DNA from: Pyramidobacter porci
Lineage (GTDB): Bacteria > Synergistota > Synergistia > Synergistales > Dethiosulfovibrionaceae
Reading direction: 5' to 3'
DNA: 64,000 nucleotides
NCBI RefSeq assembly: GCF_009695745.1
Contig: NZ_VUNH01000009.1
Span: 62,001-126,000, forward strand
Shown: in pieces, positions 1 through 64,000 of the stretch
How positions within the stretch are numbered: position 1 is the stretch's first letter
Layout: each line of letters opens with the position of its first letter
The notes under the pieces: model-generated
The model's input: only the letters and a program-made list of their open reading frames with translations
What the model was told of the DNA's origin: nothing
Database searches by the model: none
Made by a program: the position numbers and the translations under genes

Positions 1-79
1 GGTTCCCTTCTTTTCCATCATTATTTTGATCAGATTTTCGCAGGCTGCGCGTGATTTCACCGCGCAGGGAAAATATTGA
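1..79 (+). CDS. dctQ: TRAP transporter small permease (DctQ-like), C-terminal fragment
   Basis: Only the last 25 codons are in the window, read from base 2 to the stop at 77-79. They give a hydrophobic stretch (VPFFSIIILIRF) followed by a short polar tail (SQAARDFTAQGKY), the usual end of the four-helix DctQ subunit. The large permease starts 16 nt downstream, which is the standard dctQ-dctM order. The assignment rests on this context and hydrophobicity, because no family motif lies in so short a piece. The substrate-binding subunit would lie outside the window. Confidence 0.6.
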   Translation, partial: VPFFSIIILIRFSQAARDFTAQGKY

Positions 80-95
80 GAACGGGGTGGTTCAT

Positions 96-1394
96 ATGAG
101 CGAATTCTTTTCGGATTCAGCGCTCTGGACTGTCGTCCTTTTCTTCATCCCTCTGCTTCTCGGCGTGCCTATCGCCATTTCCCTGGGCATGACGGCCATC
201 GTCGTTGCCATCGGTTGGGACATGGGGTACCAGATGCTTTCCTACAGCTACTTTTCAGGCATCGCCAAGTTCCCTCTGCTGGCGATCCCTTTCTTCGTTA
301 TGGCGGGCGTCATCATGGAGAAGGTGGGGATCGCGGAGCGCCTGATCAATCTGATCAAGCAGCTTGTGGGTGACATGCCAGGGGGGCTTGCGGTGGCAAC
401 CGTTCTTGTCGCCGCTTTCTGGGGGGCCGTTTCGGGATCGGGCCCTGCTACGGTAGCTGCTTTGGGACTTATCCTCATCCCCGGCATGGTCGACGCCGGA
501 TATGACAAACCCTTTGCGACAGCCGTCGTGTCGGTCGCGGCGGGGCTTGCCATTATCATCCCTCCGAGCATTTGCTTCATTGTCTATGGAGATATCATGG
601 AGCAGTCCATCGGCACGCTGTTCGCCGCCGGTGTGTTACCTGGGTTAGTGGTTGCCGGGTGCTTGTGCGTTCTTGTTTATCTTGTATCGGTAAAACGCGG
701 TTACTGTGGCGCGCCCAGGGGCTCTTCCAAGGAAGTCTGGAAGGCCTTCGTGGACGCCCTGTGGGGACTGATCACCCCTGTGATCATCCTCGGCGGAGTG
801 TACGGCGGAATTTTCACTCCCACTGAAGCGGCGGCTGTGGCTGTGTTTTATGGTCTGTTCGTCGGCATGGTGGTCTACCGTACCATGTCGTGGAGGATGT
901 TTTACGACATTCTCGTCGACACGGTGGTCTCTACCGCTGTGGTCATGCTCGTGGTCACCTGCGCCGGGCTTTACGGCTGGATCGGGGCTACTATCGGACT
1001 GATCGATAAAATTGCGGCGGTTCTGCTGTCCGTTTCTGACAATCCCGTAGTCATTCTGCTCATGATCAACGTGATCCTGCTTTTTGCGGGCATGCTCCTT
1101 GACGCGATCTCGATCTGCTACATTTTCCTGCCTATTCTGATGCCCATCATCGCTCATTTTCAGTGGGATCCCATCTGGTTTGGCATTATGATGACGATTA
1201 ACCTGGCGATAGGGCAAGTTACGCCTCCCGTGGCGGTCAACCTTTATGTCGGGGCTCGTATTAGCAACCTGACGATCGAAGAGATAGTTCCGGATGTTCT
1301 CCCTCAGCTTTTCGCTGCTCTGGTTGCTCTGTTGTTGATCACGCTGTTCCCCTCCATTACGACGGCCCTTCCTCATTGGATGGGAATGCTGTAG
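96..1394 (+). CDS. dctM: TRAP transporter large permease (DctM family)
   Basis: This is a 432-residue inner-membrane protein with about 12 hydrophobic segments. It carries the DctM-type signature regions GAVSGSGPATVAALG and ITPVIILGGVYGGIFTPTEAAAVAVFYG, and the C-terminal GQVTPPVAVNLYVGARI. In the family this subunit is the Na+-coupled channel that moves carboxylates or related acids delivered by a periplasmic binding protein. I placed the start at the ATG at 96, which follows GGGGTGG. A GTG at 51 in the same frame would overlap the upstream DctQ tail and has no obvious ribosome site. The genes downstream encode 2-oxoacid dehydrogenase parts, so the transported substrate may be an oxoacid, but that is inference. 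Confidence 0.92.
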   Translation: MSEFFSDSALWTVVLFFIPLLLGVPIAISLGMTAIVVAIGWDMGYQMLSYSYFSGIAKFPLLAIPFFVMAGVIMEKVGIAERLINLIKQLVGDMPGGLAVATVLVAAFWGAVSGSGPATVAALGLILIPGMVDAGYDKPFATAVVSVAAGLAIIIPPSICFIVYGDIMEQSIGTLFAAGVLPGLVVAGCLCVLVYLVSVKRGYCGAPRGSSKEVWKAFVDALWGLITPVIILGGVYGGIFTPTEAAAVAVFYGLFVGMVVYRTMSWRMFYDILVDTVVSTAVVMLVVTCAGLYGWIGATIGLIDKIAAVLLSVSDNPVVILLMINVILLFAGMLLDAISICYIFLPILMPIIAHFQWDPIWFGIMMTINLAIGQVTPPVAVNLYVGARISNLTIEEIVPDVLPQLFAALVALLLITLFPSITTALPHWMGML

Positions 1395-1555
1395 GATCCT
1401 TCAGGACTCCTGTCTGCGCGGTTTGCCCGTGTCTGTTAGGGTAAACGTGTCCTCGCCGAGGCGGGACGGGCTTTTCCTGAACGCTTGCTCAATGAGCTGA
1501 TTGGGACAGAGGCGTCTTGATGTCGGATTTTTAAAGAGAAAGAGGGAATTGGTTC

Positions 1556-3007
1556 ATGGCAACTTCTATTACGATGCCCAAACTCGGTCTGACCATGACT
1601 GAAGGAACGATTTCGAAATGGTTGAAGAAAGAAGGAGATTCAGTTGCCGCTGGAGACTCTCTGTTCGTCGTTTCCACCGACAAGCTGACCTATGAGTATC
1701 GGGCGGAGGTAACCGGGACGCTGCTGAAAATCGTCGTGCCCGAGGAGGGAACGGTCGCCGTCGGTGGCGAAGTGGGCATCGTTGGAGAAGCCGACGAATC
1801 GGTCGAAGCCGTTCCCGCGGCGAAGGTCGTTTCCGTTGAAATCTCGAAAGCCAGCGGGACGGGACCCGTCGTGGCGTCGCCGTCGCTGAAGGAGAGTTCC
1901 GTTAACGCTTCGCCCAAAGCTCGCGCCTTCGCGAAAGCCCGTGGCATCGATCTTTCACTGATTGCGGGACACGGGGAGCCTCCCATGGTTCACCTGGCGG
2001 ACGCCAGGGCCTATGCAGATGCCCGTATCGTCAATGCGACGCCTAAAGCGCGGAGTCTGGCCAGGGAGAGAAAGGTGGATCTTTCCGCCGTCGCCGGCCA
2101 TGGAGAACCGCCTATGATCCACGTGGCCGACGTGGAAGCATGGCTTGCCGCGAACAAGGTCAAGTCATCGCCGCTCGCCGCGAAGATGGCTGCGGAACTT
2201 GGCGTGGACATGGCTGGCCTGGGGCTCGACCGCCGCGTCATGAGCGGCGATGTCATGAAAGCCGCGGGGATCGTTCCTGCGACGTCTGCCGCCGAAGCTC
2301 CGGAGGCTGTGAAAACCTGTGAAAACGAGGCGGATGTAAAGCCCATGACGAAAATGCGTCAGATTATCTCGGAGCGCATGACCGAGAGCGTCACTGCGAT
2401 TCCCGCGGTCAATTACCAGACCGACGTGGACTGCACTGCTCTCAAGGCGATGCGCAATGCGTTGAAGAACGGCGGCGCCAAGCTCTCCTTTAATGACATT
2501 ATCATGAAGGCCTGCGCTCGAGTTCTCATGGAGATGCCCATGTGCAACTGTTCGACCGACATGGAGCGCAAGTGTTATGTCATGCATGGCTTCGTCAATA
2601 TTGGCCTTGCTGTGGCGGTGGACGGCGGCTTGGTCGTTCCCAACGTCAAGAACGTGCAGACCAAGGGACTGGCGGAAATTTCGGGCGAGAGCGCGGCGCT
2701 TGTGGAAAAGGCCCGCAGCGGCAGTTTGATGCCCGACGACATGTCCGGTGGCACCTTTACGATTTCCAGCCTGGGCATGTTCGGCATCAAGCACTTTACG
2801 CCCATCATCAACCCGCCTGAATCCTGCATTCTCGGTGTAACTATGATCGAAGACCGTGCTGTGGTCCGGGATGGACAGATCGCGATCCGCCCAATGAGTA
2901 CCTTCTGCCTGACCGCCGATCACCGTTCTGTGGACGGCGCCGACGCGGCGAAGTTCTTGCAGAGGCTGAAGGAGCTCTTGGAAAATCCTTACCTGATGTT
3001 GCTCTGA
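1556..3007 (+). CDS. Dihydrolipoamide acyltransferase (E2 of a 2-oxoacid dehydrogenase complex) with three subunit-binding repeats
   Basis: This is a 483-residue E2. Residues 1-75 form a lipoyl domain with the lipoylated lysine predicted at K43 (motif STDKLTYEY). Residues about 115-240 hold three tandem peripheral-subunit-binding-like segments beginning NASPKARAFA, NATPKARSLA and KSSPLAAKMA. The first two are near copies that both contain AGHGEPPM. Residues about 255-483 are the catalytic domain, with the active-site motif HRSVDG (H456, D460). An E2 usually has one such binding domain. Its role is acyl transfer from E1 to CoA. The lipoylated E3 gene follows 77 nt downstream, but no E1 alpha or beta gene lies in this window, so the substrate (pyruvate, acetoin or branched oxoacid) cannot be told. 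The ATG start follows AGAGGGAATTGGTTC. Confidence 0.9.
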   Translation: MATSITMPKLGLTMTEGTISKWLKKEGDSVAAGDSLFVVSTDKLTYEYRAEVTGTLLKIVVPEEGTVAVGGEVGIVGEADESVEAVPAAKVVSVEISKASGTGPVVASPSLKESSVNASPKARAFAKARGIDLSLIAGHGEPPMVHLADARAYADARIVNATPKARSLARERKVDLSAVAGHGEPPMIHVADVEAWLAANKVKSSPLAAKMAAELGVDMAGLGLDRRVMSGDVMKAAGIVPATSAAEAPEAVKTCENEADVKPMTKMRQIISERMTESVTAIPAVNYQTDVDCTALKAMRNALKNGGAKLSFNDIIMKACARVLMEMPMCNCSTDMERKCYVMHGFVNIGLAVAVDGGLVVPNVKNVQTKGLAEISGESAALVEKARSGSLMPDDMSGGTFTISSLGMFGIKHFTPIINPPESCILGVTMIEDRAVVRDGQIAIRPMSTFCLTADHRSVDGADAAKFLQRLKELLENPYLMLL

Positions 3008-3084
3008 GGAAGAAAGGCTCTGGCGAGAGAACGTTCGGTTCCTCCTCTTGTATTTTAGATATTGCGAAAGAAGGATAAAGATCA

Positions 3085-4806
3085 ATGGCTCAATCCATCA
3101 CCATGCCTAAGCTTGGCCTGACGATGACCGAAGGCACCATTTCAAAATGGAACAAGGCTGAAGGCGACGCTGTTGCCGTCGGCGAAGTTCTTTTCGTCGT
3201 GTCCACCGATAAGCTGACCTATGAGTATCAGTCGGAGGTCTCCGGGGTGCTTCTTAAAATTGAGGTGCCCGAGAACTGCAGCATTGCGGTGGGTGGGGAA
3301 GTTGCGCTTGTCGGCGAGGCCGGCGAGGTCGTCTCTTCGAGGTCTGCGCCGCCGCGGGCTTCAGACGGGAGGGAGGCGCCCGTGGCTCCGGCCGCGGTGT
3401 CCTCTGCAGCGTCTTCCGCCGGCAAGAAAAAAGTCGTCATCATCGGCGGGGGCCCCGGCGGTTATGTCTGCGCCATCCGTTTGGCGCAGCTTGGGGCCGA
3501 CGTCACACTCGTGGAGAGGGAGAGAGTGGGCGGCACTTGTCTCAATGTGGGGTGCATTCCCACCAAGGCTCTCGTCAAGTCGGCCGAACTCTACGGCGAG
3601 ATGAAACACGGGGCGGATTTCGGCGTCCTGTGCAGCGGCCTTCGCGTGGATTGGGCTGCCGTTCAGAATCGAAAAAACGCGGTCGTCGAGCAGCTTGTAG
3701 ACGGGGTGTCAGGGCTTCTGACCGCCAATAAAGTTGCCGTCGTGTCCGGCGAAGCTCATTTTCTCTCTTCCTCCGCCGTCGAAGTGTCGGGCAGGACCAT
3801 CCAGGCCGATGCCTTTGTGATCGCCGCCGGCTCGGCTCCCGTGATTCCTGCAATTCCGGGAATCGAGTCGGAAGGCATCGTGACGAGTACCGAAGCCCTT
3901 TCCTTCGCGAAACTGCCTGAAAAGCTCCTTATCGTGGGCGGAGGCGTGATCGGCATGGAGTTTGCCTGCTTGTACGCGACTCTGGGCGTGGATGTGACCG
4001 TCGTCGAGATGATGCCGGCAATTCTTCCACCTGCCGACGAGGAAATGGGAGTCATCGTCCGCAAGCGCATGGAAGCCCTTGGGGTGAAAATCCATACGAG
4101 CTGTAAGGTGACTGGTTTTGACTCCATTTCGAGCGGCGTGATGACCCATGTGCTCGATTCTCTGGGCAGAGAGCTGCAGTTCAGCTCCGACAAGGTTCTT
4201 CTTTCCATCGGCAGACGCGCCGACACAGCGGCTTTGAACCTTGACGCCGCTGGAGTGAAGGCCGAGCGCGGCCGCATCGTCGTCAATAAAAGGATGGAGA
4301 CCTCCGTCAGGAACATTTACGCCATCGGCGACTGCTGCTCGCCCATCATGCTAGCGCATGTGGCTTCCGCGGAGGGGGAGGTCGCGGCGGAAAATATTAT
4401 GGGAGCCGCCCGTGACATGGACTATAAGACCGTCCCCTCCTGCGTCTATACTCTTCCGGAAATGGCCTGGGTAGGCATGACCGAGAAGGCTGCCGTTGAA
4501 ACGGGACGCAAGATCAAAGTCGGGCGCTTCCCCTTGATAGGGAACGGCAAGAGCCTGATCATGAACGAAACCGATGGCATGGTCAAGATCGTCGCCGATG
4601 AAAAATACGGCGAGATTCTCGGCGTTCACATCGTCGGCCCTCACGCTACGGACCTTATCGTTGAAGGCGCTTTGGCGCTCAGGCTTGAAGCGACGGCGGA
4701 CGAGATCATTTCCACCGTTCACGCGCATCCCACGGTGGGCGAAGCGCTTACCGAAGCGGCGCTGGATCTGCAAAGCAGAGCCATACACTTGCCTCCGCAG
4801 GTATAG
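3085..4806 (+). CDS. lpdA: Dihydrolipoamide dehydrogenase (E3) with N-terminal lipoyl domain
   Basis: This is a 573-residue flavoprotein. Residues 1-78 are a lipoyl domain almost identical in its motif to that of the neighbouring E2 (K43 in STDKLTYEY). A low-complexity Ala/Pro/Ser linker follows to about residue 112. The FAD-binding fold starts at VVIIGGGPGG, the redox disulfide is C152/C157 (GGTCLNVGC), a second GGGVIGMEF dinucleotide motif binds NAD, and the dimer-interface base is H548 with E553 (HAHPTVGE). It reoxidises dihydrolipoyl groups of the complex and passes electrons to NAD+. E3 enzymes carrying their own lipoyl arm are known in several bacteria. It ends at a 16-bp hairpin about 180 nt downstream and is probably co-transcribed with the E2 gene. 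Confidence 0.94.
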   Translation: MAQSITMPKLGLTMTEGTISKWNKAEGDAVAVGEVLFVVSTDKLTYEYQSEVSGVLLKIEVPENCSIAVGGEVALVGEAGEVVSSRSAPPRASDGREAPVAPAAVSSAASSAGKKKVVIIGGGPGGYVCAIRLAQLGADVTLVERERVGGTCLNVGCIPTKALVKSAELYGEMKHGADFGVLCSGLRVDWAAVQNRKNAVVEQLVDGVSGLLTANKVAVVSGEAHFLSSSAVEVSGRTIQADAFVIAAGSAPVIPAIPGIESEGIVTSTEALSFAKLPEKLLIVGGGVIGMEFACLYATLGVDVTVVEMMPAILPPADEEMGVIVRKRMEALGVKIHTSCKVTGFDSISSGVMTHVLDSLGRELQFSSDKVLLSIGRRADTAALNLDAAGVKAERGRIVVNKRMETSVRNIYAIGDCCSPIMLAHVASAEGEVAAENIMGAARDMDYKTVPSCVYTLPEMAWVGMTEKAAVETGRKIKVGRFPLIGNGKSLIMNETDGMVKIVADEKYGEILGVHIVGPHATDLIVEGALALRLEATADEIISTVHAHPTVGEALTEAALDLQSRAIHLPPQV

Positions 4807-4858
4807 ACAATTTGAAAATAAATTTAATATCGTTTCTTAATTGAACAGCCGAACAGAA

Positions 4859-4948
4859 GGGCGCTGCGAGGAAGATTCACAAAGCGAGCTGTGCAGACTG
4901 CGCAGCAGTCGAGACAATCCTGAGCGATTGAATTTCCTCGCAGCGCCC
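4859..4948. repeat. Long imperfect inverted repeat, possible structured RNA
   Basis: A perfect 15-nt inverted repeat (GGGCGCTGCGAGGAA at 4859-4873, its complement at 4934-4948) encloses 60 nt. The pairing can be extended by ATTCA/TGAAT after a one-base bulge. The interior contains a further CTG-GC / GC-CAG palindrome around 4890-4907. It lies in the 401-nt gap after the E3 gene and just before a strong hairpin. I do not recognise a known RNA family, and no convincing protein is encoded. Confidence 0.45.
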
Positions 4949-4989
4949 AGCAGATTATGCTCATACTTTCTTATGAAGAACTGGTACAG

Positions 4990-5031
4990 GACAAGAGAGG
5001 ATAATCACGTCGCGAATTATCCTCTCTTGTC
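4990..5031. terminator. Hairpin terminator after the E2/E3 genes
   Basis: The stem is a perfect 16 bp (GACAAGAGAGGATAAT and its complement at 5016-5031) with a 10-nt loop. The downstream T-run is weak (TTGAG), so termination may be imperfect. It would end transcription of the E2-E3 operon. Confidence 0.6.
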
Positions 5032-5066
5032 TTGAGTGATACCTGTTTTCTCCATAAAACGGATTC

Positions 5067-5225
5067 GTCCTCGTTTTCGTTAAAAAGGCGCAGGTTCTTC
5101 GCTCATCTCAGAGCGCCGAAGGCGCGTCGAAAACTGCGTGAAAGCGCGTGCCGCATGCTTTTTTGCGGCGCGGCCGCACGGCAGGGCCGCATTTTCAACG
5201 ATGCTTTTTAATTGAAAAGCAGTAT
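5067..5225 (-). repeat. MITE-like dispersed intergenic repeat, copy A
   Basis: Read on the minus strand this 159-bp stretch matches two other copies at 10568-10696 and 54735-54882. Shared blocks are AAAGCATCGTTGAAAATG, TTTCACGCAGTTTTCGACGC and a terminal CCTTTTTAACGAAAACGAG. The ends are degenerate inverted repeats (ATACTGCTTTTC against the complement of GAAAACGAGGAC). The outer 18 bases also encode the last codons and stop of the SGNH hydrolase gene. No protein is encoded. Confidence 0.75.
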
Positions 5226-5789
5226 CAGTTTCTCGGCCATCAGATGGGCCATCATTTTATGTCCCTGGGCGGTCAGATGGAGGCCGTCGAGGTAGAATGA
5301 AGTTCTCCGAGGATCTGGCATTTGCGCGAACAGCCCCCAGAAATCCACGAAGGGTACCCGAAAAACTTCGGCATAACGGCGCAGCCATGCGACATATTGG
5401 CGCAGGATCTCTGCGGCTGAACGGAAATCCGTCAGAAGAGACCAGTCGTCCCGTATCAAGTCGGGTTCGAAGGGGACCGGGAAGCCGAGCACGGGGGTGA
5501 TCGCAAGGGACAGAGCTTGCTGAACCAGCGCCCCTATGTTGCACCGCGCCGTGCTGTCGCTTCCCGTCAGGAAAATGTCGTTGCAGCCTCCCATAAGAAC
5601 GGCGACGTTCGGTTTGAGCCGGGGAACGTCGACGCAAAACCTCGCAAGCATGCCCGACGTGGCGTCGCCGTTGACTCCTGCGTTGATCATCTCATGACCG
5701 GTCGCCGCGCCGACAAGGGCAGGCCAGGCTTCGCGGCGGGAAACTCCGAAGCCGTAGGTCATGCTGTCTCCAAGACAATACACGCGCAT
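5208..5789 (-). CDS. SGNH/GDSL-family hydrolase (esterase or lipase type)
   Basis: This is a 193-residue protein with the four SGNH blocks in order. Block I is GDSMTYGFGV with the nucleophilic serine near residue 9, block II supplies a Gly in GVNGDAT, block III is GGCNDIF, and block V is DGLHLTAQGH with the catalytic Asp and His. There is no signal peptide, so it is probably cytoplasmic. The family hydrolyses acyl or acetyl esters on lipids, sugars or small thioesters, and the substrate cannot be read from the sequence. A possible -10 (TACAAT, plus-strand 5937-5942) lies upstream. The gene stands alone, and its final codons (from about 5225 to the stop) fall inside the repeat element that abuts it. 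Confidence 0.85.
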   Translation of the reverse strand: MRVYCLGDSMTYGFGVSRREAWPALVGAATGHEMINAGVNGDATSGMLARFCVDVPRLKPNVAVLMGGCNDIFLTGSDSTARCNIGALVQQALSLAITPVLGFPVPFEPDLIRDDWSLLTDFRSAAEILRQYVAWLRRYAEVFRVPFVDFWGLFAQMPDPRRTSFYLDGLHLTAQGHKMMAHLMAEKLILLFN

Positions 5790-5980
5790 CTTCTATCCGC
5801 TCCTTTGTAATAAGTTGATGCCGTTGTTCGTAGCGGCGAGCCCGCCATTCAATCCATATGTGAGGAAGTGTGCTCTCTGAATGTCTTCCTGTTTTGCGCC
5901 CTGTTGTTTTCAACTCCTTTTCCTGAAGTCGGTTTTATTGTACTCTTCATGGCATAGAAAAGAAAAGAAGGGAATACGAT

Positions 5981-6030
5981 GAGCCTGTCTCGAAACTCGC
6001 AAAAAAGCGAGAAACGAGACAGGCTCTTTT
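5981..6030 (+). terminator. Strong hairpin terminator with no obvious upstream gene
   Basis: A 12-bp stem (GAGCCTGTCTCG / CGAGACAGGCTC) encloses a second 5-bp stem (CTCGC/GCGAG) with an A6 loop, and CTTTTATTTG follows on the plus strand. The nearest plus-strand gene upstream ends about 1.2 kb away and already has its own hairpin. It may insulate the kinase gene or end an unannotated short transcript. Confidence 0.7.
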
Positions 6031-6131
6031 ATTTGTTTCGCGGTTCTCTTTGGGCTTTCTTTGCGTTGATTTTCTCGTGAGAAATTGTCATGTTGAAGAA
6101 AACTGTAAAACTGTTTCAGCGCCCATAAACG

Positions 6132-6140
6132 TGGTATGAT
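6132..6140 (+). promoter_or_regulatory. Probable extended -10 promoter for the PfkB kinase
   Basis: TGGTATGAT matches the extended -10 form TGnTATAAT. No good -35 is visible, as expected for this class. The same string occurs upstream of mrp (48202) and a close variant upstream of cdaA and the CdaR-type regulator. Confidence 0.5.
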
Positions 6141-6384
6141 TTAGCGTGGAGTGTTTCTTTCAAAGAGTTTTTTCTCCTTGTCTGTGATTGATGCCGGTTC
6201 TTTGAGAGGACGGATTGACGGCGAGCCGACGACATGCCGGGAGAATCCAGTCGCTCAAGCGTGCTCGATTGCTGCGTGGTCTGAAGAGCGCGCTTTGCGG
6301 CTGCGATTCACTCTTTTGGTCAAGGATCAGGATGAATTTCCTGTATAAGTTTTCGCGTGGCTTTCTAAAAATGGAGGAATGACG

Positions 6385-7320
6385 ATGATAGTGACTGTAA
6401 CGTTGAACCCTTCGGTGGATGAAGAGTACTTGCTTGACGAGATTGTTTTGGGCAGCTGGTCTCGGGCGAATTCTACCCTCAGGATGCCGGGAGGACGGGG
6501 CGTCAACGTTGCTCTGATGCTGACGCAACTGGGGTACAGTGCCGTGGCGATGGGGTTCTTGGCCGGCTTCAACGGTGAATACATTCGTGACGCGCTGCGC
6601 CGGGCAAATGTCACGACGAATTTTGTGCATATTCAGGGAGAGACGCGTACGAATGTTTATCTTTCCCTGAAAAATCCCGATGAGGGAACGAGTATTTATG
6701 AAAAAGGTCCCCGGGTTGACGATGAGGCGCGCAAAAGGTTTCTCATGAATTACAAGCGCATGATCAACAGGGCATCGGCGGTTGTTATCGGCGGTTCCCT
6801 CCCGGCAGGAATGCCGAAAGAAACCTACAAAGAACTTTCGCTGGTGGCTAAGGAAGCCGGCTTGCCGGTGTATATCGACGCCTATGGCTCTCCGTTCCTG
6901 ATGGCTCTGGAGACCCAGCCCCGCATGGCGAAAGTTCCGGATACGCAGATCGAGCATCTGGCCGGCAGGCCAGTTGACTCTCTTGAAGCTTACGTGGCGG
7001 CCGCGCACAAAGTCCATGAGATGGGGATTCCTTGGGGCGTGGTCTCGTATCAAGTTTACGGCGATGTCTTTGCCACCTCTCATGGAACTTATCTCGCGAA
7101 GATGACACGGGACAAAACTCAAGCCTTTTTGTTTACGGCGCGGGATGCGCTCGTCACCGGGATGGTGATCGCGGATGCCGAAGGGATGGGGACGGAAGAT
7201 TCGATTCGCTTTGCCATGGCTTGCGCGATTGAGAGCTCTACCCACGTGGACAGAAACATCAAAGGGCGGGCGTCAATAGAAGCGTATCTCGATAAAGTTA
7301 CGCTGGAAAAGCTGGATTAA
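6385..7320 (+). CDS. PfkB-family carbohydrate kinase (1-phosphofructokinase-like) with altered GAGD motif
   Basis: The 311-residue protein has a 1-phosphofructokinase-like order: an N-terminal TVTLNPSVDEEY substrate-loop region, GGRGVNVA (usually GGKGINVA), GGSLPAGMP in the middle and a C-terminal nucleotide region. The signature anion-hole/catalytic motif, normally GAGD, reads T251-A252-R253-D254. The catalytic aspartate is kept but both glycines are lost. It may be a divergent hexose or sugar-phosphate kinase, or may have reduced or changed activity. I chose ATG 6385 because GGAGGA at 6373-6378 is correctly spaced for it, while the in-frame ATG at 6379 abuts that site. No PTS or sugar operon genes are adjacent, so the substrate is unknown. 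Confidence 0.8.
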   Translation: MIVTVTLNPSVDEEYLLDEIVLGSWSRANSTLRMPGGRGVNVALMLTQLGYSAVAMGFLAGFNGEYIRDALRRANVTTNFVHIQGETRTNVYLSLKNPDEGTSIYEKGPRVDDEARKRFLMNYKRMINRASAVVIGGSLPAGMPKETYKELSLVAKEAGLPVYIDAYGSPFLMALETQPRMAKVPDTQIEHLAGRPVDSLEAYVAAAHKVHEMGIPWGVVSYQVYGDVFATSHGTYLAKMTRDKTQAFLFTARDALVTGMVIADAEGMGTEDSIRFAMACAIESSTHVDRNIKGRASIEAYLDKVTLEKLD

Positions 7321-7447
7321 GGCTCGGCGCCAAATAAAGACATTGGCGGCGCAGGTTTCCGAAGCGAGCAACTCCTCCCGGGTGTCGCTCTCGCGAAGAC
7401 CGGCATGGAGAACGCTGAGAACGCTGAAAGAAAAGAGGGATTGATCC

Positions 7448-8572
7448 GTGTTCAGCCATAGAGAAAAACAGCGTTTCTGCATATCCGTTTTTTTGATGTT
7501 CGGCCTGCTCGTTTGCGGCTGCACGGAGCCGGCCTCCGCGCGCAAGAAAAAGGAATCGGGGATTGAAGCTTCCGTGAAGCGGGAAGTTGCGATTGGCGCG
7601 AGGGTTGCCGAAGAAATTGCCAAAAACATGGAATTTGTTGAAGATCCTCTTGTGACTGCTCGCGTGCGAGGCATTTTTAATCGTTTGACGCCTTGGGTGA
7701 AACGGCCGCTTCCATACAACGTTCATGTTGTGAAAGAAAAATCGCCGAATGCGTTCTGTATCCCCGGCGGCAACATCTATGTCACAACGGGTCTGATAGA
7801 TTTTGTCAGGTCCGATGCAGAGCTCGCTTTTGTCATGGCTCATGAGTTGAGCCATGCCGACGGAAAACACGGGATCATCCAAATGGAACGGAACCAGAAG
7901 CTTTCGCTTGCGGCTCTGGCGATCGCCGTTGCTTCGCGGGGGGCCGGCGCTGCGATGGTCCTTTCCAACGTAGCGGCCGTTGCCGTTTCGAACGCTTACA
8001 GCCGGGATCTTGAACAGGAAGCTGACCTCGGCGCGGTGACCATCTCCGCAAATGCGGGATATGAACTGTCTGCCGGCGTCACGGTCATGGAAAGTCTTGC
8101 CGCGGAAGAGCTGAAGCAGCCTTGGGTCGATCCCGGCGTTTATCGTGACCATCCCAAAATATCGGAACGCATCCATTACATTGCCGGCGCTGTCGAAAGC
8201 AGAGGACATAAAATCCAACGCAAAAACGTCCTCAAACTGTTGATTCCTCGACTCGGCGAGGAGGGAAACAGACTTTTGCTGAGGGTTGACGATACGGTGA
8301 TTGTGCAAGCACCGGCCTCTTCCGAAGCCAGGCAGCTCTTTGAGGGAGCGCAGATGGCCCTGCAGCGGGCCCTGCAAATGGAAACTCCCGTGTATGATAT
8401 TCGCGTTGACGAGGCTGGCGGTCGTCCATCGGCGGTCTATATCGGAGTGAGCTGCATTTTGCGGGAGCCCTTGCCCAAAGGAACAGATTCTTTGGGGCAC
8501 GTTCGTTTACAGCTCGTAAAAGCTTTGACGGAAGCGAGAAAGAAGCATCCGATGGCGAATTACAGCCTGTAA
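7448..8572 (+). CDS. M48-family zinc metalloprotease, probable lipoprotein
   Basis: This 374-residue protein begins with a positively charged segment and a hydrophobic stretch ending in a lipobox-like LLVCGC, so it is probably exported and lipid-anchored. The zinc motif HELSH lies at residues 132-136 and the third ligand is the glutamate in RDLEQEADLGAV. This is the BepA/LoiP-like arrangement used in envelope protein quality control. A conserved GGNIYVTTGL precedes the active site as in the family. The C-terminal third has no motif I recognise. The start is GTG at 7448, preceded by AAGAGGGATTGATCC. The upstream kinase ends 127 nt away, so the two may form an operon, but a functional link is not evident. 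Confidence 0.87.
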   Translation: MFSHREKQRFCISVFLMFGLLVCGCTEPASARKKKESGIEASVKREVAIGARVAEEIAKNMEFVEDPLVTARVRGIFNRLTPWVKRPLPYNVHVVKEKSPNAFCIPGGNIYVTTGLIDFVRSDAELAFVMAHELSHADGKHGIIQMERNQKLSLAALAIAVASRGAGAAMVLSNVAAVAVSNAYSRDLEQEADLGAVTISANAGYELSAGVTVMESLAAEELKQPWVDPGVYRDHPKISERIHYIAGAVESRGHKIQRKNVLKLLIPRLGEEGNRLLLRVDDTVIVQAPASSEARQLFEGAQMALQRALQMETPVYDIRVDEAGGRPSAVYIGVSCILREPLPKGTDSLGHVRLQLVKALTEARKKHPMANYSL

Positions 8573-8645
8573 GGCGAATGGGGAGCGATCGTATAGATGT
8601 CTTGTAAAGTACTTGTATAACGTGCCCCATTCTGGAGGTAGAAAA

Positions 8646-10568
8646 GTGTATATATCCCTCTACAGGCGGTACAGACCGCAAAAGTTCTCCGACGTCGTCG
8701 GCCAGTCCGCGGCGATTGGCGTGATCACACGCGCTATTGAAAGCGGCGCGATAGGTCATGCCTATCTTTTTTCCGGCCCGAGAGGCTGTGGAAAGACCAC
8801 CGTTGCGCGTCTCTTCGCAAAGGCGGCAAACTGCCCGCACAGGACGGGAGCCGAACCTTGCAATGAATGCGAAACGTGCCGGGCCATCCGCGAGGGAAGC
8901 TGTCTCGACGTCATTGAGATAGACGGCGCTTCCAACAACAGCGTCGACGAGATTCGCAATCTCAAAGAACACGTCGCTTTGGCGTCATTTACTTGTAAGT
9001 ATAAAGTTTACATTATCGACGAAGTCCACATGCTGTCGATCAGCGCTTTCAACGCACTTTTGAAGACACTCGAAGAGCCCCCTGAACGCGTGATATTCGT
9101 TCTGGCAACGACCGCTCCCCACAAAGTGCCCGTGACAATTCGCTCTCGGTGTCAGCATATTCCGTTCCACGGCATGACTTTGGAGCAGATCGTCAATCGT
9201 TTGCAGCGGGTCGCGGAAGCGGAGCGTCTCGATTCCCGGGATGAAGCGCTGTGGGAGATTGCCCGCAACTCGGAAGGCGGCATGCGCGATGCGCTGTCCC
9301 TGATGGAACAGGCAATCGCTTTAGGCGCCGGCAGCGTGACGCGGGAGACGGTGGATAAGCTTTTGGGGGGCGGCAGTTCGTCTTCGATTCGTCAATGGCT
9401 GTCCGACAGTCATGCAACTCCGGAGAATTCGCTCCCCATTTTGGAAAGCCTCTTTCGTTCGGGCGCGGAGCCTGAACGCTTCCTCTCGGCGCTGTTTGTG
9501 TGCGTACGGAATTTGTGGCTGCAAAAGCGCTGGGGCGAAAAGATCCTGCGCGCACTGGCGCTTTCGGAAGAAGAGCGTCAGTGGCTGGCGCAGGAGAAAG
9601 ATTTTCTGCCTTTGCCGCATCTCGAAGAATTGATGGCGCGGATTGCCTCTCTCCTGCCTCAGGTCCGGCGCGGACTTTCGACCGATGTGCTGTGCGGGCT
9701 GTTGGTCGGCTGGACTCTGAAGAGCGCGGCTTCTGAAGTGCCGCCGGATGGAAAGACTGCCTCGTCGGCGACGGAGGTTTCTTCTGGGGAACGCGCGGCG
9801 CGGATTCGAAGCGACGCGCGCGAGACGGTCGTTCCGGCGTTCGCTCCGACGCAGAACAGCCTGTCGGAGGGCACGGCCTCGGCAGCGCAGAAGAGGCAAA
9901 CCTCTCCTGAAACAGAAATACCGTCTTACGAAAAAGCTGCCGGCGCGGAGAGCGGCATTTCCCCTTCCGCGGCGGAAGTTCCTGTTGCGGAGACCATCGG
10001 CAGTCCGGCTCCTCTTCACAATAATGTGAAAGACGCCCTTCTGTCTGCCTTGGGCAAGAAGCCCAACGTCGCGGTGCCGTTATGTCTTGCGGATATCGTT
10101 TACGATCGCGAGAGACAGGAATTGGGCATCCTGCTGAACGAAGACGACGTTCAGGCATATGAGGCGCTGAACAGCGAGCGCATGGCCAAAGCGGCACAGT
10201 CGGTCCTGCACCTGAACGATCTGGCGGTTCAGTCCATAAAACTCCAGTGTGGAAGCCGCGTTGAGCTCTTTGATCATCTTGATGCGGAGCCTGCTCCTGA
10301 GAATGCGCCTCTGCAGCTGGCGCTCGCGGAGGATAAGCCCCGGAAGGAATCGCCGCGCGAGAACTTTTTGCGCCATGACGCGGAAACGGCCGATTCAGAG
10401 CGTCTCGAGAAAAGAAACTCTCAGCCCGATAAAAATGCCCCCTCTTCTCCTTCAACAAAAAACAGCTCGCTTGCAGATTATCTGCGGGGAACTTTCATGG
10501 AAGGGGATCTGTTGTATTGTCGCCCCAACGAAAGTGCTGACGACGCCCCCGACGGGAATGATTCCTGA
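8646..10568 (+). CDS. dnaX: DNA polymerase III subunits gamma/tau
   Basis: This is the 640-residue clamp-loader ATPase of the replicative polymerase. The N-terminal AAA+ domain has YRRYRPQKFSDVVGQ, Walker A GPRGCGKTT at residues 44-52, a four-cysteine zinc module (CPHR..CNECETC), Walker B IIDEVHML and the SRC motif. The region from about residue 365 to 475 is low-complexity and rich in Ala/Glu/Ser/Pro, typical of the tau linker. A basic/acidic C-terminal part follows. I took GTG 8646 because GGAGGT at 8634-8639 is well placed. An upstream in-frame TTG at 8613 has no site. dnaE follows after a repeat element, so two polymerase III genes are adjacent. recR and ybaB, often next to dnaX, are absent here. 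Confidence 0.95.
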   Translation: MYISLYRRYRPQKFSDVVGQSAAIGVITRAIESGAIGHAYLFSGPRGCGKTTVARLFAKAANCPHRTGAEPCNECETCRAIREGSCLDVIEIDGASNNSVDEIRNLKEHVALASFTCKYKVYIIDEVHMLSISAFNALLKTLEEPPERVIFVLATTAPHKVPVTIRSRCQHIPFHGMTLEQIVNRLQRVAEAERLDSRDEALWEIARNSEGGMRDALSLMEQAIALGAGSVTRETVDKLLGGGSSSSIRQWLSDSHATPENSLPILESLFRSGAEPERFLSALFVCVRNLWLQKRWGEKILRALALSEEERQWLAQEKDFLPLPHLEELMARIASLLPQVRRGLSTDVLCGLLVGWTLKSAASEVPPDGKTASSATEVSSGERAARIRSDARETVVPAFAPTQNSLSEGTASAAQKRQTSPETEIPSYEKAAGAESGISPSAAEVPVAETIGSPAPLHNNVKDALLSALGKKPNVAVPLCLADIVYDRERQELGILLNEDDVQAYEALNSERMAKAAQSVLHLNDLAVQSIKLQCGSRVELFDHLDAEPAPENAPLQLALAEDKPRKESPRENFLRHDAETADSERLEKRNSQPDKNAPSSPSTKNSSLADYLRGTFMEGDLLYCRPNESADDAPDGNDS

Positions 10569-10696
10569 TACTGATTTTCGCTGAGAAAACATCAGTGAAA
10601 ATGCCGCGCTCGCGCGCGATTTCATGCAGTTTTCGACGCGCCTTCGACGCGAAAAAAAGGACGAAGCCCCGCGCCCTTTTGAACGAAAATCAGTAT
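10568..10696 (+). repeat. MITE-like dispersed intergenic repeat, copy B, with perfect terminal inverted repeats
   Basis: This is a 129-bp element bounded by perfect 13-bp inverted repeats, ATACTGATTTTCG at 10568-10580 and CGAAAATCAGTAT at 10684-10696. The interior blocks (CATCAGTGAAAATG, TTTCATGCAGTTTTCGACGC, CCCTTTTGAACGAAAA) match copies A and C. The 5' end begins on the last base of the dnaX stop codon. Short TGA direct repeats flank it, too short to prove a target-site duplication. Confidence 0.75.
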
Positions 10697-10752
10697 GAGA
10701 TGTGGGGAGCCGGGCGTTTGAACTCGTCTGTATGACATGAAAGGAGATTTTT

Positions 10753-13700
10753 ATGTCCGCAGAGAAGAATTTCGTTCATCTGCACGTACATACCGAATAC
10801 AGCCTTCTCGATGGCGCCATACGCTGCGCCGACTTGGCCAAGCGCTGCGCCGAATGGGGAATGCCGGCGGTGGCCATGACCGATCATGGTGTGATGTATG
10901 GAGCCGTCGAATTTTATCAACAGTGCAAAAGCGCGGGCGTCAAGCCGATTATCGGCTGTGAAATGTATGTCAGCCCCGATGGCATCGACAATAAAGAAAA
11001 AAAATACAACCACCTTCTGCTGCTTGCCGAGAACGATGAAGGCTATCACAACCTGATCAAGCTTGTATCGATCGCCAATACGAGAGGTTTCTACTACAAG
11101 CCGCGCGTCGATCACCAGCTGCTGGCCCAATACAGCAAGGGGCTGATCTGCTCTTCGGCCTGTCTGGCCGGCGAGATTCCCCGTTTTTTGCTTGAAGGGA
11201 ACGAAAAAGGGGCGCTGGAACGTGCCCAGATGTACCGCGATATTTTCGGGGCGGAGAGTTTCTTTCTGGAAATCATGCCCAACCAGCTTCCCGAACAGGT
11301 AGCAGCCAACAAACTGATCATCGAAATGGCGCGGAAGAACAACTTCCCGTTGCTTGCGACGAACGACGCCCATTATTTGAACAGCAGCGATTATGACTGG
11401 CACGAACTGCTGCTGTGCGTCGGCACGAAAAAGGTCATCACGGATCCTGGGCGCATGTCCTTCAGGGTGAATGACTTCTATTTCAGATCCGCGCAGGAGA
11501 TGTGGGGGTATTTCGGCAGCGAGGCTCCCGACTCTCTGGAGAACACGCTGCGAATCGCGGAGCGGTGTCATTTCGATTTTGCCCTGAACACCGGAGATTA
11601 TTTGCTGCCCAAGTTCGAAATCCCGGAAGGGATGACCCTTGACACATACCTTGAAAAAATGGCCCGCAAGGGCTTGAAAGAACGTCTCGGCGTCGAAGTG
11701 ATCCCCGACGAATACGAGAATCGTCTGAGTTACGAATTGGGAATCATCAAGCAGATGAAATTTCCCGGGTACTTTCTGATTATCGCGGACGTGATTGGCG
11801 CCTGCAAATCCCACGGCATCCCCATCGGGCCGGGGCGCGGCTCTGCGGCCGGGTCTTTGGTGGCCTATTCCATGAAGATCACCGAGCTGGATCCGATCAG
11901 GTTTGGCCTGATCTTCGAACGGTTCCTCAATCCCGAGCGAGTCTCCATGCCCGACATCGATACCGACGTTTCCGACAAAGGGCGCGACCGGCTGATCAAG
12001 TACGTGGTCGACAAATATGGGGTGGAGAACGTTTCGCAGATCATCACTTTTGGCCGCATGAAATCCAAGCAGGCCATCAAGGATGTCGGGCGCGCCATGG
12101 GAATGCCTTATGCGGACGTCAACAAGGTTGCCAACCTGGTACCTGACGGCGCCAAGAGCATAAAGGAAGCGGTGGAACAGACGCCGGACTTGCAGGCTCT
12201 TGAAAAAAGCGATATGCAAATATCGAAGCTCCTGACTTCCGCGAGCAGCATGGAAGGGTTGGCACGGCACTGCTCTCAGCATGCGGCGGGAGTGGTCATT
12301 ACCCCCAAGCCGCTGACGGATCTCGTTCCGGTGCGTCAGATCGAAGAGGGGCAGGTCGCAACCCAGTTTTCCATGGATCCCGTTGCCAGCCTCGGCCTTG
12401 TCAAAATGGATTTCCTCGGCTTGCAGACGCTGTCGATTCTCGAAGAAGCGGTTGCCAACGTCAAGCGCAACGGCACGACGCTCGGCGATCTGAACCGCCT
12501 GCCGCTCGACGACCCCGAAGTCTATCGGCTGCTGCAAAACGCGGACACGTTGGGCATATTTCAGCTTGAATCGTCGGGGATGCGCCGCCTGATCAAAAAG
12601 ATGCAGCCCGACCGCTTTGCCGATCTCGTCGCTATTTTGGCGCTGTATCGTCCCGGCCCTCTGGAAAGCGGCATGGTCGATCAGTACGTAAACTGCAAGC
12701 ACGGCGAAGAAGTTCATTATCTGCACCCGCTGCTCGAACCGGTCCTCAACGAAACATACGGGGTCGTGCTTTATCAGGAGCAGGTCATGAAATGCGCTTC
12801 GACGCTCGCGGGCTATACGCTGGGAGGCGCAGACCTGCTGCGCCGCGCCATGGGCAAGAAGAAAAAATCCGTCATGGACGAGCACCGCAGCATCTTTATC
12901 AGCGGCGCAGCCAAAAACGGCATCGATGCCGAGAAGGGCGCGGAGATCTTCGATATTATCGAAAAATTCGCCGGCTACGGATTCAACAAGTCTCACAGCG
13001 CCGCTTATGCCCTCGTCACTTACCAGACGGCATGGCTGAAAGTGCATTATCCCAAGGAGTTTATGGCGGCGTACCTGTCCAGCAAGATTGGCGCGAAAAA
13101 GGAAGTCATGGCCGGGTATGTGCGCGAGGTCCGCGCCTCGGGCATCGATGTTCTGGCGCCGGATATCAACCAGTCTTATGCGGATTTTACGGCGACGAAG
13201 AATGAAATTCGCTTCGGCCTTGGCGGCGTGACAAAAGTCGGGGAAGCGGCCTTGAGCTCGATTTTCAAAGCCAGGGAAGAAGGCGGCCCTTTTAAAGGCT
13301 TCTGGGATTTCATCGTTCGCGTCGACAAGCACAGCGTCGGCAAAGCCGTCATCGAAAGCCTGATCAAGGCCGGCGCCTTCGATAGCCTGAACTCGAACCG
13401 GAAGCAGCTTTTGACGTCGCTGGACAATCTGTTTGAAGTCGCTTCGAGGCGGGATTCGCAGGGCGATCAAGGGTCGCTCTTCGGCGATATGACGTCCGAA
13501 GATCAGCCTGAGCTCGCCGAAGTTGACGATCTGAACGTGACAGAAAAGCTGGAAATGGAAAAAGAAGCGCTGGGCATGTACATCTCGGGACACCCTTTCG
13601 ATGAATTCCGTCCCCTGGCGGCGCGAAAAGCGAATGCCCATATCGCCGACCTTCCTTATTGGAAAAGCGACACCACGACGCCGACCTTTGCAGGGCTTCT

Positions 13701-14220
13701 GTCGGGTTGGCAGGAAAAAATGACGAAGCGGGGAGACGCCATGGGAATCTTCAGCATTGACGACGGCGAGGACGAAATCAAGGTGATCTGTTTCCCCAAA
13801 GCGCGCAGCGGAAAGTCGTGGCTTGAGATAAAGCCGACGTTGTTCGAGGGCAAGCCTTACCTTGTCGCCGGGCGGCCGGACGACCGCGGTGAAAGAACGA
13901 TTATCGCGACGGACGTTCAACCGCTTGAAAATGACGCTTCGGACCACGATTATGTGGAGATCTGCCTGTCGTTGGACGCTTTGAGGGAGATCTCGCAGAA
14001 AAAGTTCCTGGCGATGCTGAAAGAACATCGCGGCAGGCAGACGGTTATTCTCAAAGTCGATAATGACGTCGAAACCGCGGCAATAGCGCTGCCCCACGTA
14101 AAAGTGACCTCGTCCAGGGCGCTTGAGGATGATCTTGTCGCGCTTTTTGGAAGAGGGGAAGCGCGGATCAGCGCTTCGTTCCCCGGCGACAGAGAGGAGA
14201 CGCGAATCTATGGAGCATAA
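10753..14220 (+). CDS. dnaE: DNA polymerase III alpha subunit
   Basis: This 1155-residue protein is the replicative DNA polymerase catalytic subunit of the DnaE type. It has an N-terminal PHP domain (HLHVHTEYSLLDG, residues 9-21). The polymerase palm holds catalytic D401 and D403 in PDIDTD, the same numbering as E. coli DnaE. GPGRGSAAGSLVAYS and the fingers region HSAAYALVTYQTAWLK are present, followed by an OB-fold and C-terminal tail. The length is normal for DnaE1. The ATG at 10753 follows AAAGGAGAT. The gene ends 11 nt inside the pyruvate kinase gene, so the two are probably co-transcribed. Confidence 0.96.
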   Translation: MSAEKNFVHLHVHTEYSLLDGAIRCADLAKRCAEWGMPAVAMTDHGVMYGAVEFYQQCKSAGVKPIIGCEMYVSPDGIDNKEKKYNHLLLLAENDEGYHNLIKLVSIANTRGFYYKPRVDHQLLAQYSKGLICSSACLAGEIPRFLLEGNEKGALERAQMYRDIFGAESFFLEIMPNQLPEQVAANKLIIEMARKNNFPLLATNDAHYLNSSDYDWHELLLCVGTKKVITDPGRMSFRVNDFYFRSAQEMWGYFGSEAPDSLENTLRIAERCHFDFALNTGDYLLPKFEIPEGMTLDTYLEKMARKGLKERLGVEVIPDEYENRLSYELGIIKQMKFPGYFLIIADVIGACKSHGIPIGPGRGSAAGSLVAYSMKITELDPIRFGLIFERFLNPERVSMPDIDTDVSDKGRDRLIKYVVDKYGVENVSQIITFGRMKSKQAIKDVGRAMGMPYADVNKVANLVPDGAKSIKEAVEQTPDLQALEKSDMQISKLLTSASSMEGLARHCSQHAAGVVITPKPLTDLVPVRQIEEGQVATQFSMDPVASLGLVKMDFLGLQTLSILEEAVANVKRNGTTLGDLNRLPLDDPEVYRLLQNADTLGIFQLESSGMRRLIKKMQPDRFADLVAILALYRPGPLESGMVDQYVNCKHGEEVHYLHPLLEPVLNETYGVVLYQEQVMKCASTLAGYTLGGADLLRRAMGKKKKSVMDEHRSIFISGAAKNGIDAEKGAEIFDIIEKFAGYGFNKSHSAAYALVTYQTAWLKVHYPKEFMAAYLSSKIGAKKEVMAGYVREVRASGIDVLAPDINQSYADFTATKNEIRFGLGGVTKVGEAALSSIFKAREEGGPFKGFWDFIVRVDKHSVGKAVIESLIKAGAFDSLNSNRKQLLTSLDNLFEVASRRDSQGDQGSLFGDMTSEDQPELAEVDDLNVTEKLEMEKEALGMYISGHPFDEFRPLAARKANAHIADLPYWKSDTTTPTFAGLLSGWQEKMTKRGDAMGIFSIDDGEDEIKVICFPKARSGKSWLEIKPTLFEGKPYLVAGRPDDRGERTIIATDVQPLENDASDHDYVEICLSLDALREISQKKFLAMLKEHRGRQTVILKVDNDVETAAIALPHVKVTSSRALEDDLVALFGRGEARISASFPGDREETRIYGA

Positions 14221-15979
14221 AGTGAAAATTGTCTGCACCCTTGGCCCTGCGAGCCTCAACAGGGAAACTCTCGGCGGCATCGTAGATGCCGGCATGAACG
14301 TGGCCCGACTTAATTTCAGCCATGGAACGCATGAGAGTCATCTGGAAGCGCTTCATTTGGTGAGGAATGTCGCCGCGGAGAAAAAAACGTCCGTAGCGGT
14401 CATGCTCGACACCAAAGGGCCGGAGATCCGCACAACGCTGCTCGAAAACGATCAGCCGGTAGCGCTGCAGCAGGGACAGCTTTTTGAACTGCGTCCCGAC
14501 GACGGCAGCCGCGGCTGCGACAAATGGGTCTGCATGACCCATCCAACTTTGGCGCGCGAATGTGCGGTTGGGCAAGACGTCTTTATCGACGACGGCACGA
14601 TCCACCTTAAAATAATCGAGATCCGCAAAGACGTGCTTGTCTGCAGGGTGATCGTCGGAGGCCTGCTGTCGAACCGAAAGGGAATCAACGTTCCCGCTGC
14701 GGAGATCAGCCTGCCGACGCTTTCCGACAAAGATAGAGAAGATATTCTCTGGGGCGTGGAGAACGACGTCGATTTTATTGCCGTTTCCTTCGTGCGAAAT
14801 CGCGACGACGTCTTGGCGGTACGTCGTGTCGTCGAAGAAGCCGGCGGCGATATCAAGCTGATCGCGAAAATCGAGAGCCGAAAAGCGGTCGAACGCCTCG
14901 ACGAGATTGCCGACGTCGTCGACGGCATGATGGTGGCGCGCGGCGATTTAGGGGTGGAGATCCCTACGGAAGACGTGCCCCTGGTTCAGAAACAGATCAT
15001 CGACATCTGCCGCAGCCGGGGAAAGCTGACGATCGTGGCCACGCAAATGCTGGACTCGATGATCCGCAATCCGCGTCCTACGCGGGCAGAGGCGAATGAC
15101 GTTGCCAACGCCGTTCTCGACGGCGCGGATGCGGTGATGCTGTCCGGTGAATCCGCAGCCGGAAAATATCCCGTCCGCGCGGTCGAGACGATGGCGCGGA
15201 TCGTCCAGCGGGCGGAAGAAGGCCTCATTCGCTGGCAGAGACCTTGCGCCGTTCCGACGCTGGAGGACAGCGTGCCCGACGGCGTGAGCATGGCGGCGGT
15301 CGAGCTGGCGCGAAAATTGAGAGCGCGCGCGATCGTGTCGCTGACGCGCAGCGGTTCTACCGCGACCATGGTCAGCAAATACCGCCCGGAATGTCCGATT
15401 CTGGCCGTGACGCCGTCAGAGAAGAGCTGCCGTGAAATGTGCCTGTATTGGGGAGTTTTCCCTGTCATGTGCCCGGAAGGGGGCACCGAGGAGCAAACAA
15501 TCAAGGATGCCGTGCAGACTGTCATGCAGCGGGGATATGCCGAAGAGGGCGATATGCTTGTGATCACTGCCGGAATGCCGCTTGGCGTTTCCGGAACGAC
15601 GAACATGCTGCGCGTTTACACGATCGGACAGATTGTGGCCAGAGGGCTGCCGGTGCTGCCGGGCGTTGTCACCGGACGGGTTCTTGTCGTCAAAAAGGGC
15701 GAGGACCTGGTGGGAATTCAAAATGGAGATGTTCTGGTCACCGGCAGCATGACAAAAGACTATGTCAAATATCTTGACAAGGTTTCGGCCGTGGTGACGG
15801 AAGAGGGCGGTCTCACCAGTCACGCAGCGATCGTTTCGCTGGAACTGGGATTGCCTTGCATTGTGGGGGCGCGGGGGGCCGTCGAGTCGCTCCGGACGGG
15901 AATGGTTGTAACGGTCGATACCAAAGCTGGGCTTGTCTATAAGGGCGTTGTCAATACCGGCGCACATGCCGGCGCGTGA
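14210..15979 (+). CDS. pyk: Pyruvate kinase with C-terminal PEP-utilising-enzyme domain
   Basis: This 589-residue enzyme transfers phosphate from phosphoenolpyruvate to ADP. The barrel shows KIVCTLGPAS, NFSHGTHESH, MLDTKGPEIR, LIAKIESRKAVERLDEI and MVARGDLGVEIP, and ATQMLDSMI follows. After the alpha/beta C domain there is an extra 80-residue extension containing GGLTSHAAIV. This resembles the phosphohistidine swivel domain fused to pyruvate kinases of Bacillus and other bacteria, where it does not need to be catalytic. The ATG at 14210 overlaps the dnaE stop by 11 nt and is preceded by AGAGAGGAGACGCG. An upstream extension in the same frame would lie wholly in dnaE, so I rejected it. Confidence 0.95.
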   Translation: MEHKVKIVCTLGPASLNRETLGGIVDAGMNVARLNFSHGTHESHLEALHLVRNVAAEKKTSVAVMLDTKGPEIRTTLLENDQPVALQQGQLFELRPDDGSRGCDKWVCMTHPTLARECAVGQDVFIDDGTIHLKIIEIRKDVLVCRVIVGGLLSNRKGINVPAAEISLPTLSDKDREDILWGVENDVDFIAVSFVRNRDDVLAVRRVVEEAGGDIKLIAKIESRKAVERLDEIADVVDGMMVARGDLGVEIPTEDVPLVQKQIIDICRSRGKLTIVATQMLDSMIRNPRPTRAEANDVANAVLDGADAVMLSGESAAGKYPVRAVETMARIVQRAEEGLIRWQRPCAVPTLEDSVPDGVSMAAVELARKLRARAIVSLTRSGSTATMVSKYRPECPILAVTPSEKSCREMCLYWGVFPVMCPEGGTEEQTIKDAVQTVMQRGYAEEGDMLVITAGMPLGVSGTTNMLRVYTIGQIVARGLPVLPGVVTGRVLVVKKGEDLVGIQNGDVLVTGSMTKDYVKYLDKVSAVVTEEGGLTSHAAIVSLELGLPCIVGARGAVESLRTGMVVTVDTKAGLVYKGVVNTGAHAGA

Positions 15980-16018
15980 TTCCGAGCGAGGGAGGCAATG
16001 TTTTTGCGACAGGAGATG

Positions 16019-16027
16019 TGATATGAT
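16019..16027 (+). promoter_or_regulatory. Probable extended -10 promoter of the cdaA operon
   Basis: TGATATGAT fits the TGnTATAAT extended -10 pattern about 49 nt before the cdaA start. No clear -35 hexamer is seen at 17 nt. Confidence 0.45.
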
Positions 16028-16075
16028 TTAACAGTTCTTCCAAAAATATCACAAAAAATAAGCCGGAAAAGGGGA

Positions 16076-16912
16076 GTGTTGTTCTTGTCCGTAGGCGTGC
16101 TGAAATTTTTCAGATGGCAGGATGTCATCGATATAGCACTGGTAACCTATATTATTTATAAGACGTTAAGTCTTCTGGTAGGGACACGAGCGATACAGCT
16201 GGTCAAGGGCCTTTTTCTGCTTGTTGTTCTCTCTTTTGTCGCACGCTGGCTCAATCTGGATACCTTTTCATGGATCTTGACCCAAGGATTCAGTGCGCTG
16301 CTCATCATCGTGCCGATTATTTTCCAGCCCGAGCTGCGTCGCATTCTCGAAGAGCTTGGCCGCGGCAGCATGTGGCGGCGAAGTAAGGCGTTGAAGCGGG
16401 CCGAAGTCGTCGCCGACGAAGTCTCCAAAGCGCTGATGTATTGCTGCGCGCACAAAATCGGCGCGCTGATCGTCCTGCAGAGGGGCACAGGATTGAAGGA
16501 TTACTGGCGAAACGCCGTGCTCCTCAACGCGGATATCACCCAAGAGCTGATCATCGCCATTTTTTGGCCGAACAACCCGCTTCATGACGGGGCCACGATC
16601 ATTGACACGGAACAGATCATTTCCGCCGGATGTTATCTGCCTCTCACAGAAGATGCCGACCTGTCCCGTTGGCTGGGAACGCGGCATCGCGCCGCGATCG
16701 GCGTGACCGAAGTCTCCGATGCGGTGTCGTTGATCGTTTCCGAGGAGCGCGGCGAAATTTCGCTGGCGATTGGAGGAAGAATTTCGAGAAATTTGAAAGA
16801 GTCTCAGCTGAAAAAATATCTTGTCCACTATTTTTCCGGACAGGATCAGGAGCAACAGGGCGTTTTGGAAAGTCTTAAGGAAGAGCTGCGCTCTTTCGGC
16901 AGCAATAGTTAG
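16076..16912 (+). CDS. cdaA: Membrane diadenylate cyclase CdaA (c-di-AMP synthase)
   Basis: This 278-residue protein makes c-di-AMP from two ATP. Three hydrophobic helices fill residues about 10-90, followed by a cytosolic DAC domain with the catalytic DGA motif in NPLHDGATII and the RHR motif in GTRHRAAIGV. The three-helix N-terminus separates it from DisA. The start is uncertain. GTG 16076, TTG 16079 or TTG 16085 are possible, with AAAAGGGGAG lying directly upstream, and I list the longest. The stop is 10 nt before the cdaR ATG, and cdaA-cdaR-glmM is the conserved order in Firmicutes and relatives. c-di-AMP controls potassium and osmolyte balance, and CdaR and GlmM bind and modulate CdaA. 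Confidence 0.95.
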   Translation: MLFLSVGVLKFFRWQDVIDIALVTYIIYKTLSLLVGTRAIQLVKGLFLLVVLSFVARWLNLDTFSWILTQGFSALLIIVPIIFQPELRRILEELGRGSMWRRSKALKRAEVVADEVSKALMYCCAHKIGALIVLQRGTGLKDYWRNAVLLNADITQELIIAIFWPNNPLHDGATIIDTEQIISAGCYLPLTEDADLSRWLGTRHRAAIGVTEVSDAVSLIVSEERGEISLAIGGRISRNLKESQLKKYLVHYFSGQDQEQQGVLESLKEELRSFGSNS

Positions 16913-16922
16913 GTGATTGGCG

Positions 16923-18140
16923 ATGAAAAAGAATCAGCCTGCCCGTCTTGACGATTGGCTTTCTTCCAGAGTTTTTTTGATTGTTTTCTCGTTGATCCTC
17001 TCGTTTGTTTTGTGGTTCTACGTCGTTGGCAATCGCAACGAGGAAATTGCCAAGACTTATGAAGTGCGCCTTGACTTTTTGAATCCGCCTGCGGATCTTG
17101 CGCTTTTCCCTTCCGTGAGGACGGTTGTCGTCACGCTGAACGGCGAGCGTCGGGCAATGAACGTTCTGCAAAACTCCCAGCTTACTGCCGAAGTCGATCT
17201 GAAAAATCTCGGCGCCGGGCGTCATACCGTGCCCATTCATTTCAAAGCGCCGTCTCGCATGAATGTGGCGCAGATCGTTCCCAAGGATGTCGAAATCGAA
17301 CTGGCGCGCATGATCGACAAGGAGCTCAAGGTCAAGATCCTTCCTCCGGAGAACATGCCGGAAGGATACGTCATGGATGGAGCCACATCGGATCCGGACG
17401 TGGTGGTGGCTCACGGACGCGAGGATCAGCTTTCCTCGATCTACGAAATTTCCGTGCGCCCCACTCTGGAGGAACTTTTTCGCGGCGGCGCCTGGCGCAT
17501 TCCGCTCAGATCCCCCAGCGGGGTGGAACTGGATTTTTCGCCTGCCGACGTGACCGTGTCCGCAACCTACTATCAGGGAATACCGCGCAAGGAACTCCCC
17601 GTGGAAGTGAGAACTCGCGGCACGCTGCCGCCAAGCCTTCGCCTCCTTTCCGCGAAGGCGGTGCCCGAGACCATTCTTGTCGAAGGACGGGCGGAAGCGT
17701 TCGATCAGGTCGCCAAGCTTTACACAGAGCCGATCAACCTGGCGCGCCTTTCCAAGAGCGCTTCCATCCAGACGAAAATTGCGGAGGTCCCCGCCGGCCT
17801 GTCACTGCTTTCTTCTCCGGCCGTTACCGTGAACGTGGAAGTGAAAACGCTGAACGACACCCGCGACTACGAAGAAATTCCCATTTCGGTGACGGGAGCG
17901 TCCGCTGATGTGCGCTGGGCCGTTGAGCCGGCGACGGTGACCGTGTATGTCGAAGGAACCGCCAACGTCTTGCAGAACTTGACGCTGAAAGATCTTGAAC
18001 TGACGGCTTTCGTCGACGTTTCCAATATTGTCGCTCCGTCGATGCGCCTGCCGGTCCATCTGAAACGAAAAGAAATCGCCGGAGTCGAATCGGTCGGCGT
18101 TGAACCGTTAACCGTAAAGGTGACGCGGCAGTCTCAATAA
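16923..18140 (+). CDS. cdaR: CdaA regulatory protein, YbbR-domain protein
   Basis: This 405-residue protein has one N-terminal membrane anchor (FLIVFSLILSFVLWFYVVGN) and then an extracytoplasmic part made of about four YbbR-like beta repeats, each of roughly 80-90 residues with recurring V-x-V-x-G patterns. CdaR-type proteins bind CdaA in the membrane and tune its cyclase activity. I chose ATG 16923. A TTG six bases earlier is in frame but less likely. It sits between cdaA and glmM with short gaps of 10 and 24 nt, consistent with one transcript. Confidence 0.9.
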   Translation: MKKNQPARLDDWLSSRVFLIVFSLILSFVLWFYVVGNRNEEIAKTYEVRLDFLNPPADLALFPSVRTVVVTLNGERRAMNVLQNSQLTAEVDLKNLGAGRHTVPIHFKAPSRMNVAQIVPKDVEIELARMIDKELKVKILPPENMPEGYVMDGATSDPDVVVAHGREDQLSSIYEISVRPTLEELFRGGAWRIPLRSPSGVELDFSPADVTVSATYYQGIPRKELPVEVRTRGTLPPSLRLLSAKAVPETILVEGRAEAFDQVAKLYTEPINLARLSKSASIQTKIAEVPAGLSLLSSPAVTVNVEVKTLNDTRDYEEIPISVTGASADVRWAVEPATVTVYVEGTANVLQNLTLKDLELTAFVDVSNIVAPSMRLPVHLKRKEIAGVESVGVEPLTVKVTRQSQ

Positions 18141-18164
18141 TCTGGTCTCGGGGAGGAAAAACGA

Positions 18165-19535
18165 ATGGATGTTAAAAGCACATCGGCGCCGCGTTGTCGT
18201 TGTCTGTTCGGCACCGATGGGGTGCGCGACATTGCCAACAGAGGATCTATGACTCCGGAAATGGCGCTTCGGCTGGGAAGGGCCTATGTCCTGTTTTTGA
18301 TTCAGCGCGGCACGCCGCGTCCCAAGATCGTGGTCGGGCGCGATACGCGTCGTTCGGGCAAAATGCTGGAATCGGCGCTTGTGGCGGGAATGATGTCCGC
18401 GGGAGCGGAGGTTATTTTGCTGGGCGTCATCCCGACCCCGGCCGTAAGCTACGGAGTTCTTTTCTTCAAGGCGCAGGGCGGGGCGATCATCAGCGCTTCC
18501 CATAATCCGCCGGAATACAACGGCATCAAATTTCTCAGCGGCGCGGGACAAAAGCTGCGCGACGGCGAAGAGTTGGAGATCGAGGACTATCTCGGGGACG
18601 ACTTGATCGACGACTGGCGGCCTTCCGGGGCTTCCATCGGCGAGATGGTTTCGGAGGAGGGGTTTGCGATCATGTACGCCGACCGCGTGCTTCAAATCCT
18701 CGACAGCGATCGTCTTTCCGGCATGAAGATCGTTTTCGACTGCGCCAACGGCGCCGCTTCGACAGTCATCCCATTGATCGCGCAAAAGCTTGAGTGCGAG
18801 AGCGTGTTGATTGGCGCCGAGCCCGACGGATTGAACATCAACGAGAAAAGCGGCGTCATGCATTTGGAGGCTTTGACCGAGGCGGTGCGGGCGAACGACG
18901 CCGACATCGGCATCGCTTACGACGGAGATGCCGATCGCGTCCTGTTGGTCGATCGGCAGGGCGCGGTCATCAACGGCGACATCGTGCTCTGGGTCCTGGC
19001 GCGCTGGCTGCAGCGGGAGGGCATTCTCGGCAGCGGCGTCGTCGCGACGGTGATGAGCAACGGCATTCTGGAAAATCATCTGCGCAAGGAAGGAATTCAG
19101 GTTTTTCGCTGTGCCGTGGGCGACCGATACGTTCTTGACATGATGAAGAACACGGCTTCCGGACTGGGCGGCGAACAATCCGGGCACGTGATCATCGACC
19201 ATTACGTCAGAACGGGGGACGGGCTCTGCACGGGCTTCGCCTTCTTGCGCGCGTGCCGCGAGTTGGGGGAAGTGCCTGAAACGCTGGTGGACCGTTTCGA
19301 TCCGTTCCCGCAGGAACTGACGAATATCGCTGTCTCGGATCGGGATAAGGTTATGCAGGACGCGGATTTGAGAGATGCCATCGAACAGACGAATCGCGAA
19401 TTGGGGGCGACGGGGCGCGTGTTTTTGCGTTCTTCGGGGACGGAACCGCTGATCCGTCTGCTGGTAGAATGCAAGGACCGCGATACGCTCGCGTCGCTGT
19501 CGAAGAAGTTCGGCGCGATGATTCGCGCTCTTTAG
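18165..19535 (+). CDS. glmM: Phosphoglucosamine mutase
   Basis: This 456-residue enzyme converts glucosamine-6-phosphate to glucosamine-1-phosphate on the way to UDP-GlcNAc. It has the GlmM start FGTDGVRDIAN, the phosphoserine loop ISASHNPPEYNG with predicted active Ser112, the metal loop DGDADRVL, the sugar-binding GGEQSGH and the C-terminal phosphate loop RSSGTEPLIRL. The length is normal. It shares an operon with cdaA and cdaR, and GlmM is known to inhibit CdaA in Firmicutes. A perfect 44-nt palindrome directly downstream ends the transcript. Confidence 0.96.
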   Translation: MDVKSTSAPRCRCLFGTDGVRDIANRGSMTPEMALRLGRAYVLFLIQRGTPRPKIVVGRDTRRSGKMLESALVAGMMSAGAEVILLGVIPTPAVSYGVLFFKAQGGAIISASHNPPEYNGIKFLSGAGQKLRDGEELEIEDYLGDDLIDDWRPSGASIGEMVSEEGFAIMYADRVLQILDSDRLSGMKIVFDCANGAASTVIPLIAQKLECESVLIGAEPDGLNINEKSGVMHLEALTEAVRANDADIGIAYDGDADRVLLVDRQGAVINGDIVLWVLARWLQREGILGSGVVATVMSNGILENHLRKEGIQVFRCAVGDRYVLDMMKNTASGLGGEQSGHVIIDHYVRTGDGLCTGFAFLRACRELGEVPETLVDRFDPFPQELTNIAVSDRDKVMQDADLRDAIEQTNRELGATGRVFLRSSGTEPLIRLLVECKDRDTLASLSKKFGAMIRAL

Positions 19536-19551
19536 AGTTCGCCGCGTTCGG

Positions 19552-19595
19552 AAAATGGGGAGGATTGAACCGTACGGTTCAATCCTCCCCATTTT
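19552..19595. terminator. Palindromic terminator after glmM
   Basis: It is a perfect palindrome with 22-nt arms starting AAAATGGGGAGGATTGAACC, its complement ending in ATTTT. The structure would act in both orientations. It separates the cdaA-cdaR-glmM transcript from the glmS promoter and ribozyme. Confidence 0.85.
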
Positions 19596-19603
19596 GTGAT
19601 AAT
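19595..19603 (+). promoter_or_regulatory. Probable extended -10 promoter of glmS
   Basis: TGTGATAAT fits TGnTATAAT. It lies between the glmM terminator and the ribozyme cleavage site about 30 nt downstream, the position expected for a transcript that starts just before the ribozyme. Confidence 0.5.
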
Positions 19604-19633
19604 ATAAACGCTGGGAGGAAACGTACGAACGGA

Positions 19634-19788
19634 AGCGCCAGGACTGAACCGTTTCTGATTCAGCGGCGACAGTCGACGAGGACGAAAGCGATCGAACCAT
19701 TCGGCGGATGCTTTCGTGGCGGGCGAAGGGGAGCCATGAACCTCTGTCACAAAACCCCGGGGCGACCTGGGTACAAACGGCAGAGGCC
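19634..19788 (+). ncRNA. glmS ribozyme (glucosamine-6-phosphate-activated self-cleaving riboswitch)
   Basis: The sequence follows the known glmS catalytic RNA. The GCGCCAG block after the cleavage point is at 19635-19641, with cleavage predicted between A19634 and G19635. The core ACGAGGACG and TCGGCGGATGC is present, with the GAAAGC/GCTTTC helix between them. The P4 domain is closed by CCTCTGTC (19741-19748) with GGCAGAGG (19779-19786) and contains AAAACCCC...GGGGCGACC...ACAAAC. It lies in the 279-nt leader of glmS, 27 nt before the start codon. In Bacillus the RNA cleaves when glucosamine-6-phosphate is plentiful and the glmS mRNA is then degraded. Confidence 0.92.
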
Positions 19789-19814
19789 CTTCAGTGCTGA
19801 GGAGGTTGCTCAGT

Positions 19815-21638
19815 ATGTGTGGAATTGTTGGTTATGTCGGCAACAAGAATGCCTGCGAGATTATCATTCAAGGGCTGGAGCGCCTTGAATATCGCGGGTA
19901 CGATTCTGCGGGTGTTGCCGTTTGCGAGAAGGGCACTTTCAAGACGGTCAAAACCGTGGGCAAGGTGGCGAAGCTCAAAGAGCTTGTCGGCGCCGACGGG
20001 CTGAAGGGAAACGTCGGCATCGGACATACCCGTTGGGCCACTCATGGCGGCGTGACGACGGCGAACGCCCATCCTCACACCGATGAGAAGCATATGGTGG
20101 TTCTCGTCCACAATGGAATCATCGAAAACTACAAGGAACTCCGCGACGAACTCGTCGCTGAGAACGTGCATTTCAGCTCGGAGACGGACACGGAAGTTGC
20201 GGCGCAGCTTCTTGCCCGTCTCTATGACGGAGAGCCTGTCAAAGCTCTGTGCCAGCTTTTCAAGAAGTGCCGCGGAGCGTTTGCCTTTGTGCTTGTTTTC
20301 GGCGATCGACCGAATGAGCTCTACTGCGTGAGAAAAGGCGCACCGTTGGTTGTCGCTCTGGGAAACGGCGAAGCGTATTGCGCGTCGGACGTGCCGGCAG
20401 TCGTCGAACACGCGGACAAAGTGATCTTTTTAAACGAAGGCGAGATCTGCCGTCTGAGCACGTCTGGCGCCGAGTTCTGGGATCTCGACGGCGTTGCGCA
20501 TCAGCGCCGCACTGTTTCCGTAGACGTGGACAGGGCGATGATCGACAAAGCCGGCTACCCGCATTTCATGTTGAAAGAAATCAACGAGCAGGGCTCCGTC
20601 CTGCGTCGCGCGCTTTTTGGCCGCACCGCAAGCGATCTGATCGATCTCAGCGGCGAGTGGGGAATCACGCCTGAAAAGGCCAAGACGTTCAAGCGCATGG
20701 ACCTTGTTGCCTGCGGCACGTCATTTTATGCGGCGACCGTCGCGCAGCGGGTATTGGAGAAATATCTGAAGGTTGACATTCGCGTCGATATCGCTTCCGA
20801 ATACCGTTATCGACCGCTCAGAGCCGGCGGGGATACGATAGCGGTTTTCGTGTCTCAGTCCGGCGAAACGCTCGACACGCTCGAAGCTCTTCGGCACGTG
20901 AAGGAGCTGGGGGCCTATACCGTGGCGGCGACGAACGCTCCCAATTCATCGATCGCCCGCGAAGTGGACGACGTGATCCGCCTGAACGCCGGCATCGAGA
21001 TCGGCGTGGCGGCGACAAAGACGTTCACGGCGCAGATGGCGGTGCTGATTTTGGCCGGGCTGTATCTGGCCAAACTCCGCGGCGAACTGCCCGGCGCGGA
21101 CGAAAAGCGCCTCGCCGAAGCGATGAAGGATTTGCCGTACAAGGTCGAACAGACGTTGCTTTTGAAAGACGTCGTTCGCTCTTTGGCCCGCAAGTTCGGC
21201 GCAGCGCGGGATTTTCTGTTCCTGGGGAGAGGCGTTTCCTATCCGGTGGCCATGGAAGGCGCTTTGAAGCTGAAAGAGATCTCCTACGTTCATGCGGAGG
21301 CGTACGCCGCCGGGGAGATGAAACACGGCCCCATCGCTCTGCTCGATGAAGAGCTTCCGGTCGTCGTGGTCGCCCCGGCGGACGAGCTGCTGGAAAAAAC
21401 GCTTTCCAACGTGGAGGAAACGCGCGCCAGAAAAGCGCCGGTGATCATTGTCACCACGGAAAACGTTCCCGACGTGAACGATGTGTCGGGAACAATCAAG
21501 GTGCCGATGACCGAAGCCGAGTTAACGCCGTTCCTGACAGTTCTGCCGCTGCAGATATTCGCCTACGAATCAGCGCTGCTGCGCGGCTGCGATATCGATC
21601 AGCCGCGAAATCTGGCAAAGAGCGTCACCGTCGAATAA
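19815..21638 (+). CDS. glmS: Glutamine--fructose-6-phosphate aminotransferase (isomerizing)
   Basis: This 607-residue enzyme makes glucosamine-6-phosphate from fructose-6-phosphate and glutamine. Cys2 follows the initiator Met (MCGIVGYVGN), which fixes the start at ATG 19815 behind GAGGAGGTT, since the N-terminal cysteine is the glutaminase nucleophile. The glutaminase domain carries GHTRWATHGG. Two SIS sugar-isomerase domains follow, with CGTSFYAA, SQSGETLDT and GRGVSYPVAMEGALKLKEISY, and the C-terminal KSVTVE. Expression is probably controlled by the ribozyme directly upstream, and a strong terminator follows the stop codon. Confidence 0.97.
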   Translation: MCGIVGYVGNKNACEIIIQGLERLEYRGYDSAGVAVCEKGTFKTVKTVGKVAKLKELVGADGLKGNVGIGHTRWATHGGVTTANAHPHTDEKHMVVLVHNGIIENYKELRDELVAENVHFSSETDTEVAAQLLARLYDGEPVKALCQLFKKCRGAFAFVLVFGDRPNELYCVRKGAPLVVALGNGEAYCASDVPAVVEHADKVIFLNEGEICRLSTSGAEFWDLDGVAHQRRTVSVDVDRAMIDKAGYPHFMLKEINEQGSVLRRALFGRTASDLIDLSGEWGITPEKAKTFKRMDLVACGTSFYAATVAQRVLEKYLKVDIRVDIASEYRYRPLRAGGDTIAVFVSQSGETLDTLEALRHVKELGAYTVAATNAPNSSIAREVDDVIRLNAGIEIGVAATKTFTAQMAVLILAGLYLAKLRGELPGADEKRLAEAMKDLPYKVEQTLLLKDVVRSLARKFGAARDFLFLGRGVSYPVAMEGALKLKEISYVHAEAYAAGEMKHGPIALLDEELPVVVVAPADELLEKTLSNVEETRARKAPVIIVTTENVPDVNDVSGTIKVPMTEAELTPFLTVLPLQIFAYESALLRGCDIDQPRNLAKSVTVE

Positions 21639-21653
21639 ATAATAAATTTAAAG

Positions 21654-21692
21654 AGAACGTTCGGGATGGCTCGATTCCGAACGTTCTTTTTT
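21654..21692 (+). terminator. Terminator after glmS
   Basis: An 11-bp perfect stem (AGAACGTTCGG / CCGAACGTTCT) is followed by a run of six T on the plus strand. Confidence 0.9.
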
Positions 21693-21778
21693 GTAGAAAA
21701 CTCACGGCGAAAACGGTTTGCCTGCGCTTGCTCTTTTTTGTACAATGAACGCAGTCTCTGGGAAAGGATGAGCGCACC

Positions 21779-22177
21779 ATGAGAAAAAGCGTGTTCCTGA
21801 TGGCCGTCGCAGGCGTCTTCATGGGCTTCGGCTGGCGCGCCGACTACGCCGCGAAAATGCGGAAAATGGAAAACGTCGAAACGGTCGGGGCTGCATACGT
21901 GACGGAGCGTGCCGGACGAAAGGATTTTTTCGTCGTGGATCTGCGCGGCGCGCCCGCGGCGGAGCGAACGCCCGCCGCTTTCGAAGTCTTTCTGACGTCG
22001 GCGCAGCTCGAAAGCCCCGAGGCCGCCGCGCTGCTCAAACGCGCGGGCATCGATTCCGACGCCGAGATCGTACTGCGCGGCGGCACGGAGGAACAGACCG
22101 CCGCCGCGGCGAAACGGCTTCTGACGCTGCTGAACTGGAACTCGCTGGTCGTGAAAAGACTGGCGGCGGAGCCGTAA
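21779..22177 (+). CDS. Small exported protein of unknown function
   Basis: This is a 132-residue protein. Residues 1-22 are a signal peptide or membrane anchor (basic start, then VFLMAVAGVFMGFGW). The rest is soluble and alternates beta and alpha segments, with FFVVDLRG and a helix rich in Ala and Glu near the end. The VVDLRG strand recalls a rhodanese fold, but there is no catalytic cysteine at all in the protein. I do not recognise the family. It is 20 nt upstream of the GNAT gene and may share its transcript. The ATG follows GGAAAGGATGAGCGCACC. Confidence 0.6.
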   Translation: MRKSVFLMAVAGVFMGFGWRADYAAKMRKMENVETVGAAYVTERAGRKDFFVVDLRGAPAAERTPAAFEVFLTSAQLESPEAAALLKRAGIDSDAEIVLRGGTEEQTAAAAKRLLTLLNWNSLVVKRLAAEP

Positions 22178-22197
22178 AGAAGAAAAGGAGCGGCCGG

Positions 22198-23043
22198 ATG
22201 AGAATGACGCGCGGCGAAGCGGAGATCATGTCGTTCCGGGCGGGCGACGAGCGTGAGATCCCCGCTCTGGTGCGGTCGGTGTACGGAGGAAACTATGACC
22301 GGCGCTTTTACGAGCCGTCGGCAATCGCGCGCATGGTCGGCGAAGGTTTGTTCCTCGTCGCGGCGCGCCGGGGCGGACGCCTTGTAGGCATGACGGGATT
22401 CCGCGCCGAAGGGAGTTCCAACCGGCGGCTGTTCCGCACCTATCGCCGCATGGTCGCGCCCGAAGCGCGCGGGCTGGGGCTGGCGCGTGCCATGGAGGAC
22501 CTGGGCGAACGCTTTTTGATCGAAGAGGGATTGCCGGAAGGCTTTTACGCTCAGGTCGAGGCGTCCAGTCCTTCGAACCGTCTTCTGTCGGAGTGCGGAT
22601 TCGCGCTGACGGCGGCGGAACCGGCCGTGGGGAAACGCGCCGCCCAGACCTTTCTGTTCAAAGAATTGGAACCTGTCCGCGGCAAACTGAATGAAAACGG
22701 CTCGCTGGCCGCGGCGTATACGATGGCGGACGCCCCGCCGGTACAGAGGATCGACGCCGCCCGAGCCGGGCGCGGTCTGTTCGACGCGCTCGAACGGCTG
22801 TGCCGCGAAGGCAAAACGCTGGAGCTTTTTATGCCGCCGCCGAGCGAGGAAGATCGCGAGAGGCTGCGCGGCCTCGGATTTTTCAGCTGCGGCGTCGCGC
22901 GCCGCTGGAGGCCGGACGGCGACGGCGAAATCTTTATGAAAACATTCGCGCGCGCCGAGCTGCCCGCTCCGCCGCTGCAGGATGAACGAACTCTGGCGCT
23001 GTGGGAAGCCGTGCGCCGCGGCATGAAACGCGTCGGTTTATAA
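22198..23043 (+). CDS. GNAT-family N-acetyltransferase with C-terminal extension
   Basis: This is a 281-residue protein. Residues about 10-160 form a GNAT fold with the acetyl-CoA pyrophosphate-binding segment VAPEARGLGLARAMED, which fits the R/Q-x-x-G-x-G/A motif, and SSPSNRLLSECGF near its end. The last 120 residues are not clearly GNAT and may be a second, degenerate copy or a partner domain (a short hydrophobic strand FFSCGVARRW is visible). The acceptor substrate is unknown. ATG 22198 follows AAAAGGAGCGGCCGG. It converges on the phoR gene, separated by a shared hairpin terminator. Confidence 0.75.
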   Translation: MRMTRGEAEIMSFRAGDEREIPALVRSVYGGNYDRRFYEPSAIARMVGEGLFLVAARRGGRLVGMTGFRAEGSSNRRLFRTYRRMVAPEARGLGLARAMEDLGERFLIEEGLPEGFYAQVEASSPSNRLLSECGFALTAAEPAVGKRAAQTFLFKELEPVRGKLNENGSLAAAYTMADAPPVQRIDAARAGRGLFDALERLCREGKTLELFMPPPSEEDRERLRGLGFFSCGVARRWRPDGDGEIFMKTFARAELPAPPLQDERTLALWEAVRRGMKRVGL

Positions 23044-23090
23044 AAAGCGAATGGGGAAGCCGAACGCTCCGGCTTCCCCATTCGCTTTTT
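23042..23090. terminator. Bidirectional terminator between the GNAT gene and phoR
   Basis: A perfect 20-bp stem (AAAAAGCGAATGGGGAAGCC at 23042-23061, complement at 23071-23090) with a 9-nt loop. A/T tails on both sides allow it to serve both converging genes. Confidence 0.9.
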
Positions 23091-23091
23091 C

Positions 23092-24777
23092 CTAGGCGGG
23101 GGCGTGGAACTCTTTGTCGAAAATCACGGTGAAACAACTGCCCGAATCGGGCGCGCTGCTCAGCTCGACGGACGCGCCGTGAATCGCGGCGGCGTGTTTG
23201 ACGATGGCCAGTCCCAGGCCGGTGCCGCCGGTTTCCTTGCTGTGGCTCTTGTCCACGCGGTAGAAACGCTCGAAGACGCGGTCCTGGTGTTCCGGCGGGA
23301 TGCCGATGCCCGTGTCCTGCACGGTCAGCGCGACGGTCTCGTTCCCTTCGGCGACGTCGACGAGAACGGAGCCTCCCTCTCTGTTGTACTTGACGGCGTT
23401 TTCGATCAGGTTGAACGCCATCTCGTCGAGCAGGGGACGAACGCCCCAAACGCAGGCGCGGCGGCCGGTCAGTTCGATCAGCACTTTTCGGCTTTCAGCT
23501 TCGGGTTTGAGACGCGGCAAAATTTTTTCGCAGAGATCGAAGAGGTCGACGTTTTCACGAGGCGGCAGGGCCGCTTTCTCGTCGAGCTTCGACAGCTCCA
23601 TGATGTCGTTGACCAGCGCGATCAGGCGGCTGGCTTCGCCGTGGATTTTCTCGGCGAAGCCGCGCAGGTCTTCCGGTTTGGCGAGTCCCGAGGCCATGAT
23701 CTCGGAGTAACCGGCGATGGACGTAAGCGGCGTGCGCAGTTCGTGCGACACGTTGGCGGTGAATTCCCGGCGCTGTCGTTCCGCCTGCTGGCGGGCCGTG
23801 ACGTCGAGCAGCAGCACGACCATGCCCGCCTGTTTTTGTTCGCCGGCGACGGTCACGGGCGTGGAGAGAAGACGATAAACGCGGCCGCCGACGTCCAGCA
23901 GCGCTTCGCCGTTGCGCCCCGCCTGCGCGGCCTGGACAACGCTGTGCAGTTCGGCGCTGCGGCTGACGAGGAGGATATTCTGACCGACGTATTGAGCGGG
24001 GTCGACCGCGAAAATTCTCGCGGCGCTGCGATTGATGGCCAGCACCGTTCCTTCTTTGTCGACGTGGAGCAGCCCTTCGCGCATGTTTTCCGTAACGGCG
24101 GCCAGTTCGCGGCGTTGATTTTCCAGCTCGTCGAGCTGGCTGCGCAGCGTCTCGTTCTGATTTTCAAGGCGGAGCAGAAGCGGCGTCAGCTCGTCGTAAG
24201 CGTCGTTCTCCAGGGGCTCGGCGAGGTTGAGCCGGGTAATCGGAGCGGTGATGCCGCGGGCCAGAGCGCGCGAAAGAAACAGAGCCAGCAAAGCGGTCAG
24301 CGCCGCGGTAACGGTCAGCGGGAACACGACGCGGCGCGCCAGGCCGGCGGTCGTGCCGCGGGTGACGGCGACGCGCAGAATACGCCCGTCGTCCAAGCGG
24401 ACGGCGCAGTAATGCGTTTTTTCCGTGAGCGTGTCTGAATAGCGGTAGCTTTCGCCGCGGCCGCTGCGAAGCGCTTCCTGCACCTCGGGGCGGGCGCGGT
24501 GATTTTCCATTGCGCCGCTGGGCGCGTGATTGTCGTAAAGGACCTGTCCGTCGGCGGAGATGAGCGTGACGCGGCGGCTGTCGGGCAACGCGCTCAGATA
24601 TTCTTCGGCGTTGCGCAGAAGCGGCAGCGTCGCGGCCACGGATCGGGCTTCGGCGCGGAGCTCTTCGGCCACGCGCGCGTCGATGCTTTTGTAGGAGGCC
24701 CGGGCCGTAAACAGCCCAACGATGAAGACTGCGGCCAGTGCGGTGAGAAAAATACTCCAGAAAATTCGCCGCTGCAT
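23092..24777 (-). CDS. phoR: Phosphate-responsive sensor histidine kinase (PhoR-like)
   Basis: This 561-residue membrane kinase has a first helix at residues 7-24, an extracytoplasmic sensor part, a second helix at about 152-170, a coiled segment, a PAS domain at about 220-330, and a HisKA domain with phospho-accepting H345 in NVSHELRTPL. The ATPase domain has the N box NLIENAVKYN, DTGIGIP and GGTGLGLAI. It would phosphorylate PhoB when phosphate is scarce. It is the last gene of the pst-pho operon, 3 nt after phoB, which strongly supports the phosphate role over other histidine kinases. Confidence 0.92.
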   Translation of the reverse strand: MQRRIFWSIFLTALAAVFIVGLFTARASYKSIDARVAEELRAEARSVAATLPLLRNAEEYLSALPDSRRVTLISADGQVLYDNHAPSGAMENHRARPEVQEALRSGRGESYRYSDTLTEKTHYCAVRLDDGRILRVAVTRGTTAGLARRVVFPLTVTAALTALLALFLSRALARGITAPITRLNLAEPLENDAYDELTPLLLRLENQNETLRSQLDELENQRRELAAVTENMREGLLHVDKEGTVLAINRSAARIFAVDPAQYVGQNILLVSRSAELHSVVQAAQAGRNGEALLDVGGRVYRLLSTPVTVAGEQKQAGMVVLLLDVTARQQAERQRREFTANVSHELRTPLTSIAGYSEIMASGLAKPEDLRGFAEKIHGEASRLIALVNDIMELSKLDEKAALPPRENVDLFDLCEKILPRLKPEAESRKVLIELTGRRACVWGVRPLLDEMAFNLIENAVKYNREGGSVLVDVAEGNETVALTVQDTGIGIPPEHQDRVFERFYRVDKSHSKETGGTGLGLAIVKHAAAIHGASVELSSAPDSGSCFTVIFDKEFHAPA

Positions 24778-24780
24778 TCG

Positions 24781-25449
24781 TCAACCTCCCAATTTGTATC
24801 CTACGCCGCGCACCGTCTGGATCAGCGAAGCGCAGTCGCCGAGCTTGCCGCGCAGAGTCTGGACGTGGACGTCCACGGTGCGCGTGCCGCCCTCGTAACT
24901 GTAATCCCAGTTGCGTTCCAGAAGCTGTTCGCGCGTGAAGGCCACGCCGGGATGCCGCATCAGCAGTTCCAGCAGGGCGAATTCCTTCAGCGTCAGCGCG
25001 ACCGGGCGGCCGCCGGCCGTAACTTCGTGGCGCCGGCTGTCCAGTTTCAGCGCGCCGCAGCTGAGGACGGCCGCGCCCTTTTCTCCGCCCGCCGCGCGCA
25101 GGCGGGCTTTGACCCGCGCCACCAATTCCATCATGCCGAAAGGTTTGGCGATGTAATCGTCGGCGCCCAGGTCGAGTCCCCGCACCTTATCGTATTCGGA
25201 ACCTTTGGCGGTGACCATGATCGTCGGGACGCTTTTCAGCGAAGCGTCCTGACGGATGCGTTTGAGGATGCTCAGGCCGTCCTCGCGCGGCAGCATGATG
25301 TCGAGCAGGATCAGATCGGGCTTCCGTTCGGCGCAGGCGACGTAGAACGCCTGACCTTCCGCAAAGCCGCGGGCTTCGAGCCCCGTCTGGTTGAGCGTGT
25401 AGACCACCAGTTCGCGGATACCCGAATCGTCTTCGACGTAATAGATCAT
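24781..25449 (-). CDS. phoB: Phosphate-regulon response regulator (PhoB/PhoP-like)
   Basis: This is a 222-residue OmpR-family regulator. The receiver domain occupies residues 1-118, with acidic pocket E6-D7-D8 and phosphorylated Asp predicted at D50 (DLILLD). The C-terminal winged helix spans about 128-222 (LTLKEFALLELLMRHPG, then TRTVDVHVQTLRGKLGD and GVGYKL). It starts with an ATGA overlap on phoU and is followed by phoR after 3 nt. It probably binds the direct hexamer repeats found upstream of pstS. Confidence 0.93.
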   Translation of the reverse strand: MIYYVEDDSGIRELVVYTLNQTGLEARGFAEGQAFYVACAERKPDLILLDIMLPREDGLSILKRIRQDASLKSVPTIMVTAKGSEYDKVRGLDLGADDYIAKPFGMMELVARVKARLRAAGGEKGAAVLSCGALKLDSRRHEVTAGGRPVALTLKEFALLELLMRHPGVAFTREQLLERNWDYSYEGGTRTVDVHVQTLRGKLGDCASLIQTVRGVGYKLGG

Positions 25450-26102
25450 TCTTTCTCTCCGTTTTTATGGACGCCCGTGAGGGAGAACTCCACCCATTCG
25501 GCGATGTTTTGCGCGTGGTCGCCGATCCGCTCGAAATACTTGGCGATCATGAGCAGGTCGACGGCCTGCTCGCTGCAGGAGGCGTCTTTGTGGATCAGTT
25601 CCACCAGCTCGTTCTTGACGATGCGGAAAAGTTCGTCGACCAGATCGTCGAGCTCGAAGACGCTCTTCGCTTTTTCGAGGTCTTTCCGTACGAAAGCGTC
25701 GATGCTGCCGGTAACCATTTCGATGGCTCTGGCGGCCATCCGCGGCAAATGAATCAGCGGTTTGATGTAAGCCTGCCCGCGCAGGCGCAGGATGATTTCC
25801 GCGATATCCGCCGCCTGGTCGCCGATGCGTTCCAGATCGGTGATCATTTTCAGCGCCGCGGAGATCAGACGCAGATCCCCGGCGACGGGCTGCTGTTCGA
25901 GCAGCAGTTTGAGACAGAGCGACTCGACGGCGCGCTCCTGAGAATCGATCTCCCGTTCAAGCTCGATCGCCCGTCCGGCGGCGTCCTCGTCCTGTTCGGA
26001 CAGCGCTTGGGCGGCGCTTGCAATGGCTTGTTCCGCCAGGGCCCCCATTGCCAGCAGGTTGTTGTTGAGCTGGTTCAGCTGCTTGTCAAATCGGCTTCTC
26101 AT
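25446..26102 (-). CDS. phoU: Phosphate signalling protein PhoU
   Basis: This 218-residue all-helical protein shows two PhoU repeats, the first with ALSEQDEDAAGRAIELEREID and the second with LIAKYFERIGDHAQNIAEW. The metal-binding E-x-x-x-D patterns appear as LERIGDQAADIAE and FERIGDHAQNIAE. It links the Pst transporter to PhoR and keeps the regulon off when phosphate is sufficient. I chose ATG 26102, since the in-frame TTG at 26111 sits directly against the ribosome site. It lies 1 nt from the pstB stop. Confidence 0.93.
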   Translation of the reverse strand: MRSRFDKQLNQLNNNLLAMGALAEQAIASAAQALSEQDEDAAGRAIELEREIDSQERAVESLCLKLLLEQQPVAGDLRLISAALKMITDLERIGDQAADIAEIILRLRGQAYIKPLIHLPRMAARAIEMVTGSIDAFVRKDLEKAKSVFELDDLVDELFRIVKNELVELIHKDASCSEQAVDLLMIAKYFERIGDHAQNIAEWVEFSLTGVHKNGEKE

Positions 26103-26103
26103 T

Positions 26104-26853
26104 TTAACCAAACCTCCCCGTGATGTAATCTTCGGTGCGCTTGTCCCGAGGATTGGAAAAGAGGCGATCGGTCCCGTCGTACTCGACGATCTCTCCGAGC
26201 AGGAAAAACGCCGTTGTGTCCGAGATGCGCACCGCCTGCTGCATGTTGTGCGTCACCATGACGATCGTGTATTTTTCCTTCAGCGCCGTGACGAGATCTT
26301 CGATCCTGGCGGTGGAAAGCGGGTCGAGGGCGCTGGTGGACTCGTCCATCAGCAGCACCTCCGGCTCCACCGCCAGAGCCCGGGCGATGCAGAGGCGCTG
26401 CTGCTGTCCGCCGGAAAGACCAAGCGCGCTGGATCTGAGGCGGTCTTTCAGTTCGTCCCAGATGGCGGCGTCGCGGAGGGATTTCTCGACCACGGCTTCG
26501 AGGCGGGCGCGGCTGCGAACGCCGTGGGTGCGCGGACCGTAGGCGACGTTGTCGAAGACGCTCATCGGAAAAGGGTTGGGTTTTTGAAAGACCATGCCCA
26601 CGCGCTTGCGCAGCGTCGTCGTCTCCATTGTATCGTAAATATCCTCGCCGTCGAGAAGCACTTTGCCGGTGATTCTGCAGCCTTCGAGCAGATCGTTCAT
26701 ACGGTTCAAAGTCTTCATCAGCGTGCTCTTGCCGCAGCCGGAAGGACCGATGAACGCCGTGACTTGACGTTCGGGAATGGAAAGGGAAACGTTTTTCAGC
26801 GCGTGGAATTTATCGTAATACAGATTGAGATTTTCGACGTCAAACCGAGCCAT
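26104..26853 (-). CDS. pstB: Phosphate ABC transporter ATP-binding protein
   Basis: This 249-residue ABC ATPase has Walker [10 protein letters not shown], the signature [15 protein letters not shown] and Walker [13 protein letters not shown] (Ser where most PstB have Pro). It also has the PstB-typical [20 protein letters not shown]. It powers phosphate import through PstC and PstA. I used ATG 26853, behind AAGGAG on the minus strand. It overlaps the pstA stop by 14 nt. A longer reading from 26874 is possible but would move it further into pstA. Confidence 0.96.
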
Positions 26854-27670
26854 GGGCGAATCTCCTTGCCGCAAAAGAGGACAACGCGTTGATGCCGGCG
26901 GTGATGATCAGCAGCATAACGGCGGTAGCATAAGTCTGGTTCATGTACAAACCTTCGCTGGACAACGTGTACATATGCACGGCGAGCGTGCGCGACGAAT
27001 CGAAAACGCTGCGGGCGACCTCGGCGACCGTACCCGCCGTGTAAATCAGCGCCGCCGTCTCGCCGACGATGCGTCCGATGCCGAGAATAACGCCGGCGAG
27101 AATTCCGGGAACGGCCGACGGAAGCACGACGCAAAACACCGTGCGCAGACGTCCCGCGCCAAGGCCGAAGCTGGCCTCGCGATAACTGTCGGGCACGGCC
27201 CGCAGCGCTTCTTCCGCCGTGCGCATGACCAGCGGCAGAATCATCATCGCCAGCGTCATCGCTCCCGCCAGCAGCGAGATGCCCATGCGGCAGGCCGTGA
27301 CGAAAAAGAGCAGCCCGAACAGCCCGTAAATAATGGAAGGGAGCCCCGACAGCGTTTCCGCCGTGACGCGCACCGCTTTCACGAAAAAGCCCCCGCGCGC
27401 GGCGTACTCCGCCAGGTAGACAGCGGCTCCAAGACCGGCCGGAACGGCGGCGAGAAGAGCCAGCAGCGTCATTGACAGCGTGTTGATCAGCGCCGGCGTC
27501 AGCGAAACGTTGACGGAATCGTATTTCCATGCGAAAAGATCCGGCCTCAGATAGGGAACGCCGTGGCGCAGGATATCCGCAACGATGACCAGCAGCACGG
27601 CGACGGTAAAGAACGAGGCGGCGTAAACAAGGCCTTTCGTCAGCAGCGATTTCAAGCGGTTTATTGTCAC
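26840..27670 (-). CDS. pstA: Phosphate ABC transporter permease PstA
   Basis: This is a 276-residue inner-membrane permease with six predicted helices. The EAA-like loop region reads [30 protein letters not shown], followed by [27 protein letters not shown]. The start is GTG 27670, which overlaps the pstC stop in a GTGA junction and has AAGGAGGT upstream. A longer reading frame extends through the whole of pstC in another frame and is an artefact. It forms the channel together with PstC. Confidence 0.93.
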
Positions 27671-28518
27671 GCCTGCGACCTCCTTCGCAGCAGAGAAAAA
27701 GCGAGATTGACGATCAGAATGAACGCGAAAAGCACGACGCCCGTTGCGATCAGCGCCTCGCGGTGCAGGTCGGCGGCGTAGCCCATTTCCATGACGATGT
27801 TGCTCGTCAGCGTGCGTACGCCGCGGAACAAGCTCGTGGGGATCACGGCGCGGTTGCCGGCGACCATCATCACCGCCATAGCCTCGCCGACGGCGCGTCC
27901 GACGCCGAGGATCATCGCCGCGATCACGCCGGAACGGGCGGCGCGGAGCACGACGCTGAACACGGCGCGTTCGTGGGTGGCTCCGAGCGCCAGCGCTCCT
28001 TCGTAATAACTCCGGGGCGCGGCGTTCAGCGCCGCCTCGCTGACGGCGATAATCGTCGGCAGGATCATGATGCCCAGAAGCAGCGCCGCCGCCAGCAAAC
28101 TTGAACCGCTGCCGCCGAAATACCGGCGGATCAGCGGCACGATCGTCGTTACGCCCCAGAAACCGTACACGACCGACGGAATTCCCGCCAGCAGCGAGAC
28201 GGCCGGACGCAGGATACGCGTCATGCGCGGCGACGCGAAGCGCGACAGATAGACGGCCGTCAATAAACCGGCGGGAGCGCCGATAAGCAGCGCCCCCGCG
28301 GTGACGTACAGCGATCCGAGAATCATGGGCAGGATTCCGTAGATATCGTTTCCCGGCCGCCAGCGAGTTCCCGAGAGGAACTCCCATACGCCGATCTTCA
28401 TCATTCCGGGAATGCCGCCCGCGAAGAGGAAGACGCAGATCAGCGCTACGGCGATTACCGACGCCGCCGCGGCCGCGGCGAAAATCCACTTCGCGGCGTT
28501 CTCTTTGGCCTGAGTCAT
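27667..28518 (-). CDS. pstC: Phosphate ABC transporter permease PstC
   Basis: This 283-residue inner-membrane protein has six predicted helices. The cytoplasmic loop has VSEAALNAAPRSYYEGALALGATHERAV followed by GVIAAMILGVGRAVGEAMAVM, the PstC/PstA pattern. It also carries GIPSVVYGFWGV, matching the GxPSVVYG strand of the family. It lies 5 nt downstream of pstS and overlaps pstA, so phosphate import genes are tightly coupled. Confidence 0.94.
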   Translation of the reverse strand: MTQAKENAAKWIFAAAAAASVIAVALICVFLFAGGIPGMMKIGVWEFLSGTRWRPGNDIYGILPMILGSLYVTAGALLIGAPAGLLTAVYLSRFASPRMTRILRPAVSLLAGIPSVVYGFWGVTTIVPLIRRYFGGSGSSLLAAALLLGIMILPTIIAVSEAALNAAPRSYYEGALALGATHERAVFSVVLRAARSGVIAAMILGVGRAVGEAMAVMMVAGNRAVIPTSLFRGVRTLTSNIVMEMGYAADLHREALIATGVVLFAFILIVNLAFSLLRRRSQA

Positions 28519-28523
28519 CGTTT

Positions 28524-29384
28524 TTATTTCAAAGTTTCCCAGTTTTCGATTTTGCCCGTATAGATGTCGCGCACCTGTTCCACGGTCAGCCCCTTCAACT
28601 CGTTGCCCTTGTTGACGATCACGGCGATGCCGTCCATGGCGATCGCGACCGGAGTCAGGCCGGCTTTCAGCTCGCTTTCCTTGAGGCCGCGCGAAGCCAT
28701 GCCGAGGTCGCAGATGCCGGAGATGGCCGAGGTCATGCCGGTCGTGGAGTCGCTCGTCTGCACTTCGATCTCGGCGGCGGGGTTCACAAGCAGATAGGCT
28801 TCCTTGAGCTTTTCCATGATCGGCGCGATGCTGGACGAACCGGCGGCGACCACCTTGCCCGCGACGCGTTTGGCGGCGAAAGGAGCGGCTTTTTCATTGA
28901 CGGCGACATAGCCGTTGTCGACGATGACCTTCTGTCCCTGAGCGCTCATGACGAAGTTGAGGAAAGCTTGCGCGGCGGGGCGGAGCTGTCCTTTCGCGGC
29001 GACGTTGAACGGACGTGCGATCTTGTAATCTCCCTTGCGGATATTTTCGGCCGTAGCCGCCGCGCCGCTGATGGCCAGAGCTTTTACGTCCGCCTTTTTG
29101 AGCGAGCCCATCGACGCGTAGCCGATGGCGTTGGGATTGCCGGCCACCATCGTCATCATGACCGAGGTGCTGTTGGTGATGTCGGCGTTGTCGGTCGTCA
29201 TGTCGACCTTTTTGCCGTCAGTATCCTTCTGCTCCACGCCGAAAAGCTCGATAAACGCGCCGCGCGTGCCGGACCCCTCTTCGCGCGAGATCACGTCGAT
29301 CCCGCCTTTTGCCACGGCGAACGCCGGCGCCGCACAGCTTACGCTCATAGCCAGAACAACTGCCGCCAATTTCTTCATACTCAT
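28524..29384 (-). CDS. pstS: Phosphate-binding protein PstS, apparently circularly permuted
   Basis: This 286-residue exported protein has a signal peptide ending near AAPAFA. The order of the two halves is reversed relative to classical PstS. Directly after the signal comes the usual second half (ISREEGSGTRGAF, then AIGYASMG, YKIARPF, FVMSAQGQKVIVDNGYV, to about residue 165). The usual first half follows (GSSSIAPIMEKL, SDSTTGMTSAI, DLGMASRGLK, DGIAVIVNK, LTVEQVRDIYTGKIENW), and it stops where the second half normally begins. Both phosphate-contacting segments, GSSSIAP and SREEGSGTR, are intact, so binding should be possible. It heads the pstSCAB-phoU-phoB-phoR operon. The first ATG (29384) is best spaced from GAGGAG. 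Confidence 0.88.
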   Translation of the reverse strand: MSMKKLAAVVLAMSVSCAAPAFAVAKGGIDVISREEGSGTRGAFIELFGVEQKDTDGKKVDMTTDNADITNSTSVMMTMVAGNPNAIGYASMGSLKKADVKALAISGAAATAENIRKGDYKIARPFNVAAKGQLRPAAQAFLNFVMSAQGQKVIVDNGYVAVNEKAAPFAAKRVAGKVVAAGSSSIAPIMEKLKEAYLLVNPAAEIEVQTSDSTTGMTSAISGICDLGMASRGLKESELKAGLTPVAIAMDGIAVIVNKGNELKGLTVEQVRDIYTGKIENWETLK

Positions 29385-29446
29385 TTTTTATCTCCTCTTT
29401 CCTTTCGATTTTGTGCCTTGAGGATAATGCCGCTTTGTCAGGGGAA

Positions 29447-29474
29447 AATATCGGGCACGTAAAGAGAGTGTAAA
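29447..29474 (-). promoter_or_regulatory. Pho-box-like direct repeats and promoter upstream of pstS
   Basis: On the minus strand the order is TTTACA-N5-TTTACG-N5-GATATT. The hexamers recur every 11 bp, as in the TTAACA-type PhoP boxes of Bacillus, and the third is weak. TTTACA can also be the -35 of a promoter whose -10 is TATTTT 18 nt later. The site is about 65-90 nt before the pstS start codon. Confidence 0.5.
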
Positions 29475-29528
29475 ATCGTCTGCGTCTCTTTCTCGAAAGC
29501 GGATGAAGTGAGGAGACAGTGAAAGGAC

Positions 29529-29576
29529 AAAAGGCCGTCCGCGCCCGGGAAATTTTCCCGGCGCGGACGGCCTTTT
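29529..29576. terminator. Hairpin terminator between the chromate transporter genes and pstS
   Basis: A GC-rich stem (AAAAGGCCGTCCGCGC...) pairs with GCGCGGACGGCCTTTTT around a CGGGAAAA/TTTTCCCG inner stem, with one C bulged. It is flanked by A and T runs and can act in either direction. It would end the minus-strand chromate transporter transcript before the pst promoter. Confidence 0.8.
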
Positions 29577-29636
29577 TCGCGGAACGTTTTTTAGCGCGCG
29601 GCGCTTGTCTCTCGGCGAGCGTGATTTTTCGAAAGG

Positions 29637-30203
29637 TCACGCCGCGGCGAGCGACGTCATGCCGAGGGCGTAGAGGACGACGGTCAGCAGCGCCATGCCG
29701 AACAGCAAAATCTGCGGATACTTGCGCAGGAACGGCACGGCGAAGTAGAGTGCGGCGCTCAGTCCCGCAAAGGCCCAGAGCTCGCGGCGATGGAGCACGG
29801 GCAGCGCCACCGTCCACAGCGCCACGGCCAGCAGCCCCACCACGACGGGGCGCATGGCGACGCGGATGCGGTCGACCCAGAGGCGCGCCGTGCCGGAAGC
29901 GTTCTCGAAGATCCACACCAGCGCCATCACTACCAACAACGGCGCGACGACAACGGCCACTGTGCCGATGATGGAGCCGGCGAGCCCGGCGAAGCGGTAT
30001 CCCAGGAGCGTGGCCGAATTGAGAATGATGGGGCCGGGCGTCATCTGCGCGAGCGCGACGGTCTCGCTGAACACGCCGGCTGTCAGCCAGGCCTTTTCGG
30101 TGACGAAAACTTCATAGAGGAACGGCAACGACGCCAGGCCGCCGCCGAAGGTGAGCAGACTGACCTTGGCGAAGATGAAAAACAGGGCGATCAGATCCGT
30201 CAT
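29637..30203 (-). CDS. Chromate transporter family protein (single-domain ChrA), second of a pair
   Basis: This 188-residue membrane protein of the CHR family has the motif FAKVSLLTFGGGLASLPFLYE near the N-terminus and AQMTPGPIILNSATLLGYR, both hallmarks of the family. Single-domain CHR proteins normally occur as adjacent pairs that together equal one long ChrA. I set the start at ATG 30203, which overlaps the stop of the partner gene by 4 nt (ATGA). The family exports chromate in some bacteria, but the natural substrate in anaerobes is uncertain. Confidence 0.85.
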   Translation of the reverse strand: MTDLIALFFIFAKVSLLTFGGGLASLPFLYEVFVTEKAWLTAGVFSETVALAQMTPGPIILNSATLLGYRFAGLAGSIIGTVAVVVAPLLVVMALVWIFENASGTARLWVDRIRVAMRPVVVGLLAVALWTVALPVLHRRELWAFAGLSAALYFAVPFLRKYPQILLFGMALLTVVLYALGMTSLAAA

Positions 30204-30787
30204 GCCTTTTTCCCTTCCTTCTCGAGAAGCAGGTTGACGATCAGCGCCACGATCGTGCCGCCGATCAGTCCCCACACCGCGGAGACCTTGAAGATCAGCA
30301 CCGCCGCGGCGACCAGCAGGCAGATCGCGGTGTCCTTGACGCTGACGAGAGCGTTTTTCTTGCCCAGCTTCCAGACGATGGCGCCGAGCACGACCACCAG
30401 GCCGGCCGTGGCGCCGCTGAAGAACGCGGAAATGTAGCCCGACCCCATGTGCGCCAGCAGCCAGCTGGAAAGCACAAGAATAGCGATGAAGGGCGGCAGC
30501 GCCATGCCGAACACGGCCGCCGCCGCGCCGGCCGGGCCGCCGAGCGCCAGTCCCGCCTGATAGGACATGCTGATGCCCATCGCGCCGGGAGCTGCCAGCG
30601 AAAGCGCCAGCATGTCGGCCGTTTTTTCTTCGGGCACGACTCCCGTGCGGTTCACCGCTTCCTGGATCAGGCCGATCAGCACGGCGCCGCCGCCGAGCGT
30701 GAAGGCGCTGATCTTGAAGATCATCATGAAGATCGAAAAAAGCCCGAGCTTCTTTTCTTCTGCCTGTTCTTCTATCTGTGATTCCAC
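30200..30787 (-). CDS. Chromate transporter family protein (single-domain ChrA), first of a pair
   Basis: This 195-residue membrane protein has the CHR motif FKISAFTLGGGAVLIGLIQEAV and LSLAAPGAMGISMSYQAG, homologous to the corresponding parts of its neighbour. About six hydrophobic segments are visible. The start is uncertain. GTG 30787, eight to nine bases after AGAGG, gives a normal N-terminus. Upstream codons are AT-rich and do not resemble the family. The two genes overlap and should be translated together. Confidence 0.83.
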   Translation of the reverse strand: MESQIEEQAEEKKLGLFSIFMMIFKISAFTLGGGAVLIGLIQEAVNRTGVVPEEKTADMLALSLAAPGAMGISMSYQAGLALGGPAGAAAAVFGMALPPFIAILVLSSWLLAHMGSGYISAFFSGATAGLVVVLGAIVWKLGKKNALVSVKDTAICLLVAAAVLIFKVSAVWGLIGGTIVALIVNLLLEKEGKKA

Positions 30788-30968
30788 TGGAGGATGCCTC
30801 TTTTCTCGAAGTTGAAAACGCCGCTGAAAAAGACGGCGAATTCGTATGGTCAGAACGGTAGCAGAATTGTCGTGGCCTGTCAATGAAAATGTTTTTCGTG
30901 TTTCGCGATACAAAATTGGGGATCTGTACCGACGAAAGAGTCGGTTGGATTATGTAATTAAGATGGCA

Positions 30969-30997
30969 TTGCGAAATGCCTTCGCATCAGTTAAAAT
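30969..30997 (+). promoter_or_regulatory. Promoter of the FabH-like gene
   Basis: TTGCGA (30969-30974), a 17-nt spacer, then TAAAAT (30992-30997). The predicted transcription start, about 31004, falls inside the FapR-like site that begins at 30998. Confidence 0.6.
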
Positions 30998-31014
30998 TTA
31001 ACACTAGCCATTAA
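30998..31014 (+). promoter_or_regulatory. FapR-like operator upstream of the FabH-like gene
   Basis: TTAACACTAGCCATTAA shares 12 of 17 positions with the site upstream of fapR (55053-55069): both read TTANNACTAGNNNTTAA. It lies just after the -10, where a repressor would block transcription start. This is inference from two sites only. Confidence 0.5.
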
Positions 31015-31073
31015 AACCAAGTCATAAAATTTGTGCGGCAAAAACGTTCCATTGTAGAGGAGGAACTGAGTGC

Positions 31074-32111
31074 ATGAACAGAGGAATGTCAATCAGAGGA
31101 ATTTCCTGGTGCCTGCCGGAACGCTTCGAGACCAACGAGGATCTGGTCAGGGAATTCGGCACGTGGACGCCCGAAAAAATTTATAAGAAAACCGGCATCG
31201 TCAGGCGCCATATTGCCGACACCGACAAGCCGGTGTCCCATTATCTGGCCTTGGCGGGCGAGAAATTCTTTGCCGAACATCCGGCGGTTTCCCGCGACAG
31301 CATCGACATGCTGGTTGTCTGCTGCGAGGCCCGCGATTACATTGCGCCCGCCACTGCATGCGTGGTCCATCACAAACTTGGGCTGCGGAAAAGCTGCGGC
31401 GCCGTGGACTACGAACTGGGCTGCTCCGGTTACGTGTACGGCCTCTCCGTCGCCAAGGGCTATATCGCTGCCGGAATTGCCGACCGCGTGCTGCTGCTCA
31501 CAGGCGACGAAGTGACGCGCTATGTCAACAAGCAGGACAAGGCGATCCGCACCATTTTCGGCGACGGCCACACGGCGACGCTCCTGGAAGTCAGCGAGCG
31601 CGACCGCGTCACCGGCTTCGACCTCGGGACCGATGGCTCGGGGCTTCGTGATATCATCATCGAAGCGGGGGAGACGGCGCTGCCCTGTTCGGAAAGCACG
31701 GCTGCAGAGCGAGTGAACCGTTTCGGCAACGTGCACAGCCAGGAGAATTTGTTCATGGACGGCCGCAAGGTACTCGAGTTTTCCTTGAGAGAAGTCCCCG
31801 GTTCGGTGCAGCGCTGCCTGGAACGCGCCGGTGTCAGAAAAGAGGCTCTTGACCTGGTCGTTTTTCATCAGGCGTCACGGCTTCTGCTGGAGCAAGTGCG
31901 AGATGAAATGCGATTCCCCGAGGACAAGTTCGTGATCAGCCTTGAAGACAAAGGCAACACGGTCTCTTCGACGATCCCGATCGCGCTGGGGGAATGCGCG
32001 GAACAGGGGCGGCTGAAAGCGGGCATGAAGGTCCTGTTGTCCGGCTTCGGCGTTGGCCTGTCGTGGGGAACGGTGCTGGTGGAGTGGGGGGCGGACGACG
32101 GCGCAGAATAG
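31074..32111 (+). CDS. 3-oxoacyl-ACP synthase III-like protein (FabH/KASIII family)
   Basis: This is a 345-residue thiolase-fold condensing enzyme. The nucleophile is C117 in ELGCSGYVYG. The catalytic histidine is in FHQASRLL and the asparagine is in DKGNTVSSTIPIAL, so the Cys-His-Asn triad of FabH is complete. It has a typical KASIII N-terminus (GISWCLPERFETNEDL, TGIVRRHI). It could start fatty-acid synthesis by joining acetyl-CoA to malonyl-ACP, and no other FabH is in the main fab cluster 24 kb away. The FapR-like site upstream supports that role. A related ketosynthase role in another acyl pathway is possible. ATG 31074 follows GAGGAGGAACTGAGTGC. Confidence 0.82.
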   Translation: MNRGMSIRGISWCLPERFETNEDLVREFGTWTPEKIYKKTGIVRRHIADTDKPVSHYLALAGEKFFAEHPAVSRDSIDMLVVCCEARDYIAPATACVVHHKLGLRKSCGAVDYELGCSGYVYGLSVAKGYIAAGIADRVLLLTGDEVTRYVNKQDKAIRTIFGDGHTATLLEVSERDRVTGFDLGTDGSGLRDIIIEAGETALPCSESTAAERVNRFGNVHSQENLFMDGRKVLEFSLREVPGSVQRCLERAGVRKEALDLVVFHQASRLLLEQVRDEMRFPEDKFVISLEDKGNTVSSTIPIALGECAEQGRLKAGMKVLLSGFGVGLSWGTVLVEWGADDGAE

Positions 32112-32202
32112 CCGGCGAAAAATTGCCGAGGCCGCGCGGCCGCGCGGACTTCCTGCGTCTTATTTCGCGGCGGAGCGTTGCATGGCGTCGCCGCTCGTGA
32201 CG

Positions 32203-32243
32203 AAAAGGCAGCGTCCTGGTTTTCTGGGACGGCTGCCTTTTTT
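32203..32243 (+). terminator. Terminator after the FabH-like gene
   Basis: AAAAGGCAGCGTCC pairs with GGACGGCTGCCTTTT with one bulged base, followed by a T6 run. Confidence 0.85.
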
Positions 32244-32371
32244 GTTTTCGAGTCCGCAGCGCAGAACGAGAACGCCGAAACGACAGTGCCGGCCTAAGCA
32301 GCTTCTGTCGTATGCTTGAGAATTTGTGAAACTTTTCTGCTGGCGTTTAACTTCTCTTAGCCTTTTTTGTC

Positions 32372-32400
32372 TTGACGCTGAACCTTTTTTCCGTTATTCT
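32372..32400 (+). promoter_or_regulatory. Promoter of the Na+-pump gamma/beta genes
   Basis: TTGACG (-35), a 17-nt spacer and TATTCT (-10). It lies 87 nt before the gamma start codon. Confidence 0.65.
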
Positions 32401-32486
32401 TATTCGCATCGTGTCTATGTTGAAGTTTTTTAATAGCTTGTATTTATTGGTATTCAAGGGGTTATTCTTTTATGGAGGTGAAGGGA

Positions 32487-32615
32487 ATGGTCTTTGACGG
32501 CATGGGCGGGGCTACGGCTCTCACGGCAATTGCGTTCGGCGTGGTGTTTCTCGTGCTCGCGGGACTGACCGGCGTGATTTACGCGATGCGTATCGTCAGC
32601 GCCGGCCGCAAGTAA
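32487..32615 (+). CDS. Minimal OadG-like gamma subunit of a sodium-pumping decarboxylase
   Basis: This is a 42-residue protein with one membrane helix (AIAFGVVFLVLAGLTGVIYAM) and a short basic tail (RIVSAGRK). Gamma subunits of oxaloacetate or methylmalonyl-CoA decarboxylases have the same single N-terminal helix but usually a longer cytoplasmic tail with a Pro/Ala linker and His residues that bind zinc. Those are missing here. ATG 32487 is six bases after GGAGGTGAAGGGA. The beta subunit gene follows 78 nt downstream. The assignment depends on this context and the helix, as the protein is too short for motif support. Confidence 0.6.
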   Translation: MVFDGMGGATALTAIAFGVVFLVLAGLTGVIYAMRIVSAGRK

Positions 32616-32693
32616 AGGCTTGCCGAGGGCGTAAAACGGTTTAAAGCGGCTCGAGCCGCATCATCTTATGATTTTCCCAAGGAGGAAAAAATT

Positions 32694-33854
32694 ATGAGCG
32701 TTGTTTCTGAAGCGTTTGCCCGCATTGTCGGCGAATCCGGCTTTGCGGGGCTGACGGGCGGCAACATTGTCATGCTGCTGGTGGCATTTGCCTTGCTGTA
32801 CTTGGCCATCGGCCGCGGCTTCGAACCGCTGCTGCTGATTCCCATCGCGTTCGGCTGCCTTCTGGCCAACCTGCCTCTGTCGGGCATCACCTCCGGGCCC
32901 GTGCTCGACGCGCTGGGCAATGAAACGCAGGCCGGCGGATTCCTGTACTATATGTCCTTCGGCACGGTCAAGGAGATCTATCCCGTCATCATCTTCATGG
33001 GCATCGGCGCCATGACCGATTTTACTCCGCTTCTGGCCAACCCCATCACGTTCCTCCTCGGCGCCGCCGCCCAGCTGGGCGTTTTCATCGCGCTGTTCGG
33101 CGCTATGGTGCTGGGCTTCAGCGTGCAGGAAGCCGCTTCGATCGCCATCATCGGCGGCGCCGACGGGCCGACCAGCATCTACCTGTGCTCGAAACTGGCG
33201 CCTCAGATTCTCGGCGCTGTCGCCGTCGCTTCGTACAGCTACATGTCGCTGGTTCCCCTGATCCAGCCTCCGATCATCAAGCTGTGCACCAGCAAGGCCG
33301 ACCGTGCCATCACGATGGACAAGCTTCGTCCCGTCAGCAAGCTTGAAAGGATTTTGTTCCCCATCGTCGTCACGGTCGTGACTGGTCTGATCTTGCCCAT
33401 GTCGGTGCCTTTGATCGGCGTGCTGATGTTCGGCAACCTGATCCGCGAGTGCGGTTGCGCCGACCGCCTCAGCGACACGGCTCAGAACGCGATCATGAAC
33501 ACCACCACGATTTTCCTGTCGCTGACCGTCGGGGCCACGATGGAAGCGGACAAGTTCCTGACCCTCGGCACGATCAAGATCATCGTCCTCGGCCTGGTCG
33601 CCTTTATGGCCAGCACGGCGGGCGGCTGCTGGTTCGGGCAGCTCCTGAAAGGGTTGAGCGGCGGCAAGATCAACCCGATGATCGGCGCTGCCGGAGTGTC
33701 CGCCGTCCCCATGGCGGCCCGCGTCGTCCAGGTGCTTTGTCAGAAGGAAAATCCCGGGCACTTCCTGCTGATGCACGCCATGGGGCCCAACGTGGCCGGC
33801 GTCATCGGCACGGCCGTCGCCGCGGCCGTCATGTTGACGCTGCTGTCTCACTGA
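32694..33854 (+). CDS. Sodium-ion-translocating decarboxylase beta subunit (OadB/MmdB/GcdB family)
   Basis: This 386-residue protein has 9-10 membrane helices and carries the Na+-coupling region GGADGPTSIYLCSKLAP with its essential aspartate, together with NPITFLLGAAAQLGVFIALFGA and GGKINPMIGAAGVSAVPMAARV. In the family it decarboxylates carboxybiotin and pumps Na+ out of the cell. The alpha carboxyltransferase and biotin carrier subunits are not in this window, so the substrate (oxaloacetate, methylmalonyl-CoA, glutaconyl-CoA or malonate) cannot be told. ATG 32694 follows CCAAGGAGGAAAAATT. A palindromic terminator ends the unit. Confidence 0.92.
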   Translation: MSVVSEAFARIVGESGFAGLTGGNIVMLLVAFALLYLAIGRGFEPLLLIPIAFGCLLANLPLSGITSGPVLDALGNETQAGGFLYYMSFGTVKEIYPVIIFMGIGAMTDFTPLLANPITFLLGAAAQLGVFIALFGAMVLGFSVQEAASIAIIGGADGPTSIYLCSKLAPQILGAVAVASYSYMSLVPLIQPPIIKLCTSKADRAITMDKLRPVSKLERILFPIVVTVVTGLILPMSVPLIGVLMFGNLIRECGCADRLSDTAQNAIMNTTTIFLSLTVGATMEADKFLTLGTIKIIVLGLVAFMASTAGGCWFGQLLKGLSGGKINPMIGAAGVSAVPMAARVVQVLCQKENPGHFLLMHAMGPNVAGVIGTAVAAAVMLTLLSH

Positions 33855-33869
33855 GTTCGGCCGTCTACA

Positions 33870-33907
33870 AAAAATCCTCTCGTCCGCGGACGAGAGGATT
33901 TTTTTGT
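33870..33907. terminator. Palindromic terminator after the Na+-pump beta gene
   Basis: A perfect palindrome with 18-nt arms (AAAAAATCCTCTCGTCCG and its complement) ending in a T7 run. Confidence 0.9.
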
Positions 33908-34210
33908 GGACGGTCAGTCCGTTTCGGGAACCATGGCAGGGAATGGCGTCTTTTCCCGGAGAAAAAACGGCCGACGATGGGGCAAAGCAGTGTGGGCCAC
34001 GGAACAGGAGTTTGGTGTGCGCTTTCATGGGGCGACCTCGCTTCCGTTGAAAACGATTTATTTGTTTTCATAGAGGAAAAAGCTTTTTATGCAATTCGAG
34101 GTGTACAATATCGCCATGCGGTGTCGTCGTTTCTGAAAGGCGGCGTCGGTGCGCAGGTTATCGTGCCGCCACGGGCGTGCAGGTATTTTTTCGTCCGGGA
34201 GAAAGAGCGT
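33908..34210 (+). other. Intergenic region upstream of the small membrane protein
   Basis: About 300 nt. An open frame runs through it from the beta-subunit gene in another frame, but its codon use and composition do not look like a real protein. A possible -10 (TACAAT, 34104-34109) lies 100 nt before the next start codon with no clear -35. I see nothing else. Confidence 0.4.
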
Positions 34211-34459
34211 ATGAAGCTGCCCTCTTATTTTTACGGTATTTTCGTGCTGACGTTGTGTGCCCATAGCCTGATTTCTATCATCTACGTGCTGCCGTCGCTG
34301 CCGCTGCCGATTGGCGGCGTGTCAAAGCGCATGAGACTGGATGGAGTGCTGGCGGCTATCGGCTGTTTTGCGGCGGGAGCATCCCCCGCGATCTACGCGA
34401 CGCTGTGGCGTTATCCGCCGCTGCGCGCGCAAACGAGCAAGGAGGCGGAAGCCCGATGA
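34211..34459 (+). CDS. Small membrane protein of unknown function, coupled to RNase H
   Basis: This is an 82-residue protein with two hydrophobic segments (about residues 7-28 and 44-65) joined by a Pro-rich loop and followed by a polar tail. ATG 34211 follows GGGAGAAAGAGCGT. Its stop overlaps the RNase H start codon in an ATGA junction, a sign of translational coupling and the best argument that it is a real gene. I do not recognise the family and assign no function. Confidence 0.55.
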   Translation: MKLPSYFYGIFVLTLCAHSLISIIYVLPSLPLPIGGVSKRMRLDGVLAAIGCFAAGASPAIYATLWRYPPLRAQTSKEAEAR

Positions 34460-35112
34460 TCCGAGCACATTTTGACGGCGCCTCGCGCGGCAATCCCGGC
34501 GAGGCCGGCGCCGGCATGGTGATTTACGACGACGAACGGGTGATCTGGCGTCGTGCGCTGCCGTTGGGCATGAAGACCAACAACGAGGCGGAGTATATGG
34601 CGCTGGGGCTGCTGCTCGACGAGCTTGAACGTCGTGGTCTGAAGAACGCGGAAATTTGCGGCGACAGCAAACTGGTGATATCGCAGGTGACGGGGCAGTG
34701 GAAGATCAAAGAACCCCGTCTGAAAGCGATGGCCGCCCCGATCATCGAGCGTACCCGCGCTCTGCAAGCGCGCTGCCGCTGGGTGCCGAGGGCCCAGAAC
34801 GCCGAAGCCGACCGCCTGTCCAACGTGGCGCTGGACAAGGGGGAATTCATCGAGAGCGTGCCTTCGGATCCCGGCGAGCCGGTTCCCGAAAAGCAGCTTG
34901 ACATTTTCGCCGCGGCACGAGGGCTGTCGGCGGGGAAGTCCGGCGGCCCCGAACTTCGGCGGGTCGGAGCAAAGGTATGGCTTGTGAAGGAAAACGGCGA
35001 AGAATTTGCCGTCGACGTGGAACATCACTGCTGCACCTGTGAAGAGGGGCGTAAAATTGGCCGTTGTCGGCATATCGATCTTGTTTTAATGAAAAATCCA
35101 ACTGTGCTGTAG
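34456..35112 (+). CDS. RNase HI-like domain fused to a C-terminal SWIM-type zinc finger
   Basis: This is a 218-residue protein. Residues 1-125 are an RNase H fold with the acidic set D7 (FDGASRGNPG), E44 (NNEAEY), D70 (GDSKLV) and D119 (AEADRLSN), so it should be able to cut the RNA strand of RNA-DNA hybrids. A linker follows. The C-terminus holds C193-x-C195-x8-C204-x-H206, matching the SWIM pattern CxCxnCxH that binds zinc and, in other proteins, nucleic acid or partners. Single-domain RNase HI has no such tail. The start ATG 34456 overlaps the upstream small gene and follows AAGGAGGCGGAAGCCCG. Confidence 0.82.
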   Translation: MIRAHFDGASRGNPGEAGAGMVIYDDERVIWRRALPLGMKTNNEAEYMALGLLLDELERRGLKNAEICGDSKLVISQVTGQWKIKEPRLKAMAAPIIERTRALQARCRWVPRAQNAEADRLSNVALDKGEFIESVPSDPGEPVPEKQLDIFAAARGLSAGKSGGPELRRVGAKVWLVKENGEEFAVDVEHHCCTCEEGRKIGRCRHIDLVLMKNPTVL

Positions 35113-35467
35113 TATCTTTTTCGGTGATTTGGGGCGGGCCGCTTCTGTCGTTTTTGCGTGGTTCATCCGATGAAATCAGGCACGTTGTCGAAAATATAAC
35201 GGAAAGACGTAGATCGTCTTCTATTTTTGTTCATAAAAATCTCAAAATCTTGAGGTGAATAAATGAAAATGAGCTCCACAAAAATACTGAAAGTGGTATT
35301 ATGATGCATGTGGGAATGCTTCTATATGACTTAAAAGTTTTTGCAGAGCAAAATAAAATTTCGTCGCGAAGGACTTCTCGTAAACGTGCTGGCGAATAAA
35401 ACTTGCCTTATTTCCCGTCAAAATCAGGCAGATGCGTTGCAATTATACAATGTCCGGGAGGAGACAC
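35113..35467 (+). other. Intergenic region upstream of the CdaR-type regulator
   Basis: About 355 AT-richer nt without a convincing gene. TGGTATTAT at 35294-35302 resembles an extended -10 and would give a leader of roughly 160 nt. Small frames in the region lack ribosome sites. Confidence 0.4.
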
Positions 35468-36667
35468 ATGCTTAGACCTATTGCTCAGGAACTTGCGGAA
35501 AACATTTCCCGCGTCATCGGTTACGACGTCGTCATCACCGATACCGACGGAATCACGATCGGCTGCAGCGATCCTGACCGCGGCATCGGTACGCTGAACG
35601 AGGCGTGCGCCATTGTCGGGCGCACGGGCCAGTCTCGTTGGGAAACGGAAGAGGATGCCCGCCGTCTGAGAGGCGTCAAACCCGGCGTCACCTATCCGAT
35701 CCTCGATACTGAGCAGCATGTGATCGGCACGATTGCCATCACGGGAGATCCCGAAAAGGTCAAGCCGTTCGCCCAGCTTGTCAAAAGCCAAGCCGAGCTG
35801 TACCTGAAAGAGCGCATGATCACGCGCGAACTGCTGGAGCGCGAGCGCAATCTTCAGGCTCTGGTGGCCGATATCGCCCTGTTCCGCCCCGGCATCAACG
35901 ATCCGCAGGTGATCGAGACCAAGGCGGCGCTGATGGGCTACGACAAAACGCTGGCCTATTCGGTGATCGAGATCGACACGTCGTCGCAAAGCAGCGAGGA
36001 CGGCGACTATCCCGAGCGCGACCGGACGCTGATGGACATTCGCCAGATCTTCAACGCCCCCGGCGACGTTTCCGGCAGCGTCGGCCCCCATCGCTACGTG
36101 GTCTTCCGCAGCGCCATGCGCGGCCGCGAGTTCAATCGCGACAAGTTCTACGTGGCGGTACGCGAGCAGTGCCTGCAGTTGACCGAGCAGCTCAAGCGCC
36201 GCGGCTTTTCCGCCGTGGTCGGTATCGGCAGCGTGCAGGACGGCATTCCCGGGCTGGTTTCGTCATACCGCGAGGCGCAGGTCGCCCTGAACGTCGGCAG
36301 CAAACTGCTTCCGCGCGACAAAGTCCACATCATCACCGACTTCCGCGTCGAAGAGCTGTTGCTCTGTTCCGAGCCCCGCCTGCTCGACAGCATGGTGGAG
36401 CGCGAACTGGCGCCGCTTTTTGTGCGCACTGACGGCGAGGAACTGCAGGAGACGATCGTGGCCTGGTGCGAAAGCGGCTTCAGCGTCGTGCGCGCCGCCG
36501 AACTGCTGCACGTACACCGCACCACGGTGGATTACCGCCTTGAAAAGCTGGAGAGCATCCTCGGCGTCAAGCCGCGCGATTTCCGCGAAATGAGCCGCTT
36601 TTACTGGTCAGTGATCCTGTGGCGGAACGGCAAGGGCAATCCCAAGACGATCAGGAACAAACGCTGA
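35468..36667 (+). CDS. CdaR/PucR-type transcriptional regulator (sugar-diacid recognition domain)
   Basis: This is a 399-residue regulator. The N-terminal 130 residues resemble the sugar-diacid recognition domain of CdaR (AQELAENISRVIGYDVVITDTDGITIG, then VTYPILDTEQHVIGTIAITGDP). A middle region resembles the degenerate nucleotide-cyclase-like part of the PucR/CdaR group. The C-terminus is a helix-turn-helix of the PucR type (SGFSVVRAAELLHVHRTTVDYRLEKLE). In E. coli CdaR activates glucarate and glycerate genes, and the ligand here is unknown. No sugar-diacid genes are adjacent. ATG 35468 follows GGGAGGAGACAC. A long hairpin separates it from the convergent peptidase-like gene. Confidence 0.85.
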   Translation: MLRPIAQELAENISRVIGYDVVITDTDGITIGCSDPDRGIGTLNEACAIVGRTGQSRWETEEDARRLRGVKPGVTYPILDTEQHVIGTIAITGDPEKVKPFAQLVKSQAELYLKERMITRELLERERNLQALVADIALFRPGINDPQVIETKAALMGYDKTLAYSVIEIDTSSQSSEDGDYPERDRTLMDIRQIFNAPGDVSGSVGPHRYVVFRSAMRGREFNRDKFYVAVREQCLQLTEQLKRRGFSAVVGIGSVQDGIPGLVSSYREAQVALNVGSKLLPRDKVHIITDFRVEELLLCSEPRLLDSMVERELAPLFVRTDGEELQETIVAWCESGFSVVRAAELLHVHRTTVDYRLEKLESILGVKPRDFREMSRFYWSVILWRNGKGNPKTIRNKR

Positions 36668-36720
36668 AAACTCGTAAAACGAAAAAGACCGGTCGCGTGA
36701 CCGACGATGTCCTCCGCAGG

Positions 36721-36798
36721 ACAAACGCCAAGCAGCCGGGAGCTGATGATTCAAATGAATGCATCAGCTCCCGGCCGCTTGGCGTTTGTGTGTTTTTT
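36721..36798. terminator. Long bidirectional terminator between the CdaR-type regulator and the GGT-like gene
   Basis: The 28-bp stem (36721-36748 with 36762-36789, one mismatch) begins ACAAACGCCAAGCAGCC. The loop is 13 nt, and GTGTTTTTTG follows on the plus strand. It lies between convergent genes. Confidence 0.9.
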
Positions 36799-36820
36799 GA
36801 GCGGAGGGGGGCGGTCCCTT

Positions 36821-38428
36821 TTACCAGGCGGCGACGCAGCCGTCGGCGCGCGGCTCGGTGGCGCCGATGAGCACGTCGTCGCCGCCGCGCAGGATCATCT
36901 GGCCGCGGCCGAAGCTGAGGAAGTCGTCGGTGACGGTCACTTCGTGGCCGCGTTTGCGCAGCCCTTCGGCCACGGCAGGGTCAAAGCCGGCTTCCAGTTC
37001 CACCTTCTTGCCGCCGATCCACTGCCAGCGCGGCGCGTCGAGAGCTTCCTGGGGATTGAGGCCGTAATCGATCATGTTCATCAACACCTGTACGTGTCCC
37101 TGGGGCTGCATGAAACCGCCCATGACGCCGAAGGGACCGACGGCCCGGCCGTCCTTCATCAGGAATCCGGGGATGATGGTGTGATAGGGCTTCTTGCCCG
37201 GGGCAATGCAGTCGTCGGACCGCGGATCGAGCTTGAAGCCGTTGCCGCGGTCGTTCAGCGCGATGCCGTAGCCGGGGATGACGATGCCGCTGCCGAAGCC
37301 GCGGAAGTTGCTCTGGATGTGCGAGATCATGTTGCCTTCGCTGTCGGCGGCGCACATATAAACCGTGCCGCCGCACTGCGGATCGATGGGCTTCGGCAGC
37401 AGCGCCTCCGCGCCGATTTCACCGCTGCGTCCCGCGGCGTAGGCGTCGCTGAGCAGAAAATCCGTCTTCATCTTCATGAAGCGCGGATCGGCGATGTAAG
37501 TCTGTCCGTCGGTGAAAGCCAGCTTCATCGCTTCCAGCTGTTTGTGTACCGTCGGCTCGGCGTCGCGACCCAGCGAGGTGTCCATCTTCTGCAGCATGTT
37601 CAGCGTCATCAGCGCGACGATGCCGTGGCCGTTGGGCGGAATTTCGCAGACTTCGTAGCCTTTGTAGTTGGTTCTGACCGGTTCGACCCATTCGGCCCGG
37701 TACGCCGCCAGGTCCTCGGCGCGCAGGAGGCCCCCCGTCTCTTTCGAGAACGCGTCGAACGCCGCGGCGATTCGGCCGCGGTAGAAGCTCTCGCAGTTCG
37801 TCTCGGCAAGTTCGCGCAGAGTCCTGGCGTGATCGGGAAGTCTGACCAGGCTGCCGATCGCCGGGGCGCCGTTTTTGAGGAACGTTTCGAAGAACGGACG
37901 GAATTCCGGCTTGTCCCTGAACGGCATGAAGACTTTGGCCGCGTCGTTCCAAAGACGGCCGACGATGGGATGGACGGGATAACCGTTTTCGGCGTAGTCG
38001 ATGGCGGCGGCGAACAGCTCTTTGAAGGGCAAGCGTCCGAAACGTTGGTGCAGTTCGCTCCAGGCCGATACGGCGCCGGGCACCGTGACGGAATCCCAGC
38101 CGCGCTGCGGCATGGAATCGTAGCCTTTGGCCTTCATCTTCTCGAGGGTCTGAAGCTTCGCTGCGCCGCCGCTGCCGTTGAGCCCGTAAAGTTTGCCGCC
38201 GAACCAGACGAGGTCGAAAGCGTCCGAGCCAAGCCCGTTTCCTGTGGGCTCCAATACGGTCATGCAGATCGCCGTGGCGATCATGGCGTCGACGGCGTTG
38301 CCGCCTTTTTTCAGAATGTCCAGTCCGGCCTGGGCCGCCAGCGGCTGAGAGGTGCAGACCATGCCTTTGCGCCCGCAAATGACGCTGCGGCGAGACGGAT
38401 AACGATAATTCAGCATGTCGAATTTCAT
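36821..38428 (-). CDS. Gamma-glutamyltranspeptidase-like N-terminal nucleophile hydrolase
   Basis: This 535-residue protein follows the GGT layout. KGGNAVDAMIATAICMTVLEP is near the N-terminus, and the self-cleavage/nucleophile threonine is predicted at T355 in CGGTVYMCAAD. SNFRGFGSG and the glycine-rich GVMGGFMQPQGH follow. The usual SGIGGGG loop reads NGLGSDAF, so it belongs to a divergent branch. There is no signal peptide, so it appears cytoplasmic, unlike classical GGT. It may hydrolyse gamma-glutamyl amides or related compounds. The transporter gene upstream on the same strand and the divergent regulator suggest one uptake-and-use locus. Confidence 0.85.
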   Translation of the reverse strand: MKFDMLNYRYPSRRSVICGRKGMVCTSQPLAAQAGLDILKKGGNAVDAMIATAICMTVLEPTGNGLGSDAFDLVWFGGKLYGLNGSGGAAKLQTLEKMKAKGYDSMPQRGWDSVTVPGAVSAWSELHQRFGRLPFKELFAAAIDYAENGYPVHPIVGRLWNDAAKVFMPFRDKPEFRPFFETFLKNGAPAIGSLVRLPDHARTLRELAETNCESFYRGRIAAAFDAFSKETGGLLRAEDLAAYRAEWVEPVRTNYKGYEVCEIPPNGHGIVALMTLNMLQKMDTSLGRDAEPTVHKQLEAMKLAFTDGQTYIADPRFMKMKTDFLLSDAYAAGRSGEIGAEALLPKPIDPQCGGTVYMCAADSEGNMISHIQSNFRGFGSGIVIPGYGIALNDRGNGFKLDPRSDDCIAPGKKPYHTIIPGFLMKDGRAVGPFGVMGGFMQPQGHVQVLMNMIDYGLNPQEALDAPRWQWIGGKKVELEAGFDPAVAEGLRKRGHEVTVTDDFLSFGRGQMILRGGDDVLIGATEPRADGCVAAW

Positions 38429-38560
38429 GATTTTTTCCTCCGGCTTTCCTTGGGTTGTGAGCGGACTCGCGCGGCGCCTGACGGCGCAGAGCGTTTTTTC
38501 GAGGCCGCCGCTATTATAAAACAGATTCGACAGTTTCGTTCGTATTTTTCGTGGCCGGAT

Positions 38561-39766
38561 TTACGATGCCGGGAACAGATGTAGAAAGGAGGCGAAAATT
38601 CCCGCGATGATGATTGAGAATGTTGTCACGGAGACGAAGCCCGACACGACGAAAGCCGGCGTCAGCTTCTCGACGACGTAGTTCTTCTCGTCGTCGTTCT
38701 GCGCGACGGCCGTCGCCACTTCGTTGACGATCAGGAACGTGGCGGGGAATCCCAACAGCTGCGACATGGCGATGCCGACCACCATGTTGCGCGAGCCGAT
38801 GAACTTCCACAGCGGCAGGACGTAGAGCAGCAGGAAAGTGCCGATCAGCACTGCCCCGAATACCAGCGCCAGACTGACGGCCATGCTGCCCATGTCGGAA
38901 AGCTTGATCTTCGCCAGGGCGGGAATCAAACTGCAAAACGTCGCCGTCATGAACAGCCCGCTCGACTTTCCCCGGTCGAGGATGCGCGAAGGGATCAGAT
39001 GCAGCTGATTGAGCAGCATGCCGAAAAGCAGGCACCAGATCGAAGCGGCGATGCCCGTGACCCCGGCGATCAGGCTGCTGACGTAAGCGACTGCGGCCGC
39101 AATGCCGAGCGTCATGTAGACGGTGTAATATTTGTCGTACCGGACGCAGAACGGAACTTTTTTCGGCGGAGCGTCTGTTTCCTCGCGGTTCTTCGGCTGA
39201 GTGGCCTTTAAAAGATCGACGCCCTGGGCCTTTTTCTTGCGGTAGTCGCTGACCAGCAGCTTCGCTTCCTTGAGGCCGAAGTGCGAGGCGGGGATGGTGC
39301 CGACGAATTTCTGCACGGCGAACACCAGCGTGCCAAGCGCGGCGGCGAGCCCGAATCCTTTTTCAAGAGCGGCGGCGGTCATGATCTGCGTGGCGACGAT
39401 GCCGCCGTTGACGATGGGAATGCATACCAGAGCGCTCTGCATGCCGATCAGCGGCGCGACGGCAAGTACGGAGACGACGGCGACCAGCATGGCCGCCAGC
39501 GACATGACGACGACTTTCCATTCCCTGCGCATTTGCGACAGGTTGATGGATGACCCCATGGAGAAAACGAGAAACGGCGTCGCCATTTTAGCCAAATCGG
39601 TGAGTCCGGCGACCTTAATTAGATCCTGAGGCAGAACGCCGCTCAGAAACAGCATCAGAAAGCACATCAGGGCGACGAACACGGAGGAGAGTCGAGCCTT
39701 CGAGACGACGCCAAGGTAATCTCCCAGCGCGAAGATGCCGAACACGACGAGAAGAGCCCAATACAT
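38561..39766 (-). CDS. Multi-pass membrane transporter, possibly glutamate/Na+ symporter-like
   Basis: This is a 401-residue protein with about 11-12 hydrophobic helices and a charged central loop (about residues 185-220, KAQGVDLLKATQPKNREE). The short glycine/serine segments FSMGSSINL and VNGGIVATQIM recall re-entrant loops of secondary carriers such as GltS, but I cannot place it in a family with confidence. ATG 39766 follows AAGGAGG on the minus strand, which excludes a longer start at 39826. It lies upstream of the GGT-like gene on the same strand, so it may import the substrate of that enzyme. Confidence 0.65.
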   Translation of the reverse strand: MYWALLVVFGIFALGDYLGVVSKARLSSVFVALMCFLMLFLSGVLPQDLIKVAGLTDLAKMATPFLVFSMGSSINLSQMRREWKVVVMSLAAMLVAVVSVLAVAPLIGMQSALVCIPIVNGGIVATQIMTAAALEKGFGLAAALGTLVFAVQKFVGTIPASHFGLKEAKLLVSDYRKKKAQGVDLLKATQPKNREETDAPPKKVPFCVRYDKYYTVYMTLGIAAAVAYVSSLIAGVTGIAASIWCLLFGMLLNQLHLIPSRILDRGKSSGLFMTATFCSLIPALAKIKLSDMGSMAVSLALVFGAVLIGTFLLLYVLPLWKFIGSRNMVVGIAMSQLLGFPATFLIVNEVATAVAQNDDEKNYVVEKLTPAFVVSGFVSVTTFSIIIAGIFASFLHLFPAS

Positions 39767-39836
39767 GAAGAGAACCTCCTTTTCGGGAATGAATCGCAAT
39801 GAATCCGTTTGTAAAAATAAATTCACTGCTTATTTC

Positions 39837-39904
39837 ATTATATGTGCGTCTGAGATGCTATAAAACGACCTTAATTTGACCTTAATTCGATGCCTAGGTA
39901 CAAT
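39837..39904. promoter_or_regulatory. Divergent promoters with GACCTTAATT direct repeats
   Basis: Rightward promoter for the regulator: TTGACC (39876-39881), 17-nt spacer, TACAAT (39899-39904). Leftward -10 for the transporter: TATAAT on the minus strand (39837-39842). Two direct copies of GACCTTAATT at 39867-39876 and 39878-39887 have an 11-bp period and overlap the rightward -35, a likely operator for the divergently encoded regulator. Confidence 0.65.
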
Positions 39905-39960
39905 GATGTGTGTGTCCGGATCATGCGAAACGGGCGAGATTTCTCTATCGCGAGGGAACG

Positions 39961-41283
39961 ATGATGATCATTGGCGTGATTGGCCCCGAGACAAGTCTGA
40001 AAATCCTGCGGAAAAAGTCGGCGCAATTTTCCGTGCAGCTGATGCCTCTGGCGTATCGGGATTTTCACGAGACGATAAAACTGATCGAGGAAAACGAGAG
40101 GAAGTGCGACGCCCTGCTTTTCACGGGACAGACGCCTTATCTGTACGCGACGTCTCTGCTTCAGCCCGCGGTCCCGTGGGATTTTATGCCGCGCAACATG
40201 CTGTCGACCATGTGCGCGCTCGTCAAGGCGGGACTGAAATATAAAAACAGGATTCAGAACGTCAGCATGGACGGTTTTGGCGATGAGATCATCGAAGAGA
40301 TACGCGAAGAGCTGAAGGGAACCGAAGAAAGCGTGCGGCTGTACAATACCCGCTTTGACATCATGGCCGAAGATTATTTTCAGCGGGTCGTTCAATATCA
40401 TGCGGAAAATTATCGCACCGGCAGGGCGGACCTGTGCGTGACGGGACTGGAGAAAATCTACGAAAAACTCCGGGCAATGGGGATCCCGTCGATCAAGACC
40501 GGCCCGAATTTCTCCCTCCTGCAGCAGAAGCTCCAGTTTTTGCTGCTGAGACATCAGATCACCGCCGCCGAAAGAAACCTTCCCGCGGTGGTCGCGATCC
40601 GGCCGGAATTCCAGCTGAGCCGCGAGATGCACATGCACAACGAGCTGCAGACGCTGAGACTGCAGGCGCAGATCGGCGAGTCCGTTTATTATTTTGCGCA
40701 GCATCTCGGCGGCGCCGTGTTTCAGACGGACGCGACCGATTATTACGTGGCGTGCGATCTGAGGACGCTGATGGCCGAGACGGGGGACTTCACCGGTCTC
40801 AGTCTGCTGCGCATGCCCTTTCGAAATCCCTGCCTGGATAAGATCTCGGCGGGCATCGGCATCGGATATACGGCCCGGGAGGCCCGTTACGCGGCCGACA
40901 AGGCGCAGCAGAGAAGCCGAAAAACCCCGGCATCCTGCTGTTACGGTCTTGACGAGAGGGGGCATTTTTTCGGACCGATCTCGCTGTCGGACGATCCCGA
41001 CGCGAAGGGGCTGTTCAACGAAAATCTGCGCCAGATCTCCGTGCAGACCGGGATTGGGATCAGGTCGCTGAGCAAGATCGAACAGGCCCTTCTGCAATAT
41101 CGAACCGACACGGTCACTTCGTCCGAGCTGGCGCGCTACTGCTCGCTGTCGCTGCGCAGCATGAACAGGCTGCTGCAGAAGCTTGAAGAGTTTCGCTATC
41201 TGGTCGTATTGGGAAAGGAGCCGCAGGACGCGGCAGGCCGTCCGCGGCGGCTTTTGCGCATCGATCTGCGCTATCACGACTGA
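39961..41283 (+). CDS. Predicted transcriptional regulator with C-terminal winged helix; family not recognised
   Basis: This is a 440-residue cytoplasmic protein. The first 200 residues form an alpha/beta sensor-like region (MMIIGVIGPETSLKIL, then LLFTGQTPYLYA). The centre has GIGIGYTAREARYAADKAQ, a strand-turn-helix seen in degenerate GGDEF/cyclase-like domains. The C-terminal 65 residues look like a winged helix (TSSELARYCSLSLRSMNRLLQKLEEF). It is divergent from the transporter and GGT-like genes and probably controls them and itself through the repeats in the shared promoter region. ATG 39961 follows GCGAGGGAACG. A perfect hairpin follows the gene. Confidence 0.65.
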   Translation: MMIIGVIGPETSLKILRKKSAQFSVQLMPLAYRDFHETIKLIEENERKCDALLFTGQTPYLYATSLLQPAVPWDFMPRNMLSTMCALVKAGLKYKNRIQNVSMDGFGDEIIEEIREELKGTEESVRLYNTRFDIMAEDYFQRVVQYHAENYRTGRADLCVTGLEKIYEKLRAMGIPSIKTGPNFSLLQQKLQFLLLRHQITAAERNLPAVVAIRPEFQLSREMHMHNELQTLRLQAQIGESVYYFAQHLGGAVFQTDATDYYVACDLRTLMAETGDFTGLSLLRMPFRNPCLDKISAGIGIGYTAREARYAADKAQQRSRKTPASCCYGLDERGHFFGPISLSDDPDAKGLFNENLRQISVQTGIGIRSLSKIEQALLQYRTDTVTSSELARYCSLSLRSMNRLLQKLEEFRYLVVLGKEPQDAAGRPRRLLRIDLRYHD

Positions 41284-41353
41284 TGGTGATTCCCAATTAA
41301 AATTTTTAAGTGAAAATCGGTATCGAGTTCGTTTTCACGCGGATACGAAAAAA

Positions 41354-41397
41354 GAGACCGTCCCGGCTTGCAGCAGGCCGGGACGGTCTCGTCTTTT
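41354..41397. terminator. Terminator between the regulator and the selenoprotein gene
   Basis: A 14-bp perfect stem (GAGACCGTCCCGGC / GCCGGGACGGTCTC) with a 9-nt loop. It is flanked by A6 on one side and GTCTTTT on the other, so it can serve both convergent genes. Confidence 0.85.
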
Positions 41398-41399
41398 GT

Positions 41400-41738
41400 C
41401 TATGAGGCTGAAAGGACGCCGTCGATAGCGTCTTTCAGTTTTTCCCACGCGGGAATGCCGCGGAAGATCACCTTGCCGTTCAGCACCCAGGTGACTTCGT
41501 CGCCGCGCAGGCGATAGCGCAGCGCGTCGAAAAGAAATACAAAACAGCGCGGGTCGTAAAAGTCGATGTTGAGACGGGAGCCATACTCTTCTTTGAGCTT
41601 CATGTAAAGCTGACCAGCCGCGACGCGGTTGGCTGCACCGGGAAAATGTTTCAGCTCGTTCTCGGTGTAGATGGCTGTGCTTCAGCCGCAGCCTGCGATG
41701 GGGCGTTCACGATAGATCTTGAGTGCCGGCGTTTTCAT
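41400..41738 (-). CDS. Thioredoxin-like protein with in-frame TGA, probable selenoprotein (Sec at residue 19)
   Basis: Reading from ATG 41738, which follows AAAGGAG, gives MKTPALKIYRERPIAGCG, then TGA at 41682-41684, then 93 more codons in the same frame (STAIYTENEL...) to the stop at 41400. Continuous coding on both sides and the position of the TGA two residues after Cys17 (C-G-U) suggest a redox Cys-x-Sec pair, with Sec inserted at the TGA. The rest fits a small thioredoxin-like fold: NIDFYDPR as an inner strand and VTWVLNGKVIFRGIP as the cis-Pro hairpin before a final helix. A shorter protein starting at the internal ATG 41603 would lose the active site. Weak candidate SECIS stems exist after the TGA. 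A nonsense mutation is the alternative. Confidence 0.75.
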
Positions 41739-41779
41739 GGGAAGCTCCTTTCTGCATTTCCAGAAATAAGGTCGGAAGA

Positions 41780-42265
41780 TCATGCCTGAGGGGACGGCTC
41801 TTTCTTGACGGCCGCTTTCTGCCCTTGAGTGTATTCTCGCAGCGTTTCCGGGGCGACGGGGAAGAAGGCGTGGTCGGTGCCGGCCGCGGCCCAGACGATG
41901 GGAAATTTCCACAAATCCTCGTCCAGCAGGGCGGGCAGCGCCTGCGGATAACCGACAGGCGGCACGCCGCCGATTTTGAAACCGAAATTTTCGAAAACGT
42001 AGTCGGGCGAAGCCATGGTGACGCGATGCCCCTGGCTGAGTCGCTTGATTTTGCCCGAATGGACTTTGTTCGGGCCGGACATGAGCACGAGCCACGGCTG
42101 TCCGTCGACCATGAAGATCAGGCTCTTGAGGATTTCGCCCGGCGTCACGCCGATCGCTTTCGAGGCGTCGTCGACGGTGAAGATGGTAGCGTCGCTGTGA
42201 ATAATCTGGCCGTCGTAGTGAAGTTCGTCGAGGGCCTTTTGCACTTTTTCAATGGGATCGTTCAT
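41780..42265 (-). CDS. YbaK/EbsC-type aminoacyl-tRNA deacylase
   Basis: This is a 161-residue protein of the YbaK family, which removes wrongly attached amino acids from tRNA (for example Cys-tRNA(Pro)). The likely catalytic lysine is in GEILKSLIF. The substrate loop GGVPPVGYP and VMSGPNKVHSGKIKRL-like region (LVLMSGPNKV) fit the family. The tail (KAAVKKEPSPQA) is low-complexity. It lies 10 nt downstream of the phosphohexomutase gene and 41 nt upstream of the selenoprotein gene on the same strand, so the three may be one transcript. Confidence 0.87.
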   Translation of the reverse strand: MNDPIEKVQKALDELHYDGQIIHSDATIFTVDDASKAIGVTPGEILKSLIFMVDGQPWLVLMSGPNKVHSGKIKRLSQGHRVTMASPDYVFENFGFKIGGVPPVGYPQALPALLDEDLWKFPIVWAAAGTDHAFFPVAPETLREYTQGQKAAVKKEPSPQA

Positions 42266-42275
42266 GGCAGTCTCC

Positions 42276-43658
42276 TTACATTTTCCACTGGAAGTCGGGC
42301 AGTCCGGCGCGAAGGATGCGGGCGCGGATATCGGCGGCGATAGCGTCGCGCTTTTCCGGTGTCGTGCCTTCGCATCTGACGGCCAGCACGGGCTGGGTGT
42401 TGGAGGCGCGGATCAGTCCCCAGCCGCCGTCGTAGAGAATGCGCACGCCGTCGACGGTGACGGCGTCGTGGTCCTTGAGCGCCTGCGCGGTGATCTGTTT
42501 CATCACGTCGAACTTGCGTTCGTCGGGACAGTCGATGCGCATCTCTTCGGTGTGATAATACGCGGGAATCGAGGCGCGCATCTGCGCCAATGTCTCGTTT
42601 CCGGCGGCGACGAGGCGCAGCAGCCGGGCGGCGGCGTAGAAGGAATCGTCGTAGCCGTAGTACTCGTCGGCGAAGAACATGTGTCCCGAGTATTCGCCGG
42701 CGAAGGGCGCGCCGACGCGCTTCATCTCGGCCTTGATCAGCGAATGGCCGGCTTTGTAATAATACGGGCGGCCGCCGAGGCGGCGCACTTCCTCTTCGAG
42801 CGCTTTGGAACACTTCACTTCGATGATGGCCGTGGCGCCGGGGTGCTTGGGCAGAATTTCGCGCCAGAACAGGGCCATGAGAATGTCGCCGCCGATGATC
42901 TCGCCCTCGTTGTCGACGACGCCGATGCGGTCGGCGTCGCCGTCGAAACCGAAGCCGGCCTCGGCGCCGACCTCCACGACTTTGCGCGCCAGGTCCCGCA
43001 TGTTTTCTTTCTTCTGAGGGTCGGGATGGTGGTTGGGAAACGTGCCGTCGGGCGTGTCGTACAGGGCGGTGACGTCGCAGCCGAGGGCTTTGAAGAATTT
43101 GCCCGCGAAAAGCGCCGCCGTGCCGTTGGCGGGGTCGATGACGATCTTCATCGGCCGTGGCAGGCGCACCTTCGACGCGAGCATGGCGACGTACTCGTCG
43201 GCGATATCGGCTTTTTCCAGTGTGCCGTGCGCGGCGGCGAAGTCGAAATCGCCCGTCTGCGCCATGCGGCGTATCTTCTGTATCTCTTCGCCGTACAGCG
43301 TGGCTTTTTTGAACCCCAGCTTGAGGCCGTTCATGTTCTTCGGATTGTGGCTGCCGGTGATCATGACACCGCCGTCGGCGTTGAAGCGGAAAAAGCTCCA
43401 GTAGAGCATGGGGGTCGTGACCGTGCCGAGGTCTACGACGTCGACGCCGCAGGAGCGCAGGCCTTCGACGGCCGCGGCGCGGATCCTCTCGGTGGACAGG
43501 CGCACGTCACCGCCTACGGCGGCTTTAAGGATACCGGCGCGTCTCAGATACGTGCCGTAGGCGCGCGCGATCGCCAGCACGTTCTCGTCGGTCAGTTCGC
43601 TCTCGGCTTCGCCGCGGATGTCGTACTCGCGAAAAATGCGGGAAGGAACCGGGGTCAT
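42276..43658 (-). CDS. Phosphomannomutase/phosphoglucomutase (AlgC/ManB type)
   Basis: This 460-residue alpha-D-phosphohexomutase has FREYDIRG near the N-terminus and the phosphoserine loop TGSHNPKNMNGLK. The metal loop is DGDADRIGVVD, the sugar-specificity loop GEYSGHMFF and the phosphate loop RASNTQPVLAVR. The GEYSGH form is typical of enzymes acting on both mannose and glucose phosphates, which feed nucleotide-sugar and surface polysaccharide synthesis. The length is normal. It is distinct from glmM at 18165. Confidence 0.92.
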   Translation of the reverse strand: MTPVPSRIFREYDIRGEAESELTDENVLAIARAYGTYLRRAGILKAAVGGDVRLSTERIRAAAVEGLRSCGVDVVDLGTVTTPMLYWSFFRFNADGGVMITGSHNPKNMNGLKLGFKKATLYGEEIQKIRRMAQTGDFDFAAAHGTLEKADIADEYVAMLASKVRLPRPMKIVIDPANGTAALFAGKFFKALGCDVTALYDTPDGTFPNHHPDPQKKENMRDLARKVVEVGAEAGFGFDGDADRIGVVDNEGEIIGGDILMALFWREILPKHPGATAIIEVKCSKALEEEVRRLGGRPYYYKAGHSLIKAEMKRVGAPFAGEYSGHMFFADEYYGYDDSFYAAARLLRLVAAGNETLAQMRASIPAYYHTEEMRIDCPDERKFDVMKQITAQALKDHDAVTVDGVRILYDGGWGLIRASNTQPVLAVRCEGTTPEKRDAIAADIRARILRAGLPDFQWKM

Positions 43659-43774
43659 GATGGATTTTCCTTCTTTCTGGATGGTCTGAGCGGGAATGCC
43701 GTCTCATGGTTCAAGTCCATTATATCGTCTCGGGGAAGCTTCGACAATTGGGGCGAAGCGGGGTTCCCTTTTTT

Positions 43775-43810
43775 CGCCGGAAAATCTATAATGAAAAACA
43801 TTTTCCGGCG
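43775..43810 (+). promoter_or_regulatory. Promoter -10 of the AEC carrier enclosed in an inverted repeat
   Basis: CGCCGGAAAAT (43775-43785) and its perfect complement (43800-43810) flank a 14-nt centre that contains TATAAT (43787-43792). The start codon is at 43825, so the right arm overlaps the predicted transcription start. It may be a repressor operator or a 5' hairpin. Confidence 0.5.
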
Positions 43811-43824
43811 GAGGTGTCGAGGTT

Positions 43825-44751
43825 ATGCTCAACGGTTTTCTGTTGATCCTGCCCATCATGTGCTGCATCATGACGGGCTGGATTTTAAAGCGCGCGGGGG
43901 TCTTGAACGACGAGGGCGGCGCGCAGATGGGGCGCGTCGTCTTTTATGTGGCCGCGCCCTGCTTGATATTCCGCATCACGCTGTCGCTCGGTTCCCGCGA
44001 TTTTGACGACGTCAATTTCATTCTTGTGCTGTACGGCGGCTACCTGGGCATGATCCTCTGCGCCTGGCTGAGCGAGCGTTTCCGGCGCGGCGACGCACGG
44101 CGCAAAGCGGCCTCGGTGATGATGGCGGTCCGCTCGAACAACATGTTTATGGGCATGCCGGCCGTGATCATGCTCTGGGGTGAAAGCGCGCTCGAATATT
44201 ACGGGCGTTTCATGGCGCTTTCCGTGGCGGGCTTTGAAATTTTTTCTGCCCTCAGCGGCCTGATCGTGCTTCACGGCGGCCTGAAAAAGGATTCTCTGCG
44301 GCGCGTTCTCCGCTCGTTCTCCCGCAATCCCGTGGTGCTCAGCATCGCGCTGGGAGCGCTGTGGAATGTGGGCGTCGGCCTGCCTCTGCCGCGCTGGCTC
44401 GACCTGTCGCTGAAGATCCTCGGCGACCTCGGTACCGGGCTGGCGCTGGTAACGCTGGGCATGAAGCTCAAGCCCGGGGAGCTGCGGCGCGATCTGCTTC
44501 AGGTCTGGCCCGACGTGATCGTGCGCCTGCTCGTTTCGCCGCTGATCCTCGTGCTGGGTTTCAGATTTTTCCCGGCTCGGCCCGAGATGGTGAAAACCTG
44601 TATCCTCGTCATGGCCATGCCGGTGGCCATGAACACGTTTCCAATGGCCGAAGCCATGGGCATGGACGGCGATTACACGGCCCGCGCCGTCATGGTCAGC
44701 ACGATGCTGTCGGTGCTGACGCTGCCGCTGGTGATTCGCTTCCTGTTATGA
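43825..44751 (+). CDS. AEC-family (auxin efflux carrier-like) transporter
   Basis: This 308-residue membrane protein has about ten helices. It starts with LLILPIMCCIMTGWILKRAGVLNDEG and has NNMFMGMPAVIMLWGE, the first-repeat substrate region of the AEC/BART fold, and MAMPVAMNTFPMAEAMG in the second repeat. Bacterial members export or import malate, malonate or other anions, so the substrate here is open. ATG 43825 follows GGAGGTGTCGAGGTT. It stands alone, transcribed divergently from the phosphohexomutase gene. Confidence 0.88.
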   Translation: MLNGFLLILPIMCCIMTGWILKRAGVLNDEGGAQMGRVVFYVAAPCLIFRITLSLGSRDFDDVNFILVLYGGYLGMILCAWLSERFRRGDARRKAASVMMAVRSNNMFMGMPAVIMLWGESALEYYGRFMALSVAGFEIFSALSGLIVLHGGLKKDSLRRVLRSFSRNPVVLSIALGALWNVGVGLPLPRWLDLSLKILGDLGTGLALVTLGMKLKPGELRRDLLQVWPDVIVRLLVSPLILVLGFRFFPARPEMVKTCILVMAMPVAMNTFPMAEAMGMDGDYTARAVMVSTMLSVLTLPLVIRFLL

Positions 44752-44863
44752 GTCTAAAAAAAGAAGGCTCTGCGAAAAGAAGTCTGGCGGTTACGTTCCG
44801 ATTCGGGTAAAATGAGTGACAGCATTCCGAGGAATGAAAGTTCCGGGAAGGAGACCTTCTAAA

Positions 44864-45349
44864 ATGAAAGATATCGAGCACGCGTCAATTAACGGTGTGG
44901 AGATCCACAATCTGGCCGAGCAGGACAACGACGAGAGCCTTCTGTATTCCGGCGAGCTGTGGGTTGAAGGAAAGCCGGCCGGCAGTTTCAGGGAGCTGAA
45001 CGAGGACGAGATGCAGCTCGACATTGCCCCCGAGTTCGAACAGACGATGAACGACCGCATCTCCTCCTATCTTCAGGCGCTGACGGAAGACGAGGAAGGC
45101 GCGGAGAGCGAGGGCGAACTGTCCAGCGAGATCTTCTTCGAGGACCTGATCGAACTGGAGTTGTACCTCCAGGCCTTCAAGGACGGGGTCAAGGAGGGCT
45201 ACGGCTGTCTGCTCGTCAATTACACCGACGAGGGCGTGGACGTTTTCAGCGTGGAGAGCGAGGACGAGGTGGAAAACATCGCCCGCGAGAACAACCTCAC
45301 CGACTTCCAGACCTTTTACGAGCCCGAACACTTCATCATCGACTGCTGA
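44864..45349 (+). CDS. Acidic hypothetical protein
   Basis: This is a 161-residue, very acidic soluble protein with Glu/Asp-rich runs (TEDEEGAESEGE at about 72-83). The visible pattern is a beta-rich N-terminal half (VEIHNLAEQDNDESLLYSGELWVEGK), a helical centre and a C-terminal FYEPEHFIIDC. There is no signal peptide or membrane helix. I do not recognise the family. ATG 44864 follows GGGAAGGAGACC, which rules out the earlier frame start at 44816. A strong hairpin follows the stop codon, so it is a single-gene unit. Confidence 0.6.
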   Translation: MKDIEHASINGVEIHNLAEQDNDESLLYSGELWVEGKPAGSFRELNEDEMQLDIAPEFEQTMNDRISSYLQALTEDEEGAESEGELSSEIFFEDLIELELYLQAFKDGVKEGYGCLLVNYTDEGVDVFSVESEDEVENIARENNLTDFQTFYEPEHFIIDC

Positions 45350-45361
45350 GCCGCGGATCGA

Positions 45362-45412
45362 AAAAAATCCCCGCGCGGAGGAAATTTTTATCCTCCGGCG
45401 CGGGGATTTTTT
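45362..45412. terminator. Terminator after the acidic protein gene
   Basis: A stem of about 20 bp (AAAAAATCCCCGCGCGGAGGA with its complement, one G bulge) has an AATTTTTA loop and a T6 tail. It also covers the end of a small minus-strand frame. Confidence 0.88.
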
Positions 45413-45540
45413 CGTTGCGCAGCGGCCGCTTTTTCGCCGCGGTCTTTCCCGGACGGTCCGATACGCCGGGGAACCGGGCGCGGCTTCATGCCGCCGTAGA
45501 AATAAGCCTCGCTGCGGTCGCTTTCGAATCCGTCGGCCAT
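45388..45540 (-). CDS. Small basic protein, uncertain
   Basis: A 50-residue frame begins at ATG 45540, behind AAAGGAGACGAACGTCC. It contains GGMKPRPVPRRIGPSGKDRG and is rich in Arg, Lys, Pro and Gly. A strong ribosome site is the main support. Its 3' end lies inside the terminator of the convergent gene, which is unusual. I do not recognise a family, and it may not be real. Confidence 0.35.
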   Translation of the reverse strand: MADGFESDRSEAYFYGGMKPRPVPRRIGPSGKDRGEKAAAAQRKNPRAGG

Positions 45541-45606
45541 GGACGTTCGTCTCCTTTCGCCCGAAAATTTCTCACTCGGCGCTGCGCCGATTATTGTAGG
45601 GCATTG

Positions 45607-45612
45607 TATAAT
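45607..45612 (+). promoter_or_regulatory. Consensus -10 upstream of the nucleoside kinase gene
   Basis: A perfect TATAAT hexamer lies 63 nt before the start codon at 45675. No good -35 is visible at 16-18 nt. Confidence 0.4.
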
Positions 45613-45674
45613 GAAAAGCAAAATGCGCGCGGTACGATTTCGCCGCGCAGACCTGTCTGTGAGGAGGCTGGGAA

Positions 45675-47351
45675 ATGTTTAACGCGTTTTTCCCCGACGG
45701 AAAGAGCGTGTCGTGCGACGCGCCGGCAAGCGGCGAGGAACTGCTGCGTCGCTCGAGCGGCGCTCAAAGCGGCGTGCCGGTGGTGGCGTGGCACGTCAAT
45801 CATTATCTGCGGCCGCTGAACTGGATCGTGGACAAGGACGCCCGGGTCAGCTGGGTCGATCTCGCCTCGTCGGAGGGCGTGAGCGTCTTTCAGAGCTCGC
45901 TGAGTTTCGTGCTGACCATCGCGGCCCGCCGCGTGCTGGGGCGCGGCCTGCGCGTCACCCATTCCATTTCCGAGGGCACGTTCTGGGAAGTTGTGCCCCG
46001 TCCGGGAGAACGGCGCGACGGCGAAGACGAGGAGATCGGCGCGGACAAGGTCGGCGCCATTGCCGCGGAAATGGAACGGATCATCGCCGCCGATCTGCCC
46101 ATCCGCGTCGAAATGACGCCGATCGACGAAGCGCGGCGTTTTTTCGAAGAGCACGAGCGCCCCGACAAGGCGAAGCTGCTGGCCCACATGTGGTCCGATC
46201 TGCCCGTGGAGATGGCCTGCTGCGACGGCGAGCGCGACCATTTCTATTCGCCGATGGTGCCTTCCACCGGTTATCTTCGCCCTTACAAGCTCTCGAAACT
46301 GGCGCCGGGGGTCGTGCTGCGCTTCCCGATCGCGCTGAGCCGCGGCGAACTGCCCGAATACCGGCCTTCGCACAAGCTTTCGACGGTTTTTCTCGATTAT
46401 GCCGACTGGATGCGCAAACTCCACGTCGTCAACCTGGTGGAAATCTGCGAAGCGGTGGCGCGCGACGGCGGCAAGGAACTGATCCTCATGTCCGAAGCGC
46501 TCCACGCCCAGAAGGTCGCCGAGGTGACGCAGGATTTTTTGAGCGTGCCCGAGCGCCGCGTCATCACCATCGCCGGCCCGTCGGGATCCGGCAAGACGAC
46601 TACGTCGCACAAGCTGCGCATCCAGCTGGAAGTGGCCGGCCGGCGCCCCGTGGCGATCTCGCTGGACGATTACTTCGTAGACCGCGACAAGTGCCCGCTC
46701 GACGAGGACGGCAAGCGCGACTTCGAAGCGGTCGAGGCGGTGGACACCGAGCTGCTGAACGAACACGTCCACGCGCTGCTGGCGGGCAAAACGGTGCGGC
46801 TGCCGCGCTTCGACTTTTACGAAGGACGCCGCGCCGAAGGAGATGAACTGAAGCTGGAGAAGGACGACGTGCTGATCCTCGAGGGGCTGCACGGACTCAA
46901 CGACAAAGTGCTGGCGGCGATCCCGCCGCAGGCGCGCTACGGCGTGTTCCTCTCGCCGCTGACCAGCCTCTGCCTCGACCAGCATTCCCGCACCAGCACG
47001 ACCGACGTGCGCCTGCTGCGGCGCCTGATCCGCGACAACCGCACCCGCGGCAACTCGCCCGAGGCGACGCTGAACCGCTGGCCCTCGGTGGTGCGCGGCG
47101 CGGCAAAATATATTTTCCCCTACCAGAAGAACGCCGACGTGATGTTCAACTCTTCGCTGATCTACGAGCTGCCGGTGATGAAGCCCTATGCCGAGATTCT
47201 GCTGCGCTCCGTCGGCGAGGAGTCGCCCCAGCGCGGCGAGGCGATGCGGCTGCTGCGCATGCTGCGCTTCGTGCCGGCGATGGATCCCCGTCTGGTACCC
47301 AGCAATTCGCTGCTGCGCGAGTTCATCGGCGGCAGCATCATCGAGATCTAA
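45675..47351 (+). CDS. Uridine kinase-like nucleoside kinase with ThrRS-like N-terminal domains
   Basis: This is a 558-residue protein. The first 70 residues resemble a TGS domain and about 75-250 resemble the editing-type domain of threonyl-tRNA synthetase (FVLTIAARRVLGRGLRVTHSISEGTFWEV, then DLPVEMACCDGERDHFYSPMVPSTG). A P-loop kinase domain follows with GPSGSGKT at residues 301-308, SLDDYFVDRD, and a uridine-kinase-like ILEGLHGLND. The combination is a known architecture in anaerobes and Thermotoga-like bacteria. The exact nucleoside is not known. ATG 45675 follows GAGGAGGCTGGGAA. A short LacI-type gene starts 9 nt downstream. Confidence 0.85.
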   Translation: MFNAFFPDGKSVSCDAPASGEELLRRSSGAQSGVPVVAWHVNHYLRPLNWIVDKDARVSWVDLASSEGVSVFQSSLSFVLTIAARRVLGRGLRVTHSISEGTFWEVVPRPGERRDGEDEEIGADKVGAIAAEMERIIAADLPIRVEMTPIDEARRFFEEHERPDKAKLLAHMWSDLPVEMACCDGERDHFYSPMVPSTGYLRPYKLSKLAPGVVLRFPIALSRGELPEYRPSHKLSTVFLDYADWMRKLHVVNLVEICEAVARDGGKELILMSEALHAQKVAEVTQDFLSVPERRVITIAGPSGSGKTTTSHKLRIQLEVAGRRPVAISLDDYFVDRDKCPLDEDGKRDFEAVEAVDTELLNEHVHALLAGKTVRLPRFDFYEGRRAEGDELKLEKDDVLILEGLHGLNDKVLAAIPPQARYGVFLSPLTSLCLDQHSRTSTTDVRLLRRLIRDNRTRGNSPEATLNRWPSVVRGAAKYIFPYQKNADVMFNSSLIYELPVMKPYAEILLRSVGEESPQRGEAMRLLRMLRFVPAMDPRLVPSNSLLREFIGGSIIEI

Positions 47352-47360
47352 GGCCCCGCC

Positions 47361-48188
47361 ATGGCTCGGGTCACGATGGCCGACGTGGCGCTCGAAGCGG
47401 GCGTCAACAAAGGCACCGTCAGCCGCGCGCTGCGCGGCGACCGCCGCATTTCCGCGGAGACGCGCCGCCGCGTCTGGGAAGCGGCGAAGAAACTGGGCTA
47501 CGAACTTGACGCTGTGGCCAGCGGACTTTCCAGCAAGCGCACCGGCGTCGCCGCCGTGGTGTTGGAACGCATGGACGCGCCGTGGACGGGCGAGTTCCTG
47601 GGCGCGGTATCCGGCGTGCTGTCGCGCTGCAAAATGGAATTGCTCCTTTTCGAGGGCGGCGGCGCTTCGCCGGCCGTCAACGTGCTGCGCCGCATCGAGG
47701 GACGCAAGGCCGACGGGCTGATCTGGTTCGGCGCGCCGGCGCCGGAACTTGGCGCGCTGGAAATCCCCGTGGTGTGCGTCGGAGCGAGCCCCCGCCCCGG
47801 CCAATTCAGCGTGGCGCTGGAACGCGAGAGCGTTTCGGCGCGGGTCCGTGCGCTGGCGGAACGTCGTCCCGTGCGCTATCGCGGCGGCCCGGCGGCCGTG
47901 ATGGAGTTTCTGTCGGAACTGGAAACGGAAACGGGCGACGGCGAACCGTTCGTCGTCTGGGACGGCCCGAAAAAACCGCCCGACGGCGAACGCCCCGATC
48001 TAATCTGCGGCGACGAACGGCTGGCGCGCCTGCTGCGCGCCAATTGCCTGCGCGCGCCGGTCAGAGAGCTGGGCGTGCTGGCGGCGCGCGTGCTGACCAA
48101 CGCGATCCGCGGCAGCGGCGTGCGTCCGGCGGCGACGCTGGTCAAAACGACGCTCGTTTCCGCGGCCGGCGAGCTGATTCTCGGATAA
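47361..48188 (+). CDS. Short LacI-family transcriptional regulator
   Basis: This is a 275-residue protein. The first 60 residues are a classic LacI DNA-binding domain (MADVALEAGVNKGTVSRALRGDRRIS, hinge ELDAVASGLSSKRTG). The remaining 215 residues resemble the sugar-binding fold only in its first lobe (VAAVVLERMDAPWTGEFLGAV). The second lobe is shorter than the usual 270 residues, so ligand sensing may be reduced. It is probably co-transcribed with the nucleoside kinase gene 9 nt upstream. No sugar genes are adjacent to suggest a target. Confidence 0.8.
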   Translation: MARVTMADVALEAGVNKGTVSRALRGDRRISAETRRRVWEAAKKLGYELDAVASGLSSKRTGVAAVVLERMDAPWTGEFLGAVSGVLSRCKMELLLFEGGGASPAVNVLRRIEGRKADGLIWFGAPAPELGALEIPVVCVGASPRPGQFSVALERESVSARVRALAERRPVRYRGGPAAVMEFLSELETETGDGEPFVVWDGPKKPPDGERPDLICGDERLARLLRANCLRAPVRELGVLAARVLTNAIRGSGVRPAATLVKTTLVSAAGELILG

Positions 48189-48201
48189 AACGGCATAAAA
48201 G

Positions 48202-48210
48202 TGGTATGAT
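48202..48210 (+). promoter_or_regulatory. Probable extended -10 promoter of mrp
   Basis: TGGTATGAT, identical to the string upstream of the PfkB kinase gene, lies 36 nt before the mrp start codon. Confidence 0.5.
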
Positions 48211-48245
48211 GGGGCCGTTGAGTTTTATTTGGGGAGGCTTGTGCT

Positions 48246-49070
48246 ATGAGCGAAACGTGTAATGGTTCGTGCAGCAGCTGTTCGTCGGCCGGAAACTGCA
48301 ATAAGATCCCCGGCCCGACGCGGCAGGGCGTCGGCCGCATCATCGCCGTCGGCAGCGGCAAGGGCGGCGTCGGCAAAAGCACCGTCTCGGCGCTGCTGGC
48401 GGTGGCGCTGAACCGCGCCGGCTACCGCGTCGGCGTGCTCGACGCCGACGTGACCGGCCCTTCGATCCCGAAACTGTTGGGCATCGATCGGGCGCCGTAC
48501 GTGGAGAACGACAAGATCCAAATGCCCGCGACGGCCAGCGGCATCGAAGTGCTTTCCGTCAACCTGCTGCTCAAGGACGACGGCGCGCCCGTCGTCTGGC
48601 GCGGCCCGCTGATCAGCGGCACCATCAAGCAGTTCTGGGAGGACGGCGCCTGGGGCGGTCTTGACTTTGCCGTCGTCGACCTGCCGCCGGGGACCGCCGA
48701 CGCGCCGCTGACGGTCATGCAGAGCATCCAGGTCGACGGCATCCTCGCCGTGACCATGCCGCAGAGCCTGTCGACGATGATCGTGCAGAAGCAGATCAAT
48801 CTCGGCAAGATGATGAACGTGCCGCTGCTCGGCCTGGTCGAAAACATGTCCTACGCGGTGTGCCCGCACTGCGGCGAACGTTGGGACCTTTTCGGCTCGT
48901 CGCACCGCGAGGAGATCGAGAAGCTTTTCAGTCTCAAGACGCTGGCGCGCATCCCCGTCGACCAGAAGCTGGCCGAACTCGGCGACGCGGGGCGCCTCGA
49001 GGAATACGAGAACGAAGAACTCATGCAGGCTCTGACCGCCGCTACCGTCGGCGTGAAAGCCCGGGCGTGA
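48246..49070 (+). CDS. mrp: Mrp/NBP35-family iron-sulfur cluster carrier ATPase
   Basis: This is a 274-residue P-loop ATPase. The cysteine-rich N-terminus (CNGSCSSCSSAGNC) precedes the deviant Walker A GSGKGGVGKST. D-x-D-V-T-GPSIP follows, then VVDLPPGTADAPL, and near the C-terminus CPHC holds the conserved Cys pair that bridges an Fe-S cluster between two subunits. It assembles or delivers Fe-S clusters to apo-proteins. ATG 48246 follows GGGGAGGCTTGTGCT. It has its own promoter and terminator. Confidence 0.93.
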   Translation: MSETCNGSCSSCSSAGNCNKIPGPTRQGVGRIIAVGSGKGGVGKSTVSALLAVALNRAGYRVGVLDADVTGPSIPKLLGIDRAPYVENDKIQMPATASGIEVLSVNLLLKDDGAPVVWRGPLISGTIKQFWEDGAWGGLDFAVVDLPPGTADAPLTVMQSIQVDGILAVTMPQSLSTMIVQKQINLGKMMNVPLLGLVENMSYAVCPHCGERWDLFGSSHREEIEKLFSLKTLARIPVDQKLAELGDAGRLEEYENEELMQALTAATVGVKARA

Positions 49071-49089
49071 GCGATTTTTGAACGGGGAG

Positions 49090-49135
49090 GCCGGACTTCT
49101 TTTTTCGTCGATGAAAAAGGAGTCCGGCTTTTTTT
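49090..49135 (+). terminator. Terminator after mrp
   Basis: GCCGGACT pairs with AGTCCGGC, extended by a CTTTTTT/AAAAAG inner stem and followed by a T7 run. Confidence 0.85.
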
Positions 49136-49369
49136 GCCCGCGCCGTTTGGCGCGCGACCGTCATATTTCCTGAAAGATATCGTCGCGAACACGGCGGCCC
49201 AAGGGAAAAAATCGAAAATGTTCCGCGTGAAACGTTTTTCGTTTGGGAAAACGGCGGCGGGCGGACCGTTCACGCGCCGCTGACTTTTTGTTATAATGAG
49301 CCGTCTTTCGGAAAAAAACGAGAATTCCGCGCTTGCAAACCGCAGGGAAAGGCATTGGAGGGAAGAATT

Positions 49370-50314
49370 TTGAATCGTGGAGACGTGATCCTCAGGCCGA
49401 CGCCGGAATGCCGCCTGCCGGCCGAGCGCGAGGGCGCGCCGCGGCTGATCGAGATCGGCTTCGGCAACGGCGATTTTCTCGTCGATCTCGCGCAGAAACG
49501 CCCGGAGGCGCTGGTTTACGGCGTGGAAGTTTCCCACATGTGCCTCGAAAAAGCGCTGTCGCGCGTCGCGCGTCTGAAGCTGGAAAACGTGCGCCTGCTG
49601 TGCGGCGACGCGCGCTTCCTCGTGCGCGAATGCTTTGCCGATAACTCGGTGGAACGCATTTACATGAGTTTCCCCTGCCCTTGGCCGAAGGAGCGCCATG
49701 CGCGCCGCCGCGTCACCTCGGAAGGCTTTTCCGGATTGCTGGCCTCGGTGCTGAAGATCGGCGGCGTCTTCGAGATGGCCACCGACGAGGGCTGGTACGC
49801 CGACGAGGTCGAACGGATCCTCGGTGCCCACGCGGCGCTGAAGCTGGCCGAACGCCGCCTCAACTTCCGCCGCGACCTCACCACCAAGTACGAGCGCAAA
49901 TGGCTGGACATGGGCAAGGACATCCATCATCTTTACATCGAAAAAACGGCGCTTTGGAGCGTGCCGCGAATGGTAGAAGGGAGCGTGGAGGGCATGCACG
50001 TAAGAATCGCGCCGACGGTGCCGGTCGATCTCGATCTTCTCGACCGGACGGTAACGGGGCAAACGGGCAGCGCGCAGGGGCGCCACGGCGAGGACTCACA
50101 CTGGGCTTTCCGCGGCGGTTTTCGCGCCGCCGACGGCACGCTGCTGGAAGAGACGATCTGCACCGACTCCGGCTACGAGCAGAAGTTTTACGTCAAAATC
50201 GTCAGCAAGCCGGAGTGTACGCTGGTCAAGCTGGACGGCGTTTTCGCCCCGTTTCTGACGCCGGCGGTGCGCTTCGCCGTCGAGGATGCGGCGCGAAGGA
50301 TCCAGGCGCGGTGA
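49370..50314 (+). CDS. trmB: tRNA (guanine-N7)-methyltransferase with C-terminal extension
   Basis: This is a 314-residue protein. The N-terminal 200 residues are TrmB: SAM-binding IEIGFGNGDF, VEVSHMCLEKAL, then the signature MSFPCPWPKERHARRR (most TrmB have NFPDPWPK). It makes m7G46 in tRNA. The last 110 residues (from about 205) form an extra domain, as in some thermophile and anaerobe TrmB proteins, of uncertain role. The start is probably TTG 49370, six bases after GGAGGGA. An in-frame TTG at 49355 overlaps that site. The stop overlaps the next gene in a GTGA junction. Confidence 0.88.
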   Translation: MNRGDVILRPTPECRLPAEREGAPRLIEIGFGNGDFLVDLAQKRPEALVYGVEVSHMCLEKALSRVARLKLENVRLLCGDARFLVRECFADNSVERIYMSFPCPWPKERHARRRVTSEGFSGLLASVLKIGGVFEMATDEGWYADEVERILGAHAALKLAERRLNFRRDLTTKYERKWLDMGKDIHHLYIEKTALWSVPRMVEGSVEGMHVRIAPTVPVDLDLLDRTVTGQTGSAQGRHGEDSHWAFRGGFRAADGTLLEETICTDSGYEQKFYVKIVSKPECTLVKLDGVFAPFLTPAVRFAVEDAARRIQAR

Positions 50315-50817
50315 AGGAGGTCAGGCCGACCACGGGCAAAACGCTGGGGGCCCTGTTCAGCATCCTCGGGCCTCTGTCGGGCATGAGCTTTCTCGATCTG
50401 TTCTCCGGCACCGGCCGGGTGGCGAAGGAGGCGCGCGCCCGCGGCGCGTCCGTCGTCACGGTGGAACTGCTGCGCGACCGGGCGGCGGAGATCCGCCGCG
50501 CGCTGGGCGAAGAAAATCACATCGCCCTCTGCATGGATGTGCGCCGGGCGCTGAACTGGCTGGAAAAACGCGAGCTGAGCTTCGACGTGATTTTCGCCGA
50601 TCCGCCCTACGAGATGAAGTGGATGAGCGAGCTGCCGCGGCTCCTCGGCGCTCACGCCGGGCTGCTGAAGCCCGGCGGCACGGTGATCCTCGAGCGCGCC
50701 GAACGCGAGTCGCTCGACCTGGCGGATTCGCCCTGGGAACTGGCGGACGAGCGGCGCTACGGCGTTTCGGTGCTCGATTTCCTCAAACTGAAGGAGGTCT
50801 CCGATGTACAGGCATAA
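50311..50817 (+). CDS. rsmD: RsmD-like 16S rRNA (guanine966-N2)-methyltransferase
   Basis: This 168-residue methyltransferase has the RsmD N-terminal VRPTTGKTLGALFSIL, the SAM motif FLDLFSGTGRVAKEA and the catalytic DPPYE (FADPPYEMKW). The length fits the family. The GTG start overlaps the trmB stop, and the end overlaps the coaD start by 14 nt. rsmD-coaD is a common bacterial pair. A longer frame opening at 49681 runs through trmB in another frame and is an artefact. Confidence 0.9.
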   Translation: MKEVRPTTGKTLGALFSILGPLSGMSFLDLFSGTGRVAKEARARGASVVTVELLRDRAAEIRRALGEENHIALCMDVRRALNWLEKRELSFDVIFADPPYEMKWMSELPRLLGAHAGLLKPGGTVILERAERESLDLADSPWELADERRYGVSVLDFLKLKEVSDVQA

Positions 50818-51322
50818 GGCGGTTTATCCCGGTTCCTTCGACCCGATCACGAACGGTCACGTATTCATCGCCGAACGCGCGGCGGCGCTGTTCGACGAAC
50901 TTGAGGTCTCGGTCCTGATCAATTCCGACAAAAAAGGAGCCTTCGCGATCGACGAACGGGTCGATATGGCTCGCGAGGCTCTCAAACACCTTTCCAACGT
51001 GACGGTGAACTCTTTCTCCGGACTGCTGGTGGATTTTCTGCGCCAGCGCAAAAGCAGCATCGTCATCCGCGGCCTGCGGGCGCTGTCCGACTTCGAGTAC
51101 GAGTTTCAGATGGCGCTGATGAACCGTCAGCTGGCGCCGGAGATCGAAACGCTGTTCATCGTCACCGACGCCAAATATTCGTTCCTTTCCAGCCATACCA
51201 TCAAGGACGTGTTCCAGCTCGGCGGCGAGGTGCGCAACCTCGTGCCGCCCTACGTGCACCGCCGCCTGGTGGAACGCTTTCACAGCGGCGCCAAAGCCGG
51301 CGCCGTTCCGGCGAAAAGCTAA
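50804..51322 (+). CDS. coaD: Phosphopantetheine adenylyltransferase
   Basis: This 172-residue enzyme forms dephospho-CoA from ATP and 4'-phosphopantetheine. It has the nucleotidyltransferase start AVYPGSFDPITNGHVFI with the H-x-G-H-like TNGH, the substrate region VIRGLRALSDFEYE and the ATP-binding YSFLSSHTIKDV (canonical S-S-T/S-x-V/I-K). The start lies inside the end of rsmD, and the stop overlaps the convergent tmcAL gene by 4 nt. CoA supply fits the nearby acetate and fatty-acid genes. Confidence 0.95.
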   Translation: MYRHKAVYPGSFDPITNGHVFIAERAAALFDELEVSVLINSDKKGAFAIDERVDMAREALKHLSNVTVNSFSGLLVDFLRQRKSSIVIRGLRALSDFEYEFQMALMNRQLAPEIETLFIVTDAKYSFLSSHTIKDVFQLGGEVRNLVPPYVHRRLVERFHSGAKAGAVPAKS

Positions 51323-52530
51323 TCGTCGAGGATCAGCGGCACGGCCTTCTTCTCTCGCTCCCAGTCGGGGCGGGGCACAAGACTTTCCCACAGCGCCGCG
51401 CCGCGGAATTCTAGCGCCATGATCTTTTGGGCGTAGTCGTCGCCGTGCAGCCCCGCGGGTTTCGTGATCACCGGCAGCGAACTTTTTTTGCGCATCAGGC
51501 GCAGCAGTTCGCGGCCGCGGTTGTTCATCGCCAGCGGACGGATGTAGGCGGGGCCGTGGCGCTGAAAGAGCTGGTTGTCCGCCTCGCTGACGTTCAGCAG
51601 CAGGCTCATGAGCTGACGGCGGACGCGCGTGCGCGGATAGCGTCGCGTGGCCACCCGTTCGGCCAGTTCCTCGAAGCTCTCGCAGCGCGGAAACTGGTCG
51701 AGAAAGCGGTTCTCGACGCCTTCGCTCACCTCGGCGTATCGCGCCAGTTCCGCGCTTGTGGCGCGCATGAGCAGCAGCCGCAGCGCCTGCCAGAGCGGTT
51801 CCCAGTCGAGGCAGCAGCGTCCGGCGGCGATATTTTTTCGAAGGATGGCCGCGCTTTCGTCCGGCATGGCGCGGCACGCGCTCTCCATCCGCCCGTTCAG
51901 AAGCGCTTCGCGGATCCCCGTGGCGCTCATGATCTCGCCTTCGCTGCGGTCGTTGTACCCGGCGCCGGCGCGCCGCACCGGCAGCAGTTCGAAACCGGCC
52001 CTCTGGCGCAGCGCCGCTTCCGCGTAAGCGACGGCCAGCGTGTTGTTCGGCTTGCCCAACAGCGCGCCGCCGCCGGGACAAAACCGGTCGGCCGCCTCGG
52101 CCCTCGCTTGGGCGTAAGAGGATCCTTTTTTTAAGAAATTCTGTAAAATAGCCTTGAAAGCCGGAGGTTCCTGAACTAAAATAGCAGAGATTGCGCCGAG
52201 CAGATCCGTTTCGTCTTCCATGCCGAAGGAAATCGCTTCGACGACGCCCGCCGCTTTCAGCAGCGCCACGGCGCCGCCGGCGAAAACGCCGGCGTTGTTG
52301 CAGCAGAAAGGCAGCGGCAGCTCGAGCGCCAGATCGACGCCGCAGCGCACCGCGGCGTGGGCGCGTTCCCATTTGTCCAGCAGTGCGGGCACGCCCCGCT
52401 GCAGGAAGTTCGACGACAAAACGGAGACGATGGCCGCATCGCCGTTTCTTTTTTTTATTTCCTCGAGCTGATACCGATGGCCTCGATGAAAGGGGTTGTA
52501 TTCGGCGACGATGCCGATGATTTTTCTCAT
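51319..52530 (-). CDS. tmcAL: tRNA(Met) cytidine acetate ligase-like nucleotidyltransferase
   Basis: This 403-residue protein of the TmcAL (YlbM) family has AEYNPFHRGHRYQL with the HxGH motif of nucleotidyltransferases, FLQRGVPALLDKWERAHAAV and ISFGMEDE. In Bacillus the enzyme acetylates the wobble cytidine of elongator tRNA(Met) using acetate and ATP. It lies next to the acetate kinase gene on the opposite strand, as it does near ackA in many Firmicutes. ATG 52530 (MRKIIGIVAEY) follows GAGGAGAATCACCATC. A longer upstream reading lacks support. Confidence 0.88.
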   Translation of the reverse strand: MRKIIGIVAEYNPFHRGHRYQLEEIKKRNGDAAIVSVLSSNFLQRGVPALLDKWERAHAAVRCGVDLALELPLPFCCNNAGVFAGGAVALLKAAGVVEAISFGMEDETDLLGAISAILVQEPPAFKAILQNFLKKGSSYAQARAEAADRFCPGGGALLGKPNNTLAVAYAEAALRQRAGFELLPVRRAGAGYNDRSEGEIMSATGIREALLNGRMESACRAMPDESAAILRKNIAAGRCCLDWEPLWQALRLLLMRATSAELARYAEVSEGVENRFLDQFPRCESFEELAERVATRRYPRTRVRRQLMSLLLNVSEADNQLFQRHGPAYIRPLAMNNRGRELLRLMRKKSSLPVITKPAGLHGDDYAQKIMALEFRGAALWESLVPRPDWEREKKAVPLILDD

Positions 52531-52628
52531 GATGGTGATTCTCCTCTGAATTTGCCCGAGGCGGCAGGGGATGAGTGACAGTTTGGATATACGACAGAGC
52601 GTCAAAAACGTCAAGGAGGTTTTTTGTA

Positions 52629-53816
52629 ATGAAGATTCTCGTTATCAACTGCGGCAGCTCCTCTCTGAAGTATCAGGTCTTCGACATGGACAACGAGTCC
52701 GTGCTTGCTAAGGGGCTGGTCGAGCGCATCGGCATCGACGGTTCCCGCCTCAAGCACACCAAGATCGGCATGGACGCGGTGGTGACCGAGGCCGCGATTC
52801 CCGATCACAAGGTGGCTGTCGATCTCGTCCTCAAGTCGTTGCTCGATGCCAAAGTCGGCGTGCTCAAGAGCCTTGACGAGCTGGGCGCCGTCGGGCACCG
52901 CGTTGTCCACGGCGGCGAAGAGTTCGCCAGCTCCGTAAAAATCACGCCTGCTGTGATGAACGCCCTGAAGCGCTGTGCGCCTCTTGCACCTCTTCACAAC
53001 CCCGCCAACATCATCGGCATCGAGGCGATCACGGCCGCGTTGCCGTCGGTCCCTCAGGTCGGCGTTTTCGACACGGCGTTCCATCAGACCATGCCCGACT
53101 ACGCTTTCCGCTATGCCGTGCCGGAAAGATATTACAAGGAAGACCACGTGCGCCGCTACGGCTTTCACGGCACCAGCCACCGTTTCGTGTCGGCCCGTTG
53201 CGCCGAAATTCTCGGCCGTCCCATCGAAGAGTTGAAGATCATCACCTGCCACCTCGGCAACGGCAGCTCGCTGGCCGCCGTGGCCCACGGCAAGGTCGTC
53301 GACACCTCCATGGGCTTCACGCCGCTTCCCGGCGTCGTCATGGGCACTCGCTGCGGCGACGTGGATCCGAGCGTTGTCACCTTTATCGCCCAGAGAGAAG
53401 GCGCGGAAAAAACTGACACGATCCTCAACAAGGAGAGCGGTCTGTTTGGAGTTTCCGGAGTTTCCGCCGACCTTCGCGACGTCGAAGAAGGCATGAACAA
53501 GGGCGACGCCAAGTGCGCTCTGGCTTACAAAATGCTGACCTACAGCGTCAAAAAGTATATCGGCGCTTATGCCGCGGCCATGGGCGGCGTCGATGCCATC
53601 GTTTTCACGGCCGGCATCGGCGAGAACAGCGCCACCACCCGCCAAATGGTCACCGAAGGCCTTGAATTCCTCGGCGTGAAGATGGATTATTCCAAGAACA
53701 ACTTCCGCGGCGAGGAGCGCGTCATCAGCGCGCCCGATTCCAAGGTCAAAGTCATCGTCATTCCCACCAACGAAGAGTTGGTCATCGCCCGCGACACCAA
53801 AAAGATGGCTTTCTGA
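52629..53816 (+). CDS. ackA: Acetate kinase
   Basis: This 395-residue enzyme interconverts acetyl phosphate and acetate with ADP/ATP, a main ATP source in acetate-forming anaerobes. It has the N-terminal ILVINCGSSSLKYQV, VGHRVVHGGE, the phosphate-binding GFHGTSHRFVS, GNGSSLAAV, and the adenosine-loop TAGIGENSATTR. The length is normal. ATG 52629 follows CAAGGAGGTTTTTTGTA. Phosphate acetyltransferase, its usual partner, is not in this window. Confidence 0.97.
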   Translation: MKILVINCGSSSLKYQVFDMDNESVLAKGLVERIGIDGSRLKHTKIGMDAVVTEAAIPDHKVAVDLVLKSLLDAKVGVLKSLDELGAVGHRVVHGGEEFASSVKITPAVMNALKRCAPLAPLHNPANIIGIEAITAALPSVPQVGVFDTAFHQTMPDYAFRYAVPERYYKEDHVRRYGFHGTSHRFVSARCAEILGRPIEELKIITCHLGNGSSLAAVAHGKVVDTSMGFTPLPGVVMGTRCGDVDPSVVTFIAQREGAEKTDTILNKESGLFGVSGVSADLRDVEEGMNKGDAKCALAYKMLTYSVKKYIGAYAAAMGGVDAIVFTAGIGENSATTRQMVTEGLEFLGVKMDYSKNNFRGEERVISAPDSKVKVIVIPTNEELVIARDTKKMAF

Positions 53817-53848
53817 GCGGGGACTTGAAGCGGAGAGGACAAAGGCCT

Positions 53849-54415
53849 ATGGCACTGACCGAACGGCCGAAGGACTGGCATTTCGTTGTGCCTTTGCCGG
53901 AAGCGAAAGACTCACAGCACAGGTTCTCTCAGGTCTGGACGTTGGATCTGAAAGAGCCCCTGTCCTGCGGCGCTCAGGAATTCCCCTTCCCCAGTCCCGT
54001 CGAAGTCTCCGTGAAAACGCAGCGGACTCCTGAGGGTGCCGACGTTTTAATCGGGATCACTGGAGAAGTTGCTACCGAATGTCGTAGATGTTGCGCGCCT
54101 TTAACGGTTGCAATTCAACAGGAATTCATGTATTCTTACATCTTGCAGTCAGAAGATGTGGGAAAAGTACAGGAAGAAGAGGAATTATTCGACGATTCCA
54201 ACAGGGTCGTGCTACCCGTTCCGTGGCTCGGCAGCGGTATTGACGTGACCGATCTCGTGTGGGAATGCCTTGTGGTGGCTTTGCCGCTTTACGCGACGTG
54301 CCCTGAAGGATGCATTGAGATCGATTCGCTTCTCCCCGCCGAGGATCGAATGGATCCGCGTTTCCTGATTCTGGCAGATTTAATGGATGAAGAAAAGCAA
54401 AAAGGAGGGAAATGA
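53849..54415 (+). CDS. yceD: YceD/DUF177-family protein
   Basis: This is a 188-residue protein. The conserved part of the family, a Cys-x-x-Cys pair and an acidic C-terminal region, is visible as TECRRCCAPL and DLVWECLVVALPLYATCPEGC. YceD-type proteins are almost always encoded just before ribosomal protein L32, as here, and in E. coli YceD affects 23S rRNA levels. ATG 53849 is preceded by AGAGGAC. The stop overlaps a possible ATG of rpmF in an ATGA junction. Confidence 0.9.
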   Translation: MALTERPKDWHFVVPLPEAKDSQHRFSQVWTLDLKEPLSCGAQEFPFPSPVEVSVKTQRTPEGADVLIGITGEVATECRRCCAPLTVAIQQEFMYSYILQSEDVGKVQEEEELFDDSNRVVLPVPWLGSGIDVTDLVWECLVVALPLYATCPEGCIEIDSLLPAEDRMDPRFLILADLMDEEKQKGGK

Positions 54416-54417
54416 CT

Positions 54418-54633
54418 ATGGCAACCCCGAAGATGAAAGTGTCCCACCGCAGGACCCACATGCGCTTTGCCCATTGGCTGGGCGAAAAGACCGCGCCCAG
54501 CATGACGGCCTGCTCTCATTGCGGCGAGATGATCCCGACCTACAGCGCCTGCCCTGTCTGCGGTTATTACCGCGGCCGCAAGGTGCTCAAGGTCGCCGCC
54601 GACAAGGCCGAAACCGCAGCGAAAGCCGAATAA
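54418..54633 (+). CDS. rpmF: 50S ribosomal protein L32
   Basis: This 71-residue protein has PKMKVSHRRTHMRFAHW at the N-terminus and two zinc-binding pairs, CSHC and CPVC, ending in GYYRGRKVL. The Ala/Lys tail after about residue 55 is a bit longer than in most L32. I chose the second ATG (54418), nine bases after GGAGG. The first (54412) is too close to it and overlaps yceD. A terminator follows. Confidence 0.95.
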   Translation: MATPKMKVSHRRTHMRFAHWLGEKTAPSMTACSHCGEMIPTYSACPVCGYYRGRKVLKVAADKAETAAKAE

Positions 54634-54658
54634 GCCCGAACTGCTCGCAGAAAACCGA

Positions 54659-54703
54659 AGAACCCCCTGCGTACGTAAAGATGGTACGACAGGGGGTTCT
54701 TTG
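54659..54703 (+). terminator. Terminator after rpmF
   Basis: AGAACCCCCTG pairs with CAGGGGGTTCT (11 bp) around an inner GTAC/GTAC stem, followed by TTTG. Confidence 0.85.
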
Positions 54704-54734
54704 TATGTTTCTTGAAAATCAGTGCTCATTGGCG

Positions 54735-54882
54735 ATAATGCTGCCTTTCAATGAGAAAGCATCGTTGAAAATGTCGCGCCGGCGCGCGGCCGTGCCGCAA
54801 AAAGCATGCGCCACGCGATTTCACGCAGTTTTCGACGCGCCGAGGACGAAGAATCTTTGCCCTTTTTAACAAAAACGAGTAC
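54735..54882 (+). repeat. MITE-like dispersed intergenic repeat, copy C
   Basis: A 148-bp stretch matches copies A and B. The shared blocks are AAAGCATCGTTGAAAATG, a GCCGTGCCGCAAAAAGCATG block shared with A only, TTTCACGCAGTTTTCGACGC, and CCTTTTTAAC-A-AAAACGAG at the end. The left end has small insertions relative to A. The terminal repeats are degenerate. Confidence 0.75.
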
Positions 54883-55001
54883 GAGAGCTAGAATGAATTG
54901 ATGAAATTTCTTCCCTTGAAGAGAACGAGCTGGCACGGCGAACTCTCTCATTTCCGTACGAATTCATAAGTAAAAAATATTTGGAGGCGAGTGAAAGTGT
55001 A

Positions 55002-55030
55002 TTGACCTTTTACGGTAAAGTCTTTATACT
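55002..55030 (+). promoter_or_regulatory. Promoter of the fapR-fab operon
   Basis: TTGACC (55002-55007), 17-nt spacer, TATACT (55025-55030). The expected transcription start is about 55037, upstream of the FapR-like operator. Confidence 0.75.
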
Positions 55031-55052
55031 TCGCGTAGTTCGAGAGTAGATA

Positions 55053-55069
55053 TTAGGACTAGGTGTTAA
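55053..55069 (+). promoter_or_regulatory. FapR-like operator in the fapR leader
   Basis: TTAGGACTAGGTGTTAA matches 13 of 17 positions of the Bacillus FapR box consensus as I recall it (TTAGTACCWRGTACTAA). It lies in the leader about 16 nt after the predicted start, where a bound repressor would block elongation. The consensus is from memory. Confidence 0.6.
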
Positions 55070-55084
55070 AAGCGAGGGAGGAAC

Positions 55085-55687
55085 ATGTCACTGAAAAATG
55101 GCAAGTTGAAGCGCCACGAAAAGTTATTCGCGCTGATAGAACAGAATCCTCTCTATACCGATGAAGACCTCGCCCGGCTGCTGAAAGTGAGCCTCAGTAC
55201 GATCCGGCTTGACCGCGCGCTTATGGGCGTGCCGGAACTGCGCGAACGCACCCGTCAGATGGCCGAGCGGGCTGTCAGTCGCCTGCGTTCTCTGAAGCAG
55301 GAGGAATTCATCGGCGAACTTCTGGGGCTGGAGCCAAACGTGTGGGCGCTGTCCATGCTTCTGACCACCAAGGAAATGGCTTTTCGGCATACCGATCAAG
55401 TCTGGGATCAATATATCTACGCTCAAGCAAGCACGTTGGCGATTGCCGTAGTAGAAGCCGACATGGTTGTCGTGCAGACGTTCCGCGGCCGGTACAGCGC
55501 TCCTGCGGTTGTCGGAGACCGACTGGTGGCCCGGGCAAAAGTGGGCGTCCATGAAGGCGACAAGTACATTGTGAGCGTCCATACCAACGTAGGGGAGCGG
55601 GAGATCTATGTGGGGCGCTTTATCGTGCGGGCTCTGTCGAGCGGAGAAGAAAGTACGGTTTCAGCCGTGCGGGGGAACGAGGGATAA
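55085..55687 (+). CDS. fapR: Fatty-acid biosynthesis repressor FapR
   Basis: This 200-residue protein has an N-terminal helix-turn-helix (NPLYTDEDLARLLKVSLSTIRLDRALMGVPELR) and a C-terminal hotdog domain (EADMVVVQTFRGRYSAPAVVGDRLVARAKVG, then YVGRFIVRA), the FapR arrangement. In Bacillus malonyl-CoA binds the hotdog domain and releases the repressor from DNA. It heads the operon with plsX and the fab genes and a FapR-like site lies before it, so self-regulation is likely. ATG 55085 follows GAGGGAGGAAC. plsX begins 2 nt after the stop. Confidence 0.92.
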   Translation: MSLKNGKLKRHEKLFALIEQNPLYTDEDLARLLKVSLSTIRLDRALMGVPELRERTRQMAERAVSRLRSLKQEEFIGELLGLEPNVWALSMLLTTKEMAFRHTDQVWDQYIYAQASTLAIAVVEADMVVVQTFRGRYSAPAVVGDRLVARAKVGVHEGDKYIVSVHTNVGEREIYVGRFIVRALSSGEESTVSAVRGNEG

Positions 55688-55689
55688 TC

Positions 55690-56721
55690 ATGATCATTGC
55701 CGTAGACGCCATGGGCGGCGATCACGGCGCTTCTGCCGTTTGTCCTGGTGTCATCGAAGCATGCAATAGAAACAGCGATCTCGAAATCGCTTTGATTGGG
55801 GATAAAACCGTCATTGAACCCTATCTGGACAAAGCTGACGGCAGCGTCCGAAGCCGCATTCACGTGGTCCATGCCGAGGAAGTGGTCGATCCGAACGAGT
55901 CGCCCGCGAAGGCGATCCGCTGCAAAAAGCATTCCAGCATGCGCATCGCTATGGAAATGGTCCGGTCGGGCGAGGCCAAGGGCTGCGTTTCCTCCGGCAG
56001 CACCGGTGCGATCGTGGCCGGCGGCGTGCTTGTGGTCGGTCGTCTGAAAGGCATCGACCGGCCCGGCCTGGGGATCCTGCTTCCCACGAAGAAGCCGGTG
56101 TTCCTTCTCGACGCCGGAGCCACCGTGCGCTGCAAGCCGCTGAATCTGGTGCAGTTTTCGCTGATGGGTTCCGTCTACATGAAGGACGTGGAAAAGCTCT
56201 CCTCGTCGCCGCGGGTCTGCTTGCTTTCCAATGGTTCCGAAGAGATCAAGGGCGACGACGTCATCGTGGCGGCTCGCGAACGACTGCGCGCCAGCGACGA
56301 CCTGAATTTCGGCGGTTATGTCGAAGCCAACCGCGTTCCCATGGGCGATGCGGACGTCGTGGTTTGCGACGGTTTTTCCGGCAACGTCATGCTCAAGTCC
56401 TTTGAAGGATTGATCAAGTTCTGCAGGGGACTGGTCAAAGAAACCATCCAGGAGTCCTGGCTGGCGAAAGCCGGCGCGCTGCTGCTGTATCCTTCCATGA
56501 AGAGACTTGGCGCGCGCGTCGATTATCAGCGCTACGGCGGTTCCGCGCTGATGGGCGTGAACGGTGCGGTGATCAAAGCTCACGGGCGTTCCAAAGCGCC
56601 CGCCATCGCCAACGCCATTGGCGTGGCCTACAGCTTTGTGGAACGTAACGCGCTGGAACGTATCCGTGAGGATATTGCACAGGAACTGGAAAAAGTTGCT
56701 GCCGAGGAGACTTTGTGCTGA
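55690..56721 (+). CDS. plsX: Phosphate acyltransferase PlsX
   Basis: This 343-residue enzyme converts acyl-ACP to acyl phosphate, the first step of phospholipid synthesis in bacteria that use PlsY. It begins IIAVDAMGGDHG and has SSGSTGAIVAGG, LDAGATVRCKPLNL and the C-terminal GGSALMGVNG, all typical of PlsX. The length is normal. It is the second gene of the fapR operon, as in Bacillus. Confidence 0.95.
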   Translation: MIIAVDAMGGDHGASAVCPGVIEACNRNSDLEIALIGDKTVIEPYLDKADGSVRSRIHVVHAEEVVDPNESPAKAIRCKKHSSMRIAMEMVRSGEAKGCVSSGSTGAIVAGGVLVVGRLKGIDRPGLGILLPTKKPVFLLDAGATVRCKPLNLVQFSLMGSVYMKDVEKLSSSPRVCLLSNGSEEIKGDDVIVAARERLRASDDLNFGGYVEANRVPMGDADVVVCDGFSGNVMLKSFEGLIKFCRGLVKETIQESWLAKAGALLLYPSMKRLGARVDYQRYGGSALMGVNGAVIKAHGRSKAPAIANAIGVAYSFVERNALERIREDIAQELEKVAAEETLC

Positions 56722-56817
56722 CGATCGCGCAACGTTCGTCGGAACGTTTGATAAGATTTGAGGGAATTGATGTCGGCTGCACTCTGACTGCGAAAAACGA
56801 AAGGGGTTCGTTTCTTC

Positions 56818-57759
56818 ATGCTCGGTAAGGAAATCACGGAACTTTTGGGAATTAAACATCCTGTGATCCAAGGGGCTATGGCTTGGATCGCCAATGCGGA
56901 ACTGGCCGCTGCGGTCAGCAATGCAGGCGGCCTTGGTATCATCGCCGCAGGAGCGACGCCGCCCGAGCTGCTGGAGAAAGAATTGCTCAAGATTCGCGAG
57001 TTGACCGACAAGCCCTACGGCATGAACATCATGCTTATGTCGCCGACGGCTCCCGCTGCGGTGGAGCTGGCCGCCAAGTATCGCATCAAAGTCATTACGA
57101 CCGGCGCCGGCAACCCCGGCAAAGTGATCGAGCGATTAAGACCTCTTGGGGCGATCGTCATGCCCGTCGTCGCTTCCACGGCGGTGGCGATCCGCGCCGT
57201 CCGTCAGGGCGCGCAGGCCGTAGTGGCCGAGGGCATGGAAGCCGGCGGGCATATCGGCGAGCTGACGACCATGGTGCTCACGCCCCTCGTGGCTCAAGCG
57301 GTGAAAGTTCCCGTTGTCTGCGCCGGCGGCATCGTCGACGGCCGCGGCATGGCGGCCGCTTTCTCTCTGGGGGCCAAGGGAGTTCAGGTGGGAACGCGCT
57401 TCGTTTGTTCCAAGGAATGCACGGTGCATCCCGATTACAAACAGGAACTTGTCAGGGCGAAGGAACGCTGCACCGCGGTGACCGGCGCCAGCACGGGGCA
57501 TCCCGTGCGCTGCATCGCCAACAAGCTGACGAAGGAATTTCTCGATCTCGAGTACAATCACGCTCCGGTAGCCGAGATCGAAAAGTTGGGCACAGGCCGT
57601 CTCCGTGCCGCCGTCATCGACGGCGACATGGAACGGGGGTCCGTCATGGCCGGTCAGTCGGCTGCGCTGGTCGGAGACATCCGTTCCTGTGCCGATATCA
57701 TCGAAAGCATGGTCGCCGAGGCCAAAACTATTCTCAAGGACTTGGAAACCAACGCTTAA
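56818..57759 (+). CDS. fabK: Enoyl-ACP reductase II (FabK, flavin-dependent)
   Basis: This 313-residue FMN-binding TIM-barrel protein starts ITELLGIKHPVIQGAMAWIA, with NAGGLGIIAAG and GGIVDGRGMAAAFSLGAKGVQVGTRF, the form seen in FabK rather than nitronate monooxygenases. It reduces the double bond of enoyl-ACP in the last step of each elongation cycle. Its place between plsX and fabD supports FabK, and no FabI is present in the window. ATG 56818 follows an AAAGGGG site after a 96-nt gap. Confidence 0.9.
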   Translation: MLGKEITELLGIKHPVIQGAMAWIANAELAAAVSNAGGLGIIAAGATPPELLEKELLKIRELTDKPYGMNIMLMSPTAPAAVELAAKYRIKVITTGAGNPGKVIERLRPLGAIVMPVVASTAVAIRAVRQGAQAVVAEGMEAGGHIGELTTMVLTPLVAQAVKVPVVCAGGIVDGRGMAAAFSLGAKGVQVGTRFVCSKECTVHPDYKQELVRAKERCTAVTGASTGHPVRCIANKLTKEFLDLEYNHAPVAEIEKLGTGRLRAAVIDGDMERGSVMAGQSAALVGDIRSCADIIESMVAEAKTILKDLETNA

Positions 57760-57774
57760 AAGGAGTCGAAGCCT

Positions 57775-58725
57775 ATGAAGTATGCGATCGTTTTTCCCGG
57801 CCAGGGCTCTCAGGCCGTTGGCATGGGAAAGGAACTGTGCGGCGTTTCCACGGCGGCAAAAGAGACTTTCGCCGAAGCTGACGAGGCTCTCGGATTTTCC
57901 CTCAGCGACATCATCTTCAACGGCCCCGAGGACAAGCTGGTCTTGACGGCCTACACTCAGCCCGCTATTTTGGCGATGTCCATCGCCGTGTTCCGCGCGC
58001 TTCAGGAAAAAGGCGTGACGTTGGATCCCGCTTTTGTAGCCGGGCACAGCCTCGGCGAGTACACGGCCCTCGTCGCCAGCGGCGTGCTGTCGCTGGCCGA
58101 CGGCGTGCGCCTTGTGCACAAGCGAGGATCCTTCATGCAGGAGGCCGTGCCTCGAGGCGTGGGAGCCATGGCGGCGATCCTCGGACTTGAAGCCGACGCG
58201 GTCCGCGCCGTCTGCGCAGAAGCCGCTCAGGGGGAAGTCTGCGAAGCGGCGAATTACAATACGCCGGTGCAGATCGTCATCTCCGGCCATACGGCCGCGG
58301 TGGAGCGCGCCGTCGCGCTGGCTTCCGCAAAAGGCGCCAAGCGTTCCGTGATGCTGAACGTGAGCGCTCCGTTCCACTGCTCGCTGATGCGCCCTGTGGC
58401 GGACCGTCTGGCGGCCGAAATGGAAAAGTGCGTTTGGAATCCTGGGCGCTGCCCGCTGGTCGCCAACGTTTCCGCCCAACCGGTCAGCGACGTTTCCGCG
58501 ATTCGCGACGGACTGTACGCTCAGACGTACAGCCCCGTCAGATGGACCGAAAGCGTGCAGACCATGGCCGCTCGGGGCGTGGAAGGATTCATTGAAGTGG
58601 GCCCCGGCAAAGTGCTGGCCGGCACGGTCAAAAAGATCGCCCGTCAGGCCGCGGTGCTCAACGTGGAACAGCCGGCCGATCTTGAGCAGGTCGTCCCCTT
58701 TATAGAGCGAAAGGCGGAAGCATAG
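57775..58725 (+). CDS. fabD: Malonyl-CoA:ACP transacylase
   Basis: This 316-residue enzyme loads malonate onto ACP. It has IVFPGQGSQAVGMG at the start, the nucleophile S92 in GHSLGEYTAL (same number as E. coli) and GPGKVLAG near the C-terminus. It is two nucleotides upstream of fabG. Confidence 0.97.
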   Translation: MKYAIVFPGQGSQAVGMGKELCGVSTAAKETFAEADEALGFSLSDIIFNGPEDKLVLTAYTQPAILAMSIAVFRALQEKGVTLDPAFVAGHSLGEYTALVASGVLSLADGVRLVHKRGSFMQEAVPRGVGAMAAILGLEADAVRAVCAEAAQGEVCEAANYNTPVQIVISGHTAAVERAVALASAKGAKRSVMLNVSAPFHCSLMRPVADRLAAEMEKCVWNPGRCPLVANVSAQPVSDVSAIRDGLYAQTYSPVRWTESVQTMAARGVEGFIEVGPGKVLAGTVKKIARQAAVLNVEQPADLEQVVPFIERKAEA

Positions 58726-58727
58726 CG

Positions 58728-59465
58728 ATGGCCCGCATTGCATTGGTTACCGGCGCCGGCCGCGGCATCGGCCGCGCGGTGGCGAAACGGCTTGCCGCCG
58801 ACGGCTGCGCCGTGGCGGTGAATTATCGTTCTTCGGCGGAAGCGGCTCAGTCCTTGGTGAACGAGATCACGGCCGCCGGCGGAAAAGCGATGGCTTTTGC
58901 CGGCGACGTCTCCAGCCCCGAGGCGGTGAAAAAGCTTTTCGACGACGTCAAAGAAGCTCTCGGCCCCGTCGAGATCCTCGTCAACAACGCCGGGCAGACG
59001 AAAGACGGGCTTTTGATGCGGATGAAAGACTCCGATTGGGACGACGTGCTCAACGCCGATCTCAAGTCCGTGTTCCTCTGCACGCGCGAAGCGGTCAAAG
59101 CCATGGTCCGCGCCCGCTGGGGCCGGATCGTCAACATCTCTTCGGTGGTGGGCGTCACGGGCAATCCCGGACAGGCCAATTACGGCGCGGCAAAGGCCGG
59201 CGTGATCGGTTTCAGCAAGTGCGTGGCGCGTGAATACGCCGCCAAGGGCGTGACGGTGAACTGCGTCGCCCCCGGTTACATCGCCACCGATATGACGAAA
59301 ATTCTGAGCGACGCCGCCAAGGAGGCGATCCTGACGGGCATCCCGCAGGGACGTCAGGGCGAGCCAGAGGACATCGCCAACGCCGTGTCCTTCTTCGCGC
59401 AGGAAAGCAGTTCTTACATCACAGGTCAGGTTCTCGCCGTCGACGGCGGGATGACAATGGCATAG
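58728..59465 (+). CDS. fabG: 3-oxoacyl-ACP reductase
   Basis: This 245-residue short-chain dehydrogenase reduces 3-oxoacyl-ACP with NADPH. It has the TGAGRGIG cofactor loop, NNAGQTKDGLLMRM, the SSVVGVTGNPGQANYGAAKAG region with Tyr152 and Lys156, and a C-terminal SSSYITGQVLAVDGGMTMA. The length and order in the cluster are normal. Confidence 0.97.
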   Translation: MARIALVTGAGRGIGRAVAKRLAADGCAVAVNYRSSAEAAQSLVNEITAAGGKAMAFAGDVSSPEAVKKLFDDVKEALGPVEILVNNAGQTKDGLLMRMKDSDWDDVLNADLKSVFLCTREAVKAMVRARWGRIVNISSVVGVTGNPGQANYGAAKAGVIGFSKCVAREYAAKGVTVNCVAPGYIATDMTKILSDAAKEAILTGIPQGRQGEPEDIANAVSFFAQESSSYITGQVLAVDGGMTMA

Positions 59466-59512
59466 AGCGGTTCTTTTACAAGGCCGCATATTTTATGGAG
59501 GTGCTTTGAGCT

Positions 59513-59764
59513 ATGACTAAAGCAGATGTTCTCGCTCGCCTGAAGGAAATCATTATCGACCGTCTTGACGTGGAAGAGGAGCAGATCCGTCCCGAGGCTT
59601 CCTTTGTGGAAGATCTCGGCGCCGATTCCCTTGACATCGTCGAGCTGATCATGGGCATCGAGGAAGAGTTCGACATCGAGATCCCCGATGAGGATGCCGA
59701 GAAGCTGACCACTGTCGGTGAAGCAATCAACTACGCCGCCAGCAAGCTTGGCATTGAGGAGTAA
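59513..59764 (+). CDS. acpP: Acyl carrier protein
   Basis: This is an 83-residue acidic helical protein. The 4'-phosphopantetheine attachment serine is S39 in [13 protein letters not shown]. It carries growing acyl chains between the Fab enzymes. ATG 59513 follows GGAGGTGCTTTGAGCT. Confidence 0.98.
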
Positions 59765-59871
59765 CTGAGCTGTATTTGCGGGGGAGAGGATACCAGTACG
59801 GCGGTTCCTCTCCCGATTTTAAAGAAACACTTATCGTATTTCGCCCACCGAGGCGGCAAGGAGATCTCAAA

Positions 59872-61110
59872 ATGAATCGAAGAGTCGTGATCACCGGGCT
59901 CGGCGTGGTCAGCCCCGTTGGCATCGGCAAGGATAATTACTGGCGCGCTCTTGAAGCGGGAGAAAACGGCATCAGGAACATCACCGCTTTCGACGCGTCC
60001 GACTACAATGTGAAAATTGCGGGCGAGGTTCTCGATTTTGATCCCGCCCTTTATGTGGCTAAAAAAGAGGCCAAGCGCACCGACCGCGTCATTCAGTTCT
60101 CGACGGCAGCGGCGTCGATGGCGCTTGAAGATGCAAAGCTTGATCCGGCTTCCGTCGATCCCTGGAAGTTCGGCGTTTACATCGGTTCCGGCACCGGCGG
60201 GCTGCATACCAGCTGGGAAGGATATCAGGATCTTTCCGAAAAAGGGCCTCGTCACGTCGGACCTTTCGCCATCCCGATGATGATCAGCAACATGACCTCG
60301 GCCTACATCGCCATCAAGTACGGCTGCAAAGGCCCCAACATGTGCATCGTCACCGCCTGCGCGTCGTCGATCAACAGCATCGGCGAGGCGTGGTACGCCG
60401 TCCAGCGCGGTGACGCGGACGTGATGTTGGCCGGCGGCGCCGAGGCCTGCGTGATGGGATTGACCGTCGCCGGTTTTGCCTCCATGAAGGCGCTGTGCAC
60501 GACCCACAACGACGATCCGGAGTGTGCGTGCCGCCCCTTCGACAAAGACCGCGCCGGTTTCATCGTCGCGGAGGGCGCCGGCGTTGTCGTTCTCGAAGAT
60601 CTTGAACGCGCCCGCGCCCGCGGCGCCCATATTTACGGCGAGCTGACAGGCTACGGCGCCACCTGCGACGCCTATCATCTGACCGCTCCCGATCCCGACG
60701 GCGCCGGCGCCATGAAGGCCATGGAACTGGCCATGAAGCAGTCGGGCTGGAACGGCGTGGATTTGGTCAACGCCCATGGAACTTCCACTCATCTTAACGA
60801 GATTATGGAATCCAAGGCTATCAACGGACTGCTCGGCGACAAGGCGAAAGACACGCTCGTCACCTCCACCAAGTCGATCTTCGGCCACACGCTCGGCGCG
60901 GCCGGCGGCGTGGCGGTCGTGGCGGCGCTCCAGGCCTTCGAGCAGGGGATCGTCCACAAGACGCGCAACTACGAAACGCCCGATCCCGAGTGCAACGTCA
61001 ACGTTGTCGCCGAAACGCTGTACGACCGAAACGTCAAACGCATTCTCGTCAACAATTTCGGCTTCGGCGGGCACAACGGTGTGCTTGCGCTGCAGAAGTA
61101 CGAAGGCTAA
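59872..61110 (+). CDS. fabF: 3-oxoacyl-ACP synthase II
   Basis: This 412-residue condensing enzyme elongates acyl-ACP with malonyl-ACP. It has nucleophile C163 in VTACASSINS, H302 in NAHGTST and H339 in FGHTLGAAGG, the Cys-His-His triad of KASI/II. ATG 59872 follows AAGGAGATCTCAAA. Its stop overlaps the rnc start by one base (TAATG). No fabZ or acc genes are in the cluster. Confidence 0.97.
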   Translation: MNRRVVITGLGVVSPVGIGKDNYWRALEAGENGIRNITAFDASDYNVKIAGEVLDFDPALYVAKKEAKRTDRVIQFSTAAASMALEDAKLDPASVDPWKFGVYIGSGTGGLHTSWEGYQDLSEKGPRHVGPFAIPMMISNMTSAYIAIKYGCKGPNMCIVTACASSINSIGEAWYAVQRGDADVMLAGGAEACVMGLTVAGFASMKALCTTHNDDPECACRPFDKDRAGFIVAEGAGVVVLEDLERARARGAHIYGELTGYGATCDAYHLTAPDPDGAGAMKAMELAMKQSGWNGVDLVNAHGTSTHLNEIMESKAINGLLGDKAKDTLVTSTKSIFGHTLGAAGGVAVVAALQAFEQGIVHKTRNYETPDPECNVNVVAETLYDRNVKRILVNNFGFGGHNGVLALQKYEG

Positions 61111-61805
61111 TGAACGGAACGGAGCCGGCGCGGCAAAAAAGTCTGCTCGAGTTTCAGCGGCGCATCGGCTATGAATTCAACGATCCGGCCCTGCTGGAAG
61201 AAGCGCTGACTCATTCGTCCTACGCTCACGAACGGGGAGTTCCGTTCTGGAACGAGCGTCTCGAGTTTCTCGGCGACGCCGTGCTGGAAGTGCTGATCAG
61301 CGAGGAGCTGTTCCGCACCCGTCCCGATGCCAGCGAGGGACAGATGACCCGCGAGCGCGCCTCGCTGGTCCGCGAAGAAGTGCTTTCCGCCTGGGGGCAC
61401 TCTTTGGGATTGGACGACCTGCTCCTTTTGGGAACGGGGCAGCGCGGCAGCGCCAGCGAAAACATGATCGGCGACGCGGTCGAGGCCCTGATCGGCGCGC
61501 TTTACCTTGACGGAGGGCTGGAACGGGCCCGGAATTTTTTGAGCCGGCGTCCGCGAGAAGCGGCGCGCGAGCAGCTCGACCCGAAGAGCCGTCTGCAGAT
61601 TCTCTGTCAAGAACGGAACGGGCCGACGCCTTATTATGAACTGCTTCAGCGTAAAGGGCCGGAGCATGATCCGGTTTTCATCGTCCGGGCTTTGCTGGAC
61701 GGCAAGGAACTTGCCCGCGGCAGAGGAACCAGCCGCAAGGCAGCTGAGCAGGCAGCAGCGAGAACTGCATTGAAATTGATCGAACCGCCAAAAAAACAGC
61801 TCTGA
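61110..61805 (+). CDS. rnc: Ribonuclease III
   Basis: This 231-residue dsRNA endonuclease has the RNase III signature ERLEFLGDAVLE, the catalytic second acidic site in NMIGDAVEALIGALYLD, and a C-terminal dsRNA-binding domain ending GRGTSRKAAEQAAARTAL. The start is ATG 61110, overlapping the fabF stop. Frames opening earlier lie within fabF. The fab-rnc order is common in Firmicutes. A terminator follows the stop codon. Confidence 0.96.
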   Translation: MNGTEPARQKSLLEFQRRIGYEFNDPALLEEALTHSSYAHERGVPFWNERLEFLGDAVLEVLISEELFRTRPDASEGQMTRERASLVREEVLSAWGHSLGLDDLLLLGTGQRGSASENMIGDAVEALIGALYLDGGLERARNFLSRRPREAAREQLDPKSRLQILCQERNGPTPYYELLQRKGPEHDPVFIVRALLDGKELARGRGTSRKAAEQAAARTALKLIEPPKKQL

Positions 61806-61810
61806 CAAAG

Positions 61811-61843
61811 ATCGCTTGTCCGTCTGCGGACGAGCGATTTTTT
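61811..61843 (+). terminator. Terminator after rnc
   Basis: ATCGCTTGTCCG pairs with CGGACGAGCGAT (one G-T pair) with a TCTG loop and a T6 run. It ends the fapR-fab-rnc transcript. Confidence 0.9.
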
Positions 61844-61943
61844 ATGGCGAGGGCGTGATTTTATTTGTGCCTTCAACTTGATTTTGCCGCGTATTCGATT
61901 TAGAATCAATTTCCGTGAGGCGAAGGAAAGGGGAGAACCTGAC

Positions 61944-63248
61944 GTGACGAAAAGCGATGTGCCGCGGCGCTTTCGCGGCGTCATGGAACGACGCGGCTGG
62001 CTCGGCCAGACGCCGGTGCTGCTCGGCGTTTCGGGCGGCAGCGACTCGATGAGCCTGCTCTGTCTTTTTTCCCAGCTTTACGAGCCTTCGCAGCTGATCG
62101 TGGTCCATATGGACCACGGCATCCGCGGCGCCTCGTGCGGCGACGGCGAGTTCGTGAAAAAGCGCTGCGCCGAATTGAGCGTGCGCTGCGTGATCGAGCG
62201 CCGCTCGGTCTCCGAATTGTCCCGAAAAGGGGAATCCGAGGAGGCGGCGGGGCGTCGACTTCGCTATGAGCTTTACGAAGAGACGGCGCAAAGATTCGGA
62301 TGCCGTCTGGCGGCGTTGGGGCATACGCGCGACGACCTGGCCGAAAACGCGCTCATGAACATGGCCCGCGGCTGCGGGCTTTGGGGCGTGGCGGGGATGC
62401 CGGAACGGCGCGGTATGTATATCCGCCCGTTGCTTTCGTTCCGCCGCGAGGAACTGCGCGATTTTCTCCGCGCGCAGGGCTGGAGCTGGGTAGAAGACGA
62501 GACGAACGCTCTAAACATATACCGGCGCAATCGAGTCCGCAACGAAGTGATGCCCCTGCTGGCCCGCGAGGTCAATCCCGGCGTCGTCGAGCATCTGGCC
62601 TCTCTGGCCGAAGAGGCGCAGCTTTGGCGAAAGATGCAGGAAGATCATGCGGCCGCGCTGTGCCGCGAGGTCTCGCTGCCGCGGCGCGGCTGGCCGTGCT
62701 TGAGCCTGAGCAAGCTGCGCCGCGTCCACGAGTTCCAGCGCCGTGAACTGCTGCGTTTTGCGGGACGTCGGCTGGGGCTGACCGCTCTGACCAGACCCCG
62801 CATCGAAGAGCTGGACCGCCTGATGTGCCGTTCCGGACGCTTTGTGTTCCAATGGGGCTCAGAGGTCGACGTGGAAGCCGGGGGCGGCATGCTGTGCTGG
62901 CATCCGGCGGCGGAAAAGCGGCTGGAGGCGCTCCAGCTTTCGCTTGGCGAAACGGCGCGTTGGGGCGGCTGGAAAGTTTCGCTGCGGCTGAAGGGCGCCT
63001 CTGCGGAGGCCGATTTCGGCCTCCGCTGTCCGCTCGATGAAGCGCGGCCGGTCGTTCTGCAAAAAAATACTGAAAAATATGATGTGGCAACATCTTTTTT
63101 CCCGGTAATTTCCCAGGAAAATGTTTTCCGGGCGGAAAAAAAACAAAATCGATGGGAAATCCTTTACCATAGTGTAAAATATAACGTCGTTGCTCAGGTT
63201 GTTTTGAGTCCCCTTGTCGGGCGCTGGAGGGAATCTTTATGGAATTGA
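61944..63248 (+). CDS. tilS: tRNA(Ile)-lysidine synthetase, C-terminal part atypical
   Basis: This is a 434-residue reading. The N-terminal N-type ATP-pyrophosphatase domain is clear (GVSGGSDSMSLLCLF, VVHMDHGIRGAS, ALGHTRDDLAENALMNMARG, RNRVRNEVMPLL). The enzyme changes the anticodon C34 of a tRNA(Ile) to lysidine, which is essential. From about residue 370 the coding becomes AT-rich and lacks the RPGDR and KKLK motifs of the usual C-terminal domain. An A7 run at 63061-63067 would, if slipped or misread, move the frame to an earlier stop at 63106-63108. The start GTG 61944 follows GGGGAGAACCTGAC. The last bases overlap hpt. Confidence 0.85.
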   Translation: MTKSDVPRRFRGVMERRGWLGQTPVLLGVSGGSDSMSLLCLFSQLYEPSQLIVVHMDHGIRGASCGDGEFVKKRCAELSVRCVIERRSVSELSRKGESEEAAGRRLRYELYEETAQRFGCRLAALGHTRDDLAENALMNMARGCGLWGVAGMPERRGMYIRPLLSFRREELRDFLRAQGWSWVEDETNALNIYRRNRVRNEVMPLLAREVNPGVVEHLASLAEEAQLWRKMQEDHAAALCREVSLPRRGWPCLSLSKLRRVHEFQRRELLRFAGRRLGLTALTRPRIEELDRLMCRSGRFVFQWGSEVDVEAGGGMLCWHPAAEKRLEALQLSLGETARWGGWKVSLRLKGASAEADFGLRCPLDEARPVVLQKNTEKYDVATSFFPVISQENVFRAEKKQNRWEILYHSVKYNVVAQVVLSPLVGRWRESLWN

Positions 63249-63778
63249 AGGCAGCGGAAGTTTTGATCGCCAGGGAGCAGATCGCCGCGCGCGTTCGCGT
63301 GCTGGCGGCGGAAATCAGCCGCAGGTACGAAGGGCAGAGTTTGACCGTCATCGGCATCCTGCGCGGCGCGGTGATCTTCATGGCCGACCTGGTGCGTGAG
63401 ATCTCGCCGTCGGTGAACGTCGTCATGGAGTTCATGAAGGCCGCCTCCTACGGCTCTTCGACCACATCGTCGGGCAAAGTGACCATCTCGCAGGGAACTG
63501 GCATCGCGGTGAAAGGGCGCAATATTTTGATCGTCGAGGACATCGTGGATACGGGGCTGACGCTGCAGCACCTGCGCGGATACTTCAAGGACGAGGGCGC
63601 CGCGTCCGTGGAAGTGTGCGTTTTGCTGGACAAAAAGGAACGGCGCGTCGTCGACGTGCCGGTGGAGTATACGGGATTCGTGATTCCCGACGAGTTCGTG
63701 GTCGGCTACGGCATGGATTATGATCAGAAGATGCGCAACCTGCCTTCGATCCACACGGTGCGCTCCGTCTCGGAGTGA
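63239..63778 (+). CDS. hpt: Hypoxanthine phosphoribosyltransferase
   Basis: This 179-residue purine salvage enzyme has VIGILRGAVIFMADLVR, the PRPP-binding VEDIVDTGLTL and the C-terminal VVGYGMDYDQKMRNLP, all typical of Hpt. ATG 63239 follows GGAGGGAATCTTT and overlaps the tilS end. tilS-hpt-ftsH is a conserved gene order in many Gram-positive bacteria and Synergistota. Confidence 0.96.
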   Translation: MELKAAEVLIAREQIAARVRVLAAEISRRYEGQSLTVIGILRGAVIFMADLVREISPSVNVVMEFMKAASYGSSTTSSGKVTISQGTGIAVKGRNILIVEDIVDTGLTLQHLRGYFKDEGAASVEVCVLLDKKERRVVDVPVEYTGFVIPDEFVVGYGMDYDQKMRNLPSIHTVRSVSE

Positions 63779-63805
63779 TGTTATGAATTTTAAGGAGGCG
63801 CCATT

Positions 63806-64000
63806 GTGCAGCGATTAATGAAGAATCTCGGCGTGTATTTGATCCTCGTGGTGCTCGTCGTCAGCGTTGTGAACATGTTTCTCACGCCTCAGACGGCGGG
63901 GCCGGAAGTGGCAGAGGTTCCTTACAGCCAATTCAAGACCGATCTGGCCGCGGGGCGAATCAAAAACTTCACGATCAACGATATGAAGGCCCAGGGGCGC
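63806..64000 (+). CDS. ftsH: ATP-dependent zinc metalloprotease FtsH, N-terminal fragment
   Basis: The first 65 codons lie in the window, starting at GTG 63806 seven bases after AAGGAGG. They encode the first membrane helix (LGVYLILVVLVVSVVNMFL) and the start of the extracytoplasmic domain with VPYSQFKTDLAAGRIKNFTIND, the FtsH pattern. The AAA+ and protease domains are beyond the window. Position after tilS-hpt supports the assignment. Confidence 0.9.
   Translation, partial: MQRLMKNLGVYLILVVLVVSVVNMFLTPQTAGPEVAEVPYSQFKTDLAAGRIKNFTINDMKAQGR

Follow-up and report, generated by a model that had tools for sequence, protein, structure and literature searches.

The 286-residue open reading frame at the head of the pst-pho operon of Pyramidobacter porci is a circularly permuted PstS, a phosphate-binding protein whose two usual halves stand in swapped order. 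It belongs to a widespread class of permuted PstS, here called the 4H1X type, of which a single structure has been solved. To locate it, we refer to the whole stretch of DNA that was analysed (64,000 nucleotides) as the window; all features are collected in Table 1.

The permutation was detected by profile and PDB sequence searches. Pfam PF12849 (PBP_like_2; 6.5e-31, above the gathering score) and NCBIfam TIGR02136 (1.1e-53) each matched the 286-residue protein in two stretches, whose order was swapped relative to the model. For both, the best stretch linked the C-terminal part of the protein to the N-terminal part of the model (protein 171–283 to model 5–124 for PF12849, protein 170–284 to model 33–154 for TIGR02136). 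The PDB search showed that both halves are homologous to PstS, since each matched canonical entries: in 4q8r and 4gd5, query residues 175/177–285 aligned to the first half of the chain and residues 29–158/160 to the second half. The best PDB match, 4h1x, was aligned as a single block (query 25–286 to chain 7–265, E 6.6e-61). In a reverse test, block A was placed ahead of block B in silico and the PDB sequences were searched again. The re-ordered protein matched 10 of the 11 listed PDB sequences, all canonical, in a single stretch, and 4h1x alone was split in two. Because canonical chains match as two swapped blocks and 4h1x as one, with the reverse after re-ordering, we conclude that the protein is circularly permuted.

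There is a single breakpoint, in the loop that separates ...TGK-x-x-NW from I-x-VISRE(E/D)GSGTR, and the resulting order is B-A. The protein ends in ...YTGKIENWETLK, where a canonical PstS would continue with VISREEGSGTR. A preliminary description of this DNA had claimed swapped halves, a clean break and the presence of each segment once. The alignments and the re-ordering confirmed all three points, each half being single-copy. That description also named a normal co-linear alignment as evidence against permutation; it was looked for by the comparison with canonical PstS, and the alignment was swapped instead. Chance resemblance was ruled out by the E-values and by the same order in the best 80 of at least 549 relatives. 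The TIGR02136 score of the protein was 182.3 as encoded and 193.9 after re-ordering, both below the cut-off of 206.6 bits, which is the naming threshold of the model and not a biological property. Poor annotation due to the permutation alone was ruled out, since the re-ordered protein still scored below this cut-off.

Table 1. Features of the window and fused double PstS proteins of other genomes (window positions unless a locus is named)
Feature	Position	Strand	Evidence or remark
permuted pstS	28524..29384	(-)	286 aa, coordinates with stop; profile, PDB-sequence and structure matches
signal peptide, residues 1–23	29316..29384	(-)	pLDDT < 50; cleavage site by eye
block B, usual C-terminal half, residues 26–165	28890..29309	(-)	VISREEGSGTR...AIGYASMG...GQKVIVDNGYV
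short linker, residues ~166–173	28866..28889	(-)	old C-terminus joined to old N-terminus
block A, usual N-terminal half, residues 174–286	28527..28865	(-)	GSSSIAP...DLGMASR...LTVEQVRDIYTGKIENW; protein end
pstC	27667..28518	(-)	TIGR02138 280.6 bits, cut-off 196.45; PstC trees
pstA	26840..27670	(-)	TIGR00974 255.1 bits, cut-off 193.45 (residues from 26843-27622)
pstB	26104..26874	(-)	TIGR00972 407.2 bits, cut-off 343.2
phoU	25446..26111	(-)	TIGR02135 208.5 bits, cut-off 130.25
PhoB-like response regulator	24781..25449	(-)	best model TIGR02154 PhoB 220.3 bits, below cut-off 296.2
PhoR/PnpS-like sensor histidine kinase	23092..24777	(-)	best model NF046044 PnpS 313.6 bits, below cut-off 400
segment absent from congeneric G069	22164..29521	.	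7.36 kb: entire pst-pho operon and gene 22198-23043
A-B-A-B PstS	L153:2291-4099 (same ORF in L159); L165:962-3079; L166:935-2965		fused units ahead of pstC
A-B-A-B PstS	L167:4049-6169; L168:4045-6159; L169:3789-5786; L170:3812-5935; L171:4065-6083	(-)	

The same arrangement is widely distributed. A scan of 84,980 species genomes gave at least 549 relatives, and the best 80, whose block order was taken from their phmmer or HMM matches, all proved to be B-A (80/80). These best 80 were mostly Clostridia, together with Negativicutes, Chloroflexota (Flexilinea, Leptolinea), Desulfovibrionaceae and Coriobacteriales. In the phylum samples, whose counts include the centre genome of each sample, a full-length co-linear match to the window protein was found in 6 of 120 Synergistota genomes, namely G000, G046 and G053 of one genus and G075, G042 and G040. 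Two congeneric genomes carry the same permuted order at 90% identity, and no permuted PstS was found in seven listed genomes from other genera of the same family. The Bacillota sample contained permuted PstS in 7 of 149 genomes (centre genome and the divergent G289 included). Among 101 Chloroflexota and 99 Desulfovibrio-phylum genomes, searched with a limit of 1e-20, it was found in the centre genome only. The impression given in the preliminary description that other gut anaerobes share the arrangement proved right, with a range well beyond them.

Permuted PstS was also found on plasmid records of Monoglobus pectinilyticus and Treponema saccharophilum, and in both records NCBI names the relatives only as 'substrate-binding domain-containing protein'. 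At L174:5992-6861 and L175:4465-5280, where the permuted gene is followed by pstC-pstA-pstB-phoU, the label is the same and the class is therefore under-annotated there. Two permuted copies were seen in L067 (adjacent genes at ~5989-6885 and 7140-7988) and in genomes G127, G133 and G174. Among 25 genomes reached via named loci, the permuted form was the sole PstS match (E 1e-3 or better) in 19, one of which is the complete chromosome of Anaerotignum sp. MB30-C6. Three of the other six had canonical-order pieces, two had a single weak piece, and one had a fragment, which is probably a piece of the same gene.

The PstS tree was built from 65 representatives (27 permuted, 37 canonical and 1 double) and 243 columns, with no outgroup root; each half was aligned on its own before the two were put together in canonical order. 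Twenty-six permuted rows, among them 4h1x and the PstS of the window, grouped as a single clade (96/95; the bootstrap had not settled completely). In the PstC tree (50 rows), the PstC proteins linked to permuted PstS, including that of the divergent locus L120, lay on one side of a branch supported at 91/81; without L120, the 18 such rows were supported at 99/98. No exchange between permuted PstS and canonical-linked PstC was seen in the two trees. These results fit a single origin of permuted PstS with its own PstC lineage, and the permuted form was probably derived within the canonical diversity of Bacillota, as placed in unrooted trees.

Alternatively, separate permutations could have occurred at one and the same loop, one of them perhaps in the L120/G289 lineage, if this loop tolerates termini. 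The permuted PstS at L120:626-1564 (G289) is divergent (34–36% identity) and has the same break, yet it fell outside the permuted clade in the free trees, and the free tree was 6.99 log-likelihood units better than the one uniting all 27 permuted rows. However, L120 is a flagged long branch, the one-clade tree was not rejected (p-AU 0.388), and the partner PstC of L120 joins the other permuted-linked PstC. Repeated origin is therefore considered unlikely.

Under a single origin, the link between permuted PstS and a single PstC lineage may reflect co-adaptation or simple operon co-inheritance. PstC columns that differ between the classes were found by comparing 49 permuted-linked with 16 near canonical-linked sequences, and given one clade they may mark ancestry only. 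We propose tentatively, and with more doubt than confidence, that permuted PstS defines a separate Pst importer class of single origin, in which lobe topology and PstC co-evolved, docking or tethering was altered, and the permuted form took the place of canonical PstS as the sole PstS of many anaerobes.

Models of permutation by duplication predict fused double intermediates of the A-B-A-B type. Such fused PstS proteins were found in 8 of 301 Chloroflexota genomes, as a single ORF of 603–708 residues ahead of pstC. The two units are 96–100% identical within a protein and 31–68% identical between more distant proteins; five closely related proteins are 92–99% alike throughout. Because the units are near-identical within but divergent between proteins, the sequences suggest that duplication recurred or that gene conversion took place (some cases may be assembly errors). 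These fused proteins are not closely related to the permuted clade, so what they demonstrate is that a first duplication step is accessible in the PstS family, not that permutation took this route. In the best-supported history, a Bacillota pstS would have been duplicated once, in tandem and in frame, to give an A-B-A-B protein, and loss of its outer halves would have left B-A.

The operon of the window is missing from one close relative. In the congeneric genome G069, the site is cleanly empty: the flanks of the missing segment lie about 47 bp apart (G069:C71 near 52160-52208, L176), and they match the window at 92–93% over several kilobases, falling to 87% in the final 566 bp of one flank. 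Inside the missing cassette, the gene at 22198-23043 (+) appeared by eye to be GNAT acetyltransferase-like. In the trees, the permuted PstS and the PstC of the window grouped with sequences of Bacillota, Desulfovibrionaceae and Coriobacteriales; most canonical copies from Synergistota grouped together, with L024 apart. Gain of the cassette by transfer is a simpler reading than loss in G069, because the cassette is absent both from the G069 site and from the listed sister genera. The pst-pho cassette would then have spread between phyla, including into a Pyramidobacter-like lineage.

The preliminary description had also stated that the gene heads a complete pst-pho operon, and the NCBIfam matches to the operon genes confirm this. 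The order on one strand is pstS-pstC-pstA-pstB-phoU-regulator-kinase, and pstC, pstA, pstB and phoU each score higher than the curated cut-off of their model. Translation of pstA probably starts at the GTG at 27668-27670, which overlaps the stop codon of pstC. Among the best 80 of at least 549 relatives, pstS-C-A-B was contiguous in 74 and the full seven-gene order was present in 50, the shortfall in both counts being partly due to contig ends. The genome also has a second PstS, a canonical one in a second operon on contig C4 (TIGR02136 214.4, above the cut-off). Both PstS topologies thus occur in one genome, as they do in S. pneumoniae (PstS1 4exl, PstS2 4h1x). Also in the window, the ORFs at 29637-30275 and 30200-30913 (-) are adjacent and overlapping, and by eye they look like two halves of a chromate-type transporter.

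We infer from the conserved binding segments that phosphate is the ligand of the permuted PstS. It might alternatively bind another oxyanion, or serve sensing through PhoU/PhoR instead of uptake. The unreached cut-off of the curated PstS model (TIGR02136) and the unspecific NCBI name of the plasmid relatives would agree with this. On the other side, the pstC, pstA, pstB and phoU of the operon exceed their cut-offs, 19 of 25 genomes have no PstS match other than the permuted form, and the named relative PstS2 is part of a working Pst2 importer in S. pneumoniae (PMC4913102, part of the text). Another ligand or role is thus improbable. As a whole, the results are very probably best explained by a genuine and probably functional permuted PstS of a PstSCAB importer, with a history of duplication and then spread.

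The predicted structure was consistent with the permuted order. The AlphaFold2 model, for which 39 permuted sequences were aligned, had a mean pLDDT of 90.1 and a pTM of 0.81, and its sole stretch below 50 was residues 1–23. Foldseek placed 4h1x at the top, far ahead of other matches (TM 0.91 on target, E 1.5e-34). In VIA-align, the model and 4h1x were superposed over 257/257 residues (model 27–286 to chain 35–291, Z 34.8, rmsd 2.2, 42% structural identity). The canonical chains listed covered about half of the model (1twy 140 residues, 4exl 136, 9l8j 115), with 1twy spanning model 21–162 to chain 136–276 and 9l8j spanning model 172–286 to chain 2–117. The structure prediction suggested in the preliminary description thus matches permuted 4H1X end to end and canonical PstS over only about half. 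The title of PDB entry 9L8J mentions an 'evolutionary hotspot'. The Foldseek and VIA matches that ranked lower than 4h1x (HisG, LysR domains, OpuAC) were attributed to a general resemblance in fold.

Residues R34, E35, G37, S38, G39 and T40 of the N-terminal block and S183, S185, S213, G216, S231, D251 and G252 of the C-terminal block were invariant in 39/39 sequences, which shows constraint on each half. In E. coli PstS, too, the corresponding segments of the two halves provide the phosphate contacts. An N-terminal block that is a degenerate extra domain, with the C-terminal block binding phosphate alone, was the other contrary case named in the preliminary description. The invariant R34-E35-x-G37-S38-G39-T40 segment and the folding of the model as one protein, with 257/257 residues on 4h1x, led us to reject it as extremely improbable. 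An assembly chimaera, or a mis-joining of tandem pstS genes, was likewise rejected with a negligible likelihood, since the same order occurs in two congeneric genomes (90% identity), in 80/80 loci from other genomes (the best 80 of at least 549 relatives) and in crystal structure 4h1x. No evidence in favour of either of these two readings came to light.

The long strands 123–131 and 243–257 of the model sit at the usual inter-lobe crossings of two-lobed binding proteins of this kind. Because of this position, the lobe to which the termini of canonical PstS belong would be continuous here, with the old termini fused inside it, and the other lobe, made of most of block B and the end of block A, would carry both termini. 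The two lobes would close on phosphate as in ordinary PstS, with contact loops from both halves, and the permuted protein would hand phosphate to PstC/PstA. The preliminary description had expected the termini in the other lobe, which fits the secondary structure of the model and the known fold of binding proteins. It had also suggested an effect on docking to PstCA; this may exist, and what the trees show is that permuted PstS and one PstC lineage are inherited together. Overall, the description was right in what it observed and in almost all of its interpretation.

Membrane anchoring was considered as a possible companion of the permutation. The signal peptide of the window protein has APAFA followed by VAKGG, with no standard lipobox (pattern search; site by eye), and it is probably of the signal peptidase I type. 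The lipobox pattern matched 58 of 87 permuted ORFs and not the remaining 29, counts that include near-duplicates such as L004, L005 and L033; three of the 29 (L059, L062 and L065) were judged lipoproteins by eye. Permuted PstS without a recognisable lipobox occurred in Synergistota, Desulfovibrionaceae and some Clostridia, and among those of Synergistota and Desulfovibrionaceae L008 alone matched the pattern. An apparent AxA site without a lipobox was seen in L057, L063, L073, L086, L094 and L107 (Blautia-type) and in other Clostridia, which is unusual for a monoderm binding protein. Lipid tethering is therefore no general companion of the permutation, because permuted PstS without a lipobox occurs in several groups. 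A tie between permutation and lipid anchoring, an idea taken from PMC4990184 (part of the text), is unsupported as a rule with 29 of 87 ORFs lacking a match.

A natural permutation in a well-studied transport protein offers a direct test of how the position of the termini affects lobe closure, tethering and docking. The Pst system exists in both topologies, sometimes within one cell, and together with the A-B-A-B proteins of Chloroflexota the PstS family shows the start and end states expected for permutation by duplication. There is also an annotation issue, as the naming in the two plasmid records illustrates. A search of the open-access literature found no description of permuted PstS, and the class is apparently undescribed; its topology has been in the PDB since 2012, so the fold is not structurally new.

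Canonical PstS (4Q8R, 4GD5, 1TWY, 4EXL; TIGR02136) shares with the permuted form the binding segments, the fold half by half and the operon partners, but its halves are reversed and its termini would lie in a different lobe. OpuAC of Bacillus subtilis (3CHG, 2B4L), regarded as permuted relative to ProX, is co-linear with the permuted model over 207–217 residues (Z ~10), but it is a betaine binder with about 10% identity. Tp0684/MglB-2 of Treponema pallidum is a naturally permuted glucose-binding protein of an ABC transporter, with a crystal structure and demonstrated ligand binding; its authors propose 'Type Ic / Cluster Bc' and name tethering as a possible reason for the permutation. Unlike permuted PstS, it is a Type I sugar-binding protein with another break (all from part of the text of PMC4990184). 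It was not among the structure matches listed for our model; the sequence and structure comparisons of the window protein point to PstS.

The closest known system is PstS2 of S. pneumoniae TIGR4 (SP_2084, PDB 4H1X, released 2012), which has the same permuted order and is co-linear over the mature protein. We equate it by name with the PstS2 of the Pst1/Pst2 paper, whose text, in the part covered here, contains no word starting with 'permut' (PMC4913102). According to the same part, encapsulated strains of S. pneumoniae D39 need either pst1 or pst2, and the Pst2 importer is still active in low phosphate. As in P. porci, the species also has a second, canonical PstS (PstS1, 4EXL). 4H1X differs from the window protein in its position in the drawn tree, where it is sister to all remaining core permuted sequences.

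Follow-up and report, generated by a model that had tools for sequence, protein, structure and literature searches.

A probable thioredoxin-fold selenoprotein of Pyramidobacter and its selenocysteine/cysteine-exchanging family in the Synergistota

A 2026 review recognizes 119 selenoprotein families (PMC13188914), and the Synergistota are already on record as a phylum rich in selenoproteins (PMC5029168, PMC13188914). The closest described systems are Brachyspira Sec.1 and Sec.2, thioredoxin-like selenoproteins of family PF13192 with CxU or UxC motifs (PMC5330540). The protein described here shares with them a small thioredoxin fold, a Sec/Cys residue and a C-x-U arrangement, but it has no PF13192 match, and the best-scoring member of its family reaches E 0.01, below the gathering score. 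The PF13192 proteins of the host genome are three other genes, a PF13192 scan misses the gene under study, and profile comparison between the family and PF13192 proteins aligned the C-terminal half alone, with 37% probability. HUIPC (NF047660) and the MJ0307 thioredoxin (TIGR00411) also belong to the thioredoxin superfamily and are matched weakly by some members (best E values 0.038 and 0.002, respectively), but these matches fall far under the curated cut-offs and the family has no HUIPC/UxxC motif. SaoT (NF040730, UxxC) is likewise a thioredoxin-like selenoprotein of an anaerobe, but its model is not matched by the family, which lacks UxxC. The selenoprotein W-like proteins (PF10262, CxxU) likewise have their Sec in a loop that follows the first strand, and they include mouse SelW, a structural match; however, there is no PF10262 match and CxxU is absent from the family.

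No member reaches the cut-off of any model in Pfam or NCBIfam release 20, a release that includes SaoT, HUIPC and UXX-star. The 119-family review has no matching entry, its sole CxU thioredoxin-like entry being the Brachyspira PF13192 protein (PMC13188914, PMC5330540), and a literature search found no description of this thioredoxin-like family. Judged against Pfam, NCBIfam release 20 and the review, the family, which a preliminary description of this DNA did not recognize either, appears to be uncatalogued. Its kind, the thioredoxin-fold selenoproteins, is well known; the family itself is new.

The window, a stretch of 64,000 nucleotides (C9:62001-126000), belongs to a Pyramidobacter (Synergistota) genome of 2.5 Mb that is 98% complete. 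On its minus strand, a frame running from ATG 41738 to TAG 41400 encodes 112 residues, MKTPALKIYRERPIAGCG-U-STAIYTENELKHFPG...GVLSAS, with a TGA at 41684-41682 as the sole interruption (Table 1). From sequence comparison, this is very probably an undamaged gene whose product is a small selenoprotein with a thioredoxin fold, UGA being read as selenocysteine. The product belongs to a family that spans the Synergistota and exchanges Sec and Cys, and it most likely acts through a redox selenol. The stop-interrupted gene almost certainly encodes an intact selenoprotein, and we infer the insertion of Sec from the comparisons given below. The preliminary description had noticed an apparently truncated gene, starting at 41603, that continues upstream in one frame through a TGA two residues after a cysteine to a well-placed ATG. 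The continuous frame, the position of the TGA in C-G-U-S and the AAAGGAG sequence before ATG 41738, which has no comparable counterpart before 41603, all bear this out. Its figure of 44 codons from the TGA to the internal Met is wrong; the Met is residue 46 and the spacing is 26 codons. The terminator after the TAG is strong, closes the transcript and is bidirectional between convergent genes. A convergent gene for a 457-residue protein (window positions 39910-41283, plus strand), which has no Pfam match at E 0.001, shares it.

Table 1. Features of the selenoprotein locus, in window coordinates
Feature	Coordinates	Strand	Basis or remark
Upstream neighbour, aminoacyl-tRNA editing protein (PF04073)	41780..42265	-	41 nt before the gene
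Ribosome-binding site AAAGGAG	41745..41751	-	6 nt before ATG 41738; from sequence
Complete gene, probable 112-residue thioredoxin-like selenoprotein, Sec at residue 19	41400..41738	-	Open frame with single TGA; Synergistota homologues; purifying selection on both sides
In-frame TGA, U19 in C-G-U-S	41682..41684	-	Column is Sec/Cys in 66/67 members
Predicted SECIS hairpin ..CACCG.GAA..14-nt loop..UUC.CGGUG..	41633..41670	-	Starts about 12 nt after UGA
Internal ATG, Met46	41601..41603	-	Start under table-11 gene calling
Invariant D-P-R (62-64) then Cys65, candidate resolving residue	41544..41555	-	Cys65 found in Sec members only
Intrinsic terminator GAGACCGTCCCGGC..GCCGGGACGGTCTC TTTTTTT	41347..41390	-	Sequence; plus-strand copy also detected

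Homologues are present in 39 of 101 relatives and in 64 of 188 Synergistota genomes. The same TGA occurs in all six Pyramidobacter genomes searched, the five other proteins being 72-92% identical to that of the window. A scan of the genome contigs gave matches in Pyramidobacter only, and no family member was found in the plasmids and viral contigs searched. Exchange of Sec and Cys in one alignment column is a classical selenoprotein signature. Among 67 distinct near-full-length members, 35 have TGA, 31 have Cys and one, a diverged paralogue, has Phe in the column of residue 19, where the preliminary description had suggested looking for Cys or TGA; this column is also one of the eight invariant columns (as Sec/Cys) of a 29-row alignment. 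In a quick tree for which the columns neighbouring this site were left out, the state changes four times, and two of these changes are forced by well-supported branches, giving at least two to four changes. The identical frame with a TGA at the same residue in 6/6 Pyramidobacter genomes and in many others goes far beyond chance.

The family thus described is carried by about one third of the sampled Synergistota genomes and was seemingly missed by both the curated models and the 119-family catalogue, likely because gene callers, meeting a TGA 18 codons from the start, retain a C-terminal stub, and because the domain has no model. It offers a natural Sec/Cys exchange series (35 Sec, 31 Cys) that is useful for studying what Sec is for and how the resolving Cys moves. 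Several genomes pair a Sec member with at least one Cys paralogue (L096 and L103 with L008 in G081; L098 with L009 in G061; L090 with L018 in G029). The diverged Phe copy belongs to a tandem pair of family genes (L116, G086:C78:4361-5414) in a genome without Sec machinery. Two loci in genus g11 genomes that retain Sec machinery, L121 (G049:C9:70432-71042) and L122 (G030:C2:48570-49180), match the initial 37 residues of a Sec member in frame, with the TGA among them, and then diverge; they are apparently decayed copies. One Sec member (L017, G020:C2:56596-56919) has a second TGA at the otherwise invariant Trp84 codon (VTUVMDGK), which would reflect decay, an error in the sequencing or the recoding of a second codon.

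An AlphaFold model built with the family alignment (pLDDT 88, pTM 0.80) has a beta-alpha-beta-alpha-beta-beta-alpha core, and a Foldseek search of the PDB places thioredoxins first (E 3.6e-4, TM about 0.55), in agreement with the thioredoxin fold proposed earlier. Confidence in the model is among its lowest in the loop with residue 19. A sequence search of the PDB gave only spurious helix matches to ribonuclease P. Profile comparison with the Thioredoxin_3 proteins of the genomes aligns the C-terminal strand-hairpin-helix and places the cis-Pro at residue 82. The cis-Pro strand of the preliminary description therefore appears to be present, but its proline, found in most relatives (TEPTW), is replaced by Val82 in Pyramidobacter (DEVTW).

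In thioredoxin folds the redox centre occupies the loop that follows the first strand, and Sec19 is predicted to lie there. Fold and position together suggest that Sec19 would be the redox-centre nucleophile, a selenol that most likely reduces a disulfide, a peroxide or a similar substrate. No CxxC or UxxC motif is present; C-G-U-S in the window protein gives way to CU, UC or UxC elsewhere, so that by lineage the Cys near Sec stands at -2 (CGU), -1 (CU), +1 (UC) or +2 (UxC). A further cysteine, Cys65, is found in 23 of 35 Sec members and in none of the 31 Cys members, counts that are not independent on the tree. The selenylsulfide could be resolved by either of the nearby cysteines, Cys17 or Cys65 after the DPR. 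Sec19 in the redox position, together with the nearby Cys variants and Cys65, favours a selenol-dependent reductase, and the fold and the residue indicate that the family as a whole probably consists of thiol/selenol oxidoreductases. It is conceivable, although on the doubtful side, that a single fixed Sec/Cys relies on a resolving Cys whose place shifts between lineages (-2, -1, +1, +2 or after the DPR), that the family is the founder of a separate thioredoxin-fold clan specific to the anaerobic amino-acid fermenters of the Synergistota and that its substrate goes beyond generic disulfides.

A selenoprotein with a selenium-binding, metal-binding or relay role resembling that of SelW, rather than a catalytic reductase, would also suit some of these features: many Cys members have a single Cys with no nearby partner (VGCV), the partner Cys moves, and mouse SelW is among the Foldseek matches. 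Such a role is unlikely, however, given that most Sec members have an adjacent Cys and that the conserved Glu11, Asp62 and Arg64 and the invariant Trp84 of the alignment would be expected in or near the active-site face.

The catalytic selenoprotein reading must also be weighed against the TGA being a true stop. Gene calling under table 11 yields exactly the products that this would require, an 18-residue peptide and a separate 67-residue protein from 41603. However, the Cys homologues are continuous full-length proteins. The internal ATG has no visible ribosome-binding site before it and falls within the first long helix of the AlphaFold model, so a protein starting there would begin inside a helix and omit the first strand and the active-site loop. 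The region before it is, moreover, under purifying selection in the same frame. For comparisons among the Pyramidobacter species, the gene was divided into the 17 codons preceding the TGA, the 26 codons following it and the remainder. Wherever omega is defined for a pair, it is less than 1 both before and after the TGA. Values are mostly well below 1, ranging from 0.07 to 0.50 in the upstream 17 codons and rising to 0.81 in the short middle stretch (L002-L006 and L004-L006). Termination at this TGA is thus very improbable.

Decoding of the TGA as a sense codon other than Sec, for example as Trp or through near-cognate readthrough, would leave the frame open just as well, since any sense reading does so. 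It is more improbable still, as the homologous residue is Cys and never Trp, and as UGA terminates other genes of the window; TGA is the stop of three of them, so UGA has not become a sense codon in general and there is no global recoding. The host genome in addition holds selABCD and other genes with a Sec UGA. The selA (557 bits) and selB (345 bits) genes adjoin each other about 14 kb to the left of the window, on its contig, a tRNA-Sec with anticodon UCA lies on C3, and selD (342 bits) has an in-frame TGA of its own (SHSSG-U-AAKIGPED; L039, G000:C5:135979-136911), as does grdA. The set of SelA, SelB, SelD and tRNA-Sec, to which the preliminary description had pointed as a check on its reading, is thus complete. 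Among the 101 relatives, selB and/or tRNA-Sec is found in all 22 genomes with the Sec form and neither is found in three genomes with the Cys form alone, an association that by itself is not significant (p 0.066). One single-contig genome (G012, 96% complete) has a Sec member, selB and a TGA-bearing grdA and gives no strong tRNA-Sec match, possibly because its tRNA-Sec is divergent or was lost in filtering. A link to glycine reductase was dropped, since grdA is near-universal in the phylum and its co-occurrence with the family is uninformative.

That the TGA marks a pseudogene or a sequencing error, having replaced TGC or TGT through decay or a mis-call, is barely credible: these Cys codons are one base from TGA and the family does contain decayed copies at other loci (L121, L122), but the TGA is kept with low omega in six Pyramidobacter genomes of differing divergence, and it recurs in many other genera, always with Sec machinery, which excludes an error, while the 17 upstream codons, whose lack of conservation had been named as a possible objection, are conserved.

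Bacterial SECIS elements are poorly conserved, and each gene was therefore tested against its own synonymous recodings, using a 42-nt segment whose start lies 12 nt from the first TGA base. Folding is stronger in the Sec genes than in their recoded versions (mean z -1.54, n=35), whereas Cys genes show no such excess (mean z -0.31, n=31); the difference has a Mann-Whitney p of 9e-6, which overstates independence because the family members are related. The signal is position-specific, the next-best segment along the gene reaching -0.85 at +144. For the gene in the window, z is about -2.5 against synonymous recodings, whereas against dinucleotide shuffles the hairpin is unremarkable (z -0.1 to -1.1). 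All six Pyramidobacter sequences have a common consensus hairpin, and in distant pairs dS tends to be lower in the hairpin-bearing middle stretch than in the rest of the gene (0.46-0.70 versus 0.80-1.07), as expected if synonymous sites are constrained. Of the two stems drawn in the preliminary description, CACCG/CGGUG is supported by the Sec-specific folding signal, but CAGC..GCUG is broken in the sister genomes L002 and L004 and was rejected. No covariation or single base-pair register was found across genera or the family. Rfam gave no SECIS match near the gene; its model RF00031 had no match anywhere, controls included, and is hence uninformative. The comparison supports a hairpin just after the UGA that would help Sec decoding, so that SelB and tRNA-Sec, aided by this element, would decode the UGA as selenocysteine.

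The pairing with the PF04073 neighbour is not kept outside Pyramidobacter, and 21 neighbourhoods of about 20 kb contain nothing common across clades. With no neighbour conserved across clades, genomic context gives no substrate. Only two clades have a recurring GltS-type symporter at a distance of 1-7 kb, which was judged to be a chance association. In genera g26 and g30 (L008, L009, L010 and L064; L074-L076 and L085), a flavodoxin/ferredoxin gene of the EFR1 type precedes the family gene in the same orientation, and MsrA and hydrogenase-like genes lie within 10 kb; these neighbours, all named from their sequences, are a possible functional hint for that clade alone.
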